From NCBI GenBank assembly GCA_021846285.1, contig JAJZCB010000005.1, forward strand, positions 1 through 64,000: a DNA stretch of 64,000 nucleotides. The letters run 5' to 3'. Position 1 is the stretch's first letter. Every line of letters starts with the position of its first letter. This DNA is from Bacillota bacterium (GTDB lineage Bacteria > Bacillota > Bacilli > Alicyclobacillales > SLC66). A program made the position numbers and the translations under genes. Below, one piece after another: positions 1 through 64,000 of the stretch. The notes under the pieces were generated by a model, which saw only the letters and a list, made by a program, of their open reading frames with translations, did not search any database and was not told the origin of the DNA.

Positions 1-789
1 TATGAGGATATCATTTATGAACAGGCAGAGGGCATTGCCCGCATTACGATCAACAGACCAGAGGTGCGCAACGCATTTCGTCCGGAGACTGTCAGTGAAC
101 TCATGGACGCGTTTGCGCGCGTCAGGGATGACGCTAATGTCGGCGTTGTGATTTTCACGGGACAGGGTGATCAGGCGTTTTGCTCTGGCGGCGATCAGAG
201 GGTGCGCGGACACGGCGGCTACATAGGCGGAGATCAAGTTCCAAGGTTAAACGTACTTGACCTGCAACGGCAAATTCGGTTGTTGCCAAAGGCGGTGATC
301 GCGGCGGTGGCGGGATATGCGATTGGCGGCGGCCATGTGCTGCACCTGGTGTGCGATTTGACAATCGCGGCCGAAAACGCGGTGTTCGGTCAAACGGGTC
401 CGAAGGTAGGGAGTTTTGACGCTGGCTACGGCACGGGTCTGTTGACCAGGGCTGTCGGCGTCAAGAAAGCAAAAGAGATCTGGTTCCTGTGTCGACAGTA
501 CTCCGCACAGGAGGCGCTTGATATGGGGTTGGTCAATGCGGTTGTTCCTGTCCAGCGCCTGCAGGATGAGGCCGTTGCTTGGGCGCGGGAAATATTGTCA
601 AAGAGTCCGATGGCTATTCGCTTTTTAAAGGCGTCATTCAATGTGGACACGGATGGGTTGGCAGGGCTTCAGCAGATGGCGGGAGACGCCACCATGATGT
701 TTTACATGACAGAAGAAGCGCGGGAAGGTAAAAACGCGTTCCTTGAAAAACGCCCGCCTGACTTCTCGCAATTTCCGCGCTTACCGTAG
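1..789 (+). CDS. menB: 1,4-dihydroxy-2-naphthoyl-CoA synthase, 5' end outside window
   Basis: Crotonase-fold enzyme that closes the second naphthoate ring of menaquinone from o-succinylbenzoyl-CoA. The frame is open from base 1 (YEDIIYE...[12 protein letters not shown]), so roughly the first ten residues lie upstream; an internal GTG at 64 is not the start. Family features seen are the CoA-binding stretch FCSGGDQ, the oxyanion region [17 protein letters not shown] and the MenB-type segment GSFDAGYG. The C-terminus ([14 protein letters not shown]) is typical of MenB. It is followed 20 bases later by menE and forms the visible start of the men operon. Confidence 0.95.
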
Positions 790-809
790 GACGTCAGGAG
801 GGTATGCAG

Positions 810-2315
810 GTGGACTTCAGCACAACTGCATCCGCGTCGCCGATCGTTCCAGACTGGTTAAGCCGCCGCCGTCACTCGGGGCGACTGGCGATCGAGTGTG
901 AAGGTGTGGCATGGACGTATGCAGAACTCTACGAGCGCGCGGGGCGTCTGGCGGGGGAACTTGCAAAAAGCGGAGTGAGAAGCGGAGAACGGGTTGCTCT
1001 GCTGGCCCGGCATGGCTTGGTATTTGCGGCGACTGTGCACGCACTGATTCAGTTGGGCGCGGTGCTGGTGCCCCTCAACACGCGTCTCGCGATCCCGGAA
1101 CTGGTATGGCAAGTGAACGCGGGGCGCGTGCGCTTGCTGGTTTGTGACGCCGAACACAGCCATCTGGCGCAGCAGTTGATGGACCAGATGTCCACTGACG
1201 GAAAGAGCAGCGTAACTGCTGTCCTGACATTGGATGGAGAGCACTGGCCGGCGTCAGCGGATCCGGTGCTTCGCGATCACCTTGATTTGCGTGATGTTCA
1301 GTGCGTGATGTTCACTTCCGGCACCACCGGCCGACCAAAGGGAGCGCTGATCACGTACGGCAACCATTTGTGGGGTGCGACGGGTTCTGCATTTCGTCTG
1401 GGCGTACATCCGGACGACAAGTGGCTCACGCCTTTGCCGCTGTTTCATGTGGGGGGACAGGCTGTATTGCTGCGGAGCGTGATTTACGGCACCGCAGCGG
1501 TGATTCACCGCGCGTTTGACCCAGACGCTGTGAATCATGCGATCGATACACAGGGGGTCAGTCTCGTTTCTGTCGTGCCCGCCATGTTGGCGCGCATGAT
1601 TGCGAACCGGGAGGCTCCGTATCCGGGCACACTGCGCAACATCCTGCTTGGAGGGGGGCCGGCTCCCCGACCGCTGCTTGAGGATTGCAGGTCTCTCGCT
1701 GTACCTGTCAGCCAAAGCTATGGACTGACCGAAGCCAACTCGCAAGTGGCTACGTTGGCGGTGGAAGACAGCATGCGCAAATTGGGATCAAGCGGACAAC
1801 CTCTGCTTATGACAGAAGTTCGCATCATGGATGGGGAAGTGGCGCTGCCGCCTTGGTCGGAGGGCGAGATCGCGCTGCGTGGTCCGACAGTCATTCCTGG
1901 CTATGACAGTCAATCGGAAGCCAGCGCGGACGCGTTTCGCGACGGCTGGTTTTATACGGGAGACATGGGCTATCTGGATGATGAAGGGTACCTCTTTGTC
2001 CTGGACAGGCGCAGCGACTTGATTGTCTCTGGCGGAGAAAACGTCTATCCCGCTGAGGTGGAGGCGGTGCTGCTCGCTCACCCTGATGTCGTGGAGGCTG
2101 GCGTGACTGGCGTAGCGGATGAGCGGTTTGGCCAGGCTGTCCTGGCTGTCGTTGCGCTGCGCGCTGGGGCGCTGGTTGAGGACGCGGATATCAGGCTGTT
2201 TTGTCGCGAACGATTGGGCGGATATAAGGTTCCGCGCGATATCCGGTTCGCCGCGGGGTTGCCGCGCAACGCCGCAGGGAAATTGCTGCGAAAGGAACTT
2301 GTCAAATGTCTGTAG
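810..2315 (+). CDS. menE: o-succinylbenzoate--CoA ligase
   Basis: Adenylate-forming ligase that activates o-succinylbenzoate with CoA for MenB. It carries the AMP-binding P-loop FTSGTTGRPKG, the core motif GWFYTGDMGYLDDEGYL and a C-terminal NAAGKLLRKEL lysine segment; about 500 aa is normal for MenE. An AGGAGGG Shine-Dalgarno at 796-802 sits 7 nt before GTG 810 but only 1 nt before ATG 804, so GTG 810 is the better start, with 804 as the alternative. The 3' end overlaps menF by 10 bp, which suggests translational coupling. Confidence 0.93.
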   Translation: MDFSTTASASPIVPDWLSRRRHSGRLAIECEGVAWTYAELYERAGRLAGELAKSGVRSGERVALLARHGLVFAATVHALIQLGAVLVPLNTRLAIPELVWQVNAGRVRLLVCDAEHSHLAQQLMDQMSTDGKSSVTAVLTLDGEHWPASADPVLRDHLDLRDVQCVMFTSGTTGRPKGALITYGNHLWGATGSAFRLGVHPDDKWLTPLPLFHVGGQAVLLRSVIYGTAAVIHRAFDPDAVNHAIDTQGVSLVSVVPAMLARMIANREAPYPGTLRNILLGGGPAPRPLLEDCRSLAVPVSQSYGLTEANSQVATLAVEDSMRKLGSSGQPLLMTEVRIMDGEVALPPWSEGEIALRGPTVIPGYDSQSEASADAFRDGWFYTGDMGYLDDEGYLFVLDRRSDLIVSGGENVYPAEVEAVLLAHPDVVEAGVTGVADERFGQAVLAVVALRAGALVEDADIRLFCRERLGGYKVPRDIRFAAGLPRNAAGKLLRKELVKCL

Positions 2316-3829
2316 ACATTGGGGCATATACGTCATTGTCTGACCGGAAACATTTGGATGCATTTTCTGATGCGCTCCGTCAATCCCTGGTGCAGGCGCG
2401 GCTGTGCGGAAACACGGTGATCGCGTGTTGTTCGTTGCCGCTCACAGCGACTACCTGTGATTTGCGTGCGCTGTTTGCCGTCGCGGATGTGTATGAGGCT
2501 CGCTGGTACTGGTCTGATCCAGACACCCATAAGCGGTGGTGCGCGCTCGGCTCGGCGGCGATACAAGAGTATGACAGTTTGCGACCCGTATCGGAGGCCG
2601 CGCAGGCGTTGGCCGATCTGACCAGTCGCGTGATAGGCTTTGGCGATGCTGTTCCGCATTGGCTGGCGGGGTTTGCATTTGATCCGGAACACCCCCGTGA
2701 TGAACTTTGGCGCGATTGGTCGAATGGCCTGTTGATGCTTCCGCGGTTTGTGATTGAGCAGCGGCCGGAGCATGAGACCATGGTCACAGTATGCGTTGAG
2801 GTACAACCGCATACGGACACGGAGAGTCAGCGCGATCGACTGATGGATGAACTGATCAGAGCGCTGGATCGATCGCGGACAGGAACAATGCGGACAGGAG
2901 CAACGCGGAGAGATAGATGGATGCGTGACGATGCGAGTGACGATCGGCGGTTGCTCGCGGCCGCTGAGGAAGACCGGAACAGGGAGCAAGCGGGCGCCGC
3001 CTCTTTGAGCTTGCCATCGACACAGGCAGTGTGGACGGACGCCACTTTGAGCGTCGAGGGCGACATTCGTCAGGGCCTCTATGAGAAGGTTGTCCTGGCG
3101 CGTCGCGAACGCGTGTCTGTACAGGCGTTCGCGCGATTGCCCCAGACGCTTCAGGACCTTGAGACACGATATGGCGACGGCGTGGTTTTTGCTGTCGCGC
3201 GGGGGTCCCAGGTGTTTGCGGGAGCGACTCCGGAGCGGCTTGTGCAGACGGGTAACGGCGCCGTGTCGATCGATTGCCTGGCGGGCACCGCTCCCAGGGG
3301 TGTGACGCCTGACGAAGACGCGACCATGGCCGATATGCTCTTTGCCAGTCACAAGAATCGTGAGGAGCACTCCTTTGTGCTAAGAGGCATATTGGGCGAC
3401 ATCGCTGGATCCGTTGAAGCGGTTCAGTTTCCGGAGGAACCCACTGTTCGCAAACTGGCCAATGTGCAGCACCTGTACACTCCTGTTCGCGGGCAGCTAT
3501 CGTCCGGCATGTCGATTCTCGACGTCGTGGCGCGACTGCATCCGACGCCTGCCGTCGCAGGATCGCCCAAGCAGACCGCACTGCAGATCATCAGGGAACG
3601 GGAACGCATGGATCGTGGCTGGTACGCGGGGCCGCTTGGCTGGATCGACGGCGAGGGCAACGGGATGTTTGTCGTGACACTGCGCTCGGCGCTCATGGAC
3701 GAAAACGGCGCAGATCTGTTTGCGGGCGCGGGTATCGTAGCAGGCTCGGAACCCCTGGCGGAATGGCAGGAAACCGAGTGGAAGATGCGCCCCATGCGGG
3801 TTGCGCTTGGGCAGGAGTTGATGAAGTGA
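2306..3829 (+). CDS. menF: isochorismate synthase
   Basis: Chorismate-binding enzyme converting chorismate to isochorismate, the first menaquinone-specific step. The C-terminal half carries the family signatures: GATPERLVQ, the segment EEHSFVLRGI, the HPTPAVAGSPK motif and GWYAGPLGWIDGEGNG. The N-terminal half is variable, as usual in MenF. ATG 2306 lies inside the end of menE, and the stop overlaps the menD start (GTGA). The glutamine-rich linker region around residues 190-230 is poorly conserved in appearance. Length 507 aa is slightly long for the family. Confidence 0.93.
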   Translation: MSVDIGAYTSLSDRKHLDAFSDALRQSLVQARLCGNTVIACCSLPLTATTCDLRALFAVADVYEARWYWSDPDTHKRWCALGSAAIQEYDSLRPVSEAAQALADLTSRVIGFGDAVPHWLAGFAFDPEHPRDELWRDWSNGLLMLPRFVIEQRPEHETMVTVCVEVQPHTDTESQRDRLMDELIRALDRSRTGTMRTGATRRDRWMRDDASDDRRLLAAAEEDRNREQAGAASLSLPSTQAVWTDATLSVEGDIRQGLYEKVVLARRERVSVQAFARLPQTLQDLETRYGDGVVFAVARGSQVFAGATPERLVQTGNGAVSIDCLAGTAPRGVTPDEDATMADMLFASHKNREEHSFVLRGILGDIAGSVEAVQFPEEPTVRKLANVQHLYTPVRGQLSSGMSILDVVARLHPTPAVAGSPKQTALQIIRERERMDRGWYAGPLGWIDGEGNGMFVVTLRSALMDENGADLFAGAGIVAGSEPLAEWQETEWKMRPMRVALGQELMK

Positions 3830-5778
3830 CCGTCAATCCGGATCTGTCTGTTGTCGTTTCATTTGTAAGTCAACTTCGGCATGCCGGTGTTGAACATGTC
3901 TGCATTTCGCCGGGGTCGCGTTCGACGCCGCTTACTGCAGCCTGTGTGCGTGAACCTGCCCTGCGCACCTGGAGTTTATTGGATGAACGCTCGGCCGGTT
4001 TCTTTGCGGTCGGACTGGCCCGTATGACGAAGCGACCTGTCGCGCTCATCTGTACGTCAGGAACAGCGGCGGCAAACTATTTTCCGGCCGTGATGGAAGC
4101 GAGGCAAAGCCGGGTTCCGCTGCTCATTGTGACGGCGGACCGCCCGCCTGAATTGCGGGGCGTGGGCAGCAATCAGACGGTGGATCAAGTGAAACTGTAC
4201 GGCTCCTATGTGAAATGGCAAGCGGACATGCCTACTCCAGACGGCGGCGCCATGCTTGATGAACAGGCCAAGTCAGCGGTCTTTCGGGCCGTGTCCGAGG
4301 CTACGGCGGAGCCTGCAGGCCCTGTGCACATCAATTGGCCATTTCGGGAACCGCTCCTGCCTCCCAAGGGTTCGAACACTTCTCGAGCTGCGACAGAGCC
4401 GGAAATGGCTGACGAGCCCGTTCATGAACCGATTGTTCAAGCGACCCAGTCAAGCACAGCGGCGCCTCTACTCGCACGTCCGGGTGGACGTCCATTTGTT
4501 CGGCTTCGGCGCGGGATCAGACGTCTTGACGATTCTGACTTGCGCGCTCTCGCCGATGACCTTTTCCAGATGGCGCGAGGTCTGATTGTCTGTGGTCCAC
4601 AGGATGATCCACGTCTCGCCCTGGCGCTGCGCTCGTTGGCAGAAGCTTTGCAGTATCCTCTGCTGGCGGATCCTTTGTCGCAGGCAAGGGCCGCAGAAGG
4701 TAGAGAGTCTATGGTCGTTGACGCCTACGACGTCCTGTTGCGCAACAGACGCAAACTGCATGCGGATATTTGGGAAACGTTGCGACCCGAGGTAGTGTTG
4801 CGTTTCGGTCAGACTCCGACATCGAAAGTGCTGGGGTCTTATCTGTCGGAGCACAGGGGTGTGCGGCAAATCGTTGTGGATGACGCGGAAAACTGGCAGG
4901 ATCCATTTTTCTGCGCGACCGATGTGTTCAGCTGTGACGCGGTGGATTTCGCAGTTCGCCTCGCTGCGGCCGTGGAACAGCGGACAGAGAGTGTCTTTGC
5001 GCGAGGTTGGTTGCAGTCGAATGCGTCTGTGGCGGCGACGCTTCTCATGCAGACGATGGCCGTTTCCCCTGAGTTTGCGGCTGCGGTTGGCGCGAACAGT
5101 ACCGCCAGTGCACCGCGCGCGAAGGGTGCGGGTCAGGATCATCAGGGTACTCCGAGTTCGCCGAACCTACCGGAGGAACCACTGTTCGAAGGTCGCATAT
5201 TTGTGGAACTGGCGCAACTGCTGCCGGAAGGCTGCGTCTTGTTTGCTGGAAACAGTATGCCGGTCCGCGATTTGGATTCCTTTTTCCCGAAAGGGGAACG
5301 CGCATTGCGCGTCATGGCCAATCGCGGCGTCAGTGGGATTGACGGCGTTGTATCGACAGCGCTCGGAACAGCGGTGGGAGCCGCCGCGCTTGGCCGTCGC
5401 GTGGTGCTGGTGATCGGGGATGTGTCATTCTACCATGATGCCAATGGGCTGCTGGCAGCGCGTCAGTACGGACTCGATCTTACGATTATTTTGGTCCACA
5501 ATGACGGAGGCGGCATCTTCTCATTTCTGCCGCAGTCGACTCAGGATGATGTGTTTCCCTATTTCTCGACCCCCCACGGCCTGGATTTTGAACCGATCGT
5601 TCGCATGTACGGCGGCGCTTATACGCGAATTGCCAATTGGGTTCAATTTAGACACTCCGTCGCTCAATCGCTGGGTTCCTCGGGGCTCCATGTTCTGGAG
5701 GTGCGCACCAACAGGGAGACCAACGCAGTGTGGCATCAGCGGATCTTCGACGCCTGTTCGGGAGTGTTGACAACGTGA
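3826..5778 (+). CDS. menD: SEPHCHC synthase (MenD)
   Basis: Thiamine diphosphate enzyme that joins isochorismate and 2-oxoglutarate. The N-terminal domain shows HVCISPGSRSTPL and the ThDP-site region CTSGTAAANYFPAV; the C-terminal ThDP/Mg motif is GDVSFYHDANGLLA. An upstream ATG at 3763 is open, but the homologous sequence begins at GTG 3826, which overlaps the menF stop and has GGCAGGAG just upstream. At 650 aa it is about 70 residues longer than usual. The excess is two low-complexity linkers rich in Ala, Ser and Pro, near residues 185-225 and 420-450, between the three ThDP-fold domains. Confidence 0.93.
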   Translation: MTVNPDLSVVVSFVSQLRHAGVEHVCISPGSRSTPLTAACVREPALRTWSLLDERSAGFFAVGLARMTKRPVALICTSGTAAANYFPAVMEARQSRVPLLIVTADRPPELRGVGSNQTVDQVKLYGSYVKWQADMPTPDGGAMLDEQAKSAVFRAVSEATAEPAGPVHINWPFREPLLPPKGSNTSRAATEPEMADEPVHEPIVQATQSSTAAPLLARPGGRPFVRLRRGIRRLDDSDLRALADDLFQMARGLIVCGPQDDPRLALALRSLAEALQYPLLADPLSQARAAEGRESMVVDAYDVLLRNRRKLHADIWETLRPEVVLRFGQTPTSKVLGSYLSEHRGVRQIVVDDAENWQDPFFCATDVFSCDAVDFAVRLAAAVEQRTESVFARGWLQSNASVAATLLMQTMAVSPEFAAAVGANSTASAPRAKGAGQDHQGTPSSPNLPEEPLFEGRIFVELAQLLPEGCVLFAGNSMPVRDLDSFFPKGERALRVMANRGVSGIDGVVSTALGTAVGAAALGRRVVLVIGDVSFYHDANGLLAARQYGLDLTIILVHNDGGGIFSFLPQSTQDDVFPYFSTPHGLDFEPIVRMYGGAYTRIANWVQFRHSVAQSLGSSGLHVLEVRTNRETNAVWHQRIFDACSGVLTT

Positions 5779-6659
5779 GCGGATATCGCTCCCTGACTGT
5801 TAACGGAGTCGCTTTGCACATATGGCAGAATCGCGGGGCCAGTGACGACGTGGTGCTTTTTTTGCACGGGTTTGCAGGGTGTGCTGAGGATTTCGCCGAT
5901 ATATTTCCCATGCTTTCCCGGCGGGCGATAGCGGCCGTCGACCTGCTCGGTCACGGCGGTTCTGACGCTCCGACAGACAGCGCCAGGTACGAAATGACGA
6001 ACATGGTTCTGGATCTGCGCGCGGTGTTGCTCACGCTTGGCGTTCGTCAAGCGGACGTGATCGGTTATTCGATGGGTGGACGCATCGCCCTTGCGCTGGC
6101 GGTCGCTTATCCGCGCCTGATCCGGACTTTGGTGCTGGAGAGCGCTTCACCGGGGCTTTCATCAGACTATGAACGTGCGGAACGGCGCAACAGTGATGAT
6201 GCTCTGGCAGGATGGATTGAATCGGAGGGAATGGAACGCTTCGTTGATTTTTGGGAGTCACAGCCGCTGTTTGCGTCGCAGACGAGTCTTGACCTGGACA
6301 TCAGAAGACGGCAGAGAATGGTCCGACTGGCACAACGACCCTATGGGCTGGGAGGCAGTTTGCGCGGCCATGGAACGGGCGCTCAGCCATCGCTGTGGGA
6401 GCATCTTTCGTCTGTTTCGGCGCCAGTTCTGGCAGTGTCGGGGGAACTCGACGCCAAGTTCACCCGCATTGGGTCCGCCATGACTCGCCTTTTACCTCAT
6501 GGCGCCCATGTGGTCGTCAAGGGCGCCGGGCACAACGTTCATCTGGAGCGACCGGCAGAGTTCGCCGCTTTGGTGAATGAGTTTTTGGATGCGCAGGGTC
6601 ACATCGACCCATCGAAAGCAGACTTGTTCCGGCGAGACCCCCTCATGGATTCAAAGTAA
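5775..6659 (+). CDS. menH: alpha/beta hydrolase, SHCHC synthase-like (MenH)
   Basis: Alpha/beta hydrolase expected to eliminate pyruvate from the MenD product. Visible are the oxyanion stretch LFLHGFAG, the nucleophile elbow GYSMGGRIAL and the catalytic His in GAGHNVHLERP. GTG 5775 overlaps the menD stop TGA, giving tight coupling; the longer ATG frame from 5730 would overlap menD needlessly. The last 17 bp overlap, tail to tail, the histidine kinase gene on the other strand. No menC or menA is seen in the window, so those steps must be encoded elsewhere. Confidence 0.88.
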   Translation: MSGYRSLTVNGVALHIWQNRGASDDVVLFLHGFAGCAEDFADIFPMLSRRAIAAVDLLGHGGSDAPTDSARYEMTNMVLDLRAVLLTLGVRQADVIGYSMGGRIALALAVAYPRLIRTLVLESASPGLSSDYERAERRNSDDALAGWIESEGMERFVDFWESQPLFASQTSLDLDIRRRQRMVRLAQRPYGLGGSLRGHGTGAQPSLWEHLSSVSAPVLAVSGELDAKFTRIGSAMTRLLPHGAHVVVKGAGHNVHLERPAEFAALVNEFLDAQGHIDPSKADLFRRDPLMDSK

Positions 6660-7920
6660 TGGTGACTGTTGTTCCCTTCCCCAGCGCGCTTTCCACCTGA
6701 ATGGAGCCTCCGTGTGCGTCCACGATCCACTTGGCGATGGACAGCCCGAGACCGCTCCCCTGGGTATGGCGCTGACGATTGGCGTCGCCCCGGACAAAAC
6801 GGTCAAATATCTTTGGCAATAGTTCAGGAGCAATACCAAACCCCGTGTCGGCGACTACGATTTTCGAGTGCAGCGTATCACACTCAAGGGACACGGTGAT
6901 TGACGCTCCCGCGTCGGAATAGCGTAGAGCGTTATCCATTAAAACGAGCAGCAGTTGCCGCAGTCTTGCCATGTCGCCGAGCGTCATGCAGGGGAAATGC
7001 GGTGTTAATGCCGTGACCGATTTGTCCTGGGCCAAGGCCATCGGGTTAATGGCTTCAACGGTCTCCACGACGAGTTTAGTCAGGTTTACACTGCGTTTGT
7101 CGATCAGGGGTTCGTGGGAATCAGCACGGGCGAGCGTCAGCAGATCCTCAATCAGGGAACCCGTGCGCACCAGTTCTTCATACGCGTTGCCCAGATAGCG
7201 GATCTCACTTTCGATGGTGTGATCCGGATGTTGCAGCAGGACTTCGAGGTTGGTCTTGATGATGGCCAGCGGTGTGCGCAACTCATGTGACGCGTCGGCC
7301 ACGAACTGCTGCTGGCGGCGCCAGGACGCAATGGTCGGCGCCAAACTGCGTGAAGCGAGCCACATGCCGACCGCTATGGTGAGGGCGAGAGCCGCCAGTC
7401 CTACTTCTGTCAGTGTCCAAAGCAGGTTGCCCAGAGTGGTGTCTGTCGGCCCTGTGGGTGTTGTGACTCGTATCAAATAATTCCCCCGTTGTGCGTGAAC
7501 GAGGGCATAGAAGGAGCGATAGGGAACGCCCAGGTCGTGCACTGTGACAAAATAACCGTTTGGATGGGCCACGGCCAAACTGTAAATATGCCAAACATCG
7601 ACGAAGGGATCTCCATCAATAAAAAAACTGGTCTTTGTTCCCGCCTCATTGACTAAACTCCACAGACTGTAGCCAATGCCCGAAATAGTTATATTCTGAC
7701 CGTTGGCTGGCTTAGTCTGATTGCGGATGTATGCATGAATAATTCGGGCAGCCGCTCCCTGTAACTGATTATCCAGGACATTGTACAGTTCATTGGTCAT
7801 CAGGCTGTACACTAACGACAGAAGGATGACCCATATTGTGAGCAGCGCACCTATGTTAATGCCAAACAGTTTTAGTCGCACATATAGAAAAGGGTCCCGT
7901 TTCTTTAAAATGGAGAACAA
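6643..7920 (-). CDS. sensor histidine kinase
   Basis: Membrane sensor of an OmpR-type two-component pair. A first membrane helix lies at about residues 20-42, an extracytoplasmic domain at 43-165 and a second helix at 167-190. Then come HisKA with FVADASHELRTPLAI (phosphorylated His about 212) and an HATPase domain with DNALRY, DTGFGIAPELLPKIFDRF and GSGLGLSIAKWIV. Translation starts at TTG 7920, 8 nt after GAGGGGG. The gene lies 24 bp downstream of its response regulator. No HAMP domain is obvious. The stimulus cannot be read from the sequence. Confidence 0.92.
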   Translation of the reverse strand: MFSILKKRDPFLYVRLKLFGINIGALLTIWVILLSLVYSLMTNELYNVLDNQLQGAAARIIHAYIRNQTKPANGQNITISGIGYSLWSLVNEAGTKTSFFIDGDPFVDVWHIYSLAVAHPNGYFVTVHDLGVPYRSFYALVHAQRGNYLIRVTTPTGPTDTTLGNLLWTLTEVGLAALALTIAVGMWLASRSLAPTIASWRRQQQFVADASHELRTPLAIIKTNLEVLLQHPDHTIESEIRYLGNAYEELVRTGSLIEDLLTLARADSHEPLIDKRSVNLTKLVVETVEAINPMALAQDKSVTALTPHFPCMTLGDMARLRQLLLVLMDNALRYSDAGASITVSLECDTLHSKIVVADTGFGIAPELLPKIFDRFVRGDANRQRHTQGSGLGLSIAKWIVDAHGGSIQVESALGKGTTVTITLNP

Positions 7921-7944
7921 TGCAGAACCCCCTCATGAGAATCG

Positions 7945-8622
7945 TCAGTCGGCCTTCTTCAAAGTGTATCCGACCCCTCGAACCGTTTGAATGACAGGTC
8001 CGGAAACCGCCAGGAGTCGCCTGCGCAGGTGATGCACATAGGTGTCAAGAACTCCCTCCAAAACATCGGCTTCATATCCCCATACATTGTCCATAAGCTG
8101 ACGTCTGGTCAGCACCTTGCCAGAATGCCGGATCAGCATCTCAAGAATTTGCGATTCTTTGGGGGATAACAGTTCCATGTTTTCTTCAGAAGTGCGAATT
8201 TCACGGGTCTGAAGGTCGAACTCAAGGGACTCGAACGTCAGGTGATTGCTGTGGACGAATTCCACCGGCCGACGCACCAACGCATGAATTCGCGCCAGAA
8301 GTTCTTCGGTGGCAAACGGCTTAACCAAGTAATCGTCGGCCCCGGCGTTGAGGCCTGATACCCGGTCTGAAACGGAATCGCGGGCGGTCAGAAACAACAC
8401 GGGAGTCGTAATGTCATGGCTGCGCAGTTGTCTGACGATCTCCAGACCGTCAAGACCGGGCAGCATGCGATCCAGCACGATGGCGTCGTAAGGCACAGTC
8501 AGGGCCAAATGCAGACCTTCTTCGCCATCGGTGGCCATGTCCGCCTGAATATGCTCTCCAGCCACAAGGCGCACCAGCGCCTCGGCCAGTCTTGTTTCAT
8601 CCTCCACAATCAGGACGCGCAT
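7945..8622 (-). CDS. OmpR-family response regulator
   Basis: Two-domain transcription regulator of 225 aa. The receiver domain begins MRVLIVEDE, has the phosphoacceptor Asp at about 51 (VLDRMLPG) and the conserved Lys in DDYLVKPF. The C-terminal winged helix contains LSPKESQILEMLIRH, the recognition region TRRQLMDNVWG and YVHHLRRRL. AGGAGA lies 10-11 nt before the ATG at 8622. It is the first gene of a two-gene unit with the kinase. Its upstream DNA is a repeat-rich intergenic stretch, so the promoter probably lies within or beyond the tandem repeats at 8653-8728. Confidence 0.94.
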   Translation of the reverse strand: MRVLIVEDETRLAEALVRLVAGEHIQADMATDGEEGLHLALTVPYDAIVLDRMLPGLDGLEIVRQLRSHDITTPVLFLTARDSVSDRVSGLNAGADDYLVKPFATEELLARIHALVRRPVEFVHSNHLTFESLEFDLQTREIRTSEENMELLSPKESQILEMLIRHSGKVLTRRQLMDNVWGYEADVLEGVLDTYVHHLRRRLLAVSGPVIQTVRGVGYTLKKAD

Positions 8623-8652
8623 GCGGCAACATTCTCCTGTTCCTGAAAATCG

Positions 8653-8728
8653 ATCGTCTCTGCCAGCCGGAATCGTCTCTGCCAGCCGGAATCGTCTGTG
8701 CCCGCCGGCGTCGTCTGTGCCCGCCGGA
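8653..8728. repeat. four 19-bp tandem repeats
   Basis: Four head-to-tail units of 19 bp, starting at 8653, 8672, 8691 and 8710, with the pattern ATCGTCTSTGCCMGCCGGM. The last unit runs directly into the 5' arm of palindrome copy A, whose first bases (ATCGTATGCTG) look like a fifth, altered unit. This suggests that the array and the palindrome share an origin. It lies just upstream of the response regulator gene. Confidence 0.85.
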
Positions 8729-8811
8729 ATCGTATGCTGCGCCGCTGCTCAAACACGGCTGCGCCGAACTCGCCTCGGCGCAGCATACGATTCCGGCTAA
8801 GTGGGTTTTTC
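8723..8811 (+). repeat. long palindromic hairpin element, copy A
   Basis: Perfect 22-bp inverted repeat (8723-8744 with 8776-8797) around a 31-nt loop, 8745-8775, that holds a small inner stem CGGC-TGC-GCCG. It is followed by GTGGGTTTTTC. The same loop and a matching stem recur at 9027-9112 and, inverted, at 59071-59155. Both flanking genes are on the minus strand. Confidence 0.88.
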
Positions 8812-8891
8812 GTGTCACTGATGGTGCTGCGCGGCAGCGCAGGGTGTGATCTAACAATAGCACAAGACGGGGTCGTTAATCATCTCTAAAG

Positions 8892-8953
8892 GCACAACTC
8901 ATGGACACAGAGGATCCGGCTATCGGCGGATCCCCTGTGTTCATGAGTTGTGC
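8892..8953. other. 27-bp imperfect inverted repeat
   Basis: Arms 8892-8918 and 8927-8953 (GCACAACTCATG ... CATGAGTTGTGC at the outer ends) pair with only a G-T and an A-C mismatch. There is no T tract on either side. It lies between the two palindrome copies and downstream of the minus-strand MFS gene, so it may end that transcript or be a decayed element. It is unrelated in sequence to copies A and B. Confidence 0.75.
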
Positions 8954-9026
8954 TTGGTTCGACTTTTTGAGAGCGCTGCCGGAAATCCGTCGTTCCTGCC
9001 GACCGGATTCATAGGCTGTGCCAGCC

Positions 9027-9112
9027 GGGATCGTATACTGTGCCGCTGCTCAAACACGGCTGCGCCGAACTCGCCTCGGCACAGTATACGATCCCAGCCA
9101 AGCGGGTTTTTC
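9027..9112 (+). repeat. long palindromic hairpin element, copy B
   Basis: Perfect 19-bp stem (9027-9045 with 9077-9095) and a 31-nt loop identical to that of copy A, followed by AGCGGGTTTTTC. Relative to copy A, two stem positions change from G-C to A-T on both arms, so pairing is kept. The T tract lies on the plus-strand side, although the neighbouring MFS gene reads the other way. Confidence 0.88.
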
Positions 9113-9148
9113 TTCCCGGCTGTTGGTGACGCGAAGTGTCATGAAGGC

Positions 9149-10582
9149 CTATACCAGTTTGACTCCAGGCAATGATTCGAATTCCGAGTCGAGTTCTGCG
9201 AATGACATGTCGGTGCCGGCTTCTTCGACGCTGATGCGAGCCGTTTCTCTACCCCACAGAACAACCGGGAGGGCAAGGACAAGCAGAGCGATCGCGATCG
9301 CTTCAAAGATGACGCGATTGCCCCACAGTTGCAACAGAAACGGCAGGGAATATATGGTCACTACCCCGCTCAATATGCGTGCGGTCATTTCTCCGAAATA
9401 AACGCCGCCGCCGCGCAATCGGGTAGGGAACTGTTCCGCCAGGTAGAGTTTTGAGACAGGAAACACCCCAAGGCCGAAAAACGAGGTCAGCAGCCCGGCG
9501 ACAATGACCAGGGCGGCGTTGGTAAACAGTCCAAACATGATGCAACCGATTGACGCGAGGAAAAAATAGACTGTCAAGATCCATTTTCGACCATAACGAT
9601 CGGCCAGATAGCCTTGAACGATCGAGCCTGCGCCTGCGGTGCCCATCATGGCTCCAGTGAAGAGAATGGCGTTGCCGGATCCAAATCCGCGCTCCATCAG
9701 GATGGTGGGTCCGAAGACCAGCAAAATGTAAAACAGGATCAACGCGCCGGTCAGTTGAGCGGCTGCAATGACGCCGCGAGACAGGTACGGCGCTCGCAAA
9801 AGGGAGCGTAACGATGGTTTGCGAACAGCCCCCTGATGAATAACCGCCAAGGCGCGACGATTGATCAACGTCGGATCATGGGGCAGGTTCGCCTGCCGTT
9901 CCAGTTTTTCAACCAACTGCTGCACTTCATCCCGGCGTCCATGCTTGAGTAAAAAACGCGGGGATTCCGGCAACCAGAGGGCCAGTGGAATGAGCAGGAC
10001 GAGCGGAAGACCGCCTAGCAGGAAAGGAATTCGCCAGGAGACAGCCGCCGGGAAGGCATGGATCGCCCAGACTGCAGAAAGACTGGGAATCAGATAAGCC
10101 GCTGTCAATACACCGTTGGAGTATCCGACAGTGACGGCCCGTCGTTTGGCGCGTACAAACTCGGCGAGAAACAGGTAAGGCATAGGGAAAATGGCGCCTT
10201 CACCGATGCCGGCCAGAAGGCGAATGACAAAGAGAAACCAAAAATTCGTGGCGAATGCGCCGAGTACAGTCAATACCGAAAAGCATGCGATACCGCCCAG
10301 GACCACGGTGCGCCGACCCAGTTTGTCAGCGATGATTCCCGAAGGAATGAGCCCGATGACGATGCCAATGGTGGAGGACACGCCAAGGAGACCCTGTTGC
10401 GCTTTAGAGAGATGCCAGACGCCATTCAAGAGCGTCACGACCGGCCCCACGATGCCGATGTCAAACGCTTCGGCAATCCAGACAAGAGAGAGGAGTGCGA
10501 CGATCCAGAAAGCCGATCGAGTCATCGGCATACGATCCAGCCGGGCAAGGAGATTCTCGTCCCGGTACAGTTCCGGTTGCAT
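9149..10582 (-). CDS. MFS transporter, sugar/aromatic-acid:H+ symporter type
   Basis: Twelve-helix secondary transporter of about 477 aa. The loop 2-3 motif is GIIADKLGRRTVVLGG, the segment before the central loop reads WLPESPRFLLKHGR, and the second-half repeat motif is GYLADRYGRKWIL; these place it in the sugar porter or aromatic acid:H+ symporter branch. An ATG at 10600 is open, but AAGGAGGT falls inside those extra codons and lies 7 nt before ATG 10582 (MQPELYRDEN), so 10582 is the start. Substrate unknown. It is monocistronic as far as can be seen. Confidence 0.9.
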   Translation of the reverse strand: MQPELYRDENLLARLDRMPMTRSAFWIVALLSLVWIAEAFDIGIVGPVVTLLNGVWHLSKAQQGLLGVSSTIGIVIGLIPSGIIADKLGRRTVVLGGIACFSVLTVLGAFATNFWFLFVIRLLAGIGEGAIFPMPYLFLAEFVRAKRRAVTVGYSNGVLTAAYLIPSLSAVWAIHAFPAAVSWRIPFLLGGLPLVLLIPLALWLPESPRFLLKHGRRDEVQQLVEKLERQANLPHDPTLINRRALAVIHQGAVRKPSLRSLLRAPYLSRGVIAAAQLTGALILFYILLVFGPTILMERGFGSGNAILFTGAMMGTAGAGSIVQGYLADRYGRKWILTVYFFLASIGCIMFGLFTNAALVIVAGLLTSFFGLGVFPVSKLYLAEQFPTRLRGGGVYFGEMTARILSGVVTIYSLPFLLQLWGNRVIFEAIAIALLVLALPVVLWGRETARISVEEAGTDMSFAELDSEFESLPGVKLV

Positions 10583-10665
10583 AGACCATACCTCCTTCAT
10601 AAAGTGATGAAACCTGGTTCATCCACGTTCTTTGGGTCCCCTGTTCTGGCCGTTTCACTTCGTTC

Positions 10666-11856
10666 CTACTGGGAGGCCCTTGTCACGCCCACTTTAAAGT
10701 GCTTGGGCGCCGAGGATTTCTGACCGACGATATAACTGAGCAAGGGGATGTTTCCAATAAGTCGTGCGATGAGGATGCCACCCCCGTAAACCACGGCGAT
10801 TGCTGCCGGAAGCAGGAGCAAACGGATGGGAGTGCTTGGATCGATGCGATAGATCGCGATCTCCACGAAGTGCAGGATCAGTGGATGCACGAGAAAGACT
10901 CCAAATGAAGCCGCCGCCGCGACTTTTACGAAGCGGGAAAACCACTGCACTCCAGGCTCCAGGCGAACTTTCGACCAACTCATGCCGGCTCGCCACAACG
11001 CCACGGTGACGGCGAAGCTAAAGGGAATCATCATCGGTTGCAACACCAGCACCGACATGGTCTCATCCTGATGCAGCACCAGTCGGTCAAGAGCGTAGTG
11101 CGCCCACAACGCGAGCAGTACCACTGCCAGTACTCCGTACACGAGCTTTGCGTGTTCCAGCACATACGCTTTGATCTTTTCGTAGTGAATGGCGAACAGG
11201 GCTCCGGAGATGAACCAGAACTGGTACGTGATCAGGTAGCGGTCCCGGTAATGAAGGAGCAGTGCCAACCACTGCGGAAAATGCGCTGTGTCCATGTTTT
11301 GAAGCACCGCTTTGTTGACCCACATGAGCGCAATCTGCAGCGCGAAACTACTGATGAAGAGAACAGTGTGCCAATTTTTCAGTTTTTTCATAAACATGAC
11401 GAAGAGCGGAAAGAATAGGTACAGTTGCATGGAAATAACCAGATAATAAAGATAGAACTGATGTCCATCGAGCAAAGAAGTGCCGTAGGTTCCCATGACG
11501 TTGGGCAGTGTCCACTGCCAGCCTTTGAGATACGTGCCGGAAAACAGGATGTACAGGAGCGTAAAGGCCGCGTAGGGAATGAAAATCAGTTTGAAGCGTT
11601 TTGACCAGAAAGACAGGGCTTTGAAGGGTCGATTGTAGTAGGTAATGAACAGCACCAGCCCGGTAATAAACATGAATGATTCCCTGGTAAAATGCAGGGC
11701 GGTCAACGCAGCTTCGAACCCGACGCCTGTTTCTGACAGCGGCGGCGAAAACAGATTGAAAAATGAGATCACATGAACGCACACAACGCCGAAAATAATA
11801 AATGCGCGCATCAGATCCACTTCGTACAGATGCTCCTTCATAGTATCGATCCGCAC
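10666..11856 (-). CDS. membrane acyltransferase, acyltransferase-3 family
   Basis: Integral membrane protein of about 390 aa with ten or so helices. The N-terminal EVDLMRAFIIFGVVCVHV is the acyltransferase-3 signature, with a conserved His in helix 1. Proteins of this family move acyl groups onto surface sugars, peptidoglycan or lipids. The start is GTG 11856 or ATG 11841; neither has ideally spaced Shine-Dalgarno (AAGGGAG). It is divergent from an acyl-activating ligase and a secreted SGNH hydrolase, which suggests a surface O-acylation role (inference). Confidence 0.85.
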   Translation of the reverse strand: MRIDTMKEHLYEVDLMRAFIIFGVVCVHVISFFNLFSPPLSETGVGFEAALTALHFTRESFMFITGLVLFITYYNRPFKALSFWSKRFKLIFIPYAAFTLLYILFSGTYLKGWQWTLPNVMGTYGTSLLDGHQFYLYYLVISMQLYLFFPLFVMFMKKLKNWHTVLFISSFALQIALMWVNKAVLQNMDTAHFPQWLALLLHYRDRYLITYQFWFISGALFAIHYEKIKAYVLEHAKLVYGVLAVVLLALWAHYALDRLVLHQDETMSVLVLQPMMIPFSFAVTVALWRAGMSWSKVRLEPGVQWFSRFVKVAAAASFGVFLVHPLILHFVEIAIYRIDPSTPIRLLLLPAAIAVVYGGGILIARLIGNIPLLSYIVGQKSSAPKHFKVGVTRASQ

Positions 11857-12057
11857 ACTCCCTTCTGGACTTGATGGTAAATGGGAAGTTTTAAAGTTAC
11901 CTTAAGGCGTCGCTATGCCGGGTCTGAACGGCTTTGATCGATCATACAGACCTTGATCAGCCGTGGGCTGGGGAGGGAGGAACTGATCATTAAGGCGATT
12001 TTAAGATTGTTTAGGCAAACTGAAGTCAATCTTATCTGATTTCCGGAGATTGGAGCG

Positions 12058-13668
12058 ATGAAGGTGTCCAAGTTAAGCGCGCTTCTATATGCAAGGTTGC
12101 GGACGGGCGCGTCCGCGGTAGCGCATGACAGTGAACACTGGTTCACGCGCGAACAATTGCTGCGCGATATGAAATACGTACACGATGTGTTGCGGACCTT
12201 CGGAATTGCAGCTGGCGACCGCGTTGTCCTCGCTCAGATCAACTCATACGCTTTTGTGGCTCTGTATAGTTCTCTCCTGACTTATGGCGCTGTGGTGGTG
12301 CCTGTTAATCCAAATATGCCCACTCCTGAACTGACGGGAGTGATCAAGCGTTCAGAGGCCGTCATGGCGTTCGTTGGACCGGAGCTTGTCGATGCGCTGG
12401 GCGCAACGGAACCGCTGCATCGGTTGCGGACAGTGGCCGCCGCCTTTGTGAACGCGGACAAGAGATTGGAACTCTCCGTGTTCGCGGTCTGGACGGATGG
12501 TCTGTTCCCGGATAGCTCTGACGCGTACGCAGCGGCGGCCATGCCTCCGACAGCCTCGCTTGCCTTTGAAAATGTGGCCGACGCGATAGCGGGCGTTGCG
12601 GAAAGCGACCCTGCCGTCCTGCTGTTTACATCCGGAACCACAGGCACTCCCAAAGGAGTGCTGCTCACCCATGGGCAGGTGCTCGCCACAGTGCGTAATG
12701 TGACGAATGCTCACCGTTTGACTGCGACTGATGTGAGTTACTGTTTTTTACCCATGTTTCACATCAACGCACAGGTTGTCGCTCTTTTGTCCACGCTGAC
12801 GACCGGCGGGCGTTTGGTCATCGGTCAAAAATTCAGCGCGTCGCGATTTTGGCCGACTGTCATTGAACATGGTGTGACGTGGGTTTCCGCCGTGCCCACG
12901 GTGATTGCGATACTCGTCAAAGCTCCCGATCCATCCGCGGCTGCTGCGTCCCTGCGGTTCGTACGATCTGCGTCCGCGCCGCTTCCGGCCCTGCAGGGTC
13001 GGAGATTCGAGGCAAAGTTTGGCGTACCAGTGATTGAATCTTACGGATTAACGGAGGCTGCCAGCCAGGTTTGTGTCAACCCGTTGCCCCCAGGGAAGCA
13101 CAAATTTGGGTCTGCAGGTGTGCCGTATGGAGTTGAACTGCGTGTGGTGGATGACGCAGGCAGTGTGCTGCCGGACGGCGACGTCGGGGAAATTGTGATT
13201 CGCGGCGAGAGTGTGATCGCTGCTTACGCATACGGCGACGAGACTGGCGCGAGCTTTCGCGAAGGTTGGTTTCACACTGGCGATCTGGGATATCTAGATG
13301 AGGATGGATATCTGTTTATTACCGGACGGAGCAAGGAAATGATCAACCGCGCCGGCCAGAAGATAAGTCCCCGGGAAGTGGAAGAAGTCATTGGCAGACA
13401 CGCTGGGGTGAAGGCCTGCGCAGTGATCGGCTTGCCTGATGAGTTGTACGGTGAACGCGTGGTGGCTTACGTCGTTCCGGAGGAATCGACGCGGCGTCAG
13501 GACGCTTCCTTTAAGGAGCAGTTGCGAACCCTCTGCGTCGCTACTGTTTCCGCATACAAATGTCCCGCGGAGTTCCATTTGGTTGAGGAAATCCCTCTTG
13601 GCCCCACCGGCAAGATACAACGCCACCGTTTGAAAGAGGAGATTATGGCTATCGGTTGTGCAAACTGA
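12058..13668 (+). CDS. acyl-CoA synthetase-like AMP-dependent ligase
   Basis: Adenylate-forming enzyme of 536 aa. Motifs are LLFTSGTTGTPKGVLLTHG (P-loop), ESYGLTEAASQ, GWFHTGDLGYLDEDGYL, the hinge GRSKEMINRAGQKISPREVEE and the C-terminal catalytic Lys in GPTGKIQRHRL. The substrate is probably a carboxylic or fatty acid, but it cannot be fixed from sequence. It is not a second MenE by context. ATG 12058 has GGAG 5-6 nt upstream. It slightly overlaps or abuts the SGNH hydrolase gene, so the two are likely co-transcribed. Confidence 0.88.
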   Translation: MKVSKLSALLYARLRTGASAVAHDSEHWFTREQLLRDMKYVHDVLRTFGIAAGDRVVLAQINSYAFVALYSSLLTYGAVVVPVNPNMPTPELTGVIKRSEAVMAFVGPELVDALGATEPLHRLRTVAAAFVNADKRLELSVFAVWTDGLFPDSSDAYAAAAMPPTASLAFENVADAIAGVAESDPAVLLFTSGTTGTPKGVLLTHGQVLATVRNVTNAHRLTATDVSYCFLPMFHINAQVVALLSTLTTGGRLVIGQKFSASRFWPTVIEHGVTWVSAVPTVIAILVKAPDPSAAAASLRFVRSASAPLPALQGRRFEAKFGVPVIESYGLTEAASQVCVNPLPPGKHKFGSAGVPYGVELRVVDDAGSVLPDGDVGEIVIRGESVIAAYAYGDETGASFREGWFHTGDLGYLDEDGYLFITGRSKEMINRAGQKISPREVEEVIGRHAGVKACAVIGLPDELYGERVVAYVVPEESTRRQDASFKEQLRTLCVATVSAYKCPAEFHLVEEIPLGPTGKIQRHRLKEEIMAIGCAN

Positions 13669-13678
13669 CTTTGGGGGA

Positions 13679-14452
13679 ATGGTGTTGAAGCGTTTGCTTT
13701 TGCTGTGTGTGCTCTTTGCGATACCGATTGTCGTCATCGTGCGATTGCAACCCCGTGCCGATGCGGTGTCACTGCACACTGGCTCCCTATCCAGGCGTAC
13801 GACCGCGCTCCATCAGGCAGCAGCGGCAAAACATCAGACAGTCCGAGTAATGACCGTAGGTTCGTCGGTCGCCCGTGGTTGGGACGATCCGATTGGCGGC
13901 GGATATCTGGCGCGCGCATTCCGCTCGTTCACTGCGCTTGGCGGCGCCTATTATAAGGTGTATGATCGAGCGCAACCGGGCGCCGGGGTGCGAAAGATTG
14001 TAAGTCAGTATCCTCTGTGGCTAAAGTCGGTGAAGCCGCAAATCGTCGTCATTTCCTGGGGAGCGCTGGACAATCTGCACAACAAGACTCCGATCAGTAT
14101 ATTTCGGCAGCAAATTCATTGGGAAATTCAGAGTGCGCTTGCGGCGCATGCTGTAGTATTCATCGTCACGCCGCCAATCACCAAAGCGTCCTATACGGAA
14201 TATCCGACGCAAGAACCGTTTGTCCTCGACAACGAAATGAATGTGGCCAAGAGTTTCAACAGCAAAAACGTATATGTATTCGATGTCTTCGATCAGATGA
14301 AGGCGTATCTCGTCGCTCATCATCAGACTTATGTACCCTATATGGCCGACGGTTGGCACCCGAATGCCAAGGGACACGCTCTGGCGGGACAGATTCTCTA
14401 CATGGACATGTTGCGCGAGTTTGGATCCAAAACTGTCGCCTTCATGGGCTAG
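13679..14452 (+). CDS. secreted SGNH/GDSL-type hydrolase
   Basis: Putative extracellular esterase of about 257 aa. A hydrophobic N-terminus (LLLLCVLFAIPIVVIV) is a signal peptide or anchor. Block I is MTVGSSVARGW with the candidate nucleophile Ser, an Asn-containing block follows (VISWGALDNL), and the C-terminal D-x-x-H motif is DGWHPNAKGH. The start is uncertain: GGGGGA at 13673-13678 abuts ATG 13679 and fits TTG 13685 best by spacing. The stop overlaps the convergent MFS gene by 4 bp. With the neighbouring acyltransferase and ligase it may remodel acyl groups on surface polymers. Confidence 0.8.
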   Translation: MVLKRLLLLCVLFAIPIVVIVRLQPRADAVSLHTGSLSRRTTALHQAAAAKHQTVRVMTVGSSVARGWDDPIGGGYLARAFRSFTALGGAYYKVYDRAQPGAGVRKIVSQYPLWLKSVKPQIVVISWGALDNLHNKTPISIFRQQIHWEIQSALAAHAVVFIVTPPITKASYTEYPTQEPFVLDNEMNVAKSFNSKNVYVFDVFDQMKAYLVAHHQTYVPYMADGWHPNAKGHALAGQILYMDMLREFGSKTVAFMG

Positions 14453-15630
14453 ACCGCAGAGCTGATCGTTTGCAACTTGCGGCGCCGCCAGGCGAAAACG
14501 GCCGCTATCAGGCAGATCATCGCCGCGGTGAGATAGAATTCACGTGGAGATCCCGCTTCGTAAAGCATGCCGCCAAAGATGTTGCCCAGCACATTGCCGA
14601 GCGCAATGGTGGCGCCAAATATACCCTGTCCAGTCGCAAAAAGGCGTTTGGGAAGGGTATTTCTGATATACATGACGCACGACGTATAAAAGAAACCAAA
14701 AGATACACCATGCAGAATTTGTATAGCCACGACCATAACGGTCCATGGCGAAACGGCTACAACCACCCAGCGCAGGGCATAGGAGGCGGCTGACAAAATG
14801 AGCATGTATCGCGGACCCAAGCGATTGTACAGCTTTGTGGCAAAGGGCATTGTGAATACCTCGCTGCCTGAGGAGAGAACATAAGCGAGCGGCAGCAGTT
14901 TCGCGCCCCCCTCCAATCTCGACATGTATAACGGGAAAAATGTGTTATACGCGGGAATCGTCAATGCCAGTCCGAGGACGATCAGGTAAAAAGGCAGCAG
15001 GGGTCTGAGACTCGCGGCGCGATGGACCGACGAATCATGGCGCGATGCGTCCTGATCGGCGCTGGACAACGGACTGTCTTCCTGGACTACCTCCCGGATT
15101 GTCAAGGAGACAAGAAAGCCTGTCGCCACGAAGGGAGAGTACAGGAGCCACAGGAAATCGATTGATCCGTGAAGGAGAAAGGCTGTCACTGACAGATTGG
15201 CGAGTGAAAACCCAATCGATCCAAACACGCGCACGCGTCCGTAGTCAATCCCGTATCGTTGCGCGTACTCGAGTGTAAGGTGATCAGCGAGCGGGGAAAA
15301 CGCAGTGAGGAATACTGCGAGTCCGGTGAGGGTGCCCGCGATGGCAACCACGGTTGACGAGTGGTACAAGATGATCACAAGGATCGGCAGCGCCAATAAC
15401 TGCAGGCGCAACAATGGCACGGTGCGGCCCGTTCGATCAGCGGCGGCGCCCCATAAAGGCGGCAGAAGGATGCCCACGATCGGATTGATGCTGAGCAACA
15501 GTCCGATACTGAGCGGTGAGAAGTGGCGATGAGCCAGCAATATGGGCAAATAGGGAATGAGCGAGCCTAAACCGGCAAAAAACGCGAGGTATAGGCTGCG
15601 CAGCTTCCAGGTCTCGAATTGTACGTTCAC
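14449..15630 (-). CDS. MFS transporter
   Basis: Twelve-helix MFS protein of 393 aa. The loop 2-3 motif is WGAAADRTGRTVPLLR, and the YGRVRVFGSIGFSLAN segment is typical of the MFS_1-like/nucleoside- or sugar-porter group. Translation starts at GTG 15630 with GAGG 7 nt upstream. It converges on the SGNH hydrolase gene, sharing the last 4 bp. Function and substrate are unknown. A 28-residue membrane protein with its own promoter lies just upstream on the same strand and could be co-transcribed. Confidence 0.86.
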   Translation of the reverse strand: MNVQFETWKLRSLYLAFFAGLGSLIPYLPILLAHRHFSPLSIGLLLSINPIVGILLPPLWGAAADRTGRTVPLLRLQLLALPILVIILYHSSTVVAIAGTLTGLAVFLTAFSPLADHLTLEYAQRYGIDYGRVRVFGSIGFSLANLSVTAFLLHGSIDFLWLLYSPFVATGFLVSLTIREVVQEDSPLSSADQDASRHDSSVHRAASLRPLLPFYLIVLGLALTIPAYNTFFPLYMSRLEGGAKLLPLAYVLSSGSEVFTMPFATKLYNRLGPRYMLILSAASYALRWVVVAVSPWTVMVVAIQILHGVSFGFFYTSCVMYIRNTLPKRLFATGQGIFGATIALGNVLGNIFGGMLYEAGSPREFYLTAAMICLIAAVFAWRRRKLQTISSAV

Positions 15631-15742
15631 GGCAAAACCTCACTGTCTGAAGGAACGGTTGCAAGTTCATACACAAAGAAGACGCTTCCCCGTACCTGCG
15701 CCTCCCTTGCCGTAGCTAAGTTTTGTTTTGTCAATGACATCG

Positions 15743-15829
15743 TTATTTCTTGCGACGCATCACAAAATAAATGGCGACTGCAACGATAACGACCGCCAGA
15801 ATAACCCACCGAATTACATGGTGACCCAA
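15743..15829 (-). CDS. 28-residue single-helix membrane protein
   Basis: Short frame starting at TTG 15829, preceded 6-7 nt upstream by a strong GGAGGAGG site. The product begins GHHVIRWVILAVVIVAVAI, a membrane helix, and ends YFVMRRKK, a positively charged tail, so an N-out/C-in topology is expected. A well-formed sigma-A-type promoter lies 34 nt further upstream on the same strand. The promoter, ribosome site, helix and charge pattern together argue for a real small protein. No family is recognised. Confidence 0.6.
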   Translation of the reverse strand: MGHHVIRWVILAVVIVAVAIYFVMRRKK

Positions 15830-15862
15830 GAAAGTTCCTCCTCCCTCCGTCGATTCTCGTCT

Positions 15863-15891
15863 ACTATACTATGGATTCAGGGACTTGTCAG
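15863..15891 (-). promoter_or_regulatory. sigma-A-type promoter for the small membrane protein
   Basis: On the minus strand, -35 CTGACA (15886-15891) and -10 TATAGT (15863-15868) are separated by exactly 17 nt. The predicted start falls just before the ribosome site of the 28-residue ORF. The remainder of 15892-16100 holds no recognised gene. Confidence 0.65.
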
Positions 15892-16102
15892 TAAGAATTC
15901 GAGGGAGCAAAGCGCAGGTGAATTTCTGGAGATTATCAAATTCGCTGCGCGCTGCCACTGGCAGAGTCTTCGCAACGGGCCGAGGCAACAAACCGCGACG
16001 TTTTCCGCCCTGGATCATGTGACCGAAACGCTTTTTTGGCGTCGGGCATCCTGATATAGTGGAAGGAGAGTGTCGGTAATCCGCCGCGAGGGGTGAGGCC
16101 AG

Positions 16103-17902
16103 GTGATCGAAGGTATGGAACAGACGTGGGACCTCGACGTGTTCTTTCCAGGCGGAAGTTCGTCGGAGACGTTTGATAGATTCCTGAAGGAATTGCAACA
16201 GGAAATTTCTTCTTTCCGGGAGTTGGTGTGTCGCCCGGTTCCCGCGATGAGCGCCGCGCAAGTGGAACACTTTGCGTACATACTGGAACAGACGCAGTTT
16301 CTGATGACCCGAATGCGCGAGGCAGGCGCATTTGTAACCTGCCTGAATGCGCAGGATGTTCACGATCAGGGGGCGAAGCTGCTAAGTGGACGCATCAGTC
16401 AGTTGACCGCGGCCAATGTCTCTGCTCTTGCTCTGCTCGATCAGCAATGGCTGCACCTCTCCGAGAGTGTCTGGGAAGCGCTCCTAAGAGAAACACGGGT
16501 TGCTCCCATCGCATTTTCGCTGCGCGAACGCCGCGCCCGGGCCGCGGAAAAATTGCCGATCGACCAGGAACTGCTGGTCACGGACCTGTCCGTGGACGGA
16601 TACCACGCTTGGTCAGACATTTACAATGCGGTTATCGGAAACATGAGTATTCCGGTAGAGAGACACGGCGACGTGATTCCTTTGTCTGTCGGACAGGCCG
16701 CTAACCAGATGCAGGTTGCGGATAGGGCGATCAGAGTAGAGATGTTTGGCAAGTGGGAGCAGGCATTCGCCAAACAGGAGGAACTCTTTGCCAGCACCCT
16801 GAATCATCTGGCCGGATTCCGTTTGCAAGTCTATAGGCATCGGGGATGGGATTCGGTCTTACGGGAACCCCTGCAAAATAATCGCATGACAGAAGCGACA
16901 CTCTCGGTGATGTGGCGAGTGGTCGAGCGTCACAAGGAGGTGCTGGCTTCATTCTTGAGGCGTAAGGGTCGTCTGCTGGGCACGGATACTCTGTCTTGGC
17001 ACGATGCTGCGGCGCCTGTCGGTCACGGGGGCGAACAGGTGACATTTGCGCAGGCAAGAGCTCTGATCGTTGAGCAGTTTGGCCGCTTTAGCCCTGAGAT
17101 GGCCGCATTTGCAGACAAGTGCTTCAAAGAGCGCTGGATCGAAGCGCTCGATCGCCCGGGGAAACGGCCAGGCGGATTTTGCACGAGTTTTCCGGTCGCC
17201 AATCAGTCACGCATTTTCATGACATTTTCCGGATCCGTTGCCAACGTGGCCACCCTCGCACATGAACTTGGTCACGCTTATCATCAATACACCATGCACG
17301 GAATCCCGCCGATGTCCAGGCAGTATGCGATGAACGTGGCTGAGACAGCGTCAACGTTCGCTGAGATGATTGTCGCCGATGCGGCGCTGCGTCAGACAAG
17401 CGTTAGAGAAGAGCGTTTGGCGCTGCTCGATGGAAAGGCGCGTCGGGCGGTTACGTTTTTCATGGATATCCACGCGCGCTTCCTCTTTGAACTTGACTTC
17501 TATGCAGCGCGTAAAGATGGGTTGGTCGGTGCGAAAACGTTGAACGACATGATGGAACGAGCGCAGAAAGAGGCGTTTCTCGGTGTGCTCGATGAATACC
17601 ACCCGCGATATTGGGCATCCAAGATGCATTTCTATATGACGCACAGTCCATTTTACAATTTTCCCTACACCTTTGGCTATCTCTTTAGCGCCGGCGTGTA
17701 CAGAACTGCGCTGTCAGAGGGTCAGGGGTTCGCAGATCGCTACGTCGCACTGCTCCGTGACACGGGTCGGATGACAGTGGAAGATCTGGCGAAGGCGCAT
17801 TTGGGGGTCGACTTGACGAAAGACGAATTTTGGGAATCTGCAGTAAAACTCGTGCTGCAAGACGCCGAAGAGTTTTTGCGCCTGACCGACCAGGACGTGT
17901 GA
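16103..17902 (+). CDS. M3 family oligoendopeptidase F-like
   Basis: Cytosolic zinc metallopeptidase of 599 aa that cleaves short peptides. The HExxH site is TLAHELGHAYH (about residues 385-394), and the third zinc ligand is likely the Glu in NVAETAS about 23 residues on. The downstream substrate region HPRYWASKMHFYMTHSPFYNFPYTFGYL is typical of PepF. GTG 16103 has GAGG 4 nt upstream; ATG 16115 is an alternative with poorer spacing. It is followed by threonine synthase after about 170 bp. Confidence 0.93.
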   Translation: MIEGMEQTWDLDVFFPGGSSSETFDRFLKELQQEISSFRELVCRPVPAMSAAQVEHFAYILEQTQFLMTRMREAGAFVTCLNAQDVHDQGAKLLSGRISQLTAANVSALALLDQQWLHLSESVWEALLRETRVAPIAFSLRERRARAAEKLPIDQELLVTDLSVDGYHAWSDIYNAVIGNMSIPVERHGDVIPLSVGQAANQMQVADRAIRVEMFGKWEQAFAKQEELFASTLNHLAGFRLQVYRHRGWDSVLREPLQNNRMTEATLSVMWRVVERHKEVLASFLRRKGRLLGTDTLSWHDAAAPVGHGGEQVTFAQARALIVEQFGRFSPEMAAFADKCFKERWIEALDRPGKRPGGFCTSFPVANQSRIFMTFSGSVANVATLAHELGHAYHQYTMHGIPPMSRQYAMNVAETASTFAEMIVADAALRQTSVREERLALLDGKARRAVTFFMDIHARFLFELDFYAARKDGLVGAKTLNDMMERAQKEAFLGVLDEYHPRYWASKMHFYMTHSPFYNFPYTFGYLFSAGVYRTALSEGQGFADRYVALLRDTGRMTVEDLAKAHLGVDLTKDEFWESAVKLVLQDAEEFLRLTDQDV

Positions 17903-18074
17903 TAGATGAACCGCATACAGGCAAAACACATGAGAGGGTCCGAAGGAGCATGACAGGAACGCAAGGACCGAAGGGTTCATACACTGGTCATGACGTACGA
18001 ACAGGCGCCCTGAAAACATGATCGTGGATTCACTGGTGCGTCTTTCGCCGCGACTGCCTTTTGGAGGTGGCTGT

Positions 18075-19265
18075 ATGCACGCGTTCAGCGGTCTGTTCCA
18101 GTTGCGCTGTTCACGTTGTTCCGCCTGCTATGACGCCCAGGAACTCATTCAAATGTGCGATTGCGGCGCGCCTTTGTTTGCAGACTACGATTGGGATCTG
18201 CTGCGACGGGAACTGACAAAGGGAGACCTGCGGGAGCGTCCGCAGAGTCTGTGGCGCTATCACGAACTGCTTCCAGTGATGAGTGAGCAGGCGATTGTGA
18301 CCCTTCGGGAATCGATGACACCCATCATACCGCTTGTCACGACTGGACGCGCCATGGGGATGCAGCATCTTGCGGTCAAGGATGAAAGTATTCTGCCAAC
18401 GGGTACTTTCAAAGCGCGCGGTGCAGCGGTGGGAGTCTCGCGAGCAAGGGAACTCGGCGTCCGGTCGCTCATCATTCCTACTAACGGGAACGCCGGATCG
18501 GCATGGGCTGCCTATGCGGCGAGGGCGGGTCTTCGGACGATTGTGACGATGCCTGATGATGCGCCAATGGTGGCTCGCAAGGAATGTCTGCTTGCCGGAG
18601 CCGACGTACGCGTTGTTGCCGGCACCATCGCCGATGCGGGCATGCTGGCGTCCCAGCTTTATGGGGCGGGCGGTATCGACTACGACGCGTCGACACTGAA
18701 GGAGCCGTACCGTCTGGAAGGGAAAAAAACGATGGGATTTGAGATCGCCGAACAGTTCGCGTGGTCTGTTCCCGATGTGATCGTCTATCCGACCGGAGGG
18801 GGAGCCGGTCTGATTGGCATCGACAAGGCATTGCGGGAGTTGCGGGAACTTGGATGGCTCGATGAGAAGACGCCCCGCATGGTGGTGGTGCAGGCGCAGG
18901 GGTGTTCACCTTTGGTGCGCGCCTTTGATCAAGGAGCCAGGGAGTCGGAATTCTTTGACCACGCGGACACCATCGCCTTTGGCATGAGAGTTCCAAAGGC
19001 GATTGGCGACTTTCTGATTCTCGACATAGTGCGTCGGTCTGGCGGCACCATGATCGCGGTGAACGATGAAGAGATCAGCGCAGAACGCCAGAACGTCATG
19101 AAGCTGGACGGCCTGCATGTTTGCCCGGAAGGCGCTGCGGCCCTCGCCGGAGTAAGGAAGCTGCGCGAGGCGGGATGGTTGCGCGAAACGGATACGGTTC
19201 TCAGCATGAATACCGGTTCCGGACTCAAGTATATGGATCAGGTCTCGGCCGATCACGCCGATTGA
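18075..19265 (+). CDS. thrC: threonine synthase
   Basis: PLP enzyme that converts O-phosphohomoserine to threonine. The N-terminal Cys-rich segment (LRCSRCSACYDAQ ... CDCGAPLF) resembles the zinc-ribbon-like start of the short threonine synthases. The PLP lysine is in LPTGTFKARGA, with SNGNAG-like IPTNGNAGSAWA and the glycine loop YPTGGGAGLIG. An earlier GTG/ATG frame from 18018 exists, but GGAGGTGG at 18063-18070 lies 6 nt before ATG 18075, which fixes the start. The last 41 bp overlap, tail to tail, with RNase Z. Confidence 0.92.
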   Translation: MHAFSGLFQLRCSRCSACYDAQELIQMCDCGAPLFADYDWDLLRRELTKGDLRERPQSLWRYHELLPVMSEQAIVTLRESMTPIIPLVTTGRAMGMQHLAVKDESILPTGTFKARGAAVGVSRARELGVRSLIIPTNGNAGSAWAAYAARAGLRTIVTMPDDAPMVARKECLLAGADVRVVAGTIADAGMLASQLYGAGGIDYDASTLKEPYRLEGKKTMGFEIAEQFAWSVPDVIVYPTGGGAGLIGIDKALRELRELGWLDEKTPRMVVVQAQGCSPLVRAFDQGARESEFFDHADTIAFGMRVPKAIGDFLILDIVRRSGGTMIAVNDEEISAERQNVMKLDGLHVCPEGAAALAGVRKLREAGWLRETDTVLSMNTGSGLKYMDQVSADHAD

Positions 19266-20196
19266 CATGATATCTGTAAAAATCGTGGGCGAGCAGAGTA
19301 TGGGCGAACACGGCGCGAGCTTCAGTCAGTAAAGGGTGAGACTCCGAATCGGGCGAATCTTCAACATCCTGATAGCGGGCGCTGACATGCGTTAAAATCA
19401 GTGTGCGAACGCGGGCGGACCGCGCCAACTCAGCGATCTGCCGCGCTGTCGAATGATGGCTGCGCGCGGCAATCTGCGACTCAGTTTCGGCAAATGTCGA
19501 CTCGCCGATCAGAACGTCAGCCTCTCGCGCCAGGTGCGCCGCTTGCTCACACGGGGCGGTGTCCCCCAGAATCGTCACCTTTCTTCCTTGTACTGGATCC
19601 GCGACAACGCTCTGGGCCGTCACCAGACGCCCATCGGGCAGCACCACGTTTTCTCCCGACTTCAGGCGTCCGTACAGAGGACCTGGCGGAATTCCCTGCT
19701 GCATCGCGAGATGGGCGAAAAAACGACCAGGATGAGGAGCCTCCTGTATAGCGAATCCATAGCTTGGGATTCCATGGCATAGGGAGGCGATGGTCACGGT
19801 CACACCCGCGTCTTCAACCAGGACGCCGTCATCTTCAAACTCCCTGATCGTGAGCGGATAACCGAGTTTTGTCTGTGTGACGGCGAAACAGTGACGTAGA
19901 TAATCGGCGATGCCCTGCGGGCCAAACACGGTAAGTCCTGCCGTCGCTGCGCACTGCAGGGAACGACTGCCGAGCAGTCCGGGCAGTCCAAACAGGTGAT
20001 CGCCGTGGAGGTGGGATATGAAAATGTGCGACACCCGCGCCAGACTCAGTTTAGCCCGGGCAAACTGCTGTTGGGCGCCTTCCCCGCAGTCGAACAGCCA
20101 CAGAGACGAACCCTGGTCAAACTTGAGGGCGATGGCGGACACATGGCGCTTTGACGTAGGGGCGCCAGCACCCGTGCCCAGAAAGACGATCTCCAT
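19225..20196 (-). CDS. rnz: ribonuclease Z
   Basis: Metallo-beta-lactamase-fold endonuclease that trims tRNA 3' ends. MEIVFLGTGAGAPT at the start and the zinc motif SHLHGDHLFGLPGLL are diagnostic; later ligands are in ILGDTAPC and the C-terminal LILTHVSARY. The open frame begins at 20280, but homology and GGAGG 10 nt upstream place the start at ATG 20196, giving 323 aa, normal for RNase Z. Its 3' end lies inside threonine synthase, so the convergent transcripts can pair. Confidence 0.93.
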   Translation of the reverse strand: MEIVFLGTGAGAPTSKRHVSAIALKFDQGSSLWLFDCGEGAQQQFARAKLSLARVSHIFISHLHGDHLFGLPGLLGSRSLQCAATAGLTVFGPQGIADYLRHCFAVTQTKLGYPLTIREFEDDGVLVEDAGVTVTIASLCHGIPSYGFAIQEAPHPGRFFAHLAMQQGIPPGPLYGRLKSGENVVLPDGRLVTAQSVVADPVQGRKVTILGDTAPCEQAAHLAREADVLIGESTFAETESQIAARSHHSTARQIAELARSARVRTLILTHVSARYQDVEDSPDSESHPLLTEARAVFAHTLLAHDFYRYHVNRRDRPRPDPYT

Positions 20197-20319
20197 TGCA
20201 CAGCCCGCCTCCGCCGTTGCGCTGCTTGCTTTGATCCGTTCAGGCCTCATCGTATAGTATGGCGAATTACACTGACGCACGCAATCCGCGTTGCGCTTGA
20301 CCCACCCAGCGTATAGAGT

Positions 20320-21348
20320 TCAAAACATCCGTTTCACGGCCGTCAGGCGATTATGCCAGTATGATCCTGGAGTTACTCGCAGATAACCTACTTTGCCAAG
20401 GCCCCCGCCTTCTTCGATCATCTTTCCGTCACCGACATAGATGCCAACGTGTCCGCCATTGTTAAAAATCAGCAGATCTCCCGGCAGCATCTCGTCGACT
20501 GGCACGGGGGTTCCTACCGACTTCGCCTGCGCGCGGCTGGTCGTGGAGAACCGGTAACCAAGCGCATGATGGAATACGTATTGGGTATAATTGGAGCAGT
20601 CAAATCCGTACTGGCCCCTGTCTTCGTTGTGACCCCAAATGTAGGGGATGCCCAGTTTACTTTGCGCCACTTCGAGCACCGCCTGGAATTTGGCCTCTCT
20701 GCTTGCCGTCAGAGGGGCGATCGGAGTCGTCGTGTCATCATAATGGACCCCCAAGGGGAGCGTGGACGGCTGCGATGTCACGGTACCGGGGATTCCTGCG
20801 CCGAAGCGCAGGGCGTCGGACGAAGCCTGGGGCGCCGCAGCGACTGTGCTATCGTATACGGATTCCACAAAGTAGGGGTGAGAAACGACATACCCCTGCT
20901 CTCCGTCTGGTGCGACGACTTTGAACCAGGAGGCGTTGACCCGTTCCAGCACCCGCAGAGAAGACCCTGCTTTTATGAGTCCCAGTCGATCAAAACCCCA
21001 GAGCCGTGGATGGCTGCGCAAGTATACGTCGCGCCGCACGGAAAGTTCCGTAACTGGCGGCGTCTGCGCCGCAACCGGAAGGGTCGGGCCCACCTCTCCC
21101 CTGAGAGGGATTGACATGATCAGCACGGAACCTGACATGACATGGACCCACTTCATCTCTTTTCGCGGGTGTCTTGCCGTGATGTAGTTGACAATGCCTT
21201 CGGGAGCGTCTGTATCGCCTATATCTTCACTATTTTCGCCTAGTTCGGCGCCGAATTCCTCATTGGCGTTTATCCCAAGGGGAACGGCCGTGATTGTAAA
21301 AATACCGGACACATCGTCGTAATCCTCGCGCAAGAAACGAATGAACAA
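20320..21348 (-). CDS. NlpC/P60 cell-wall hydrolase with SH3-like domain
   Basis: Probable peptidoglycan endopeptidase of 342 aa. An SH3-like segment lies at about residues 102-160. The C-terminal NlpC/P60 domain (about 222-342) has the catalytic Cys251 in YGFDCSNYTQYVF and His300 in NNGGHVGIYVGDG. TTG 21348 has GGGGAGG 7 nt upstream, a strong case for this start. That gives an unusual acidic 64-residue N-terminal extension before a weak hydrophobic segment (about 66-82); starting at ATG 21156 would instead make that segment a signal peptide, but without a good ribosome site. Confidence 0.86.
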   Translation of the reverse strand: MFIRFLREDYDDVSGIFTITAVPLGINANEEFGAELGENSEDIGDTDAPEGIVNYITARHPRKEMKWVHVMSGSVLIMSIPLRGEVGPTLPVAAQTPPVTELSVRRDVYLRSHPRLWGFDRLGLIKAGSSLRVLERVNASWFKVVAPDGEQGYVVSHPYFVESVYDSTVAAAPQASSDALRFGAGIPGTVTSQPSTLPLGVHYDDTTTPIAPLTASREAKFQAVLEVAQSKLGIPYIWGHNEDRGQYGFDCSNYTQYVFHHALGYRFSTTSRAQAKSVGTPVPVDEMLPGDLLIFNNGGHVGIYVGDGKMIEEGGGLGKVGYLRVTPGSYWHNRLTAVKRMF

Positions 21349-21377
21349 GTTGCGACCTCCCCTTGACCGAGCCCTTG

Positions 21378-21441
21378 AGAGGTTGTCCAGGCGTGACGCC
21401 GAGTTCCGCGCAGGAACGGACTGCGCTGGAGGATAACCTCT
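21378..21441 (-). other. branched inverted repeat in the leader of the NlpC/P60 gene
   Basis: An 11-bp outer stem (21378-21388 with 21431-21441, one G-U) encloses two hairpins: GGCG-TGA-CGCC at 21390-21400 and GTTCC/GGAAC at 21403-21417. GCGCAG at 21408-21413 can instead pair with CTGCGC at 21421-21426, so exclusive folds are possible. It lies 30-93 nt before the TTG start. It could equally be the end of the upstream PLP-enzyme transcript, though there is no U tract. Confidence 0.5.
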
Positions 21442-21494
21442 TGGGGGCTAGTTTTTGCGAAAAGGGGAGGAAATATGATCGTGGATTGATCGAC

Positions 21495-22676
21495 CTACAA
21501 TCGCCCAAACGCCTGAGACAGATCCGCAATCAGATCGTCAGTGTCTTCGATGCCGACGGAGAGCCTCACCATGCCATCGGGCAGTCCCATGCGAAGCCTT
21601 TCGTCGCGCGGCACAAGGCAGTGGGTCATTGAGGCGGGGTGCTGGATCAAGGTGTGGATATCGCCCAGACTGACAGCGATCTTGATCAGCCTGAGGTGAT
21701 TCATGAGTGCCATGCCGGCCTCCATGCCTCCGCTCAGCTCAAAGGAGATCATCGCTCCAGGGCTGCGCATCTGCCGCTGCAGGATGGACTGCTGGTTGCC
21801 TTCAAATAAACCGGGATAATGCAACGACATAACGGCCGGTTGGTTGGCGAGAAACTCAGCTACGCGTTGGGCGTTTCTTGCATGCTGCTCCATGCGCAGA
21901 GCCAGGGTGCGCATACCCCGAAGCAGCAGCCAGGCGTCAAATGGGGATAACACGGCGCCGACGTCCTTTAGGGTGCTTAGGCGGACTGTACGCATGAACT
22001 CCGTTTTACCGACTGCAATCCCGGCGATCACATCGCCGTGGCCGCCCAGATACTTCGTGGCTGAGTGAATGACCACGTCGGCGCCCAGGCCGATTGGATT
22101 CTGCCAATAGGGAGTCATGAATGTATTGTCAACGATCAGCATGAGGCCATGCCGATGGGCCACTTTCGCGACCAGTTCAATATCGACCAGAGAGAGCGTC
22201 GGATTGATCGGCGTTTCTATGTAAACGGCTTTGGTGTTGTCCAAAATGGCCGCTTCAATCTGTTCTTCCGTCTGAAGTGGGGACAACGTATGACCGATCT
22301 GAAAGCGCTCAGCCAGGAACTCGAGCAGGCCAAATGTCGAACCGTAGACTCCTTCCGAGCACAGGAGGTGATCTCCCGATTTGAGAAGCGGCAACAGCAC
22401 CCCGGAAATAGCGCCCATGCCACTGGCAAAAGCCACCCCGGCTTCAGCTCCTTCAAGGCTGGCGACAGCCTCTTCAAACAGTTGAACGGTGGGATTGCCA
22501 AGTCTTGTATACACGTAACCGGACTCTCCCCCAGAGAATCTTGCGCCGCCTGTCTGCGCGTCGGGAAATACGAAGGTGGATGTTTGTACTAACGGGGGTG
22601 TCAAGCTGTCGTATGGGTTTTTGGAACTCGTCAGTTGCGCGAGACGCGTGTTCCATCCGGAAAGACTTGCTTCCAT
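21495..22676 (-). CDS. Cys/Met-metabolism PLP enzyme (methionine gamma-lyase or cystathionine lyase-like)
   Basis: Fold-type I PLP enzyme of 393 aa. Features seen are the TPPLVQTSTFVFPD start, YVYTRLGNPT, ASGMGAISGVLLPLL, the Asp in LMLIVDNTFMTPY and the PLP-Lys in VIHSATKYLGGHGD. The GGxxFxGxExGYVYTR pattern is nearest to methionine gamma-lyase, but cystathionine gamma-lyase/synthase cannot be excluded. AGGAGGAG lies 5 nt before the ATG. It is divergent from the riboswitch-controlled sulfhydrylase gene and has no riboswitch of its own. Confidence 0.87.
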   Translation of the reverse strand: MEASLSGWNTRLAQLTSSKNPYDSLTPPLVQTSTFVFPDAQTGGARFSGGESGYVYTRLGNPTVQLFEEAVASLEGAEAGVAFASGMGAISGVLLPLLKSGDHLLCSEGVYGSTFGLLEFLAERFQIGHTLSPLQTEEQIEAAILDNTKAVYIETPINPTLSLVDIELVAKVAHRHGLMLIVDNTFMTPYWQNPIGLGADVVIHSATKYLGGHGDVIAGIAVGKTEFMRTVRLSTLKDVGAVLSPFDAWLLLRGMRTLALRMEQHARNAQRVAEFLANQPAVMSLHYPGLFEGNQQSILQRQMRSPGAMISFELSGGMEAGMALMNHLRLIKIAVSLGDIHTLIQHPASMTHCLVPRDERLRMGLPDGMVRLSVGIEDTDDLIADLSQAFGRL

Positions 22677-22795
22677 GTGATCTCCTCCTTGATGTAAGCC
22701 CTTCCTAGTGTACGCTAAATGGACGCAAATGGGCAGCAGATTGTGTAACCATGTTCAAAACGGGAACGAATTTTCGGGAGCCCACAGATCAGCGC

Positions 22796-22824
22796 TTGAC
22801 AGAGGGGAGACAGCGAAGTATTCT
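22796..22824 (+). promoter_or_regulatory. sigma-A promoter of the SAM-riboswitch transcript
   Basis: A perfect -35 TTGACA (22796-22801), 17-nt spacer and -10 TATTCT (22819-22824). The expected start site at about 22831 lies some 20 nt before riboswitch helix P1. Confidence 0.8.
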
Positions 22825-22851
22825 CTAATTACACAAATTCATATAGGAAAA

Positions 22852-22963
22852 CTCTTATCGAGAGTGGCGGAGGGACTGGCCCGACGAAGCCCGGCAACCG
22901 ACAGCGCAGTTTGCTGTAGTGGTGCCAAATCCAGCAGACCGATGGCGGTCTGGAAGATGAGAG
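22852..22963 (+). ncRNA. SAM-I (S-box) riboswitch
   Basis: Helix P1 is CTCTTATC (22852-22859) with GATGAGAG (22956-22963). The conserved S-box core GAGGGACTGGCCCGACGAAG and CCCGGCAACC is present, and the J3/4-P4 region GTGGTGCCAAATCC follows. This is a textbook SAM-binding aptamer. It precedes a terminator and the O-acetylhomoserine sulfhydrylase gene, so high SAM should end transcription before that gene. Confidence 0.95.
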
Positions 22964-22984
22964 GGAACGTCTGAAAAAATGTCA

Positions 22985-23010
22985 GCCGCTTCTCCTCGAA
23001 GGGGTTTTTT
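22985..23010 (+). terminator. riboswitch expression-platform terminator
   Basis: The GC-rich hairpin CCGCTTC-TCCTC-GAAGGGG (one mismatch) is followed by six T residues at 23005-23010. It is placed immediately after the SAM aptamer and about 85 bp before the gene it controls. Confidence 0.8.
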
Positions 23011-23053
23011 CTTTTGAAGTTGGATCTCCATGCAACGCTGGGCATGTTGCTGA

Positions 23054-24397
<1,344 letters not shown>

Positions 24398-24438
24398 CGC
24401 ACGGGATGCGAGTCTGCCAGCGCCGCCAGGCGGCAACC

Positions 24439-25233
24439 TCACGATTTTGCGGGCAACGATCTGGTTCCTTCGAAATGAGCGAGGACAGGCAGTAAAAGTA
24501 GAGACAGAACGATGGCTGGGGCGCTCGTCCACTGGGCGGCGTCCCAGTGAAACAAAAAGCGCGGACTGTCCCCTCGCAGCATCTCCAGCAAAAAACGTTC
24601 AGCATTGTAGAGGATCGTCTGAAACAGAAACAGCCAGCCGGTGGGCCAGCGTCTGAGTTTCAGGACGAGCAGCAGAGCGAAGATCACCACATCGCCCTGC
24701 CCCTCCCAGACTTCAGCAGGCCATAGGGGCCTGGCGCCGTACGTGATGCGGGCCAGCGTTCCCTCCGGATACAGGAGCCCAAAATTCTGCCCGGTGGGAG
24801 AGCCGAAGGCATCGCCGTTCATCAGATTCGCGTCACGGCCTATACTTTGTCCAAGCATGATGCCAGGCGCGAACAGATCGGCCAACTCCCAAAATCGCAG
24901 GCGATGGCGCCGCACGTAAATAAGCCCCGTCACAAGGCTGCCTGCGATACCGCCCTGGATTGACAGGCCACCGTTCCAGATGGCGATGATTTGGGCGGGA
25001 TGCACACTGTAATAGCTCCAGTCAAAGAAGAAAACTTGCCAGATTCGCGATCCGATCAATCCACCGATAAAGAGAAGCGGTCCAAGGTTTAGCAGATGCT
25101 CAGTAAGTTCCCCTTTGCCCTCCGCCTTGGCGAAATACAGGGTAACCCCCAGGCCCAGCAGGAATGCAAGTAAAAACAGTGTGCTGTATGCGCGCACCGG
25201 GAAGTCGCCAACGAAAAACCAGAATTGGTGCAT
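24439..25233 (-). CDS. lgt: prolipoprotein diacylglyceryl transferase
   Basis: Seven-helix membrane enzyme that transfers diacylglycerol to the lipobox cysteine. The Lgt signature GRDANLMNGDAFG (usual form GR.GNF.N.E..G) and the early RAYSTLFLLAF and GGLSIQGGIAG segments are clear. Length 264 aa is normal. GGAGG precedes ATG 25233. It converges on metY with about 40 bp between. The substitution of the usual Gly-Asn-Phe by Ala-Asn-Leu in the signature is modest and also occurs in the wider family. Confidence 0.94.
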   Translation of the reverse strand: MHQFWFFVGDFPVRAYSTLFLLAFLLGLGVTLYFAKAEGKGELTEHLLNLGPLLFIGGLIGSRIWQVFFFDWSYYSVHPAQIIAIWNGGLSIQGGIAGSLVTGLIYVRRHRLRFWELADLFAPGIMLGQSIGRDANLMNGDAFGSPTGQNFGLLYPEGTLARITYGARPLWPAEVWEGQGDVVIFALLLVLKLRRWPTGWLFLFQTILYNAERFLLEMLRGDSPRFLFHWDAAQWTSAPAIVLSLLLLPVLAHFEGTRSLPAKS

Positions 25234-25474
25234 GGGGAAACCTCCTCTCTCATGTTTCTTTCAGATATTGTACCAAATTGTTCCGTGCATCGCTCGCCGG
25301 ACGCTTGAAACGTCTGTCCGACATGGTGGCCTGGCGGCCGGGCATGTTTCGGACAGCCCTTCCAAATCAGTCTTGCGACGGATGCGCTTTCCTGCGCAGG
25401 ATGGTATTACGGAGAAAGGACTTCCTGTATAGTGAGGGTACACTTCAGCGGTAAGATTGTGAGATGATGCTCTT

Positions 25475-26308
25475 ATGAAACGAACGATAGCGGCGGGCAT
25501 ACTGGCGCTGGGCGTTCTGCTGCTTTTGCGGGCGCTCGGATTGCTGCCGGTTGCGGTAGGATTCTATGTTGGCCAGTATTGGCCTGCGCTTTTAATTGTA
25601 ATGGGTCTGGAAATGGCCTATCACGATGTGCGCCGGGGCAAGCTGAAACTCTTTGCGCCCCTGCTCGCCGTGCTCATTGGGCTGTTCCTGCTCTTGCGAA
25701 ACCTGTCGCTGCTAGGGTTTGCGGCCGTAAACCCAGGGCTCCTGATCCTTGCTGTGTTGCTCATTTACATCGGGCTCTCCAGTTTGATCGGATTTTCATA
25801 CGTGCGCTTTCGCGTGAAAAACGGAGTGCGCAAAATGGTCAAGAATAACTGGGATTTTAATTTCCACTTCCCTAACGGCTGGGATCACTCCAGGGGCAAT
25901 GACGGCTCTTCAGGCGTTGGATCGACTGCGTGGAAATCGCCTCGCATTCCTCACATTGGAGAAGTGCGTTATGGAGACGAACCCTGGCATCTGCAACCTC
26001 TTGCCATCAATAACATGGCAGGTTCCGTGAGAATCAATCTCGGCACGGCGACGATTCCGGACGGCGAGACCCCCATTGACGTTACCGGAACGTTTGGCGA
26101 GGTGCGGATTCATGTGCCCTCCGATTTACCCGTAGCGGTAGAAATCACCGTTTCCAGCGGCGAGGTGCGCTTGTTTGAGAAGCGATCCAGCGGTGTAGCT
26201 CTTTCCACTCTGGCGCACGTCGATCCGGGCTATGAAGAAGCGACTCGCAGGGTCAACATTCGCGTGCATTTAAAATTTGGCGAAGTGAGGGTCGCAAGGG
26301 TGGTGTGA
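25475..26308 (+). CDS. liaF: LiaF-like membrane protein
   Basis: Protein of 277 aa with three to four N-terminal helices (residues 5-110) and a C-terminal beta-rich domain of the LiaF/cell-wall-active-antibiotic-response type, with repeated G-EVR strands (GTFGEVRIHVPSD, SSGEVRLF, KFGEVRVARV). In Bacilli LiaF restrains the LiaRS pair. It is directly followed, 1 bp later, by a LiaS-like kinase and then a LiaR-like regulator, which supports the name. The ribosome site before ATG 25475 is weak. Confidence 0.87.
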   Translation: MKRTIAAGILALGVLLLLRALGLLPVAVGFYVGQYWPALLIVMGLEMAYHDVRRGKLKLFAPLLAVLIGLFLLLRNLSLLGFAAVNPGLLILAVLLIYIGLSSLIGFSYVRFRVKNGVRKMVKNNWDFNFHFPNGWDHSRGNDGSSGVGSTAWKSPRIPHIGEVRYGDEPWHLQPLAINNMAGSVRINLGTATIPDGETPIDVTGTFGEVRIHVPSDLPVAVEITVSSGEVRLFEKRSSGVALSTLAHVDPGYEEATRRVNIRVHLKFGEVRVARVV

Positions 26309-26309
26309 C

Positions 26310-27413
26310 ATGCGCGATCGAAATGCAGCCGTGACATTGCTCGGCTCGTACGTTCTGACAGCGTGGGCGGTGGCGGTGATCACAGCGACCGTCTCGGTCT
26401 ACCTGACTGTGAACAGAAGTCCTGGAACTGTCGATGCGGCCATCGGCTCTGCCCTGTCGCTGCCAGTGGGGGTCGCTGCGGGCCTCCTTGTCGGCGTAGT
26501 CCTGGTCGTGCTGTTTGCCATGGTGACACTGTTGGCGGTGACGGCCAGTTTTCTTGGCACGAGGGATCTGCGTGCGAAGCTGTCAGCGCTCGCTGATGCG
26601 AGCGCATTATTTGCCGCCGGGAGATTGACGCATCGAGTTGAGATTCCCGGCGACGACGATTTGGCCGTAACCGCCACTCAACTCAATAGAATGGCAAAGC
26701 GGTTACAGGATCAGGTGGCGGCTTTGCAGGAAGCGGCGAAACAGCAGGCAGAGCGTGAAAGAAACGCGGAGCTGTCGGCTACACTGCGGGAGCGTGAACG
26801 AGTCCGTCGCGAACTGCACGACCGTGTGAGTCAGGATCTGTTTGGACTCTCGATGTTGTGCGCTGCGGCAGCGGCAAAGCGCAGCGGCACACCCGAACAG
26901 GCGCTGGCTCTACTGCCGGAACTTGAGGAGTTGGCAAAGCGCACGCAGAGTTCCATGCGCGCCCTCTTGCTGGAGTTGCGTCCGGTCGAACTGAGTGAAC
27001 GGGCGCTCACAGGAGCTCTTGAACGCCTCACGCAGGAACTGGCGGCCCGCACCGGATTGCCGATTCATTTTTCCATTCGTGACGCCAGAGTTGATCTGCA
27101 GCAGGAACCGCTTGCAGCAAGCATTGAAGACACCCTGTTTCTGATCGCCCAAGAAGCGCTGATCAACGCACTGCGTCACGCCCATCCTCAGCGCATTGAC
27201 GTAACGCTCGATGTTGAACGGGAGCGGGTGGTGTTGCGGGTCGTCGATGACGGCGAAGGATTTGCGGACATGGACGCCAACATCACGGCCGTAGGCCTTC
27301 GTTCCATGGTGGAGAGAGCCACGCTGCTCGGTGGGTCCTGTACCATTCGCAATGTGTCCACAAAGGGAGCGGAGGTTATCGCCATCATTCCCAGAGTCAA
27401 GGAGGAGTCATAA
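26310..27413 (+). CDS. liaS: LiaS-like sensor histidine kinase
   Basis: NarL-type kinase of 367 aa. Two helices lie at about 12-33 and 50-82 with a very short outer loop, as in intramembrane-sensing kinases. A HAMP-like segment follows, then HisKA_3 with RERVRRELHDRVSQDLFGLS (His170), and a C-terminal ATPase with ALINALRHA, VVDDGEGF and GLRSMVERATLLGG. It is the middle gene of liaFSR, which senses cell-envelope stress in Bacilli; the inducer here is not visible. Confidence 0.9.
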   Translation: MRDRNAAVTLLGSYVLTAWAVAVITATVSVYLTVNRSPGTVDAAIGSALSLPVGVAAGLLVGVVLVVLFAMVTLLAVTASFLGTRDLRAKLSALADASALFAAGRLTHRVEIPGDDDLAVTATQLNRMAKRLQDQVAALQEAAKQQAERERNAELSATLRERERVRRELHDRVSQDLFGLSMLCAAAAAKRSGTPEQALALLPELEELAKRTQSSMRALLLELRPVELSERALTGALERLTQELAARTGLPIHFSIRDARVDLQQEPLAASIEDTLFLIAQEALINALRHAHPQRIDVTLDVERERVVLRVVDDGEGFADMDANITAVGLRSMVERATLLGGSCTIRNVSTKGAEVIAIIPRVKEES

Positions 27414-27414
27414 C

Positions 27415-28065
27415 ATGGAGAGAGATCGCCAGAGCACAATCCGTGTACTGATTGTGGATGACCATCAGGTGGTGAGGCGCGGACTGCGAGCGTATCTGAG
27501 CCTCGAATCGGACATTGAGGTCGTCGGGGAGGCGCAGGACGGGGAGAGCGCGGTCGCCGAATTTGCCAGAGTGAGGCCCGATATCACACTTCTTGATTTA
27601 CATATGGTTCCCGTGGATGGGGTGGAGGCGCTCCGGCGCATCAGGCGTAACGACGAACAGGCGCGGGTGATCGTCCTGACCAGTTTTATCGATGCGGCTC
27701 ACGTCCTGCCAGCCATGGAGGCTGGCGCAGCAGGCTACTTGCTGAAGACGTCCGATCCGAATGAAATTGCGGCAGCCATTCGCGGGGCGTTCGCAGGGCG
27801 CGCGACGTACGACGCCGAAGCCATGCAGGCTATGGCCAAGGGCATGCGCGCGCGCGCGACCATGTCGTTGCTAACCGAACGGGAACTGGATGTGTTGCGA
27901 TTGTTGGCAAGGGGAAAATCCAATCAGGAGATCGGCGACGAGCTGTTTATCGGTCTAAAGACAGTCAAAACCCATGTCAGTAATATTTTGGCAAAACTTG
28001 AAGTGACGGATCGCACGCAGGCAGCCGTGTACGCGCTCACACACGGCTTGACCCAGGAAGCATAA
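27415..28065 (+). CDS. liaR: LiaR-like response regulator, NarL family
   Basis: Receiver domain with VLIVDDHQVVRRGL and phosphoacceptor Asp61 (LLDLHMVP), plus a LuxR-type helix-turn-helix LTERELDVLRLLARGKSNQEI ending KTVKTHVSNILAKL. Length 216 aa. ATG 27415 follows GGAGGAG by 7 nt and is 1 nt after the liaS stop; the open frame from 27331 is an extension into liaS. Likely target genes of LiaR are not evident next to it. Confidence 0.92.
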   Translation: MERDRQSTIRVLIVDDHQVVRRGLRAYLSLESDIEVVGEAQDGESAVAEFARVRPDITLLDLHMVPVDGVEALRRIRRNDEQARVIVLTSFIDAAHVLPAMEAGAAGYLLKTSDPNEIAAAIRGAFAGRATYDAEAMQAMAKGMRARATMSLLTERELDVLRLLARGKSNQEIGDELFIGLKTVKTHVSNILAKLEVTDRTQAAVYALTHGLTQEA

Positions 28066-28127
28066 ATGGTGTGGCAGCAACAGTTCGAGCGGTTGGTCCG
28101 GTGAGCCGGCTGACCCGGTCGACTTGG

Positions 28128-28155
28128 TTGTACATTTCACTCGAAGGAGTATAAT
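28128..28155 (+). promoter_or_regulatory. putative sigma-A promoter of citrate synthase
   Basis: A perfect -10 TATAAT at 28150-28155 with a weak -35 TTGTAC at 28128-28133, spacer 16 nt. It lies 50 nt before the citrate synthase start. Confidence 0.5.
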
Positions 28156-28204
28156 GATATGGGTAAAAACGGTTTGCTAAATTGACCTGTTTGGAGGGAA
28201 ATAT

Positions 28205-29335
28205 ATGTCCGATACCCAGTTTGTTGAGGGGTTGGAGGATGTGGTTGCGCTATCTTCCGAGATTTGTTTTATCGACGGTGAAGAAGGACGCCTCGTATAT
28301 CGCGGGTATGACATTCACGATCTGATCAAAGGCGGATCTACGTTTGAGGAAGTCGTATATCTCTTATGGCACGGGGAACTCCCTGGAAAGGAACAACTGA
28401 CAGCGTTTGATCATGCTCTGCGCGCCGACCGAGCGCTCAGTCCAGAAGTCTTGCGCGCCTTGCACGAACTTCCGAAAACGGGAAACGTAATGGAAATGTT
28501 GCGTACGCTGGTCTCGATAGCGGGCCTGTACGATCCGGATGACGTGGACACTTCATACGATGCCAGCGTTCGCAAGGCTTCGCGTCTGGTTGCGCAAGTC
28601 GCGACTATGGTCGCGGCGATTGAGCGTTACAGAAATGACCAGGAACCGCTCGCCCCAAATGACAGATTGAATCACGCCGGGAATTTCCTCTATATGTTGA
28701 TGGGCAAGGAACCTGACGACTATACGATGCGCGCATTTGAGATCGCCCTCATTTTGCACGCCGATCACGAATTGAACGCGTCGACTTTTTCGGCCCGCGT
28801 GACTGCGGCGACATTATCTGACATCTACTCCGCGATCGTTTCAGCTGTTGGAACACTGAAAGGGCCGCTTCACGGAGGCGCCAATGAACAGGTCATGCTG
28901 ATGCTTCAGGAGATTGGCGTCAAGGCGAAGGCAGAGGAATGGATTCGCCATGCGCTGATGGACAAACGCCGCATTATGGGGTTCGGTCATCGCGTGTACC
29001 ATACGGAAGATCCGCGCGCCACGCATCTGCGGCGCATGTCAAGGGAGATGGGCGAGCGCGCCGGCGACACCTCCTATTACGAAATGTCGGAGATTGTGGA
29101 ACGAGTGGTCAAAGAACAGAAGCACCTGAATCCGAACGTCGATTTTTACTCGGCGTCCACGTATTACATGATGGGCATTCCAGTTCACGTTTTTACTCCG
29201 GTGTTCGCGGTGAGCCGCGTCTCGGGCTGGACTGCGCACGTCCTGGAACAGTACCGCAATAATCGACTCATCCGACCACGCGCTGAGTACGTGGGAATCA
29301 AGAAGCGCGCCTACATTCCACTGGCGGATCGCTAA
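28205..29335 (+). CDS. citZ: citrate synthase
   Basis: Type I citrate synthase of 376 aa that condenses oxaloacetate with acetyl-CoA; some members of this clade also use propionyl-CoA. Catalytic residues: His223 in GPLHGGANEQV, His262 in MGFGHRVYHTEDPRA, Asp313 in NPNVDFYSAS. The N-terminus (GLEDVVALSSEICFIDGEEGRL) matches the Bacillus CitZ/MmgD group. TTTGGAGGG precedes ATG 28205. It stands alone, without isocitrate or malate dehydrogenase genes, so symbol citZ is by similarity only. Confidence 0.93.
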   Translation: MSDTQFVEGLEDVVALSSEICFIDGEEGRLVYRGYDIHDLIKGGSTFEEVVYLLWHGELPGKEQLTAFDHALRADRALSPEVLRALHELPKTGNVMEMLRTLVSIAGLYDPDDVDTSYDASVRKASRLVAQVATMVAAIERYRNDQEPLAPNDRLNHAGNFLYMLMGKEPDDYTMRAFEIALILHADHELNASTFSARVTAATLSDIYSAIVSAVGTLKGPLHGGANEQVMLMLQEIGVKAKAEEWIRHALMDKRRIMGFGHRVYHTEDPRATHLRRMSREMGERAGDTSYYEMSEIVERVVKEQKHLNPNVDFYSASTYYMMGIPVHVFTPVFAVSRVSGWTAHVLEQYRNNRLIRPRAEYVGIKKRAYIPLADR

Positions 29336-29403
29336 GGACCAGAAAGTAACAGTGTACTCTCCTTCGAAGCGGGCAAAATACTAGCACGAAGGAGGTGGTA
29401 AGC

Positions 29404-29619
29404 GTGGCACAAGGACAAAAATCCAACACGCTTCTTGTTAAAGGCGCAGGCCGCGCATTAGATCAGTTGAAGTACGAAGTAGCCGGAGAACTTGGCATTC
29501 AACCCCCTCAAGACGGCTACTGGGGCACCATGACTACGCGCGACACGGGTACGATTGGTGGTCATATCACTCGGAAACTCGTCGCGTTGGCCGAGCAGCA
29601 ACTGGCCGGTCGTCAGTAA
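29404..29619 (+). CDS. alpha/beta-type small acid-soluble spore protein
   Basis: DNA-binding spore core protein of 71 aa. It has the germination-protease-region-like first helix (ALDQLKYEVAGELGI) and the second conserved stretch GHITRKLVALAEQQL, with G-YWG--T-RDTG between. AAGGAGG at 29389-29395 lies about 8 nt before GTG 29404, so the GTG at 29395 is too close. Upstream, AATACTA at 29377-29383 resembles a sigma-G -10 element, with a poor -35; forespore expression is expected from the family. It is direct evidence for a spore former. Confidence 0.93.
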   Translation: MAQGQKSNTLLVKGAGRALDQLKYEVAGELGIQPPQDGYWGTMTTRDTGTIGGHITRKLVALAEQQLAGRQ

Positions 29620-29652
29620 GCGCCAGACAACCGCACATCACCTGTTTACAAA

Positions 29653-29671
29653 GCCCCCGCATCGCGGGGGC
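29653..29671. terminator. GC-rich hairpin after the SASP gene
   Basis: Perfect 8-bp stem GCCCCCGC-ATC-GCGGGGGC. Only a weak T run follows (GCCTTCTGT). It lies between the SASP gene and the convergent CBS-domain gene and can serve both strands. Confidence 0.6.
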
Positions 29672-29771
29672 GCCTTCTGTGTCAGAGGTTGGTCTGCACA
29701 TACACCGAAGGGGGCGTCAGTCGTTTATCCGGCGCCCCTGCGTGTACGTGTTTGCTTCCTCTTGTGGTCAG

Positions 29772-30197
29772 TCAGTGAACTCTCGGCTGCTCGGAGATGC
29801 CGCTAAGCGCTTCACCAGCCTCATTCACGTGAATGTCGACGACAGCCAGGTCGCCCAGCGAGCAGATTCCGACCAGTTTACCATTCTCGACCACCGGAAG
29901 GCGTCGAATCTGCTCAGACGCCATCAATCGCGCGGCTTCGTGAGCGTCAGTTTCCGGGGTTACCGTTACAGGATTGGTTGTCATGCACGATTCTACGGTC
30001 GCTGTGGCGCAGTCCCCGCCTTTTGCCACGCAATTGACAACGATGTCCCGATCCGTGATAATGCCCGCGAGCCTGTCACCGTTTACCACGGGCACCGAAC
30101 CGACATTTTGCGACTGCATTTGACGGGCCGCCTCAACAACGGTGGCGTTTCTGGAACATGTGGCGACGTTGGCCGTCATGAGATCGCGAATTTTCAT
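29772..30197 (-). CDS. CBS-domain pair protein
   Basis: Protein of 141 aa made of two CBS motifs (residues about 7-62 and 72-127), with VGSVPVVNGDRLAGIITDRDIV and IRRLPVVENGKLVGICSLGDLA as the two core strands. Stand-alone CBS pairs bind adenine nucleotides and act as energy sensors or regulators of a partner. AAGGGGG lies before ATG 30197. No partner enzyme is adjacent, and the role is unknown. Confidence 0.85.
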   Translation of the reverse strand: MKIRDLMTANVATCSRNATVVEAARQMQSQNVGSVPVVNGDRLAGIITDRDIVVNCVAKGGDCATATVESCMTTNPVTVTPETDAHEAARLMASEQIRRLPVVENGKLVGICSLGDLAVVDIHVNEAGEALSGISEQPRVH

Positions 30198-30244
30198 CCT
30201 TTTACCCCCTTATTGATGGATCGGGGATAGTGTGCACCAGTTTC

Positions 30245-30655
30245 TCAAGATTTACGCGAGACACGACTCCATAAAACGGACCCAGCCCCATAAAACCCCC
30301 AGATGCCAGTCAGCACATGCAGGGCGTTTTCCAGTGGCAACGGGTACGGAACCAAAGCAGTTGGGGCCCATGTTCCGGTTACGCCCCATGTCGTGAGGAT
30401 AACACCGAGGAGAAGATTGTATACTCGATGAGCGCGGGCTCCACCCTGACGGGCGACAGTCAGGCCAGTCACGCCGATGGCCAGGTGAATCATCGTCATG
30501 GTTCCAGAAAGATTAATCATGTGCCAAAGATTGTTGGTAAACAGGCCTGCCCCGGATAATATCAAGTAGATCCAACCGGTGGCGCGCGCATAACTTTTCT
30601 CGGCTGGCAGCGGTTGCAGCGGCTGTGCTGGTGTGAGACCTTCCGTCATTGGCAT
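30245..30655 (-). CDS. four-helix membrane protein, DUF4383-like
   Basis: Protein of 136 aa with four predicted helices, about 25-45, 48-65, 75-95 and 108-128. The NLWHMINLSGTMTMIHLAIG segment with its early His and the repeated small-residue helices resemble the DUF4383 family of small membrane proteins. AAGG lies 5 nt before ATG 30655, which is preferred over the open frame from 30676. Function is unknown. It is about 50 bp downstream of, and on the same strand as, the CBS gene's upstream region. Confidence 0.65.
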   Translation of the reverse strand: MPMTEGLTPAQPLQPLPAEKSYARATGWIYLILSGAGLFTNNLWHMINLSGTMTMIHLAIGVTGLTVARQGGARAHRVYNLLLGVILTTWGVTGTWAPTALVPYPLPLENALHVLTGIWGFYGAGSVLWSRVSRKS

Positions 30656-30769
30656 GGTCACCTTCTTCCTAATCAATATCGAAAGCCAAGCTCAGTGCCA
30701 TGTATATGGAACAAGGGGTCAACATATGTCACGGTGCAACGGACATCCTATCGGTAGGGAGGCGATCAT

Positions 30770-30985
30770 ATGGACGAGAAGAAGTTACCCTGGCTTGAAA
30801 CTCCGCTCGATCACTGGACGGCCGATATCGATCCCAGTATCATGGCAGGCGATGATTGGGTGAACGAAGGCGATCCGGGGAACCGCCAGTCGGTCACCGA
30901 AGAGGCAGTGCAAGGGCCCCAGACCAACATGGTTACTGAGCGGTTCATGCATCCGCAACATGATGTGGAAGCGACTGACGATTGA
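30770..30985 (+). CDS. small acidic protein, DUF3905-like
   Basis: Soluble 71-residue protein. The segment PLDHWTADIDPSIMAGDDWV closely resembles the core of the DUF3905 family known from spore-forming Bacilli. GGGAGG lies 8 nt before the ATG. It is rich in Asp, Glu, Gln and Pro with no membrane segment. Its role is unknown. A G-rich hairpin follows at 30994. Confidence 0.65.
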   Translation: MDEKKLPWLETPLDHWTADIDPSIMAGDDWVNEGDPGNRQSVTEEAVQGPQTNMVTERFMHPQHDVEATDD

Positions 30986-30993
30986 AACCGGAG

Positions 30994-31018
30994 GGGGGTG
31001 GGGCGGCAACCCATCCCC
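30994..31018 (+). terminator. hairpin after the DUF3905-like gene
   Basis: Nine-bp stem 30994-31002 with 31010-31018 (one G-U pair) and a 7-nt loop GCGGCAA. It is followed by TTCACATATTG, which is only weakly T-rich. It separates the small gene from pstC. Confidence 0.55.
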
Positions 31019-31138
31019 TTCACATATTGATTATCAGAGACAACCTCTTTTACAATGAAGTGGTCAATCATCAAGACTTCGTTCCCGCCTTGGGGAACTC
31101 CTGAACGCTGTTATCTACAGAGAGGACGTCCGTGGAGC

Positions 31139-32053
31139 ATGAAACGGGTTAGTGCACAAGGGTGGAATGGACTATTTGCCGGTGTCCTCGCAGTTTGCGT
31201 TCTCGTCGTGATCGGAGCGGGGATCCTCAGTGTGACCACCCTGATCGTCGAGTCTGTTCCATCCATCAGGCAGTTCGGCCTATCGTTTTTGTGGACGCCA
31301 GTGTGGGATCCAGTACACCGACAATATGGCGCTCTGCCGCTTTTATACGGGTCGTTTCTCACAGCGGCCATAGCTCTGTTACTGGCTGGCGTGATCGGTG
31401 TAACGACGGCAGTGAGCTTGACACAAATAGGCGTCCCATGGATCAGATCAGTGATTTCGCTTCTGCTTGAGATACTGGCTGTGATTCCAAGCGTCGTATA
31501 CGGCGTCTGGGCGTTGCTCGTAGTGGCGCCGATTTTCGGGCGATGGTCCGGGTACGCGGGAGGGTCTTCAGGAGAATTCGCAGTGAGTGGTTTCGGGGTG
31601 TTGGCCGCAGGCGTAGTGCTGGGAGTTATGGTGATGCCGACGGTTGTTGCCGTGACACGAGAAGCGATTGCGAGCGCACCCAAAGACATCGCAGAGGCCG
31701 CCATGGCGCTCGGGGCGACGCGACAGGAAACGGTGGCTCTGGCCGTGATGCCGTTTGTGCGCAAAGGTATCCTTGGATCGCTGTATCTGGGCTTGGCGCG
31801 CGCGTTCGGGGAAGCTATCGCGGTATCTTTGGTGATTGGCAATCAACCTCGCATCGGAGGGTCGCTGTTCGCGCGGGCCGACTCATTGGCAAGCATGCTG
31901 GCGCATACATTGACAGGATCCGCGCCGCCGTTGCAAACGGCAGCTTTATATGAGATTGGGCTGCTGTTATTTTTAATGACCACAGTATTTTACGGTTTGG
32001 GGCGCTCCTATATCGCGCGGGAAGCGATTTCGCCCAGGTTTCAGCCATGGTGA
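31139..32053 (+). CDS. pstC: phosphate ABC transporter permease PstC
   Basis: Six-helix permease of 304 aa for phosphate import. The EAA-type coupling loop is AMALGATRQETVALAVMPF, and the C-terminal ALTGSAPPLQTAALYEIGLLLF is typical of PstC. The frame is open from 31055, but hydrophobic homology begins after ATG 31139 (MKRVSAQGWNG); AGAGGA lies 12 nt upstream. It overlaps pstA by 7 bp. No phosphate-binding pstS precedes it, which is unusual. Confidence 0.88.
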   Translation: MKRVSAQGWNGLFAGVLAVCVLVVIGAGILSVTTLIVESVPSIRQFGLSFLWTPVWDPVHRQYGALPLLYGSFLTAAIALLLAGVIGVTTAVSLTQIGVPWIRSVISLLLEILAVIPSVVYGVWALLVVAPIFGRWSGYAGGSSGEFAVSGFGVLAAGVVLGVMVMPTVVAVTREAIASAPKDIAEAAMALGATRQETVALAVMPFVRKGILGSLYLGLARAFGEAIAVSLVIGNQPRIGGSLFARADSLASMLAHTLTGSAPPLQTAALYEIGLLLFLMTTVFYGLGRSYIAREAISPRFQPW

Positions 32054-32874
32054 CCAGAGTATCGTACAAAACCGTGCGGAAATTGAAAAATGCGTTATTT
32101 GTCAGCGTCCTGTCAGCCATGACCAGTTTGGCCGTACTGCCTCTGTTAAGTCTGCTATGGTCAATTGGCTTTCACGGGATTGCCGCCCTGGTCAGTTTGT
32201 CTGGCGCGCCACTCAGTCGCGGCGTCGCGAGTGCAGTGCTGGTCAATGCATTGGCACAGTCGCTTGTAACTACGGCGTCGTCCGCGGTGATCGCTGTGTC
32301 TCTGGGCGTTGCTGCTGCGATCTACAGTTCGCAGTATGCAGGGTTGCGTGTGGGGCGCGTGATTCGCTTCACCGTGGATATTTTGTCCGGGGCGCCGTCC
32401 ATTCTCGCCGGGATGGTTTTGTTCGCCCTTCTGTCAGGTGTCTCTTCACTGACGGCCGGAGTTCTCGCTCTTGTTCTTTGCATGCTGCCTGTTGTCGTGC
32501 GGACGGCCGATCAAGTGTTGGTCGCAGTTCCTGTCGCCTACATAGAAGGGTCACTGGCTTTGGGAGCCTCCAGAATACAGACCATATTTGCGACAGTTCT
32601 CCCTATCGCCCATAAGAGTCTTATCACCGCTCTGCTGTTTGTTACAGCGCGAATGGCCGGTGAAGCAGCGCCGCTTCTGATCATCCTCGATGGAGGAACG
32701 GCATCCAAAGGAGGCCGGTGGTTCCAGCCGCTGCCGTTGCGGTTGTACAGCGATCTGACACATGGAGGATCGTTTCCTCATCAAATCGCGTATGTTGAGG
32801 CCCTGATATTGCTGGTGACCATTGTGACCATATATGGATTGGCGCGGTGGATCGGTCGGCCTGACAGATGGTAG
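32047..32874 (+). CDS. pstA: phosphate ABC transporter permease PstA
   Basis: Second permease subunit, 275 aa, with six helices and the coupling loop SLALGASRIQTIFATVLPIA. The segment ARMAGEAAPLLIILDG and GRWFQPLPLRLY resembles PstA (usual form ARAaGETAPLL). The ATG is inside the end of pstC, so translation is coupled. PstB follows 13 bp after the stop, with its own AGGAGGT. Confidence 0.87.
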   Translation: MVTRVSYKTVRKLKNALFVSVLSAMTSLAVLPLLSLLWSIGFHGIAALVSLSGAPLSRGVASAVLVNALAQSLVTTASSAVIAVSLGVAAAIYSSQYAGLRVGRVIRFTVDILSGAPSILAGMVLFALLSGVSSLTAGVLALVLCMLPVVVRTADQVLVAVPVAYIEGSLALGASRIQTIFATVLPIAHKSLITALLFVTARMAGEAAPLLIILDGGTASKGGRWFQPLPLRLYSDLTHGGSFPHQIAYVEALILLVTIVTIYGLARWIGRPDRW

Positions 32875-32887
32875 GAGGTATTGTGCG

Positions 32888-33640
32888 ATGGGTAAAGCGT
32901 TGGAAGCGAGGGCTGTATCAGCACGGTTCCACGAGCAGGTGATTCTGCGGGAAGTCACGCTTCACATGCCGGTCAATCAGGTCACAGCCATCATTGGGCC
33001 GCCCGGGTGTGGGAAGTCGACGTTCATTCGCTGCCTGAACCGACTGCACGAAACCGCGCCAGGCGCCACGATGTCCGGAGAGGTGCTGCTCGATGGACAC
33101 AGTGTATACGATATGGATCCGACAGAGGTGAGACGTTCTGTGGCCATGATCTTCCATCGGCCCAATCCGTTTCCGACGATGTCCATATTTGACAATGTGG
33201 CGGCTGGATTACGGTTGCACGGCTTACGCAATCGCGCCAAACTGGCCGAGTCTGCAGAACAGGCGCTGAGACGGGCGGCGCTATGGGATGAAGTAAAGGA
33301 TCGGTTGCACTTATACAGCAGCGCCCTTTCATTGGGTCAGCAGCAACGATTGTGCATTGCCCGGGCGCTCGCGATAGAACCGGTTGTGGTGCTCATGGAC
33401 GAACCCGCTTCATCGCTGGACCCGCTGTCCACGCTCGTTATTGAAGAGTTGATCGAAGAGTTGAAGCGACAGTACACGATCGTCATCGTTACCCATAACT
33501 TGCAGCAGGCTGCTCGAGTTGCGGATAAGACCGCATTTTTCCTGGATGGTGAAATGATCGAACAAGGAACGACAACGGCGCTGTTTACGACCCCGCAAGA
33601 CAAACGCACAGCAGACTACGTGACGGGGAGATTTGGGTAA
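32888..33640 (+). CDS. pstB: phosphate ABC transporter ATP-binding protein PstB, variant motifs
   Basis: ABC ATPase of 250 aa. Walker A is GPPGCGKST, Walker B VVVLMDEPASSLDP, and the switch His is in IVTHNLQQAARVAD, all as in PstB. Two normally invariant spots differ. The Q-loop reads MIFHRPNPFP, with His where PstB has Gln, and the signature is LSLGQQQRLCIARAL rather than LSGGQ. GGAGGT lies 8 nt before ATG 32888; the longer frame from 32834 overlaps pstA. Together with the missing pstS, this may be a diverged or specialised Pst system. Confidence 0.88.
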   Translation: MGKALEARAVSARFHEQVILREVTLHMPVNQVTAIIGPPGCGKSTFIRCLNRLHETAPGATMSGEVLLDGHSVYDMDPTEVRRSVAMIFHRPNPFPTMSIFDNVAAGLRLHGLRNRAKLAESAEQALRRAALWDEVKDRLHLYSSALSLGQQQRLCIARALAIEPVVVLMDEPASSLDPLSTLVIEELIEELKRQYTIVIVTHNLQQAARVADKTAFFLDGEMIEQGTTTALFTTPQDKRTADYVTGRFG

Positions 33641-33695
33641 AACAGTGAACAGAGCCATAGCAGCGCGGAGTTATCGACTCTCGCCGGGCGACATC

Positions 33696-34805
33696 CTAAA
33701 TACTGGGGCGCTCCTTCTCTTCGCCCTTTTTGGGTGGTGAGATGATGACTTGCGGTTTGCGTTCCCACTGCCGTAACAGAGGGTACGGATCAAAGGCCCA
33801 TTCCCTCGTTCCCGTGTCGCGGTATATCCCAAAGTGCAAATGCGGCGGAAACTTCCCTGACGTGCCGGGTTTGCCGTAACCGCTGCTTCCGACGTAGCCC
33901 AACACCTGTCCGGGCCTCACGATGATTCCCTGACGCACAGATCGGGCGTAGCTTGACAGGTGGGCATAATAAAAGTAGGTGTTGTCTGCTGAACGAAGTC
34001 CTATCCGCCAGCCCCCCAACCGATTCCACCCAATAAGTTCTACATAGCCAAAGCATGTACTCAGAACCGGCGCTCCATAACCGGCAAAGATGTCGGTGCC
34101 TTCGTGGATTCTGCGTCCGCCAAAACTTCTTCCCTCGCCCCAGGTGTCTCGATATGAGTAGCTGTATCGTTTATGGATGGGAAAGGCCCGTTCACTCAAC
34201 TGAATCGTGCCAAAATGTCTAAATACATGGGCCAAGGCTGTCACGCGTTGTACCGCCACTTCGTTCTCGAAGTGGTTCCACAGGACGTTCACCTGCTCGT
34301 CCTCGCTTGCTCCGCCGTGTCTCAACCATGCGGCCACAGCCCGCACCCGGTCGTAGGGATCATTTTGATCGGCTTTTCCGTCTTTGTCACCGTCGGCGCC
34401 ACGACCGCCAAACAGTCCAATGCGCATAGGATTGATATCGTCCTGAACAGGATTGAACAGCCCCTGCCATTCCGCTTGCGTAAAGCGATAGCCTACGACT
34501 GGATGGGGCTGTCTCTTGGGGCGCGAAACACCGACAGGCGGCTTGGTTGACGCCCCGTACACGTCAAGTCCGGCGAGAAGGCTCCAGTGTACGCCTGTCG
34601 TTGCTTGAGCCTGAGAGTACCATTCGGGAATGGCCTGACTTCCTTTTCCACCGTACGGAACAGCTTGCGTCTGGCTGAACGACAGACCAGACAGCATGGT
34701 GCTGCCAGTCAGGGCAAGCGTCATCGAAACTGCCGCTCGTTTCGATTTCCTGAATGAACTGGTTGCGAATCTCCTGAAGAACCTCTTTGAAAATCTTCTT
34801 GCCAA
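33696..34805 (-). CDS. secreted M23 peptidase with N-terminal lysozyme-like domain
   Basis: Cell-wall hydrolase of 369 aa. The N-terminus is Arg/Lys-rich, then a hydrophobic stretch near 26-45 (signal peptide). A transglycosylase-like domain covers about 55-205, starting WYSQAQATTGVHWSLLAGLD and holding a D-D-KDGKADQNDPYDRV calcium-loop-like patch. The M23 domain follows with zinc ligands His234 and Asp238 (RIHEGTDIF) and His324 in PPHLHFGIY. The start is TTG 34805, with GGGG about 9 nt upstream. It is convergent with pstB and probably acts on peptidoglycan during growth or sporulation. Confidence 0.88.
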   Translation of the reverse strand: MARRFSKRFFRRFATSSFRKSKRAAVSMTLALTGSTMLSGLSFSQTQAVPYGGKGSQAIPEWYSQAQATTGVHWSLLAGLDVYGASTKPPVGVSRPKRQPHPVVGYRFTQAEWQGLFNPVQDDINPMRIGLFGGRGADGDKDGKADQNDPYDRVRAVAAWLRHGGASEDEQVNVLWNHFENEVAVQRVTALAHVFRHFGTIQLSERAFPIHKRYSYSYRDTWGEGRSFGGRRIHEGTDIFAGYGAPVLSTCFGYVELIGWNRLGGWRIGLRSADNTYFYYAHLSSYARSVRQGIIVRPGQVLGYVGSSGYGKPGTSGKFPPHLHFGIYRDTGTREWAFDPYPLLRQWERKPQVIISPPKKGEEKERPSI

Positions 34806-34965
34806 AGGACTTCACCCCACCTTGCATCTCATCGCAGATGGGCTTATTGTGCGTTCCCTGAACCGTTTCAGCCATCCAACTTTTAGGCCTGACAGGGAGG
34901 TATAGCGCCTTGTTAAGGGGGCAAAATAGCTGTGGTTTTACACACTACATTCCGGAGGCGATTAT

Positions 34966-35517
34966 ATGCAGCAGCAAATTTCCCAGCAACTTCAGCGGGT
35001 GAACCAACTATGCGCAGAAGCGGCCAATCTGTGTCAGCAGGCCATGCGCGAAGTGCAGGGCATTCAACAAAGCGTTCCAGGCACGGCCGCGTACAGTTAT
35101 CAATCGAACTCGTCGTATCAGCCTTCTTACAGCGGTTATCAGCCTTCTGGATACGGCTTTTCAGGAGGCGTCAGCACGGTGATGAACGCTGACAGACAGG
35201 CCAGTCTGGATGAAAACACGCCCAGTTATCGCAATTACAACACCCAGGCGCCGGTCTACAGGCCAACGCAGAGCGTCAATTTCACGTCGAGTGTGAATCC
35301 GTCCGCCATTCAATCCGTCATGGCAGCGGATCGCAACAGCAGTCCTACAGGCGTCGGTTCACAAGCTCTCGGCAGTTCATACGGAACGCCGCCTTCCGTA
35401 ACGCCATCCTATGGCAGCGGCATTGGAATGCAAGTGTCTGGGAGTTATCAAAATCCAGGAACTTATCGCGGCGTGAATGCGGTCATGCAGGCCGATCAAC
35501 AGTCAGTCATGATGTAG
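34966..35517 (+). CDS. Gln/Ser/Tyr-rich low-complexity protein with three VM-AD repeats
   Basis: Protein of 183 aa with no signal peptide. An N-terminal coiled-coil-like helix (QQQISQQLQRVNQLCAEAAN) is followed by Tyr/Ser/Gln-rich linker. A short motif recurs three times: VSTVMNADRQAS (about 70-81), IQSVMAADRNSS (about 115-126) and VNAVMQADQQSV (about 170-181). ATTCCGGAGGCG precedes the ATG. Such composition is common in spore coat proteins, but no family is recognised, so the function is unknown. Confidence 0.75.
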   Translation: MQQQISQQLQRVNQLCAEAANLCQQAMREVQGIQQSVPGTAAYSYQSNSSYQPSYSGYQPSGYGFSGGVSTVMNADRQASLDENTPSYRNYNTQAPVYRPTQSVNFTSSVNPSAIQSVMAADRNSSPTGVGSQALGSSYGTPPSVTPSYGSGIGMQVSGSYQNPGTYRGVNAVMQADQQSVMM

Positions 35518-35547
35518 TCGCGCTTTCGCGTTTCGGCCACGCGTTTA

Positions 35548-35600
35548 CGCGGTGCACAAGCAAAGAGACCCATATCGGGTCTCTTTGCTTGTGCACCGCG
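35548..35600. terminator. bidirectional terminator, 24-bp perfect stem
   Basis: Arms 35548-35571 and 35577-35600 pair perfectly around a 5-nt loop ATATC. It lies exactly between the converging low-complexity protein gene and htpX. There is no long T tract, but AAAG/CTTT runs lie within the arms. Confidence 0.8.
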
Positions 35601-35601
35601 C

Positions 35602-36468
35602 TCAGAATCTCATCAGCCGCAGCCGTTTGATCCGTTCCTCTGTCGGCGGATGAGTGCTAAAGAGTCCCGCCAACTGCTGACCCTGCAGTGGGTTTACAAT
35701 GTACATATGAGCCATGGCGGCAGCGGCGGCCGGTTGCCTTCGTCTACCGGTCGCAGCCCTGTCTGTACCAAACCTTGAAACGTGATGAAGTTTGGCCAGT
35801 GCGTCGGCGAGGCCGTCCGGATCCCTTGTCAGGTGGGCTGCTCCCGCGTCCGCCTTATATTCACGAGAGCGCGAAACCGCCAACTGGATAAGCGTCGCAG
35901 CAATAGGCGCAAGGATCATCAACGCCAGATCGCCCAGCCAATTCTGGTTGCGTCGATCTCTCATATCGCCCAAGAGCATTTCCCACTGCATCATTTGCGC
36001 AAGCCATGTAATGGAAGCCGCCATTGTGGCCGCGACAGAGGCGATCAGAATGTCGCGGTGGCGAATGTGCGACATCTCGTGAGCGAGCACCCCTGTGAGC
36101 TCGCGTTCCGACAACTGCCTGATCAGTCCTTCGTTGACGACGATGGCGGCGTGGCCCGGATTGCGACCGGTTGCAAATGCGTTGGGTTGAGACGACGGAG
36201 CCATATACAGCTTCGGCATGGGGAGCCCGGCGCGGTCGGACAAGTGCCGCACAATGGTATAGAGTTGTGGTTCACTGCGCTCAGTGACGGACTTTGCGCC
36301 CACCATGGAAATGGCAAGCTGATCGCTGAAAAAATAGCCGACTCCATTCATGCCCATCGCGACGATGAGGGCGATCAGGGCGCCCGCTCGCCCTCCAAAT
36401 GCGGCGCCGAGCAGTACGATCAACATGGACAGCAAGCCCATGAGAAACCAGGTTTTTAGCGTGTTCAT
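35602..36468 (-). CDS. htpX: HtpX-like membrane metalloprotease
   Basis: M48 zinc protease of 288 aa for membrane-protein quality control. Two N-terminal helices lie at about 8-25 and 30-48. The active site is GVLAHEMSHIRHRDI, a further two helices lie at about 150-200, and the third ligand is Glu in SRSREYKADAGAAHL. The open frame starts at 36555, but MNTLKTWF at 36468 matches the usual HtpX start, and GGGGGA lies upstream. It is divergent from the ThyX-like gene. Confidence 0.9.
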   Translation of the reverse strand: MNTLKTWFLMGLLSMLIVLLGAAFGGRAGALIALIVAMGMNGVGYFFSDQLAISMVGAKSVTERSEPQLYTIVRHLSDRAGLPMPKLYMAPSSQPNAFATGRNPGHAAIVVNEGLIRQLSERELTGVLAHEMSHIRHRDILIASVAATMAASITWLAQMMQWEMLLGDMRDRRNQNWLGDLALMILAPIAATLIQLAVSRSREYKADAGAAHLTRDPDGLADALAKLHHVSRFGTDRAATGRRRQPAAAAAMAHMYIVNPLQGQQLAGLFSTHPPTEERIKRLRLMRF

Positions 36469-36511
36469 ATAAGCAATCCATCCCCCTGTGTAAAAAGGAG
36501 TTCTCTTCACT

Positions 36512-36520
36512 ATTATATCA
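36512..36520 (-). promoter_or_regulatory. extended -10 promoter of htpX
   Basis: On the minus strand the sequence TGATATAAT is a perfect extended -10 element, 44 nt before the htpX start. No good -35 is seen, as is common for extended -10 promoters. Confidence 0.55.
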
Positions 36521-36586
36521 GACAGGTGTGCGCTATATTGATACATGAGACGCAAATCGAAAAGTGTGATAAGGAGGGTGACTTTT

Positions 36587-37306
36587 TTGAGTCCGTTTTC
36601 CGTTGCACTTGTGCGCTACAGCGACCCAGAGCGTCGCTCACTCGCGCACGCCGCAGCCGTATATCTGGGAAAGTCCGACACAGACAATGTGAAACGTCCG
36701 CTCGGCATCATCAAGAAGGGAGATACCCTTGCCATTTTTCGCGGAGAGTCGGTGCGTTTCGAATTTTTCACCTCAAAGGTGGTCTATGATCATCTTGTCA
36801 CGTATACGACGATGAACATGCGCGCGTGCGGAGGATTGCGCGCCAATGAAGCGACTGTTTTCGTTCCGCCGGGCGAAGATGACGACCCCGTGTACAGTGA
36901 AATCGGGGAGAGACACCTACAGGCGTACCGTAATCTGGTCCATGGCATTGATCCGCAGACCGAGGACCCCGTCGCCAAGAAACGATTGCAGGCCGCGCGA
37001 TATGTCGCACCTGTTTCGGTACAGTTGCATTACTTGTTAGATATAAACTTTGCGACGCTGATTGAAGCGATCTTTCCGCAGCGCATCTGGAGCCCAGGGG
37101 CGCAGTATGACACTCGCCAGGTGGTTGAGCAAATGTTTCAACTTGTGCGGCGGCAGGATCCGGAACTGTGGGATCTGGTCTATGAGCACTATGGTCCGGA
37201 AGCCTACGCGTGGAAACGCCTGCGCATGAAGTTGAAACGGGAGCGCCCGGATCTTTATGAGGAACTCCTCAAGGAATTCGGAGTAGTGCGCTCCATGTGG
37301 GATTAA
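36587..37306 (+). CDS. ThyX-like protein lacking the RHR motif
   Basis: Protein of about 239 aa. The C-terminal half aligns by eye with flavin-dependent thymidylate synthase: ARYVAPVSVQLHYLLDINFATL and the AQYDTRQVVEQM helix match the ThyX pattern AR-VLP ... AQ-EIR. The region that should carry the RHRx7S motif reads TTMNMRACGGLRANEATVF, so that motif is absent. AAGGAGGG lies 8 nt before TTG 36587; the ATG frame from 36545 has no ribosome site. It may be a non-canonical ThyX or a repurposed paralogue. A thyA gene is not seen in the window. Confidence 0.65.
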   Translation: MSPFSVALVRYSDPERRSLAHAAAVYLGKSDTDNVKRPLGIIKKGDTLAIFRGESVRFEFFTSKVVYDHLVTYTTMNMRACGGLRANEATVFVPPGEDDDPVYSEIGERHLQAYRNLVHGIDPQTEDPVAKKRLQAARYVAPVSVQLHYLLDINFATLIEAIFPQRIWSPGAQYDTRQVVEQMFQLVRRQDPELWDLVYEHYGPEAYAWKRLRMKLKRERPDLYEELLKEFGVVRSMWD

Positions 37307-37406
37307 CTGCATGCCAGAGTCATCGTCGGTGAATATAATGAATTCAGGCGCCTGAACTGAGTTGGCGTCGTTTGCAGCATTGGCGATTTTGGAGCCAAAT
37401 TGGTGG

Positions 37407-37435
37407 TTGCAAATCGCAGTTTGTGGTCTTATACT
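37407..37435 (+). promoter_or_regulatory. sigma-A promoter of speD
   Basis: -35 TTGCAA (37407-37412), 17-nt spacer, -10 TATACT (37430-37435). It leaves a leader of about 155 nt before speD. The leader contains GC-rich stretches but no riboswitch I can name. Nothing else is recognised between 37307 and 37599. Confidence 0.6.
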
Positions 37436-37599
37436 AACACTCGTACCTCTTGTATTAGACGATTCTGTACCTATAGGAACCAGCATCCTCTTAAAGGGTT
37501 AGGACCTCACAGGACTAACTTTCCCCCGTGGTGGATGGCGCAGGTCCCGCCATGCTTGGGAGGGCATGGGATTTTGATGGAAAAGGGGGATGTTTTGGT

Positions 37600-37986
37600 A
37601 TGGATACAGCAGGACGTCATGTGATTGCAGAATTATGGGGTTGCAAACCCGACATGCTAAATGATCTCCATGGAATCGAACGGATTATGGTCAGCGCTGC
37701 GCTGGAATCCGGAGCCGAGGTCAGAGAGGTCGCATTTCATAAGTTTGCTCCGCAGGGAGTAAGCGGAGTTGTGATCATCTCAGAGTCCCATTTGACAATT
37801 CACAGTTTTCCGGAGCATGGCTATGCAAGCATCGACGTATATACCTGCGGCGATCGTATCGATCCGAACGTCGCTTGCGATTACATCACCAAGGCACTGG
37901 GCGCGGTTGAACGGGAGACAGTGGAACTGCCTCGCGGCGTCGGCCCCATACTGGTTGGGCAGCAAAAGGTCGAAGTGATGAGTTAG
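37600..37986 (+). CDS. speD: S-adenosylmethionine decarboxylase proenzyme
   Basis: Pyruvoyl enzyme making decarboxylated SAM for spermidine synthesis. The autocleavage site is in [22 protein letters not shown]: cleavage before Ser63 creates the pyruvoyl group. The conserved Cys lies in DVYTCGD. ATG 37600 ([12 protein letters not shown]) gives 128 aa, typical of the bacterial short form, with GGGGGA about 10 nt upstream; the longer frame from 37528 is not supported. Spermidine synthase is not in the window. It links to the agmatinase at 60.7 kb through putrescine supply. Confidence 0.94.
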
Positions 37987-38034
37987 TTAATGATGAGTCA
38001 GTGAAGAGGCAATCCAACGAGGTATGACACAATC

Positions 38035-38086
38035 GCGCCAACACGATGGGCAGGCTGGATTTCCAGCCTGCCCATCGTGTTGGCGC
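38035..38086. terminator. bidirectional terminator, 25-bp perfect stem
   Basis: Arms 38035-38059 and 38062-38086 are perfectly complementary with only TT between, so a tetraloop-like end is expected. It lies between the converging speD and the small secreted-protein gene. No T tract follows. Confidence 0.75.
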
Positions 38087-38091
38087 GCCTG

Positions 38092-38559
38092 TTACCACAC
38101 GTCCCGACGCATGACGTGTCGGTGCAACACCATCTCGCGAGTGGCGAGAGTCGCGCCATTGCCAGCGTCGATGATGGCAAGAAAACGCATATCGCCCTTT
38201 TCGAGCAAGGCCAGATATACGAGGTTCTGCCTCATGGAATGCAGACTGACGTCTTTGCACAGGGCGCCAGGAAAACGGACCAGCGCCGCCTTCTCTGCCG
38301 CCGACGGCGTTATCTTCGCATAGGGCGCCAATATTTGAGCGTATGCGTCACGTCCCGCCCTGGTCGCTTTGGCGACCGTGTCCTGAGTGATCTGGACACT
38401 GCTCACGATATGTAGAGGTTCCACCCTGGCGCCAGCCGGCCCACGGACATGTTCATGCGCGAGTGTCGGTACTGGCCACGCCAAAAATCCAAATGCCGCA
38501 ACCATTACCCCGATTTTGAGCATGTGAGGGATCCGGTGCAAAAAACTGGTTCGAAACAA
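38092..38559 (-). CDS. secreted protein of unknown function
   Basis: Protein of 155 aa starting at TTG 38559, with GGAGGTG 7-8 nt upstream. Residues about 12-34 form a signal peptide ending at PTLAHEH. The mature part has a helix rich in Ala (TQDTVAKATRAGRDAYAQIL), then two beta-strand pairs (NLVYLALLEKGDMRFLAIIDAGNG) ending in a His/Arg-rich tail. The strand pattern is reminiscent of PepSY-type domains, but the match is weak. Function unknown. Confidence 0.7.
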   Translation of the reverse strand: MFRTSFLHRIPHMLKIGVMVAAFGFLAWPVPTLAHEHVRGPAGARVEPLHIVSSVQITQDTVAKATRAGRDAYAQILAPYAKITPSAAEKAALVRFPGALCKDVSLHSMRQNLVYLALLEKGDMRFLAIIDAGNGATLATREMVLHRHVMRRDVW

Positions 38560-38764
38560 TAGTCACACCTCCAGACTATGCGACCGCCGTGACGGTCACC
38601 GACTTAGGATAACCCAATCGCTCTCCGGGTATGTGACCTGCTGGGAATTGGCGCTCAAGTTTGACACTGGCCTGTTCCGGCGTTGGTTCCCCCTGTGAAC
38701 TGGGCAGTCCAGATGCTGGTCAGTTTGCGGCCACTGGCGCCGATAACGGACAACGCCCGGCTTG

Positions 38765-38841
38765 GACAGCGAGCGATACTCAGTATTGACAGTGAACGAC
38801 ACTCAGTCTAATATAACGATGTGGTTATAACGTATGCGTTA
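38765..38841 (+). promoter_or_regulatory. promoter and candidate operator of the marR-ABC operon
   Basis: A perfect -35 TTGACA (38786-38791), 17-nt spacer and -10 TAATAT (38809-38814). An imperfect 20-bp direct repeat, GACAGYGARCGAYACTCAGT, lies at 38765 and 38788, overlapping the -35. A palindrome TAACG-TATG-CGTTA at 38828-38841 sits over the expected start and is a plausible MarR site. The rest of 38560-38764 holds no recognised gene. Confidence 0.6.
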
Positions 38842-38887
38842 CATTTGTTCTTCGCAGCATCCATGACATGAGAGGAGGTTGGTCACC

Positions 38888-39415
38888 ATGAATGACGTGG
38901 TTTCGTCCGCCTCAGTACTTGCCGACGCCGTAATGGCCATCAATAGACGAATGCATCGAGTGGCTCATGATGAGATGACCAGGCACTCACCCTATCCGGA
39001 CCTGCGTGTGTTCGACTTTATCGTCTTACGGACCATTAGCCGTCATCCAGGCGTCACGATCAAGCAACTCAGTGAACGTTTGGGTCTCGCGCACAGCACT
39101 GTGTCCAGCAGGCTGCAGCGTTATGACCAACTCGGGCTGGTGGAAAAGAGCCCAGGCGATCAGGACAGACGCGCCGTTTCACTATCAGTCACCGACGCAT
39201 GGCGCACCGTGCAAGCCACTCTTTTGCCGTCCGTTGAGGCCGCTTACGCGGAACTGATTGGACGTTTGACGCCATATGAACAAAACGCTCTGGCCGAGGG
39301 TCTCACCGCGTTGATGCGCGCGCTGCAGGAAGATTCGGCGCGCACGGCAATACAGGCGGGCGTTATTGGCAGGGCGGACGCCAATGATAAAGCGGAAGAG
39401 GGGGAATCTGAATGA
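38888..39415 (+). CDS. MarR-family regulator
   Basis: Winged-helix repressor of 175 aa. The DNA-binding part is VTIKQLSERLGLAHSTVSSRLQRYDQLGLVEK, and the wing is SPGDQDRRAVSLSVT. The C-terminal helix is long and acidic (ADANDKAEEGESE). GGAGG lies 7-8 nt before ATG 38888. The stop overlaps the ABC ATPase start (ATGA), so it heads a three-gene operon and most likely controls it by binding the palindrome at 38828. Confidence 0.9.
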   Translation: MNDVVSSASVLADAVMAINRRMHRVAHDEMTRHSPYPDLRVFDFIVLRTISRHPGVTIKQLSERLGLAHSTVSSRLQRYDQLGLVEKSPGDQDRRAVSLSVTDAWRTVQATLLPSVEAAYAELIGRLTPYEQNALAEGLTALMRALQEDSARTAIQAGVIGRADANDKAEEGESE

Positions 39416-40398
39416 CCAACCGGGTCATGATTGAGGCGCGCGGATTAGTGAAACGATACGGCGATTTCACTGCAGTCAAAGAGATTGATCTCGAGGTGAA
39501 AGAGGGGGAGATCTTCGGTTTCCTGGGACCTAACGGCGCCGGCAAGTCCACCACGATCAAGATGCTGACCACCATCTCGCGCCTGACAGACGGTCTGGCC
39601 CGAGTCGCGGGCCATGATGTCACACGCGAGACCGACGAGGTGCGTTCGTCGCTGGGTATTGTATTTCAGGATCCTACACTCGACATCGGACTCACTGCAT
39701 GGGAGAACCTCTATCTCCACGGTCTGTTGTACGGTCTGTCACGCACAGAGATCCGTGAGCGCGCTGACGCTGTGCTCGCCATGATGGAACTGCAGGAGCG
39801 GCGCAAAGATCTCGTAAAGACGTTCTCCGGCGGTATGAAACGGCGCCTTGAGATTGCACGGGGACTGATGCATCGACCCAAGGTCCTGTTTCTGGATGAA
39901 CCAACGGTCGGTCTGGACCCGCAAACGCGCGCGCGAATCTGGGATTACGTCAAGTCTTTGCGCGACGAAAACGGCCTGACGATCTTCATGACCACTCACT
40001 ACATGGACGAAGCGGAGCACTGTGACCGCATCGCCATCATGGATCAGGGGGAGATCATCGCACTCGACACGCCTGACAATCTGAAGAGATCCGTCGGCAA
40101 TGACGTCATCACATTGCAAACGGCGGATGATGCGCAGGCGATTGCAGCGCTCTCCTCAAACTTTTCAATCACGGCGCGCTCCGTTCAGGGAGGAGTGCAG
40201 TTTGACGCAGAAGATGGGGAGACGTTCCTGCCCCAGTTGCTCGCCCGCAATCTGTTTCACGTAACGTCGCTGAATCTGCGCAAACCGACACTCGATGATG
40301 TGTTCATGCTGCTCACGGGACGAACGATTCGCGAGGAAGATCTGGGCGCGCGCGATCAGATGCGAGAAGCGTTTCGCCAAAGGGGGAATAGGCGATGA
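39412..40398 (+). CDS. ABC exporter ATP-binding protein, DrrA type
   Basis: ATPase of 328 aa. Walker A is GPNGAGKST, the Q-loop is VFQDPTLD, the signature FSGGMKRRLEIARGL, Walker B VLFLDEPTVGLDP and switch MTTHYMDEAEHCD. The C-terminal extension (about 240-328) with LNLRKPTLDDVFMLLTGR is typical of daunorubicin-resistance-type (DrrA) exporters. It overlaps marR before it and the permease after it by 4 bp each. Drug or lipid export is expected, substrate unknown. Confidence 0.9.
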   Translation: MTNRVMIEARGLVKRYGDFTAVKEIDLEVKEGEIFGFLGPNGAGKSTTIKMLTTISRLTDGLARVAGHDVTRETDEVRSSLGIVFQDPTLDIGLTAWENLYLHGLLYGLSRTEIRERADAVLAMMELQERRKDLVKTFSGGMKRRLEIARGLMHRPKVLFLDEPTVGLDPQTRARIWDYVKSLRDENGLTIFMTTHYMDEAEHCDRIAIMDQGEIIALDTPDNLKRSVGNDVITLQTADDAQAIAALSSNFSITARSVQGGVQFDAEDGETFLPQLLARNLFHVTSLNLRKPTLDDVFMLLTGRTIREEDLGARDQMREAFRQRGNRR

Positions 40399-41147
40399 GT
40401 CTGCGCGCCGTATACGTCGTCTGGTTGCGGGAACTGATCAAGTTTTGGCGAGAAAAGGCACGCATCGTCACTTCGCTCGTTCAGCCCGCCGTATGGTTGT
40501 TTGTGATGGGCAAGGGGCTCTCTGGATTCGTGCATCTGCACGGTCCTTTCAGCGGCTCCTACACGGCCTTCATGCTGCCCGGCGTGATGGGTATGACCGT
40601 ACTCTTCGCGTCGATTTTCTCCTCTGTGTCTATCATCTGGGACCGCGACTTTGGATTTCTCAAGGAGATGTTGGTGGCGCCGGCGCCCCGGTCGGCGCTC
40701 GTGTTTGGCAAGATATTGAGCGGAGCAACCGTGGCGATGATCCAGGGCACACTTGTGCTTGTATTTTCGCCTTTTGTGGGCGTCCAGCTTTCCTTCACCG
40801 GTGTGCTGGAAGCCATGGGCACCATGTTCCTGCTGTCGTTGTCGCTGTCAGGACTCGGGATTGCCGTCGCCACGCGCATGACGTCCATGCAGGGATTTCA
40901 GTTGGTCATGAACTTTTTGCTGATGCCCATGTATTTTCTCAGCGGTGCGATCTATCCTCTACAGGGCCTGCCGACGTGGATGAGCGTAATCGCCCGGATC
41001 GATCCACTAGCGTATGGAGTCGACGCCCTCAAGTGGGCGCTGATCCGCTTCCATCAATTTTCACTCAGTGTGGACTATGCTGTGCTCGTCGGGCTCGCCG
41101 TGGTCTTCACATTGATTGCGACCAGTCTTTTCAAGATGGAGGGCTGA
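40395..41147 (+). CDS. ABC-2 type exporter permease, DrrB type
   Basis: Six-helix ABC-2 permease of 250 aa. The IWDRDFGFLKEMLVAPAPRSALVFGKILSG segment is the conserved ABC-2 motif of DrrB-like permeases, and MPMYFLSGAIYPLQGLPTWM follows in helix 5. It pairs with the ATPase gene before it. It is the last gene of the marR operon; about 230 bp without recognised features follow before the DruA-like gene. Confidence 0.9.
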   Translation: MSLRAVYVVWLRELIKFWREKARIVTSLVQPAVWLFVMGKGLSGFVHLHGPFSGSYTAFMLPGVMGMTVLFASIFSSVSIIWDRDFGFLKEMLVAPAPRSALVFGKILSGATVAMIQGTLVLVFSPFVGVQLSFTGVLEAMGTMFLLSLSLSGLGIAVATRMTSMQGFQLVMNFLLMPMYFLSGAIYPLQGLPTWMSVIARIDPLAYGVDALKWALIRFHQFSLSVDYAVLVGLAVVFTLIATSLFKMEG

Positions 41148-41383
41148 ACAGTCTGATCGCTGGATATCTCCACGACATCGTCGCCTTGGTATGGATGGGT
41201 ATCGTCCTCGGTTCCGGGATTTCTCAAACATATTTTCAGTGCTGACGCATGGAGCCGAGAGCCCTTGAAGGGTTTGGTTTGTCGGAGGGTGCCAAGAAAA
41301 TTTTCTAGCAAATACCCCTGAACAGGCGCACTTCAATCTGAGATGATAGACTTGGAGATGAGATCGAAGAGGTGAAATCAAGG

Positions 41384-42292
41384 ATGGATGTGCCTTTTTG
41401 GATAGGCGATCGAAAATTTGACCAAGCGGATCTGGAGTTGATTCGCTTGACGGTGCGACGGTTTTCCCGCTTTAGTCGGCAAGAAATCACCGCGACCCTG
41501 TGCGAAAATCTGCCGTGGAAGGCCCCCAATGGTCGATTGAAGATGGAAGCCTGCAGAAAGCTCTTGCTCCAGTTGGAGCAGGACGGGCTGGTCACATTGC
41601 CCCCTCTCTGGCGCCATAAAGTCCGGCAGAGCGTTCACGAGGAACGAAAGGGAACCGCGATCCAACTGGAACTGAGCGCCTCGCTGCGTGATGTATCCCC
41701 CGTCGTCGTCGACCCGGTCACCACCGCACAGGAGCGAGAGGTTTGGAATGCCACCATGGCGGCGCATCATCCCCTGGGCTATCGCCGCCCGATCGGCGCC
41801 CATCAGCGCTACTTTATTCGCGTGCAGACCAACGGCGGACCCCAGATTGCCGGCCTGCTTCTGTTTGGCGCGGCGGCCAAGGTCTTGGCGGACCGGGAGC
41901 GGTGGATTGACTGGACGCCCGAGGAACGAACGCGGTATCGCGTACGGATTGTGAACAACAATCGGTTTCTGGTGCTGCCCGGGGTGCGCATTCCCCACTT
42001 GGCCAGCCATGTGCTGTCGCTGGCGGCGCGCCGGATTCGGGCGGATTGGTCGGCGCGCTATGGCTATGCGCCCGTCCTGCTGGAGACCTTCGTGGAGCCC
42101 GAGCATGCGGGTACGTGCTATCGAGCGGCCAATTGGATCCTGGTGGGGCAGACGGCCGGACGGGGGCGACAGGATCGGTACAGCCAGTACCGGGAGTCCG
42201 TGAAGGCCATTTGGATGTACCCGTTGCTGCGAGATTGGCGCCGACGGTTGGTGGAGCCGCTTCCTCAGGGAGTCGATCCTTGCGACGAGTGA
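41384..42292 (+). CDS. DruA-like protein (DUF4338)
   Basis: Protein of about 302 aa. The domain block HHPLGYRRPIGAHQRYFI, the strand-rich LLLFGAAAKVLADRERWIDW, VNNNRFLVLPGVRIPHLASHVL and the C-terminal YRESVKAIWMYPL match the DUF4338/DruA family, whose founding member is the Druantia anti-phage protein DruA. Other Druantia genes (a large DruE-type helicase) are absent, so this is a solitary copy. Solitary copies often sit in mobile contexts. A remnant of a second copy lies at 43437-43578. Start ATG 41384 or GTG 41372. Confidence 0.82.
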   Translation: MDVPFWIGDRKFDQADLELIRLTVRRFSRFSRQEITATLCENLPWKAPNGRLKMEACRKLLLQLEQDGLVTLPPLWRHKVRQSVHEERKGTAIQLELSASLRDVSPVVVDPVTTAQEREVWNATMAAHHPLGYRRPIGAHQRYFIRVQTNGGPQIAGLLLFGAAAKVLADRERWIDWTPEERTRYRVRIVNNNRFLVLPGVRIPHLASHVLSLAARRIRADWSARYGYAPVLLETFVEPEHAGTCYRAANWILVGQTAGRGRQDRYSQYRESVKAIWMYPLLRDWRRRLVEPLPQGVDPCDE

Positions 42293-42428
42293 TGACGGCG
42301 AACAATGTGGTGAATCGGTGCAACCGCGCCGCCCGGCGACGGTGGGACATGGAAGAATACATCCTCTTTGGAAGAACACGGCGGATACCAGTACGAGCAT
42401 GCGTTTTCGCTGAACTGGGCGGCGAGGG

Positions 42429-42457
42429 TTGTGTTTGATGCCGGGACGTAGTATACT
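42429..42457 (+). promoter_or_regulatory. promoter of the tRNA-Ala/tRNA-Asp pair
   Basis: -10 TATACT at 42452-42457, 17-nt spacer, weak -35 TTGTGT at 42429-42434. It lies about 100 bp before tRNA-Ala and just before the tRNA-like remnant. Confidence 0.5.
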
Positions 42458-42481
42458 GCTCGTTGTCTGAAATGCATTTCG

Positions 42482-42553
42482 GCACCGTAGCTCACTGGGA
42501 GAACACGTTAGCTGAATGCACCACCCCAGTTCGAAGGAATTTCTGGGATGCTT
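42482..42553 (+). pseudogene. degenerate tRNA-like sequence
   Basis: The order GCACCGTAGCTCACTGGGAGAACA (acceptor and D-arm-like, GTAGCTCA-x-TGGGAGA), then a middle part, then CCAGTTCGAA (T-loop-like) recalls a tRNA gene. The D stem is mismatched, the T arm has an insertion and the acceptor arms pair poorly. It is probably a decayed tRNA gene lying in front of the intact tRNA-Ala. Confidence 0.4.
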
Positions 42554-42559
42554 TTACAT

Positions 42560-42634
42560 GGGGAATTAGCTCAGCGGTAGAGCACTGCGCTGGCAGCGCA
42601 GGGGTCAGGGGTTCAAATCCCCTATTCTCCACCA
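42560..42634 (+). tRNA. tRNA-Ala (GGC)
   Basis: Full cloverleaf. Acceptor GGGGAAT/ATTCTCC, D arm GCTC/GAGC, anticodon arm CTGCG-CTGGCAG-CGCAG with anticodon GGC, T arm with GGTTCAAAT, and encoded CCA end. Confidence 0.95.
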
Positions 42635-42641
42635 AGACCAT

Positions 42642-42718
42642 GGAGCTGTGGTGTAGTGGCCTAACATGCCTGCCTGTCACGCAGGAGATCGCGGGTTCGA
42701 ATCCCGTCAGCTCCGCCA
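42642..42718 (+). tRNA. tRNA-Asp (GTC), copy 1
   Basis: Acceptor GGAGCTG/CAGCTCC, anticodon arm CCTGC-CTGTCAC-GCAGG with anticodon GTC, T loop TTCGAAT and encoded CCA. It is identical over its full length to the copy at 43859-43935. Confidence 0.96.
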
Positions 42719-42941
42719 TGCTTAGGCTTTCAATAAGGCTCTCGAATGCCGTCCGGCGGCGTACGGGGGCCTTTGTCGTACAATCCCACCGAGGGCGTTG
42801 ACTTAGTGGTGCCGCTTCGCCTAATTCATACGGAGAACACTGTCTTCTACAACCAAGACTTATTCCAATGGAACCAATTAGAAATGGATTTATGGTACGA
42901 TGTAGCAAACATATTGTGCATTTTAAGGAGGCGGACGATTC

Positions 42942-43430
42942 ATGGAGTTAGACTGGAAAGATTGGTTCATGCACGTATGGGAAGAAAATCGTCGTCTGAC
43001 AGATAAAGTAGCTACAGCGTTCAGTGCGGCAGGAGCATTGGACGAAACTCCTGTACCGGGAATGCGCTCATTTCGTAAATTATTGCTCGAAATTTGGGGC
43101 ATAGAACAGGTGTATGCACGTGGACTAGCAACTGAGGACTGGAAGTTTGAATTTCCTGCAGAGTCATATAACAGTTGTCCCATGGAAGAACTGTTGGCAT
43201 TTGGGCGCAAGGTGCGGGAAGAAACCAGACACTTATGGCCTGCCGTGACCGAGGAAGCGTTGACTATAGAGCGGCCTACCCCATTCCGCGGTCACCCAGA
43301 GGGTAGAGCCATTGAGTGGTTGACATACGCTCTGGAGAACGAAATTCACCATAGGGCACAAGGATATGTTTATCTGCGCTTGCTTGGATTGGAGCCTCCG
43401 GCATTTTACATTCGCAACGGCAACGGATAA
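42942..43430 (+). CDS. DinB-family protein
   Basis: Four-helix-bundle protein of 162 aa. The DinB-type elements are a His-free first helix (WKDWFMHVWEENRRLTDKV), a central RSFRKLLLEIWGIEQVYARGL and the C-terminal metal-site helix ENEIHHRAQGYVYLRLLGLEPP. Family members bind metal and include thiol transferases; many are induced by damage. GGAGG lies upstream of ATG 42942. It sits between two copies of the tRNA-Asp gene, which suggests it came in with a duplication or insertion. Confidence 0.85.
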   Translation: MELDWKDWFMHVWEENRRLTDKVATAFSAAGALDETPVPGMRSFRKLLLEIWGIEQVYARGLATEDWKFEFPAESYNSCPMEELLAFGRKVREETRHLWPAVTEEALTIERPTPFRGHPEGRAIEWLTYALENEIHHRAQGYVYLRLLGLEPPAFYIRNGNG

Positions 43431-43436
43431 ATCCAG

Positions 43437-43578
43437 TAGTCTTTGGGATGACCATGATAGACATAGCGACCCGCAGACCGGGCAAAATGAGAAATCGCGC
43501 ATTGTTTGCTACATAGCGCGTGCGCCGCCACTGTTGATCCCGTGACCAACCAATCCACACTGCGAAAGAAAAAGTCAC
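43437..43578 (-). pseudogene. DruA/DUF4338 gene remnant
   Basis: Reading the minus strand, one frame gives VWIGWS then VANNARFLILPGLRV, matching WIDW and VNNNRFLVLPGVRI of the intact DruA-like protein at 41384. A second frame, directly after, gives GRYVYHGHPKDYWIYPLP, matching the DUF4338 C-terminus (VKAIWMYPL). The part between is missing, and both ends are cut. It is therefore an internally deleted, frameshifted fragment abutting the dinB stop. Confidence 0.7.
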
Positions 43579-43651
43579 TCAAGTGATCTGTGCCGTATCT
43601 GGCAAAGGTTACTGTGACTTTGACGAGGTCTTGACGAGGTAACGGGAACGG

Positions 43652-43680
43652 TTGACATGCTTAAGGTATCATGATATTCT
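43652..43680 (+). promoter_or_regulatory. promoter-like sequence before the second tRNA block
   Basis: A perfect -35 TTGACA (43652-43657), 17-nt spacer and -10 TATTCT (43675-43680). A direct repeat TTGACGAGGT lies at 43620 and 43631. The promoter could drive the tRNA-Asp copy 2, about 180 bp downstream, through the tRNA-Ala remnant. Confidence 0.55.
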
Positions 43681-43770
43681 AATCGACGTTGGAATCGAGC
43701 CTTTGCGAAATAGCCATCACGCCAAGAGCGGTGAACGTTCTTGAGTTACGAATGCCAGTGCCTTACCTAG

Positions 43771-43850
43771 GGGAGTTAACGTGACCACGGTGGTAGAGCA
43801 CTGCGCTGGCAGCGCAGGAGTTGTGGGTTCGCATCCCATCGGTTCCACCA
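43771..43850 (+). pseudogene. degenerate tRNA-Ala (GGC) copy
   Basis: The anticodon arm (CTGCG-CTGGCAG-CGCAG, anticodon GGC) is identical to the intact tRNA-Ala, and a T arm and CCA end are present. The 5' part is altered: the D stem GCTC is replaced (GTGACCACGG) and the acceptor 5' arm no longer pairs with CGGTTCC. It is followed by tRNA-Asp, as in the first block, so it is a decayed duplicate. Confidence 0.75.
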
Positions 43851-43858
43851 GTAGCTAT

Positions 43859-43935
43859 GGAGCTGTGGTGTAGTGGCCTAACATGCCTGCCTGTCACGCA
43901 GGAGATCGCGGGTTCGAATCCCGTCAGCTCCGCCA
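43859..43935 (+). tRNA. tRNA-Asp (GTC), copy 2
   Basis: Identical in sequence to the tRNA-Asp gene at 42642-42718, with encoded CCA. It is followed by a terminator at 43988. Confidence 0.96.
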
Positions 43936-43987
43936 TATGGTTTTCGATTCACGGTTACGCCGCCAGACGAATAACCGAAGTGGGGGA

Positions 43988-44012
43988 GCTCAGGAACCGC
44001 TGGGCCTTTTTT
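43988..44012 (+). terminator. rho-independent terminator after tRNA-Asp copy 2
   Basis: Stem GCTCAG/CTGGGC (one G-U pair) around GAACCG, then six T residues at 44007-44012. Confidence 0.75.
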
Positions 44013-44043
44013 GTGTCACGCAACAGATAAGGGGCTGGGCACT

Positions 44044-44799
44044 GTGATTCGGTACAAGTTTATCGGACACTCGACTGTGCTGGTCGAGTTGGAAGGCAAG
44101 CGTTTCATCACGGATCCGATTGTATCCAATAGAGCGCTCGTCGTAAGGCGCAAACGTCCGGCAGGTTATGAACAGGACGATCTGACAGACATCGATTATG
44201 TGCTATTGTCTCATGCGCATTGGGACCATTTGGACAAACCCACACTGCGCAAGATCGCGAAGCGCAGCAACGCGCGCGTGATCTGTCCCAAGGGTCATCT
44301 GTCGCTGTTGCATGACATTGGATTCCAGCAGGTGTTTGAAATGGGCCGGGATGACGTTCTAAAGCAGGACGGGTTCACTTTTAGCCTGACTCCCGTCAAT
44401 CACAGGGGCAAGCGGTGGTTGGAGCGCTACAGGTCGTCGGCGGGACTATTCGTAAGGGGTGCGCGCCACTCCTTTTGGTTTGCCGGGGACACTGGCTATC
44501 GCAACGATTTTGCTGCTGGCATGCAGGGGTTCCATCCTGATGTGGCACTCATTCCGATCGGCGCTTACGAACCGAGAGAGTGGTTTCACATGATGCACAT
44601 GGATCCCAAGGATGCCTTGCAGGCTTTTCGCGATGTGGGCGCCAAGTATATGCTGCCGATCCATTGGGGGGCTTTCAAGTTGACGCGCGAGGAGATCCAT
44701 GAGCCGCCGCAGGTGCTTCGCGAACTGGTCGAAGCGGACCGTGGCCTGCTCGACCGGATTTGGTGGCTGGAGCCCGGAGAAGAACAGATTTACGAGTAA
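44044..44799 (+). CDS. metallo-beta-lactamase-fold hydrolase, UlaG/NAPE-PLD-like
   Basis: Metal-dependent hydrolase of 251 aa. The zinc motif is LLSHAHWDHLDKPTL, further ligands lie in TPVNHRG, FAGDTGYRNDF and PIHWGAFKLT. The pattern IGHSTVLVELEGKRFITDPI and the MHMDPKDALQAF segment place it near the NAPE-PLD/UlaG-like group. The start is GTG 44044 (VIRYKFIGH), with AAGGGG about 10 nt upstream, rather than the open frame from 44011. Substrate unknown. It lies between two tRNA blocks. Confidence 0.87.
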   Translation: MIRYKFIGHSTVLVELEGKRFITDPIVSNRALVVRRKRPAGYEQDDLTDIDYVLLSHAHWDHLDKPTLRKIAKRSNARVICPKGHLSLLHDIGFQQVFEMGRDDVLKQDGFTFSLTPVNHRGKRWLERYRSSAGLFVRGARHSFWFAGDTGYRNDFAAGMQGFHPDVALIPIGAYEPREWFHMMHMDPKDALQAFRDVGAKYMLPIHWGAFKLTREEIHEPPQVLRELVEADRGLLDRIWWLEPGEEQIYE

Positions 44800-44850
44800 G
44801 GACCCTGAGGACAGTATGGCGGCGCGCCTTGCGACAGATGTTGCCGCTGT

Positions 44851-44880
44851 TTGACAAATCGCTCGTTCGTAGGGTATCTT
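44851..44880 (+). promoter_or_regulatory. promoter of tRNA-Phe/tRNA-Gly
   Basis: A perfect -35 TTGACA (44851-44856), 18-nt spacer and -10 TATCTT (44875-44880), 19 nt before tRNA-Phe. Confidence 0.7.
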
Positions 44881-44898
44881 AACAAAGACACAGGCGAT

Positions 44899-44974
<76 letters not shown>

Positions 44975-45058
44975 GTTTTGGGCAGTCGCGCATTGCGTCC
45001 TGTTTGCGGGTATTTTCAGGTGGATCGCAGGCGCGTTTTGCAGATTGACCGTTCCCGT

Positions 45059-45133
45059 GCGGAAGTGGCTCAGGGGTAGAGCATCGCCTTGCCAAGGCGA
45101 GGGTCGCGGGTTCGAATCCCGTCTTCCGCTCCA
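45059..45133 (+). tRNA. tRNA-Gly (GCC)
   Basis: Acceptor GCGGAAG/CTTCCGC, anticodon arm TCGCC-TTGCCAA-GGCGA with anticodon GCC, T loop TTCGAAT, CCA encoded. Total 75 nt. It shares a transcript with tRNA-Phe by position. Confidence 0.96.
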
Positions 45134-45366
45134 GAGTTGCATATTCGGAAATAAAGACACCTCCTGTGCTTGTCGTCGCCTGTTGCAGCGCGGTGGCGTC
45201 ATCCTCCCTCATCTCACCAAAATGGAAGTCTACAAGATGGAAGTCTGCCAGCACACATCATTCCTCCAGGTCGAGCCAGTTTTTATTGGATTGAGAGGAC
45301 ACAAAACGACTATATACGACCGTTATCGCTCGTGATACCATACATAAACAGATCGGGGGCAGAGCG

Positions 45367-45873
45367 ATGAGTGAAGCACAACTCAACAGACTCAGTGAAC
45401 AAGTGCAGATGAGCATTGAGATGTCACGTCAAACGCAAGCGATGATGGCTCAGTTTATTGAACATATCTTCCCATCGATTAAAGCGGAGTTCAAGGCCGA
45501 TCTGGCGCAGCAGATCAGCCTCCTGCGCGCCGAGATGAAGCAGGACATCGCGGATCTACGCGTCGAGATGAAGCAGGACATCGCGGATCTACGCGTCGAG
45601 ATGAAGCAGGATATCGCGGATCTACGCGCCGAGATGAAGCAGGACATCGCGGATCTACGTGCCGAGATGAAGCAGGACATCGCGGATCTGCGCGCCGAGA
45701 TGAAGCAGGACATCGCGGATCTGCGCGCTCAGATGGCGAGAGGGTTTGCTGAAGTGCATGGACGTCTGGACGGTCTCACCGCAGATATCTCCGAGGTTCG
45801 GCAACGGCTGGATTATCAGATTGCGAAGATTGCCCGAGTTGAAGAGCAGGTAGACTTGCTCAAAGCACAATGA
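45367..45873 (+). CDS. coiled-coil protein built of 11-residue repeats
   Basis: Protein of 168 aa. The N-terminal 50 residues are helical; then six tandem copies of the 11-residue unit AEMKQDIADLR (A/V at the first position) cover about 55-120. A C-terminal helix (ADISEVRQRLDYQIAKIARVEEQVDLLKAQ) continues the coiled coil. No signal peptide or membrane segment is seen. An 11-residue period suits a right-handed or straight coiled coil. GGGGCAGAGCG precedes ATG 45367. Function unknown; copy number may vary between strains. Confidence 0.8.
   Translation: MSEAQLNRLSEQVQMSIEMSRQTQAMMAQFIEHIFPSIKAEFKADLAQQISLLRAEMKQDIADLRVEMKQDIADLRVEMKQDIADLRAEMKQDIADLRAEMKQDIADLRAEMKQDIADLRAQMARGFAEVHGRLDGLTADISEVRQRLDYQIAKIARVEEQVDLLKAQ
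45529..45726 (+). repeat. six 33-bp tandem repeats inside the coiled-coil gene
   Basis: Units start at 45529, 45562, 45595, 45628, 45661 and 45694, all exactly 33 bp and nearly identical (differences mostly at GCC/GTC and CTA/CTG). Such identity at the DNA level implies recent slippage or recombination. Confidence 0.93.
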
Positions 45874-46080
45874 GCAACTGACTCAAGAGAATCCAGAATG
45901 ATGGCGAGGGGGAAACAGTTCCACACACGGCAGTCAGGAGAAGTATACGCCTCCGAGCACTCATACGAACGCTTGGAGCGGTTCATCCCTTGTGCACTCC
46001 CCGGTGCGCTCTTTCGTGAAGGTGTTGCGTCCGCGCTGGACTTGCAGTTCCACGATGCCCCTCTTTACTCGAACCTTAAG
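45874..46080. other. stretch without a recognised gene
   Basis: Open frames here lack ribosome sites and recognisable domains. The stretch leads into the left part of the IS200/IS605-like remnant. Nothing further can be supported. Confidence 0.5.
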
Positions 46081-46744
46081 CCCCACACTATGCGTGGGAG
46101 AACTGAAGAGGATGAGCCGTGAGGTATGATGCAAAAGTCCTCCATTGCTATGCTGAGGAATGGTTTCGTCAGCCAATTCTCAAGCAAAGGAGGACGACGA
46201 TACCCATGGGGTGCAAACAGTCGGTTCCACACCCGCTGGGATTGCAGTTATCATATCATATTTATCCCGAAATTCCGTCGGAAGGCCGTCTGCAAAGAGG
46301 TCGGAAAGGAAGTCGGGGGAATGCTGAGAACGCTGTATGAGTACAAGAATGTCGAGTTGGTGAAGGGGAGCATCAGTACGGATCTAGTGCATATGTACGT
46401 GAAAAATACCACCGAAACTGAGCGTGTCAGAGTTCATGGGATACCTCAAAGGAAAGAGTGCGTTGATGGTGTTTGATCGTTTTCCACAGATGAAACAGCG
46501 ACGAGGAAGGCATTTGTGGGCACAGGGTTATTACGTGAGTACCGTTGGGATAAATGAGGATGTGATCAGAGAGTACATTGAGAAACAAGAAGAAGCGGAT
46601 ATCATTGAAGGCAAGGCAATAACCCCCCTCAGGTGTAGCCTGGGAAGAGGCTGGTAAAAGCGTGCCTTTAGGCGCAGCAAGCAACATGCCCTTTTTGAAT
46701 AGCCTCTTATAGGGTGAAAATCAAGCCACCCGTTGAACGGGTGG
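46081..46744 (+). mobile_element. decayed IS200/IS605-type element
   Basis: A transposase pseudogene (46190-46657) lies between two subterminal hairpins of the kind TnpA recognises: CCCCACAC-TA-TGCGTGGG at 46081-46098 and CCACCCGTT-G-AACGGGTGG at 46726-46744. There are no terminal inverted repeats, as expected for this family. Exact ends cannot be fixed from one sequence. No TnpB is present. Confidence 0.65.
46190..46657 (+). pseudogene. IS200/IS605 TnpA transposase, frameshifted
   Basis: The first frame gives WDCSYHIIFIPKFRRK ... GSISTDLVHMYV, and the +1 frame continues SVSEFMGYLKGKSALMVFDRFPQ ... GYYVSTVGINEDVIREYIEKQE, together a typical Y1 transposase of about 150 aa. A frameshift lies near 46410-46420. 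In addition the HUH motif reads DLVHM, so its first His (usual DHVHM) is lost. The catalytic Tyr region near the end (REYIEKQE) is kept. It cannot encode an active enzyme. Confidence 0.82.
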
Positions 46745-46894
46745 TCCTGTGACTAAATGGTCTGGGTCTGTGAGAGAAGCAGGACTCCGCCCCTCTTTGG
46801 TGTCTGAAGAATATGGTTGCAACCAAAAAGGCGTACGGAGACTCTAACAAAACGAATGAGATCGGCATGGGGTGAGTAGCGAAGGAGGCGCCGC

Positions 46895-47434
46895 ATGGGG
46901 GAGGAGAATATTTCCCGCCTGGTCGAAGGGGCTCCCGAAGCATGGGGCGACTTTGTGCATTGTCACAGCGATAGTCTTTTGCGGATGGCTGTTTTGCTCG
47001 TCGGCGACAGAGACTTGGCGCAAGACGCCCTTCAGGATGGCCTGCTTGCGGCCTACCGGGCGCGCCAGGGATTCCGGGGCGAGGCGCGGTTCTATACGTG
47101 GGTCACTGCGATTGTGATCAACGAATGCCGCAAGATCAACAGGCTTTCCGTGAAGCGTGAGCGCGCCGTCAGGATATCCGCCGCCGTGCCGGAACTGGCG
47201 CACCGCGAAGACACATCCGCATCCACCGAGTTTGGTTCTCTGTACAATGCGATAGCTTCCTTGGGGGAGCAGGAGCGTGAAGTCGTGACCCTATACTATT
47301 TCAATGACTGGAAGGTCTCTGCTATCGCGACTTTTCTCGGTCTCAAGGAAGGCACCGTAAAGAGTCATCTGGCGCGGGCTCGCAATCGGCTGCGCGGCAT
47401 CCTTCGGCGTATCGGGGAAGGAGACGATGAATGA
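46895..47434 (+). CDS. ECF-type RNA polymerase sigma factor
   Basis: Sigma-70-family factor of 179 aa. Region 2 is LLRMAVLLVGDRDLAQDALQDGLLAAYRA with FYTWVTAIVINECRKINR; region 4 is LGEQEREVVTLYYFNDWKVSAIATFLGLKEGTVKSHLARARNRLR. AAGGAGG lies 7 nt before ATG 46895. The stop overlaps the next gene (ATGA), which encodes a single-helix protein in the position of an anti-sigma factor. It would direct a small regulon, possibly including its own operon. Confidence 0.9.
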   Translation: MGEENISRLVEGAPEAWGDFVHCHSDSLLRMAVLLVGDRDLAQDALQDGLLAAYRARQGFRGEARFYTWVTAIVINECRKINRLSVKRERAVRISAAVPELAHREDTSASTEFGSLYNAIASLGEQEREVVTLYYFNDWKVSAIATFLGLKEGTVKSHLARARNRLRGILRRIGEGDDE

Positions 47435-47847
47435 TGCGCGGCGACGACACGGAAAACATGGACAATATGGAAATAGACCGAATCATCAGCGCTCGCCTTA
47501 AAGAGGAACTGGCCGAACTGTACGTCCGCGATGAATGGGCGTCTGAGATGATGAGACAGATGGTCGACGACGGCGTTGAACGAACCAGCGGTGCGGACGA
47601 AAGGTTATGCAACCCGGTTTCGCGGGCGCGAACCTGGCGGCGACGCTGTCAGAGCATACTCAATGCAGAACTTGAAATTCCGTTGCCAGTCTTCGTGACT
47701 GCGGGCGCCGCCGTTGTCGCAACTGCGCTCATTATCGCGACATCATGGCAGATGACGGCTGTCCCACCTTCTGTTCACATGTGGCGCGTCAGCGAATCGC
47801 ATCACGGCATGGCGGTGATCGTTCAGGAGGTGGCCATCAAGCTGTGA
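47431..47847 (+). CDS. putative membrane anti-sigma factor
   Basis: Protein of 138 aa with a charged cytoplasmic part (1-85), one membrane helix at about 88-107 (VFVTAGAAVVATALIIATSW) and a short outer tail. There is no clear zinc-binding anti-sigma HxxxCxxC motif. The assignment rests on size, topology and its overlap with the ECF sigma gene. It also overlaps the next gene by 4 bp (GTGA). Confidence 0.65.
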   Translation: MMRGDDTENMDNMEIDRIISARLKEELAELYVRDEWASEMMRQMVDDGVERTSGADERLCNPVSRARTWRRRCQSILNAELEIPLPVFVTAGAAVVATALIIATSWQMTAVPPSVHMWRVSESHHGMAVIVQEVAIKL

Positions 47848-49658
47848 GACGCACGATTCGCATTAAGATCAAATGGTTGCTGGCCGCTTGTCTGGCGCTA
47901 TTCGCGGTTATGGCCGCGCTTCTCATCGGTTCGCAGAATTGGGTGTGGTACTTCGGCACTCAGACACAACAGGTGCGAGCAGCCGTGTCCATGGCGCTGC
48001 GTTCTGGCCCCATTGGCGACGCGGCAGCCAACTCCCTGCTGCAGATGGTCAGTGAAAGCCTGGATCCAGGGAATCCCTTCGGATCCCCTTACACAGTGAT
48101 CGTGTCTGGGCGAGCGACCGCCGCTTCCTGGCCCACCCAAATCGGGTCGTTAAGTTTGACCCCGACTCTGTTTCGCAGAATTCTGATCGCGCTGGCGACA
48201 TCCCGTTCTGTTTCGTCTGTGATGCGCTTGCAAGCCCTCGACAACCTGGCCACGCTTGATGTGCAACGAGGTCGCCTAAAGGAGGCGCTCCTTCATTTGG
48301 ACTCTGTGATCAGACATCCGGTTGCGGCTCCTGCCGCCGGTGCGCCATGGATGACCACGACCAGCGTGCGGGCGCAGGCGTATGCGCAAATCGGCAATAT
48401 CGATCTGATCACCAATCAGTTGACCCATGCCCAGGCGGCCTTTACGCACGCCAACCACCTGAACGGAACGGGTCTCTCCTCCTATGAGGGCGCTGAACTC
48501 GCACAGCGGATAGAGATTCGCAGTCATCACCCGCAGCAGGCGGTGGAGATCAGGATGTCGGTGGGTGGGCAACCTGTGGCTGGCATCGGGGGATGGCTGT
48601 GGCCAGCGGCGGTTGCAGGCCATGAGCTGTCGACAGCGCCCATGACGACCTATATTGGCATGAGCAACGCAAAGGGTGTGCTGGAGATTCAGGGTGTGCC
48701 ACCGGGCCGCTATGTGTTGACCCTGCAAATTCCCTATCCACAAAATGCGGTCATGATCCCCCTGCACTCAGCGGCGAGTGACACGGTCACCGTTCATTCT
48801 CATGCGCTTACTGCGATCGACGTTCGATTTGCCCGGAAAATTCAGCGTGTGTCCGGCAGGGTGGAGGGCCAGGCGGTGCACCTGGCGTGGCGGCCGTATC
48901 CGGGAACGGCGTATTATCAACTCTCCTACGGGTCGACAGAGCGCGGCGGAGCCGGAACAACGGCTCCGATCAATGCACGCTTCGTTAACCCGCGCGCCGT
49001 GGTGTCCCTTCAGCAATTGGACGCCGACTGGTCAGGAGAGGTATTCACGCAACACGGCCCGGTTCCGTCAACGCTTCTCGGTCCATTCGCTGATGGTCGG
49101 CTGCATTGGAGCGTGCAGGCGTATGATTCGCGTGGTCGCATGATCTCGTCATCGAGTGTCAGTTTTGCGCCCGTGATGCAGATGTTCGGACCGGATCTCA
49201 GCATTGCGCTGCCAGCGGGCATTGTGCCGCATCCGCTGGTGGATCTGGTGGACCACAGGCGCTATGGCGCCGCGAAAACATTTTTGTGGCGGGCGTTGTA
49301 TCCGCAATTTGCGACTTGGCGTCATGGGAGCCCACACCAGAAACACACAATCGGAGCCGGGGAAACGTTGTATTTGCTGAGATATTTGATTCGGCTGCAA
49401 CTGCTGACTGGAACTGGGGCTAGGACAGTTGGCGGAACAGGGGCTGGAGCAAGTGCCGGAACCGTCGGAGGGAGTGTTCTTGCCGGCAGTGATCGTTCCA
49501 GGATACCGGGAGCGAGTGAGTTGTTGCAGTGGCTGGACGACATATCGCCGTACCATGAGAGCGGTTTATCCGTGCTTGCACAGCAGGGGTACAGCCGACA
49601 TACGGGCAAAAACAGGCACAGGAACCCTGGTATTGCCATTATAGAGAAGTTAAACTAA
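47844..49658 (+). CDS. large single-helix extracytoplasmic protein of the ECF operon
   Basis: Protein of about 604 aa. A membrane helix lies at about 11-29; everything else is outside. Residues 115-235 look like helical TPR-type repeats (ALDNLATLDVQRGRLKEALLHLDSV). Residues 240-330 resemble a carboxypeptidase-regulatory-like beta domain (GVLEIQGVPPGRYVLTLQ), followed by fibronectin-like strands, and near 530 a Gly/Thr/Ala-rich linker. GTG 47844 overlaps the upstream stop. It may be the sensor or output of the ECF system. No close family is recognised. Confidence 0.7.
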   Translation: MRRTIRIKIKWLLAACLALFAVMAALLIGSQNWVWYFGTQTQQVRAAVSMALRSGPIGDAAANSLLQMVSESLDPGNPFGSPYTVIVSGRATAASWPTQIGSLSLTPTLFRRILIALATSRSVSSVMRLQALDNLATLDVQRGRLKEALLHLDSVIRHPVAAPAAGAPWMTTTSVRAQAYAQIGNIDLITNQLTHAQAAFTHANHLNGTGLSSYEGAELAQRIEIRSHHPQQAVEIRMSVGGQPVAGIGGWLWPAAVAGHELSTAPMTTYIGMSNAKGVLEIQGVPPGRYVLTLQIPYPQNAVMIPLHSAASDTVTVHSHALTAIDVRFARKIQRVSGRVEGQAVHLAWRPYPGTAYYQLSYGSTERGGAGTTAPINARFVNPRAVVSLQQLDADWSGEVFTQHGPVPSTLLGPFADGRLHWSVQAYDSRGRMISSSSVSFAPVMQMFGPDLSIALPAGIVPHPLVDLVDHRRYGAAKTFLWRALYPQFATWRHGSPHQKHTIGAGETLYLLRYLIRLQLLTGTGARTVGGTGAGASAGTVGGSVLAGSDRSRIPGASELLQWLDDISPYHESGLSVLAQQGYSRHTGKNRHRNPGIAIIEKLN

Positions 49659-50093
49659 CCGTTGTTTTACTCAGACTATTTCAACAGTAAAGCCATGAGA
49701 ATTCCCCATGATAACTGTCGGCGAATTGGAACGATGGTTTGCATAAGCGAATGGGCGCCGGATCGCCGTTCCTTGTTAGTCTGTCGAGGCACTTTTCCAG
49801 CCTTGACAGACGTTTTATGACGCATACACTGGCCTGCTTGGTGAAAGTCGCACACCCGTGGATTCGACCTCACTACGGATGAGTGGCATCACGTCGCTCA
49901 ATCGCGTCGACGGATCGTCAGTCTTATTCCGCCAATGGCGATGAGAACCTCTCCCGCAAATAACGTGATCGGAGATCCTTTTCACTTCCATGATACTCGT
50001 CCACGACAATGCTTTTTGATATAAATGGTGCAGACAATCCGTCCACGCAACCGAAAGAGCCGGTTCGTATACATGAGACCGGAGGGATGTATT
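49659..50093. other. 435-bp stretch without a recognised gene
   Basis: Frames on both strands are short and lack good ribosome sites and domains. A minus-strand frame ending near 49676 could be a fragment of something larger, but no family is recognised. The right part must hold the promoter of the split-sigma unit. Confidence 0.5.
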
Positions 50094-50420
50094 GTGACAG
50101 ATGATTTACACCAAGCCTGCTTAGAAGCTCTGCAGCGTATTCGTTGGCGATTTGAAAGGCAGTATCGCCAACAACAAAAACGGCAGATTGCATGGGATCA
50201 AGAATTAGAGCGTGGTGTCAGGTCGCCGGAGTTCGATGCCGTGGAATGGAATGTCTTACTGGATACTCTGACAGCCAGCGAACGGCGCATAGTGCTGGAC
50301 GTCGTCACTCACGGATACAGCGAGCGCGACGAAGCAGAACGCTTGGGTTGGACCTTGTCAAAGGTCCATCGTACGAAGGAACGCGCGTTGACAAAACTTA
50401 GAGGCATGCTCAATGAATAG
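50094..50420 (+). CDS. sigma region-4-like DNA-binding protein
   Basis: Protein of 108 aa. The N-terminal half is a basic helix (EALQRIRWRFERQYRQQQKR). The C-terminal half, LTASERRIVLDVVTHGYSERDEAERLGWTLSKVHRTKERALTKL, has the layout of sigma factor region 4 (the -35 binding helix-turn-helix). No region 2 is present. GGAGGG at 50081-50086 lies 7 nt before GTG 50094, which fixes the start. The stop overlaps the next gene by 8 bp. With that gene it resembles the two-part SigO/RsoA arrangement of Bacillus subtilis (inference). Confidence 0.75.
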   Translation: MTDDLHQACLEALQRIRWRFERQYRQQQKRQIAWDQELERGVRSPEFDAVEWNVLLDTLTASERRIVLDVVTHGYSERDEAERLGWTLSKVHRTKERALTKLRGMLNE

Positions 50421-50628
50421 CTCCCACGAGAAGGATTTCCTTCTTGCCCAAGAGCGAGATGCTGCCGCCATGCAACGACTGCTGGATTGGATCGATACGG
50501 ATATCAGGACGATGGCGCGGCAAATGAGTAGGCGAATTCAGATTCCCGCCCTTGAATTATATGGAGAACTGCGACAGGAATTCGTGCTTATGGTCATGAG
50601 ATCCGAGGTGGACTGGCGCCCGTTTTAA
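50413..50628 (+). CDS. small sigma region-2-like / HTH protein
   Basis: Protein of 71 aa. The pattern AAMQRLLDWIDTDIRTMARQM then LYGELRQEFVLMVMRSEVDW recalls the start of sigma region 2 (helix 1, then D/E-LRQE-x-L), which contacts the RNA polymerase clamp, but the promoter-melting part is missing. Small proteins of this kind pair with region-4-like proteins in RsoA-SigO and in Tn916-type elements. The overlap with the preceding gene points to coupled synthesis and partnership. Confidence 0.6.
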   Translation: MNSSHEKDFLLAQERDAAAMQRLLDWIDTDIRTMARQMSRRIQIPALELYGELRQEFVLMVMRSEVDWRPF

Positions 50629-50708
50629 GAAAGATAAACGGATGACCCGAAAAAAATAGCTTGTCATCTGACCTTTATAAGTGAAGGGGTTAAAAGGGGG
50701 TGGGAACG

Positions 50709-50921
50709 ATGCAAGACCAGCACAAATGGATCACCGTGAATAACACCCTGCACGTGTTGATTCGGAGTTACGTGGAATTATCAGACCTTGTTGCTCAAGA
50801 TGATGTGCGTCAAGAGCTGGATAAACTGGCCATTGAAGCACATAGGCAACTATGGGTAGTGAAGAAAATTTATGAGGATCAATACGGAAAAGAACTCTGT
50901 CCGTGTATGTCAGCAAACTAA
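50709..50921 (+). CDS. small helical protein of unknown function
   Basis: Protein of 70 aa starting at ATG 50709, with AGGGGGTG 8 nt upstream. It is predicted to be almost fully helical (VLIRSYVELSDLVAQDD ... LAIEAHRQLWVVKKIYEDQ) and ends in CPCMSAN with a Cys-Pro-Cys. No membrane segment or signal peptide is seen. Upstream, an inverted repeat GATGAC/GTCATC (50642-50676 region) may be regulatory. It lies 20 bp before the next gene. No family is recognised. Confidence 0.65.
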   Translation: MQDQHKWITVNNTLHVLIRSYVELSDLVAQDDVRQELDKLAIEAHRQLWVVKKIYEDQYGKELCPCMSAN

Positions 50922-50941
50922 ACTGAGGAGGGCATTTACCT

Positions 50942-51439
50942 ATGACACTCGCAGCAGATCAAATTGCATTTTATGGTGCATCACAGAAGGACTACACGAG
51001 CGCAATGGCGGTCGCTTCATCACTCGGAGTTCCGTACGCCAATGTAACAGGAAGCTTTAATAAGGCGGCTCAGTGGGTGGCAAACGGTGACTTCATGGTG
51101 ATTGCTATTGGCGGTCCCGCGGAGACGGCATTATTTTGGAATCCTTGCGGGTGGAGCACTACAGCCTACAGTTTAAGTCAATACCCGGCGTGTTCTACGC
51201 CCTTCAACTACTACAACTTTCCATATGATGGGGCGATTGAGGCGAATTACTTTGAAAGCGCGGCTGGCATCTATACACTAGAATCCATGCAATTGGCTTT
51301 GATGTTGGGTTATTACGCTATTAATGGTGTATACCCGCCAAACACATGCGCGTTGCCTACCGTATATGAGCAATCCGGTACATGCAGCACCGGCGATTGC
51401 AATGGTTCGGCAACCAATTCTTGCCCCGTGACGTCCTGA
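50942..51439 (+). CDS. cysteine-containing protein of unknown function
   Basis: Protein of 165 aa with GAGGAGGG about 10 nt before the ATG. There is no signal peptide. The first part (DQIAFYGASQKDYTSAMAVA ... GDFMVIAIGGPAETALFWNPCGW) looks like an alternating alpha/beta fold; the last 30 residues are low in charge and hold five of the seven cysteines (CALP, GTCSTGDCNG, SCPV). It is followed by the hydrolase-like gene with 33 bp between. The Cys content suggests it works outside the cell or in an oxidising place, by an export route that is not visible. Confidence 0.65.
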   Translation: MTLAADQIAFYGASQKDYTSAMAVASSLGVPYANVTGSFNKAAQWVANGDFMVIAIGGPAETALFWNPCGWSTTAYSLSQYPACSTPFNYYNFPYDGAIEANYFESAAGIYTLESMQLALMLGYYAINGVYPPNTCALPTVYEQSGTCSTGDCNGSATNSCPVTS

Positions 51440-51472
51440 TAATTTGCACCATAAATTAAGGAGGCGCTAAAT

Positions 51473-52093
51473 TTGACTATAACGTTTGTTGACTTGGCGA
51501 ATGATGGCAACAACACTCAGTCAACCTGGATTCCCTATGCTTTACCGTACGCCAAAACACTGTCAGCGGCAGCGCAAATTCCCATAAACCTGATTTTGGC
51601 AGAATGGATTGCGGAAGGGTCATACCTAAACACCAGTTCAGGTGCCGTGTGTAACAATCCGGGTAATGCTGACTACGGGCCGTACTGTACCGGATATTTG
51701 TCACCAGAGAATTGCCAATCCTACTCTGGCGAATACGGGGCGCCTGACGCCCAGATTGGAGCGTGTCGACAAGGTGACATTTTGAACAACGCGTATCCGG
51801 AGATTGCGCAGGCCGCTGCGCAATCGACTCTCACGAGTGGTGGCCAAACATTGTATAACTGGGCACAGAGTAACGGGTATGGCGGGTTAAAGAATCAGAC
51901 CTACAACGCCGCATATCAATGGGGAGCAGGCGGAACCTGCGGGGTATGGGCGGGAAGCCATTATTGTATTGGCTACACCAACTGTGTCAATGGAGTATGT
52001 CAATGTCCGACCGCTCCGTATGGGTCTTATCTCATTGAATTGATCTATGATGACAGTCTTACGGGTTACGATTACATTGAAAGTTGTCCGTAA
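51473..52093 (+). CDS. cysteine-rich protein resembling a cell-wall hydrolase
   Basis: Protein of 206 aa from TTG 51473, with AAGGAGG about 8 nt upstream. The segment AAQIPINLILAEWIAEGSYLNTSS ... NNPGNADYGPYC follows the layout of glucosaminidase/lysozyme-like enzymes (LA-WI-EG/S ... NNPGN), with the Glu of AEG as a candidate catalytic residue. Ten or so cysteines are spread through the rest (YCTG, ENCQ, GACRQ, GTCGV, HYCIG, NCVNGVCQCP). No signal peptide is present. It ends the unit; a terminator follows at 52114. Confidence 0.6.
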   Translation: MTITFVDLANDGNNTQSTWIPYALPYAKTLSAAAQIPINLILAEWIAEGSYLNTSSGAVCNNPGNADYGPYCTGYLSPENCQSYSGEYGAPDAQIGACRQGDILNNAYPEIAQAAAQSTLTSGGQTLYNWAQSNGYGGLKNQTYNAAYQWGAGGTCGVWAGSHYCIGYTNCVNGVCQCPTAPYGSYLIELIYDDSLTGYDYIESCP

Positions 52094-52113
52094 GAAGCTC
52101 AATTCCTGACTGA

Positions 52114-52136
52114 CCCCACCAGTTGGTGGGGGTTTA
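52114..52136 (+). terminator. terminator of the split-sigma unit
   Basis: Perfect 8-bp stem CCCCACCA-GT-TGGTGGGG followed by GTTTAAAG, 20 bp after the stop of the hydrolase-like gene. Confidence 0.75.
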
Positions 52137-52148
52137 AAGTGTTAATTC

Positions 52149-52721
52149 TTATAGCTGACCTGGCACAAAGGAATTCAATACACGTTCTAGGATAGGTTTA
52201 TACTTGGACGCCTCACTAACTTTAAGCCCATAGCTTAAAACGTAATAGAAATGTTTACCAACGATCGTCTTAGTACAAAAAATATCTTTTCGCGAATGAT
52301 TGGTATAACCATATACAGTAAACCAATTCGCGCCTCTTTCGTAATGAGTTATAATGGGGCGAAGGGATTGCTTTTCCCATGTTGGCGTCTCTAAATATTG
52401 ATGTAGCCCTGTACTTACGGTAAGGTTCAGAACATTGTAGGATCCGTACACGGTAAACGAGGCATTTCTATCCTTTGAGACCCACGTCCTACCGTCATTA
52501 TCAGTTGGTGGGCGTTCCATTAGAAATGATTTAGGGTATTCAACGCGAAAGTGAAAACGTGAATTAGTGTAAGAAGCATAAGATTTACTTGCTATTTGAT
52601 GCACATTTGACTTTGGCACGAACTCCTTACTCGTCGAGAGAGGGGCACCGCAGCCGGTGATCATGAACCCCAGTGAGGAAAGAAGAATAATGATTTTTAT
52701 GTTGTGCTGTATTTTCATCAT
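52149..52721 (-). CDS. putative lipoprotein
   Basis: Protein of 190 aa. The N-terminus (MMKIQHNIKIIILLSSLGF) is a lipoprotein signal peptide with the lipobox MITGC. The mature part, with FRVEYPKSFLMERPPTDNDG and a repeated strand pattern ending YKPILERVLNSFVPG, resembles the PsbP/DUF1795-like secreted fold, but only loosely. GGGGAG lies 5-8 nt before ATG 52721. The gene is AT-richer than most of the window, like the adjacent split-sigma unit, which suggests recent transfer. Confidence 0.75.
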   Translation of the reverse strand: MMKIQHNIKIIILLSSLGFMITGCGAPLSTSKEFVPKSNVHQIASKSYASYTNSRFHFRVEYPKSFLMERPPTDNDGRTWVSKDRNASFTVYGSYNVLNLTVSTGLHQYLETPTWEKQSLRPIITHYERGANWFTVYGYTNHSRKDIFCTKTIVGKHFYYVLSYGLKVSEASKYKPILERVLNSFVPGQL

Positions 52722-52812
52722 GTCATCTCCCCTAATAACAAACATGAACGGTCATTGTAATTGTATCTCCAAATTAGACGATTGATATCCTGAAGAGGTT
52801 ACAGGTGTCTGT

Positions 52813-53044
52813 ATGTTGTTTACGGCCAGCACGAACAAGGCAGAGGCGTATAATGGCTTTTCGAAATGGTTGTTCTTTGGAGGAGAAGGCGTGATCGCCC
52901 GCGAAGATGTGGCTGCGTTGAGTCCGTATCTCACGCACCATGTGGAAGCGCTTTGGCGACTATGTGATGGACTTAGAGAGGACGCCTGAGCCTTTGGACA
53001 CCGCACAACATTTGAATCTCCTGGATCCATTGGGAGAAAATTAG
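52813..53044 (+). pseudogene. Tn3-family transposase remnant (C-terminus)
   Basis: The first frame reads TNKAEAYNGFSKWLFFGGEGVIA, the conserved Tn3 transposase motif around the catalytic Glu, then jumps to REDVAALSPYLTHHVE. The normal 40-50 residues between are missing. After a frameshift near 52944 another frame continues RFGDYVMDLERTPEP and ends at 53044, as in intact Tn3 transposases. It is thus a 3' fragment with an internal deletion and a frameshift. No terminal inverted repeat is recognised nearby. Confidence 0.78.
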
Positions 53045-53171
53045 TACCCTATGGCCTGTTTTTGCACGTATGTCGGCTGTACCACCAGCATGCGCGCATG
53101 CACAGTGTCCGACGTCAGCAATGAGCTGCGCGAGTCGTGTCAACTCGCCAAAAAATCAAACCGAACACTGT

Positions 53172-53200
53172 TTGACTGGTCTTGTGCTGCACTGTATAAT
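53172..53200 (+). promoter_or_regulatory. promoter of tRNA-Leu
   Basis: -35 TTGACT (53172-53177), 17-nt spacer and a perfect -10 TATAAT (53195-53200), 47 nt before the tRNA. Confidence 0.75.
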
Positions 53201-53246
53201 CGGCAACAGAATGGCTGTGCCGATGCAATAAATGGCACATTCCCAT

Positions 53247-53332
53247 GCCGAAGTGGTGGAATGGCATACACGACAGACTTAAAATCTGTTGCCCGTAAGG
53301 GCTTGCGGGTTCGAGTCCCGCCTTCGGCACCA
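53247..53332 (+). tRNA. tRNA-Leu (TAA)
   Basis: Class II tRNA of 86 nt with a long variable arm. Acceptor GCCGAAG/CTTCGGC, anticodon loop ACTTAAAAT with anticodon TAA, T loop TTCGAGT, CCA encoded. Confidence 0.96.
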
Positions 53333-53348
53333 TAGCAAATCACCATGA

Positions 53349-53373
53349 GCGGCTCCCCGGGAGCCGCTTTTTT
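53349..53373 (+). terminator. rho-independent terminator of tRNA-Leu
   Basis: Stem GCGGCTCC/GGAGCCGC followed by six T residues at 53368-53373. Confidence 0.9.
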
Positions 53374-53493
53374 GCACCTGCCAGCCGCAGCCGCCTTTGA
53401 GTCGCAAGATCACGGATGCGGCGGCCGCTCGCCGGTTGTAGTAGATTTGAGACTGGGCATTATGCAAGAGAATCTGGAGGTGAATAACACGTT

Positions 53494-53829
53494 ATGACAC
53501 AGGCGGCCGTCATTGGCCACGTAGCGGTCTTGCCCACACTGCTCGCTATCCTGATGATGTTTTTCTTAAGCTACCTGTTGCGAATCAATGATCCGCCCAC
53601 TCCAGGGGTTGGAATCCGCACAGCGCGGATGCTGGCGAATCCCGCATTGCGGCGAAAGGCGGAATTGCGATCCTCCCGTTTGTTGGTCCGTTCGGGGATT
53701 ATATTCCTGGCGCTCACGATTGTTGCTGAAGTCTTCCTGCCGGACGTGATCGTCGCGGTTGTGCTCGCTGTGGCGTCGCTTACAACGGTAGTAGGAGTTG
53801 TTCTGATCAGTAGCCGGATGAAGGAGTGA
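53494..53829 (+). CDS. three-helix membrane protein, SdpI-like
   Basis: Protein of 111 aa with helices at about 10-29, 66-82 and 84-105. The cytoplasmic loop PTPGVGIRTARMLANPALRRKAE resembles the GIRT-x-x-TL motif of the SdpI family, whose model member gives immunity to a Bacillus cannibalism toxin. The gene is shorter than SdpI and may only share this part. TCTGGAGGTG lies upstream of ATG 53494. A decayed GntR regulator lies convergent to it. Confidence 0.6.
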   Translation: MTQAAVIGHVAVLPTLLAILMMFFLSYLLRINDPPTPGVGIRTARMLANPALRRKAELRSSRLLVRSGIIFLALTIVAEVFLPDVIVAVVLAVASLTTVVGVVLISSRMKE

Positions 53830-53832
53830 CAA

Positions 53833-54033
53833 CGCGACTCGAGGATGCCGCCATGCGTTGTGCGGTAGAGGTACGCCTGCTCTCTCCAGTTCCTGGTACG
53901 CTTTTGCGATGGTGTTCGGGTTGATGTTCGGGTCGACGGCCAGTTCCCGCATGGTCGGCTGACGGGCGCCGGATGCCAGCGCGCCTTTGGAGACGCGCTC
54001 CTTGACGACGTCAACAATCTGCTGTCAATGGGA
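53833..54033 (-). pseudogene. GntR-family (YtrA-type) regulator remnant
   Basis: On the minus strand the frames together read QQIVDVVKERVSKGAL, then QPTMRELAVDPNINPNTIAKAY and QELERAG, the winged-helix part of YtrA-type GntR regulators. The start (before QQIVDVV) and the wing after ELERAG are in different frames, so at least two frameshifts are present, and the C-terminal part is missing. It is non-functional. Such regulators are often next to small membrane-protein or ABC genes. Confidence 0.72.
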
Positions 54034-54135
54034 ATCCGTCCTTGGATGGATGAAATGTGTGCGCTGTCATCGTACAATAATTAGGAACGTCATCTGGATG
54101 TTTGGTACATAGGGAACTGGAGGGGAGCGTTCGGG

Positions 54136-55962
54136 GTGAAAACGAATCAGATTCCGTTGGAGGAACTGGCAAGGTTGCCGAAAGTGATGTTTGCAACACC
54201 TTCCTGGTCAGGTAACAGTGTAGCGTATTTTAGCGACAGATCGGGGCGTTTTGAACTGTATCTCATGGACCTGTCAACACGTGAGATCAGGCAATTGACA
54301 GACGGCGAGGCGCCGCGCGGTGTGCGTGCCGGATTTGTGTGGAGCAGAGATGATCAGTTCATCGTCTTTTGCAAGGATCGCGATGGCGACGAGCAGCACA
54401 ACTTATTTCGGTTGCGCGTGACAACAGGCGCCGTTGAACAGTTGAACAACGATCCGCACTCGCAGGAATACGCGATTGAGGTTTCCCCTGACAATGCCCG
54501 GTTGCTGGTCGCTTCCAACCGGCTCGGACAGATGAACCTGTACGAGTTCAGTCTGGTCGATTACGCATGGACCAAGTTGACGGACTTCAAGAATCCGGTG
54601 TCATCGGCGCAATACAGTTCCGACGGCAAACTCCTGGCCTTTGTTTGCAATGAGTCGGCGAATCTGAAGAATGCGGACGTGTACGTCATGGATGTCAAGG
54701 ACCGAACTATGCGCATCGCGTTTCGCGTGACGGACGGTTCGCAGGATACGATGGCAGACTGGCATCCGGATGGAGTCCGTCTGGCTGTCACTTCAGATGC
54801 AGCCGGGTGTAGCCGCCCGGCTGTCTTCAACCTGAAAACCAATGAGACGGTGTGGTATGGAGAAGCGGGGGTGGATGAGTCGGCCATCGCATTTTCACAT
54901 GACGGCGAGTGGCTTTTGACGCTTCAAAATCGTGATGCCACGTTGTCTCCCATGCTGTATCGGGTGACAACGGGTGAGCGGCGGGAACTGCGATTGCCGC
55001 CCGGGCTCTCGTTTGCCCCTCGCTTCGTGCTTGACGACGCCAAGCTGCTGTTGCAACATACGAGCGCCAGCAGGCGCAGTGAACTGTTGCAGTACGATGT
55101 GGCGTCGGACACCTACGACGTGTTGCTGTCGGCAGAGTATGGTTCGATTTCGCCAGATGTTTTCGTTGGCGATGAATACATCACATATCCCTCGTTTGAT
55201 GGACAGAGTGTGCCTGCTCTCCTCTACAAACCGAACGGTATTCCTGATGGAATCAGGCTGCCTGCGATCGTACACGTGCATGGCGGTCCAACCGCACAGT
55301 ATTTTCGCGGCTTTGACATGTACGCACAGTTTCTTGTCGATCAGGGATATGTGGTGCTTGAGCCGAACGTCCGGGGTTCGACTGGCTATGGAAGAGAGTG
55401 GCGGGACGCCAATCTGATGGACTGGGGCGGCGGTGATCTTGAGGATGTTGCGGCAGGAGCTGCCTATCTGTCCACACTGTCTTATGTCGATTCCGAACGC
55501 ATGGCCGTCATTGGTGGATCGTATGGCGGATACATGAGTTTCATCGCCAGCGTCAAAAAACCCGATGTGTTCAAAGTGGCTGTTCCGATCGTGGGCATCT
55601 CTGATCTCTCTGCACTCTATGACGAGAGCATGGAACACTTCAAATACTACCTGCGTCAGCAAATGGGAGATCCGGACGAACAGGAGATGCTGTACAGGGA
55701 CCGCAGCGCAACCACCCATGCGGAGCAGTTGCGGGCCAAGATGTTGATTTTGCACGGAACAAACGACCCGCGGTGTCCAATTGGCCAGGCGCGTCTGTTT
55801 CGCGACCGGATCGCGGCGCTTGGCAAAACCGAAGGTGCGGCGCCAGACGATGACTTTGAGTACCACGAGTTCTCGGATGAAGGACACGGATCCAGTGGAG
55901 ACGCAGTCGGTATGATTCGCAGTTGGCGCATAGTCGCGAACTTCCTTGGCCGACGCCTATAA
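54136..55962 (+). CDS. S9 family peptidase (acylaminoacyl-peptidase/prolyl oligopeptidase type)
   Basis: Serine peptidase of 608 aa with an N-terminal beta-propeller (about 15-340, repeats such as VSPDNARLLVASN and FSHDGEWLLTLQ) and a C-terminal alpha/beta hydrolase domain. The catalytic triad is Ser462 in GGSYGGYMS, Asp544 in LHGTNDPRCP and His584 in DEGHGSS. GGAGGGGAG lies about 9 nt before GTG 54136. There is no signal peptide, so it is cytosolic. It stands alone, downstream of the GntR remnant on the opposite strand. Confidence 0.92.
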   Translation: MKTNQIPLEELARLPKVMFATPSWSGNSVAYFSDRSGRFELYLMDLSTREIRQLTDGEAPRGVRAGFVWSRDDQFIVFCKDRDGDEQHNLFRLRVTTGAVEQLNNDPHSQEYAIEVSPDNARLLVASNRLGQMNLYEFSLVDYAWTKLTDFKNPVSSAQYSSDGKLLAFVCNESANLKNADVYVMDVKDRTMRIAFRVTDGSQDTMADWHPDGVRLAVTSDAAGCSRPAVFNLKTNETVWYGEAGVDESAIAFSHDGEWLLTLQNRDATLSPMLYRVTTGERRELRLPPGLSFAPRFVLDDAKLLLQHTSASRRSELLQYDVASDTYDVLLSAEYGSISPDVFVGDEYITYPSFDGQSVPALLYKPNGIPDGIRLPAIVHVHGGPTAQYFRGFDMYAQFLVDQGYVVLEPNVRGSTGYGREWRDANLMDWGGGDLEDVAAGAAYLSTLSYVDSERMAVIGGSYGGYMSFIASVKKPDVFKVAVPIVGISDLSALYDESMEHFKYYLRQQMGDPDEQEMLYRDRSATTHAEQLRAKMLILHGTNDPRCPIGQARLFRDRIAALGKTEGAAPDDDFEYHEFSDEGHGSSGDAVGMIRSWRIVANFLGRRL

Positions 55963-56118
55963 TAGAGAATTGGCGCGTTCCCCATGCATCGCTTAGACAA
56001 CACGCTAACCGTTCTGGCCAGGCGTGTTGTTGCGTGTGTATGCAAAATTGACTAGCCCAGTCGCCTCGGGGTAGCCTCTGTGCAGAAATGGGTAACGCCA
56101 GTCGTCGTGAAATGAGGA

Positions 56119-56158
56119 TCACAGCGGATCACAGACCATGCTCTGTGATCCGCTGTGA
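56119..56158 (+). promoter_or_regulatory. palindromic site upstream of the sigma-54 promoter
   Basis: Perfect 17-bp inverted repeat (56119-56135 with 56142-56158) made of four half-sites: TCACAG at 56119 and 56129, CTGTGA at 56143 and 56153, with 10-bp spacing within each pair. It lies about 80-120 bp before the predicted gabT start site, the usual place for a sigma-54 activator. It could also act as the terminator of the S9 peptidase gene, though no T tract follows. Confidence 0.6.
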
Positions 56159-56212
56159 CGATTTCAGGGAGTCACACCGCTTGCCACTCCGTGTAAAGGC
56201 TGTTTTTGTGCG

Positions 56213-56229
56213 TGGCACAAATATTGCTA
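56213..56229 (+). promoter_or_regulatory. sigma-54 (-24/-12) promoter of gabT
   Basis: TGGCAC-AAATA-TTGCTA: both elements match the consensus and the GG and GC doublets are 10 nt apart, as required. The predicted start is about 12 nt downstream, leaving a 30-nt leader before gabT. Confidence 0.82.
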
Positions 56230-56271
56230 CCATGACTGGCGAGAGGACATTGATTTCGAGGGGAGATCCGT

Positions 56272-57603
56272 TTGGAACTGACGGGTGAAGTAGAGCTGTC
56301 ACTCAATGAGCGTCGCCAGCGTGTGGTCGCCAAAGGCGTATCCGTTCAAAACCCCATTTGCGTCGTGCGGGCGCAGGGGGCAAAGATGTGGGACGACACA
56401 GGGCGTGAATACCTTGATTTTGCGGGAGGTATCGGCTGCCTCAACGTGGGCAGTGCGCACCCTGAAGTCGTGGCGGCTGTACAGGAGCAGGCTGGCAAAT
56501 TGCTGCACACCTGTTTCCACGTGACACTCAATGAGCCGTACATTCGTTTGGCCGAGGAATTGTGCCGGATCACGCCCATCGCTGGCGAGACGAAAGTGCT
56601 GCTGGCCAACAGTGGCGCGGAAGCCGTAGAAAATGCGATCAAGGTGGCCCGCAGTTACACTGGCCGTCAGGCGATCGTCGCATTTGACTACGCGTTTCAC
56701 GGCCGCACCAATATGGGACTGTCGCTGACCAGCAAAATTCATCCTTACAAGGCGGGGTTCGGCCCGTTTGTTCCGGAAGTGTACAGGGTACCCTATGCGA
56801 ACTGTTACCGTTGCCCGGTTGGCAAGGAATTTGCGAGTTGCCAGTACGAATGTGTGGATGCGGTGTTGCGCGCGTTTGACACGTATGTCGACGCCAACAA
56901 TGTCGCCGCTCTCATCATAGAACCGGTGCAGGGAGAGGGTGGTTTTGTCGTTCCGCCTCCCGCTTATCTGCCGCGGCTCCGCGCCATGTGCAGGGAACGC
57001 GGGATCGTCTTTATCGTCGATGAGGTGCAGAGTGGTTTTGGTCGCACGGGGCGCCTGTTCGCATCTGAACACTACGATTCTCTCGACCCTGACATTGTTG
57101 TGATGGCGAAATCAATGGGAGCCGGGTTGCCCATCTCCGCCATAGTGGGCAAAGCCCAGATCATGGACGCCACGGAAGTGGGGGGCCTAGGCGGCACATA
57201 CGGCGGAAATCCGCTGTCTGCCGTTGCGGCCCTGACTGTGATTGAGATCATGGAACGCGATCGCCTGGCTGAGCGGGCGCAGCAGATTGGGGAGCGAAGT
57301 CTGTCGTATTTGCGAGCGCTGCAGGCGCGTGCGCCGATCATCGGTGATGTGCGTGGACAAGGCGCCATGGTCGCATTCGAACTGGTCAAGGACCCCGCCA
57401 CGAAGGAACCGTTTGGGCAGGCTGCGGCTGCGATAAGCCAGAAGTGTCTGGACAGGGGACTCATCACTGTGAAGGCCGGCGTGTACAACAATGTGATCCG
57501 ATTGCTTGCGCCTTTGGTCATCAGCGACGATGATATGGAGAAGGGTCTGGCCATTATCGGATCCGCGGTGGAGGAGACAGCGCGGGAACTCGCTCGGACA
57601 TAA
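56272..57603 (+). CDS. gabT: 4-aminobutyrate aminotransferase
   Basis: Class III PLP aminotransferase of 443 aa converting GABA and 2-oxoglutarate to succinate semialdehyde and glutamate. Motifs are FAGGIGCLNVG, LANSGAEAVENAIKVAR, FDYAFHGRTNMGLSLT, EPVQGEGGF, FIVDEVQSGFGRTG and the PLP-Lys in VVMAKSMGAGLPISA. The YRCPVGKEFASCQYECVDAV insert is typical of bacterial GABA-type enzymes. The start is TTG 56272, 6-7 nt after GGGGAGA. It follows a sigma-54 promoter and precedes an aldehyde dehydrogenase that would oxidise its product. Confidence 0.9.
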   Translation: MELTGEVELSLNERRQRVVAKGVSVQNPICVVRAQGAKMWDDTGREYLDFAGGIGCLNVGSAHPEVVAAVQEQAGKLLHTCFHVTLNEPYIRLAEELCRITPIAGETKVLLANSGAEAVENAIKVARSYTGRQAIVAFDYAFHGRTNMGLSLTSKIHPYKAGFGPFVPEVYRVPYANCYRCPVGKEFASCQYECVDAVLRAFDTYVDANNVAALIIEPVQGEGGFVVPPPAYLPRLRAMCRERGIVFIVDEVQSGFGRTGRLFASEHYDSLDPDIVVMAKSMGAGLPISAIVGKAQIMDATEVGGLGGTYGGNPLSAVAALTVIEIMERDRLAERAQQIGERSLSYLRALQARAPIIGDVRGQGAMVAFELVKDPATKEPFGQAAAAISQKCLDRGLITVKAGVYNNVIRLLAPLVISDDDMEKGLAIIGSAVEETARELART

Positions 57604-57633
57604 CTTTCATCGCACGCAAAGGAGGTCTCTTTG

Positions 57634-59040
57634 GTGAGCATTTTGATTGACGGGGAATGGATTGAGACTGGAGACCGGTTGCCAGTTACCAATAAATTTA
57701 CAGGCGCAGTGATCGATCATGTGTCGGTTGCCCAGCGCGTGCACATCACGCAGGCTGTGGCGGCCGCGAAACGGGCCATGAAGGAACAGCCTTTGAGCAC
57801 GGAGGAACGTTTTCGTATATTGTCTACCGCTTCACGTCTGATTGTTGCCAAACAGGATGAACTGGCCATGCTGATCGCCCGTGAGGCGGGCAAGCCGCTT
57901 TCCGAAGCCAGGGTGGAAGTGGGCAGGGCGGCGCGCACGTTTTTGATTTCGGCCGAAGAGGCGAAGCGCATTCACGGTGAGATGGTGCCTCTCTCGTCCG
58001 ATCAACTGGTGGCGAAACTGGCATTCACTCTGCGCGTTCCCGTCGGTGTCGTGTGCGCGATTTCCCCGTATAATTTCCCCATCAACCTGGTGGCTCACAA
58101 GATTGCGCCAGCGCTTGCAGCGGGTAACGCGTTTGTGCTGAAACCCGCCTCGTACACACCGCTGACGGCCATCGCGTTGCTGAAGATCCTTCAGGAAGCG
58201 GGAATGCCAAGCGGCTATGGGCATCTGGTGATTGGCGGCGGGGCCACGGTGGGGGAATGGCTGCTGCAGGAACCGGGTTTCGCGTTCTACACATTTACGG
58301 GCAGCCCATCTGTGGGCAAGCACCTCAAAGAGGTCGTCGGCTTGCGCCGAACCACCCTTGAACTCGGTTCCAACAGCGCGACGGTCGTGCACGAAGACGC
58401 TGATATCAGGCGCGCGGCGGATCGCTGCGCCAGGACGGCCTTCAATAACGCTGGCCAGGTCTGTATCTCTGTGCAGCGAGTGTTTGTGCAGGAGTCGGTC
58501 CTCGACTCGTTTGTTGAAGAGTTGGTTCGCGTGACCCATTCGCTTAAGGTGGGTGATCCGACCGATCCCGGCACGCAAGTTGGTCCTATGATCAGTGAAG
58601 CCGAAGCGATCCGGGCGCAGGAGTGGATCGAGGAGGCTGTGGCTCAAGGCGCGAAAGTGCTCGCTGGCGGTGAACGACGGGTCGCCGTGCTGTCGCCCAC
58701 GATTCTCACCGGCGTTCCGTTTGGATGCAGGGTGTGCTCGGAAGAAGCGTTTGCGCCTGTGATCATGGTCAATCCGTACAGTTCCATTGACGAGGCGATT
58801 GCCTTTGTCAACAATTCCAAATTTGGCTTGCAGGGAGGGCTTTTCACTCGATCGCTCGACATCATGTTGAAGTGTGCTCGGGAGATTGAGGTTGGCGGCC
58901 TGATGGTGAATGAAACATCCGCTTTTCGCAGTGACGAAATGCCGTATGGCGGTGTGAAGGACAGCGGGATTGGTCGCGAAGGGCCTCGCTACACGATCGA
59001 AGAGATGACCGAAAGCAAACTGATCGTCATTCACGACTAG
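57634..59040 (+). CDS. aldehyde dehydrogenase, likely succinate-semialdehyde type
   Basis: NAD(P)-dependent dehydrogenase of 468 aa. The cofactor region is SPYNFPINLVAHKIAPALAAGN, the catalytic Glu motif is LELGSNSATVV (usual ELGGK), and the catalytic Cys is in NNAGQVCISVQRVFV. GGAGG at 57621-57625 lies 8 nt before GTG 57634, favouring it over TTG 57631. By position after gabT it should convert succinate semialdehyde to succinate; the GSN variant also occurs in lactaldehyde/GAPN-like enzymes, so substrate is inferred. Confidence 0.85.
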   Translation: MSILIDGEWIETGDRLPVTNKFTGAVIDHVSVAQRVHITQAVAAAKRAMKEQPLSTEERFRILSTASRLIVAKQDELAMLIAREAGKPLSEARVEVGRAARTFLISAEEAKRIHGEMVPLSSDQLVAKLAFTLRVPVGVVCAISPYNFPINLVAHKIAPALAAGNAFVLKPASYTPLTAIALLKILQEAGMPSGYGHLVIGGGATVGEWLLQEPGFAFYTFTGSPSVGKHLKEVVGLRRTTLELGSNSATVVHEDADIRRAADRCARTAFNNAGQVCISVQRVFVQESVLDSFVEELVRVTHSLKVGDPTDPGTQVGPMISEAEAIRAQEWIEEAVAQGAKVLAGGERRVAVLSPTILTGVPFGCRVCSEEAFAPVIMVNPYSSIDEAIAFVNNSKFGLQGGLFTRSLDIMLKCAREIEVGGLMVNETSAFRSDEMPYGGVKDSGIGREGPRYTIEEMTESKLIVIHD

Positions 59041-59070
59041 ACCTGGCGTTTTTCAGCAGATGAAAAACTC

Positions 59071-59155
59071 GCTCTGGCGGGATCGTATACTGTGCCGAGG
59101 CGAGTTCGGCTCAGCGGTGTTTGAGCAGCGGCGCAGTATATGACCCCGCCAGAGC
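59071..59155 (-). repeat. long palindromic hairpin element, copy C
   Basis: Inverted copy of the 8.7 and 9.0 kb element. Arms 59071-59097 and 59129-59155 pair over 27 bp with one A-C mismatch and two G-U pairs. The 31-nt loop (59098-59128) differs from the others at only two positions. It lies between the two aldehyde dehydrogenase genes; the conserved GTTTTTC tail is on the left, at 59061-59067 on the minus strand. Confidence 0.85.
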
Positions 59156-59199
59156 AGGCACATTTTTCCGGGTAGACTTCAGGGAGAGGGGTTGAAAAA

Positions 59200-60708
59200 G
59201 TGGTTGACTGGTTGGAAGGGTTGCGACGCGCAGAAGACGGAACGGCGCTCATGTACATTGCCGGAGAGTGGACGAAGGCTTCTGACAACGGGGGAAGAGC
59301 GGTCCACAATCCCGCGACAGGCGATGTGATTGCGGTAGTCGCTGAGGCCACACTGGCAGATGGTGAGCGAGCGATCAGGGCTGCGCGAGCGGCGTTCGAT
59401 GAGGGGCCGTGGAGGTCTTCGTCAGCGCAGGAACGGGCGCTGCTTTTACTGCGCCTGGCAGACAAAATCGATGAACACGCAGCGGAATTGGCGGCGGTTG
59501 ACACCATGAATAACGGGAAACCGTTGCGGGAGTCTGAGTTCGACGTGACCGATGCGGCGAACTGTTTTCGGTACTATGCGGGGCTGGCGACAAAACCGCA
59601 TGGCCAGGCGTTTGACGTGCCCGCGCCCTCACAGACTTTCGTCGTGCGAGAACCAGTGGGGGTCTGTGGACAGATTATTCCCTGGAACTACCCGTTGCTG
59701 ATGGCCGTCTGGAAAATGGCTCCAGCGCTGGCGGCGGGCAATGTGTGCATTCTGAAGCCGTCCGAAGTGACTCCGCTCAGTGCGCTCATCCTGGCTTCGT
59801 TGATGGAAGAGGTGGGCTTTCCGCCTGGAGTCGTGAATGTGCTGACGGGCGCGGGTCCGGTTGTCGGCCACCTGCTGGCCGAGAGCCACTTGGTGGACAA
59901 GATTGCGTTCACGGGCGGCACAGTCACGGGACGATCGATCATGCAGGCGGCAACCGGAAACTTGAAGAAGATTTCGCTGGAGCTGGGCGGCAAGTCGCCC
60001 AACATCGTATTCGCCGACGCCGACTTTGAAACGGCGGTCGATTATGCGCTGTACGCTATCTATGTCAATGCTGGGCAAGTGTGTTCGGCTGGTTCGCGTC
60101 TGCTCATCGAACGCTCGCTGCATGACCGTTTTATGGAACGGCTGGTGGAGCGTGCGACCAGGATTCAGGTGGGCGACGGCTTTGATCCGAATACAGAGAT
60201 GGGGCCGCTTATCACTCCCGCGCACATGGAAAAAGTCGAGCGTTATATAGCGACAGGGCTCGCAGAGGGCGCCCGCCTGCTGTGCGGGGGCAAGCGGCCT
60301 GAGGGTGCCCTGGGGCAACGCGGGAACTATCTGCTGCCAACCATCTTTACCGATACGACTCCTGACATGCGCATCGTACAGGAGGAGATCTTCGGACCTG
60401 TTCTCGTCGTACAGACGTTTGCCGGTGAAGACGAGGCGATCCGCCTGGCCAATGACACCATATATGGTCTGGCTGCCGCCGTATTCACGAGCGATGTGGC
60501 CAAGGCCCATCGTGTGGTTAAACAGGTGCGGGCGGGGATTACCTGGATCAATACGTATCATCCGACCTACAATGAAGCGCCGTGGGGCGGGTATAAACAG
60601 TCGGGGATCGGACGTGAATTAGGAACGTTTGGATTTGAGGAATACACGGAAGTCAAACAGATTAACGTCAATCTCGCTGTCGAGCAGACTGGCTGGTATC
60701 GCCATTAA
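59200..60708 (+). CDS. aldehyde dehydrogenase, betaine/aminobutyraldehyde dehydrogenase-like
   Basis: NAD-dependent dehydrogenase of 502 aa. IIPWNYPLLMAVWKMAPALAAGN, the Glu motif SLELGGKSPNIVF and the catalytic Cys in VNAGQVCSAGSRLLIE are intact, and EEIFGPVLVVQTF and APWGGYKQSGIGRELG follow. The family includes betaine-aldehyde and 4-aminobutanal dehydrogenases. Between an agmatinase and a putrescine-type aminotransferase, oxidation of 4-aminobutanal to GABA is the likely role (inference). GTG 59200 has GGGAGAGGGG about 9 nt upstream. Confidence 0.88.
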   Translation: MVDWLEGLRRAEDGTALMYIAGEWTKASDNGGRAVHNPATGDVIAVVAEATLADGERAIRAARAAFDEGPWRSSSAQERALLLLRLADKIDEHAAELAAVDTMNNGKPLRESEFDVTDAANCFRYYAGLATKPHGQAFDVPAPSQTFVVREPVGVCGQIIPWNYPLLMAVWKMAPALAAGNVCILKPSEVTPLSALILASLMEEVGFPPGVVNVLTGAGPVVGHLLAESHLVDKIAFTGGTVTGRSIMQAATGNLKKISLELGGKSPNIVFADADFETAVDYALYAIYVNAGQVCSAGSRLLIERSLHDRFMERLVERATRIQVGDGFDPNTEMGPLITPAHMEKVERYIATGLAEGARLLCGGKRPEGALGQRGNYLLPTIFTDTTPDMRIVQEEIFGPVLVVQTFAGEDEAIRLANDTIYGLAAAVFTSDVAKAHRVVKQVRAGITWINTYHPTYNEAPWGGYKQSGIGRELGTFGFEEYTEVKQINVNLAVEQTGWYRH

Positions 60709-60723
60709 GTTCGCGCCAGAAAG

Positions 60724-61620
60724 GTGCGTTTCGGGGGTTGGTCAACTGTGCCGCAGACCGTAACATCCGCCTTTCTTCACAGCAGCGCCGATTTGCAGGG
60801 AACGTCAGTCTGTCTGTTTGGGATTCCGATGGACTACACGGTGTGTTTTCGACCGGGCGCGCGGTTCGGCCCGGTCGGCATTCGCCAGGCGTCATACGGC
60901 CTGGAGCATTACAGTCTGCAGTTTCGCGACACGTTGCAGAACCGTTCCTACTGTGATGCGGGGGATCTGGTGCTGCCTTATGGCAACGTTCATGAGAGTC
61001 TGCGGCGAGTGAAGGTCTTCGCGAACGAGTTGCTGGAACGGGGACAGACGCCTTTTGCGCTGGGTGGGGAACATCTCGTGTCGCTGCCGATCATTCAGGC
61101 GGTCTACGAACGCCATCCGGATCTGCGTGTCATCCATATTGATGCGCACGCGGATCTAGCGGATACGTACTTCGGGGAAGCGGTCACGCATGCCACGGTG
61201 ATGCGACGTGTTCTTGACTCATTGCCGCACGCCCAATTTGCCCAGTTTGGCATTCGTTCGGCTGACCGTCCTGAAGTCGAGTTCGCAGAGACGCTGCATC
61301 ATGCGCCATTCCGGGTTGCCGATCCGTTGCGCCAATATCTGGCGCATCTTGACCCGGACTGTCCCATCTACCTGTCGCTCGACATCGACGTAGTCGACCC
61401 AGCGTTCGCACCTGGCACGGGAACGCCGGAAGCTGGCGGAATCACGCCGCAAGAGTTATTTGAGGCGCTTGAGGCGTTGCGCGGACGGCGCGTGGTGGGG
61501 GCCGACCTCGTGGAGGTGGCGCCATCACTGGATGCGAGCGGATGTACGGCAGTGCTGGCTGCCAAAATTGTACGGGAGATGCTGCTTGCACTCTTCGAGC
61601 CGGCGCCCGTTTCCTCCTGA
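60724..61620 (+). CDS. speB: agmatinase
   Basis: Ureohydrolase of about 298 aa that makes putrescine and urea from agmatine. Manganese ligands are in LGGEHLVS, IHIDAHADLADTY and SLDIDVVDPAFAPGTGTPEAGG, and the C-terminal VVGADLVEVAPSLD matches SpeB. The MRF start at GTG 60724 resembles Bacillus agmatinase; GTG 60748 with GGGGG 10 nt upstream is an alternative. It is 15 bp after the aldehyde dehydrogenase. Arginase is less likely because the arginase-specific Asn/His pattern is absent. Confidence 0.9.
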   Translation: MRFGGWSTVPQTVTSAFLHSSADLQGTSVCLFGIPMDYTVCFRPGARFGPVGIRQASYGLEHYSLQFRDTLQNRSYCDAGDLVLPYGNVHESLRRVKVFANELLERGQTPFALGGEHLVSLPIIQAVYERHPDLRVIHIDAHADLADTYFGEAVTHATVMRRVLDSLPHAQFAQFGIRSADRPEVEFAETLHHAPFRVADPLRQYLAHLDPDCPIYLSLDIDVVDPAFAPGTGTPEAGGITPQELFEALEALRGRRVVGADLVEVAPSLDASGCTAVLAAKIVREMLLALFEPAPVSS

Positions 61621-61635
61621 GCGAGGCGGCGGTAC

Positions 61636-61693
61636 TGCATAACTCCATTGCATCCATGCAGAATGCTATGCAGAACTGCATAACACTATGCAT
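61636..61693 (+). promoter_or_regulatory. array of TGCAT palindromes, putative sigma-54 activator sites
   Basis: TGCATAA at 61636, TGCAT-CC-ATGCA at 61649-61660, TATGCAG-AA-CTGCATA at 61667-61682 and ATGCAT at 61688-61693. These lie about 80-140 bp before the -24/-12 promoter at 61775, the usual distance for enhancer sites of a sigma-54 activator. Confidence 0.7.
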
Positions 61694-61774
61694 GAATGAA
61701 TGGTGTTCGGTGAATTCCGGGGGCCCGGGTTTGGTTTTTCCGTGTGTCGACGCGCAAAACATGGCCGAATGTCT

Positions 61775-61792
61775 TTGGCATCAAAGTTGCTT
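61775..61792 (+). promoter_or_regulatory. sigma-54 (-24/-12) promoter of the putrescine aminotransferase gene
   Basis: TTGGCAT-CAAAG-TTGCTT, with the GG (61777-61778) and GC (61789-61790) doublets exactly 10 nt apart. One mismatch to TGGCAC. About 95 nt lie between the predicted start and the gene. Confidence 0.75.
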
Positions 61793-61898
61793 GCAAATAC
61801 GGTAGACCCGAATGATTGGCTCGGATCTACACGTCAGGCAGGACTGTGTGACGATCGGGTGAAAAAATTCAAACAAATTCGTGCAAAGGAAGGGTACA

Positions 61899-63248
61899 AT
61901 GGGTCCAACCAAAGAGGAAGTTCTTAAGGAAGCGGGTCGCATTTTGCAACTGATTCATGCGACTGAACTGACCGCTGATGATCGGGAGCAGATCGTCAAG
62001 GACTCCCTGGAGAATTTCCCGCTTTACGTAACCAAGGCAGTCCTGGAGGCCAGAAAGTCAAGTTCCCACGATTATTCAGTCGCCGAGTGGGAAGATGAAG
62101 GCGCGGTCTTTCGCGATACTCGGGGTCATGAGTACATCGACTGCCTGGGCGGATTCGGCGTCTACCTGCTTGGCCATCGGCATCCGAAGGTCGTGAGCGC
62201 GGTGCGCAGTCAGTTGGGGCGCTATGCGCTGCACAGCCAGGAACTGATCGATCCACTGCGCGGGTACCTGTCCAAACTGGTGGCCATGATCACCCCGGGT
62301 GATCTGCGCCATTCGTACCTTGTCAATGGCGGCGCAGAGGCCAATGAGATGGCGCTCAAGTTGGCCAGACTGGCCACAGGCAAGAAGTGTTTTGTCTCGA
62401 CGTTGAACGGCTTCCATGGGAAGTCTTTGGGGGCCCTGTCGGCTTCCGGAAAGGCGCTGTTTCGCGAGCCGTATCTGCCGCTTGTACCCGGCTTCTATCA
62501 CGTTCCGTTCGGCGATGCGCAGGCCGTGGAGGCGATGATTCAATCGATCATCAAAACCGGAGACACGGTGGCGGGGGTGATTGTGGAACCCGTCCAGGGC
62601 GAGGGCGGCGTCAACATTCCGCCGGCCGACTATCTGCCCAATCTGCGCCGAATCTGTGATCAGTACGAGTGCGTTATGATCGTCGACGAGGTGCAGACGG
62701 GGATGGGCCGAACGGGCACGCTGTTTGGCGTCAATCATTGGGATGTGGTGCCCGACATCATGACGCTCGGCAAGGCGTTTGGCGGCGGCGTGGTGCCGAT
62801 CGCCGCCATGGTGGCAAGGCCGAGCCTGTGGAGCAAGATGGAGGACAACCCCTTCATCCTCGGATCGTCCACGTTTGGTGGGAACCCACTGGTGTGCGCG
62901 GGCGCCATCGCAGGCATCAATACGACGCTGGAAGACGATATACCAGGGCAGGCGCGCGATAAGGGCGAGTATATTCTGGCGCATCTGCGGAATCTGCAGG
63001 CCAAATATCCCACTGTGCTCAAAGCGGTGCGCGGGTTGGGGCTCCTCATCGGCATGGAATTTGTCAGTAACGCCAAAGGCTATTCAGTCGCAAAGCGCCT
63101 GTTTTCCAGGCGCGTGCTGGTCGGTGGCACGCTCAACAATGCCACAGTCATCCGGATTGAACCGCCTGCAATCATTTCCTATGAACAGATAGACACCGTA
63201 CTGACTGCGCTGGAATCGTCTCTGGCGGAAGAAGCGCGGACAGACTAA
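61899..63248 (+). CDS. putrescine aminotransferase-like class III aminotransferase
   Basis: PLP enzyme of 449 aa. The N-terminal ENFPLYVTKAVLEARKSSSHDYSVAEW and LGGFGVYLLGHRHPKVV resemble putrescine:2-oxoglutarate aminotransferase (PatA/YgjG). PLP motifs are VNGGAEANEMALKLAR, TLNGFHGKSLGALSASG, EPVQGEGGVNIPP, IVDEVQTGMGRTG and the Lys in TLGKAFGGGVVPIAA. AAAGGAAGGG lies 5 nt before ATG 61899, which is preferred over the frame from 61881. It is expressed from the sigma-54 promoter and precedes a permease. Confidence 0.87.
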   Translation: MGPTKEEVLKEAGRILQLIHATELTADDREQIVKDSLENFPLYVTKAVLEARKSSSHDYSVAEWEDEGAVFRDTRGHEYIDCLGGFGVYLLGHRHPKVVSAVRSQLGRYALHSQELIDPLRGYLSKLVAMITPGDLRHSYLVNGGAEANEMALKLARLATGKKCFVSTLNGFHGKSLGALSASGKALFREPYLPLVPGFYHVPFGDAQAVEAMIQSIIKTGDTVAGVIVEPVQGEGGVNIPPADYLPNLRRICDQYECVMIVDEVQTGMGRTGTLFGVNHWDVVPDIMTLGKAFGGGVVPIAAMVARPSLWSKMEDNPFILGSSTFGGNPLVCAGAIAGINTTLEDDIPGQARDKGEYILAHLRNLQAKYPTVLKAVRGLGLLIGMEFVSNAKGYSVAKRLFSRRVLVGGTLNNATVIRIEPPAIISYEQIDTVLTALESSLAEEARTD

Positions 63249-63267
63249 CGCAATGGGCAGTCGTTCG

Positions 63268-63294
63268 GTCGCGCCGCATGGTTGGCGGCGCGAC
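63268..63294 (+). other. 10-bp hairpin between aminotransferase and permease genes
   Basis: GTCGCGCCGC (63268-63277) pairs with GCGGCGCGAC (63285-63294) around ATGGTTG. There is no T tract, so it may stabilise or partly end the upstream message. Confidence 0.6.
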
Positions 63295-63336
63295 AGGCAA
63301 GCCATAAAACGGATTAATTATTAGGGGGTCATAGAT

Positions 63337-64000
63337 TTGACGGAGGCAAAATCCACCGGGCAATTATCTAAAAATTCAATCGGGCTGCTCGATTCCGCGG
63401 TCATGGCAGTGGCGGGGTCTGCGCCAGCCTATTCGATCGCCGCGACGACGGCGGTGTTGATCGGGGCCGTCGGAATGCAGGCTCCAGCCGCTCTGTTGTG
63501 GTGCGGTATCCCCATGTTTGGCGTTGTGATGGCGTTTCTCTATCTGGGTCGCTGGCAGGCCAACTCAGGCGCTTCGTACGCTTGGGTAGGACGGGCTTTG
63601 AGCGCAGACTTGGGATTCCTCTCCGGGTGGGCGCTGATCGTATCGGCTACTGTGTTCATGGTGGCAGGATCATTTCCTGCAGGAGCCGTCACTCTGGACA
63701 TGATCGCGCCAAATCTCAGCAATAACTTGACCGCTGTGACAATTGTCGGGGGACTGTGGTTTCTGTTGATCAGTTTCCTGGTGATGCTCGGGATTCAAAT
63801 CACAGTAAGGGTGCAGTGGATCATGAGCTCCATCGAGATGTTAATTCTCGTTGTTTCAGGGATTGTGGCTCTCGTCAAATACGGCGCGCATCCCGTGAAT
63901 GCATTTCACTGGTCCTGGTTTTCTCCGACTGCCTTTTCAAGCGGCTCTGTATTTGTCGCCGGGGCGCTGATTGCCACTTTCTATTACTGGGGATGGGATG
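63337..64000 (+). CDS. APC-family amino acid permease, 3' end outside window
   Basis: The frame is open to the end of the window (221 residues). It starts at TTG 63337, with AGGGGG 8 nt upstream. Residues after about 15 read SIGLLDSAVMAVAGSAPAYSIA, the first APC helix with its unwound Gly region, followed by at least five further helices (FLYLGRWQANSGASYAWVGRAL, GFLSGWALIVSATVFMV). It is likely to import GABA, putrescine or a related compound, by position at the end of the polyamine/GABA cluster. The substrate is inferred. Confidence 0.88.
   Translation, partial: MTEAKSTGQLSKNSIGLLDSAVMAVAGSAPAYSIAATTAVLIGAVGMQAPAALLWCGIPMFGVVMAFLYLGRWQANSGASYAWVGRALSADLGFLSGWALIVSATVFMVAGSFPAGAVTLDMIAPNLSNNLTAVTIVGGLWFLLISFLVMLGIQITVRVQWIMSSIEMLILVVSGIVALVKYGAHPVNAFHWSWFSPTAFSSGSVFVAGALIATFYYWGWD

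Follow-up and report, generated by a model that had tools for sequence, protein, structure and literature searches.

A mobile cassette that couples a predicted two-part sigma factor to exchangeable peptidoglycan hydrolase-lipoprotein modules in acid-habitat Firmicutes: a candidate effector-immunity system

INTRODUCTION

To our knowledge, SigO/RsoA of Bacillus subtilis is the only two-subunit sigma factor that is commonly cited. It is encoded as a large region-4 subunit followed by a region-2 subunit of about 70 to 80 amino acids (PMC8103513).

Polymorphic toxin systems (CdiA, Rhs, LXG) have a constant N-terminal part and a toxin domain that is swapped together with its immunity gene, and they include arrays and polyimmunity proteins (PMC3482391). 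Lipoprotein immunity is exceptional in the survey of these systems, where it is represented by one family, Imm65 (PMC3482391). In Clostridium perfringens, the plasmid-borne UviA-UviB-Bcn5 system combines a holin and a signal-less secreted antibacterial protein with a dedicated sigma factor; holin-dependent, non-lytic export of signal-less proteins, including that of this system, has been reviewed (PMC9527704).

Here, we analyzed a stretch of 64,000 nucleotides, referred to as the window, from a Bacillota bacterium of the order Alicyclobacillales (GCA_021846285.1, contig JAJZCB010000005.1, positions 1 to 64,000). An earlier note had described in it a split sigma factor-like gene pair heading a five-gene unit, and had offered a self-regulated secreted lytic or contact system as a possible function. 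Sequence comparison establishes a conserved six-gene cassette with homology to a split sigma factor, three kinds of wall-hydrolase domain, joint exchange of enzyme and lipoprotein, and a mobile setting.

RESULTS

Six genes lie between Tn3-like inverted repeats

The five reading frames described previously, each with a ribosome site and separated by short spacers, were found at or very near the positions given for them, as was the 8-bp overlap of the first two (Table 1). They are more than chance frames, because, among 59 genomes from the order, 35 encode homologues of the 165-aa gene 4 product and HMM searches recover relatives of the 71-aa gene 2 product in other genomes with E values down to 8e-31. 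None of the five proteins has a visible signal peptide at its N terminus, as had been remarked for the products of genes 3 to 5. The terminator placed 3' of gene 5 corresponds to a G+C-rich hairpin at about 52110-52136, but this hairpin is weak and does not appear in the list from a consensus scan. A sixth, convergent gene encoding a lipoprotein had been overlooked.

Table 1. Positions of the cassette genes and associated elements in the window
Feature	Position	Strand	Description
Gene 1	50094..50420	+	Sigma subunit, regions 2.3-2.4 and 4 (by homology), 108 aa, GTG start
Gene 2	50413..50628	+	Sigma subunit, regions 2.1-2.2 (by homology), 71 aa; 8-bp overlap with gene 1
Gene 3	50709..50921	+	Small helical protein, 70 aa
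Gene 4	50942..51439	+	N-terminal domain of the hydrolase family, stand-alone, 165 aa
Gene 5	51473..52093	+	Predicted glucosaminidase-like peptidoglycan hydrolase domain, 206 aa, TTG start
Gene 6	52149..52745	-	Lipoprotein, 198 aa, lipobox ITGC; proposed immunity protein
Left terminal inverted repeat, Tn3-like	49588..49617	+	30 nt, GGTACAGCCGACATACGGGCAAAAACAGGC, 97% complementary to right arm
Right terminal inverted repeat	53054..53083	-	30 nt, partner of left arm
Tn3-family transposase remnant	52813..52986	+	C terminus; Pfam DDE_Tnp_Tn3, E 5.5e-5, profile 299-325 of 389
Spacer hairpin between sigma pair and downstream genes	50639..50670	+	Predicted stem CGGATGAC/GTCATCTG, weak in window

The cassette has a G+C content of 45 to 51%, against 55 to 60% on both flanks, in agreement with the AT-richness reported before. 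What had been called transposon debris could be specified as a pair of 30-nt inverted repeats, whose two arms are the only matches to this sequence in the entire 3.9-Mb genome, and a fragment of a Tn3 transposase just inside the right arm. All six genes lie between the repeats. Given these repeats and the transposase piece around a stretch of lower G+C content, we regard the six genes as passengers on a Tn3-like element that has decayed. Near the related cassettes at L075/L143 and L116, Tn3 transposase genes are complete. At the latter locus, the cassette is enclosed by a perfect 112-nt inverted repeat (1651-1762 and 7071-7182); the 137-kb contig, from genome G050, is probably a plasmid.

Two observations concern the left side of the window unit. 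A 637-aa open reading frame (47745-49658) extends across the left inverted repeat, so that the element may lie inserted in the 3' end of this frame and have changed its C terminus. Just upstream, at 46895-47847, an ECF sigma gene is followed by a putative anti-sigma gene that overlaps it; this sigma factor is one-piece and unrelated.

Genes 1 and 2 resemble a split sigma factor

The product of gene 1 matched Pfam Sigma70_r4/r4_2 (E 5e-5) and positions 61-164 of the 165 positions of the sigma70-ECF model TIGR02937 (E 1e-5). In two relatives, the sigma70-ECF match begins at position 44-54 and runs to the model end, and in the orthologue at L116 (contig C2 of G050) it covers 49-163 of 165 at E 5.5e-16, above the curated cut-off. 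From these spans, the larger subunit carries regions 2.3-2.4 and 4. Gene 2 itself gave nothing convincing in Pfam, and its assignment to region 2 is taken from its family: relatives on the plasmid of Alicyclobacillus sp. TC (E 6e-4), at L142 (7.7e-7), and at L139 (a split frame, 1.7e-10) match HTH_16, a domain with which sigma-like proteins begin. Together, the span of the larger subunit and the HTH_16 matches of the smaller one place the break in the sigma factor, by homology, between regions 2.2 and 2.3; compared with a one-piece sigma factor, the two parts are encoded in reverse order. When the subunits were joined in canonical order, the match of a TC pair widened to positions 10-165 and rose from 36.1 to 40.0 bits, while the window pair gained almost nothing.

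The comparison with SigO/RsoA drawn in the earlier note is supported, in that a large region-4 subunit and a small region-2 subunit are encoded in that order. By analogy, the two halves would function together as one sigma factor. No family named for SigO/RsoA was matched in NCBIfam, and several differences separate the two. Whereas the cassettes carry wall hydrolases, the known SigO/RsoA regulon consists of oxdC-yvrL, yvrJ, and its own operon. Going by the title of a 2016 study by Xue, a region 2.3-like part reportedly resides in RsoA, the small subunit, whereas the cassettes have it in the large one. Finally, SigO is a protein of 22.5 kDa (PMC10141391), compared with 108 to 130 aa for the large subunit of the cassettes.

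Genes 4 and 5 are the two halves of a fusion protein

In most relatives, the domain encoded by gene 4 is fused to a catalytic domain, so that genes 4 and 5, described before as independent genes, correspond to two halves of one fusion protein. Carriers of the N-terminal domain are Alicyclobacillaceae, Sulfobacillus, Peptococcaceae bacterium CEB3, and metagenome-assembled genomes from acid habitats, and just 2 other genomes among approximately 400 sampled from the phylum have it. AlphaFold2 predicted an alpha/beta fold for gene 4 (pLDDT 92, pTM 0.88), for which Foldseek returned nothing significant from the PDB or viral models (best PDB E value, 0.73). The domain has no Pfam match, and neither a trafficking domain nor a secretion system was recognized. 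Its interpretation as cell-wall-binding repeats was considered and dropped, as neither Pfam nor the fold search backs it. It has a confidently predicted fold with no solved counterpart.

Three kinds of catalytic domain follow the N-terminal domain in different cassettes: glucosaminidase (PF01832, E 8e-7), Rv2525c-like (PF08924, E values to 2e-17), and GH25-like (PF01183, E 0.002). Gene 5 shares 39 to 40% identity with the corresponding domains of the enzymes in TC cassettes 1 and 4. An AlphaFold model computed with three sequences (pLDDT 34.5) was discarded in favor of profile comparison, which matched gene 5 to the cassette glucosaminidases (probability 96, E 1.6e-9) and aligned its residue E48 with the catalytic Glu of the lysozyme fold; residues conserved within the family are retained. 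The earlier designation of gene 5 as glucosaminidase-like is thereby supported. Wall hydrolases with these catalytic domains are known, but those of the cassettes lack a signal peptide, are either fused to or paired with a new N-terminal domain, and stand under a putative split sigma factor.

The genome that contains the window encodes the N-terminal domain a second time, in a divergent gene that precedes a lysozyme-like one (G000:C37, 47316-48270; L007, 1492-2439). This pair has no sigma genes and is kept in two genomes of the genus.

The cassette recurs across acid-habitat Firmicutes

Plasmid p1 of Alicyclobacillus sp. TC carries five cassettes in tandem. Each comprises a small helical gene, the large and small sigma genes, and a hydrolase gene, beyond which lies a convergent gene. 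The small sigma subunit of cassettes 2 and 4 is present though unannotated (L010, 11319-11549; L085, 6524-6754). Cassettes 1 and 3 have two further genes, for a glutaredoxin and for the N-terminal domain on its own. A glutaredoxin gene lies directly 3' of the sigma pair at L010 (7716-7958 and 14161-14403) and L117 (285-512), and it may be tied to the cysteine-rich effectors.

Similar units, complete or partial, were detected in G058 (a complete chromosome), G044, G045, G050, G031, G015, G016, and G056, and a degenerate one in CEB3; the relatives belong to Alicyclobacillus, Sulfobacillus, and other Firmicutes of acid habitats. Homologues of gene 3 lie next to the sigma pair in G058 and on the TC plasmid; in G012, their neighbor is the N-terminal domain gene. 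The earlier note had asked whether the gene order is conserved in other genomes. The set of genes is: it was found in about a dozen genomes, and a single plasmid has five copies. The precise five-gene order was met only in the window, where the helical gene follows the sigma pair; elsewhere this gene comes first.

No description of such a system was found in a library of open-access papers. No PADLOC model was matched by any window protein, and an anti-phage defense role was set aside on this result. A phage origin was likewise rejected, as phage records and viral contigs contained nothing that matched the N-terminal domain or gene 5.

Enzyme domain and lipoprotein are exchanged as one module

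DNA of TC cassettes 1 and 3 is 100% identical over about 2 kb and falls to chance level from the junction between the N-terminal domain and the enzyme onward. In cassettes whose enzyme has no N-terminal domain, the conserved spacer extends up to the enzyme start codon. On the other side, the lipoprotein genes are 90 to 100% identical from the promoter region to the end of the signal peptide, and their identity sinks to chance level after approximately 60 to 75 nt of coding sequence, a boundary that also holds between TC and G045. These comparisons establish, at the level of DNA, that the enzyme domain and the mature lipoprotein have been swapped as one module between fixed flanks.

Similarities of enzyme and lipoprotein were correlated across cassettes in Mantel tests (r 0.69 with 16 cassettes; r 0.63, p 5e-5, with 19). 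Similarity of the large sigma subunit, usable in 10 cassettes, showed no correlation with that of the enzyme (r 0.03) or the lipoprotein (r 0.06), and controlling for it left the correlation between enzyme and lipoprotein in place (partial r 0.60, p 0.001). The glucosaminidases of four genomes pair with a single lipoprotein family, and lipoproteins with a beta-propeller (BNR/sortilin-like) accompany one GH25-like type in Alicyclobacillaceae and CEB3 alike. Gene 6 is homologous to lipoproteins encoded beside related enzymes in TC cassette 4 (z 9.6) and at L060 (z 15.0); the L060 lipoprotein has two domains and in this resembles the polyimmunity proteins (PMC3482391).

Because adjacency alone also yields co-inheritance, the covariation supports an effector-immunity relation and does not prove it. 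The sharp boundaries make simple linkage a less likely source, with no implication of binding. Three observations argue against this relation: TC cassette 1 combines an enzyme of the gene 5 type with a different lipoprotein; four visible cassettes (L116, L055, L071, and L061) lack an adjacent lipoprotein gene; and the lipoprotein gene is convergent and outside the operon, unlike usual immunity genes.

A holin-like gene accompanies some units

A holin-like membrane protein of 92 to 100 aa, matching PHROG 1299 "holin" with E values of 7e-6 to 4e-5, is encoded in or beside the unit in TC, G015, G016, G020, and G056. It is not exclusive to the cassette, since homologues lie between dnaJ and prmA in some genomes. 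The window has no holin-like gene, and its genome contains no homologue of the TC holin at E 1e-3.

Spacers contain hairpins in relatives

Hairpins are conserved between the sigma and effector genes (e.g., GAGGGGCAAAACGAAAGCCCCTC) in TC and at L110, L111, L113, L116, and L117. They are strong in relatives, with z scores of about -3.5 in two TC spacers, and could represent an attenuator or RNA control element. The window hairpin was no better than shuffled sequences (z -0.3) and was dropped as a feature of the window itself. A shared promoter motif, for which the regions 5' of 50094, 50709, and 50942 had been singled out, did not materialize: the sigma-70 promoter scan performed like shuffles, and the spacers showed only hairpins and no common promoter.

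No riboswitch was found in the window cassette. CEB3 has two c-di-GMP-I riboswitches at L073 (6034-6123 and 703-786; Rfam scores of 78.5 and 64.6 bits). The one at 6034-6123 precedes the genes for a degenerate sigma pair (small subunit) and the N-terminal domain, which suggests that c-di-GMP controls the CEB3 unit.

DISCUSSION

We consider the unit to be a mobile cassette for polymorphic peptidoglycan-hydrolase effectors, equipped with its own immunity protein and a two-subunit sigma factor, and place the probability of this reading at roughly 0.6. Genes 1 and 2, by homology forming one ECF-like sigma factor, would direct RNA polymerase to their own operon. The operon would yield cysteine-rich, signal-less proteins composed of the constant N-terminal domain and a variable domain predicted to cut the wall, which, depending on the cassette, is glucosaminidase, Rv2525c-like, or GH25-like and in the window is encoded with its partner as two separate genes. 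Export may proceed through the holin-like protein of the same unit, as encoded in some relatives, or by way of lysis of some cells in the population. Once released, the enzyme would cut the wall of neighbors, while the lipoprotein, located on the outer face of the producer's membrane, would block the matching enzyme; lipoproteins of the gene 6 type probably shield the producer. The idea of a secreted lytic system that had been proposed for this locus we count as supported, with its self-regulation, its route of export, and any contact dependence being putative.

The cassette can be likened to a polymorphic effector-immunity system that has a dedicated sigma factor of the bacteriocin type, and it answers in part to either definition. 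As in polymorphic toxin systems, it has a constant N-terminal part, arrays, and an adjacent gene that changes together with the toxin domain, the protection itself being proposed from this pattern. In contrast to those systems, the putative immunity gene is convergent rather than downstream in the operon, and the proteins are small and have no known secretion system or trafficking domain. The cassettes share with UviA-UviB-Bcn5 a plasmid-borne setting in some relatives, a putative dedicated sigma factor, and signal-less products, and a holin-like gene accompanies some units though not that of the window. That system differs in its one-piece sigma factor, its single bacteriocin type, and its separate endolysin, and it has no exchangeable enzyme-lipoprotein module.

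Among the alternatives, a sporulation module fares best, though we consider it unlikely. The proteins would be signal-less, cysteine-rich mother-cell hydrolases acting in coat, cortex, or lysis, and the mobile copies would have gained their own sigma factor. Coat hydrolases often have no signal peptide, and this reading would account for the missing ones here. Most Alicyclobacillus genomes have one fused copy, unaccompanied by sigma genes, in the vicinity of sigK and a GDSL lipase gene; such copies are near-universal in the genus and, looking sporulation-linked, count against the effector reading. About 90 to 110 bp upstream of the fused copy, the motif GCATA[CG][AG]AT, which resembles sigma-E/K -10 elements, is present in 9 of the 19 genomes, compared with a frequency of 0.16% in shuffled sequence; because the genomes are related, these are not nine independent events, and no clear -35 element was found. 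All known carriers belong to spore-forming groups. Yet sporulation leaves unexplained the exchange of enzyme with lipoprotein, the tandem arrays, the holin-like gene, and the dedicated sigma factor. From the fused copies near sigK and their upstream motif, the ancestral role may be in sporulation, with the cassettes a later specialization.

Less probable still is a holin-endolysin module that opens the producer's own wall for cargo release, DNA or plasmid transfer, or programmed lysis, with the lipoprotein limiting the damage and neighbors left unharmed. Signal-less wall hydrolases, a holin-like gene in some units, documented holin-dependent non-lytic export (PMC9527704), and the location of cassettes on plasmids and Tn3-like elements all fit such a module. 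A self-directed module, however, gives no reason for enzymes to diversify with matching lipoproteins, or for a single plasmid to carry five different ones. That the window copy is a functionless passenger of a decayed transposon is suggested by its fragmentary transposase and by relatives in CEB3 and G044 with broken sigma genes or truncated enzyme genes, but is very improbable given its intact five frames and lipoprotein gene, its ribosome sites, and the family-conserved residues of gene 5.

The effector-immunity reading can be extended, more tentatively and at somewhat less than even odds, to an undescribed class of inter-bacterial weapon in acidophilic Firmicutes, in which Tn3- and plasmid-borne polymorphic wall hydrolases would be targeted by the new N-terminal domain, exported without a signal peptide by a holin, controlled by a dedicated two-subunit sigma factor, and countered by lipoprotein immunity. 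The cassettes constitute a family of predicted two-subunit sigma pairs tied to exchangeable effector modules, and the need for both partners of such a sigma factor could serve as a safety lock for lethal cargo. If confirmed, they would represent a new kind of bacterial weapon-and-shield set and a polymorphic effector-immunity system in extreme acidophiles, whose defined exchange module makes its specificity directly testable.
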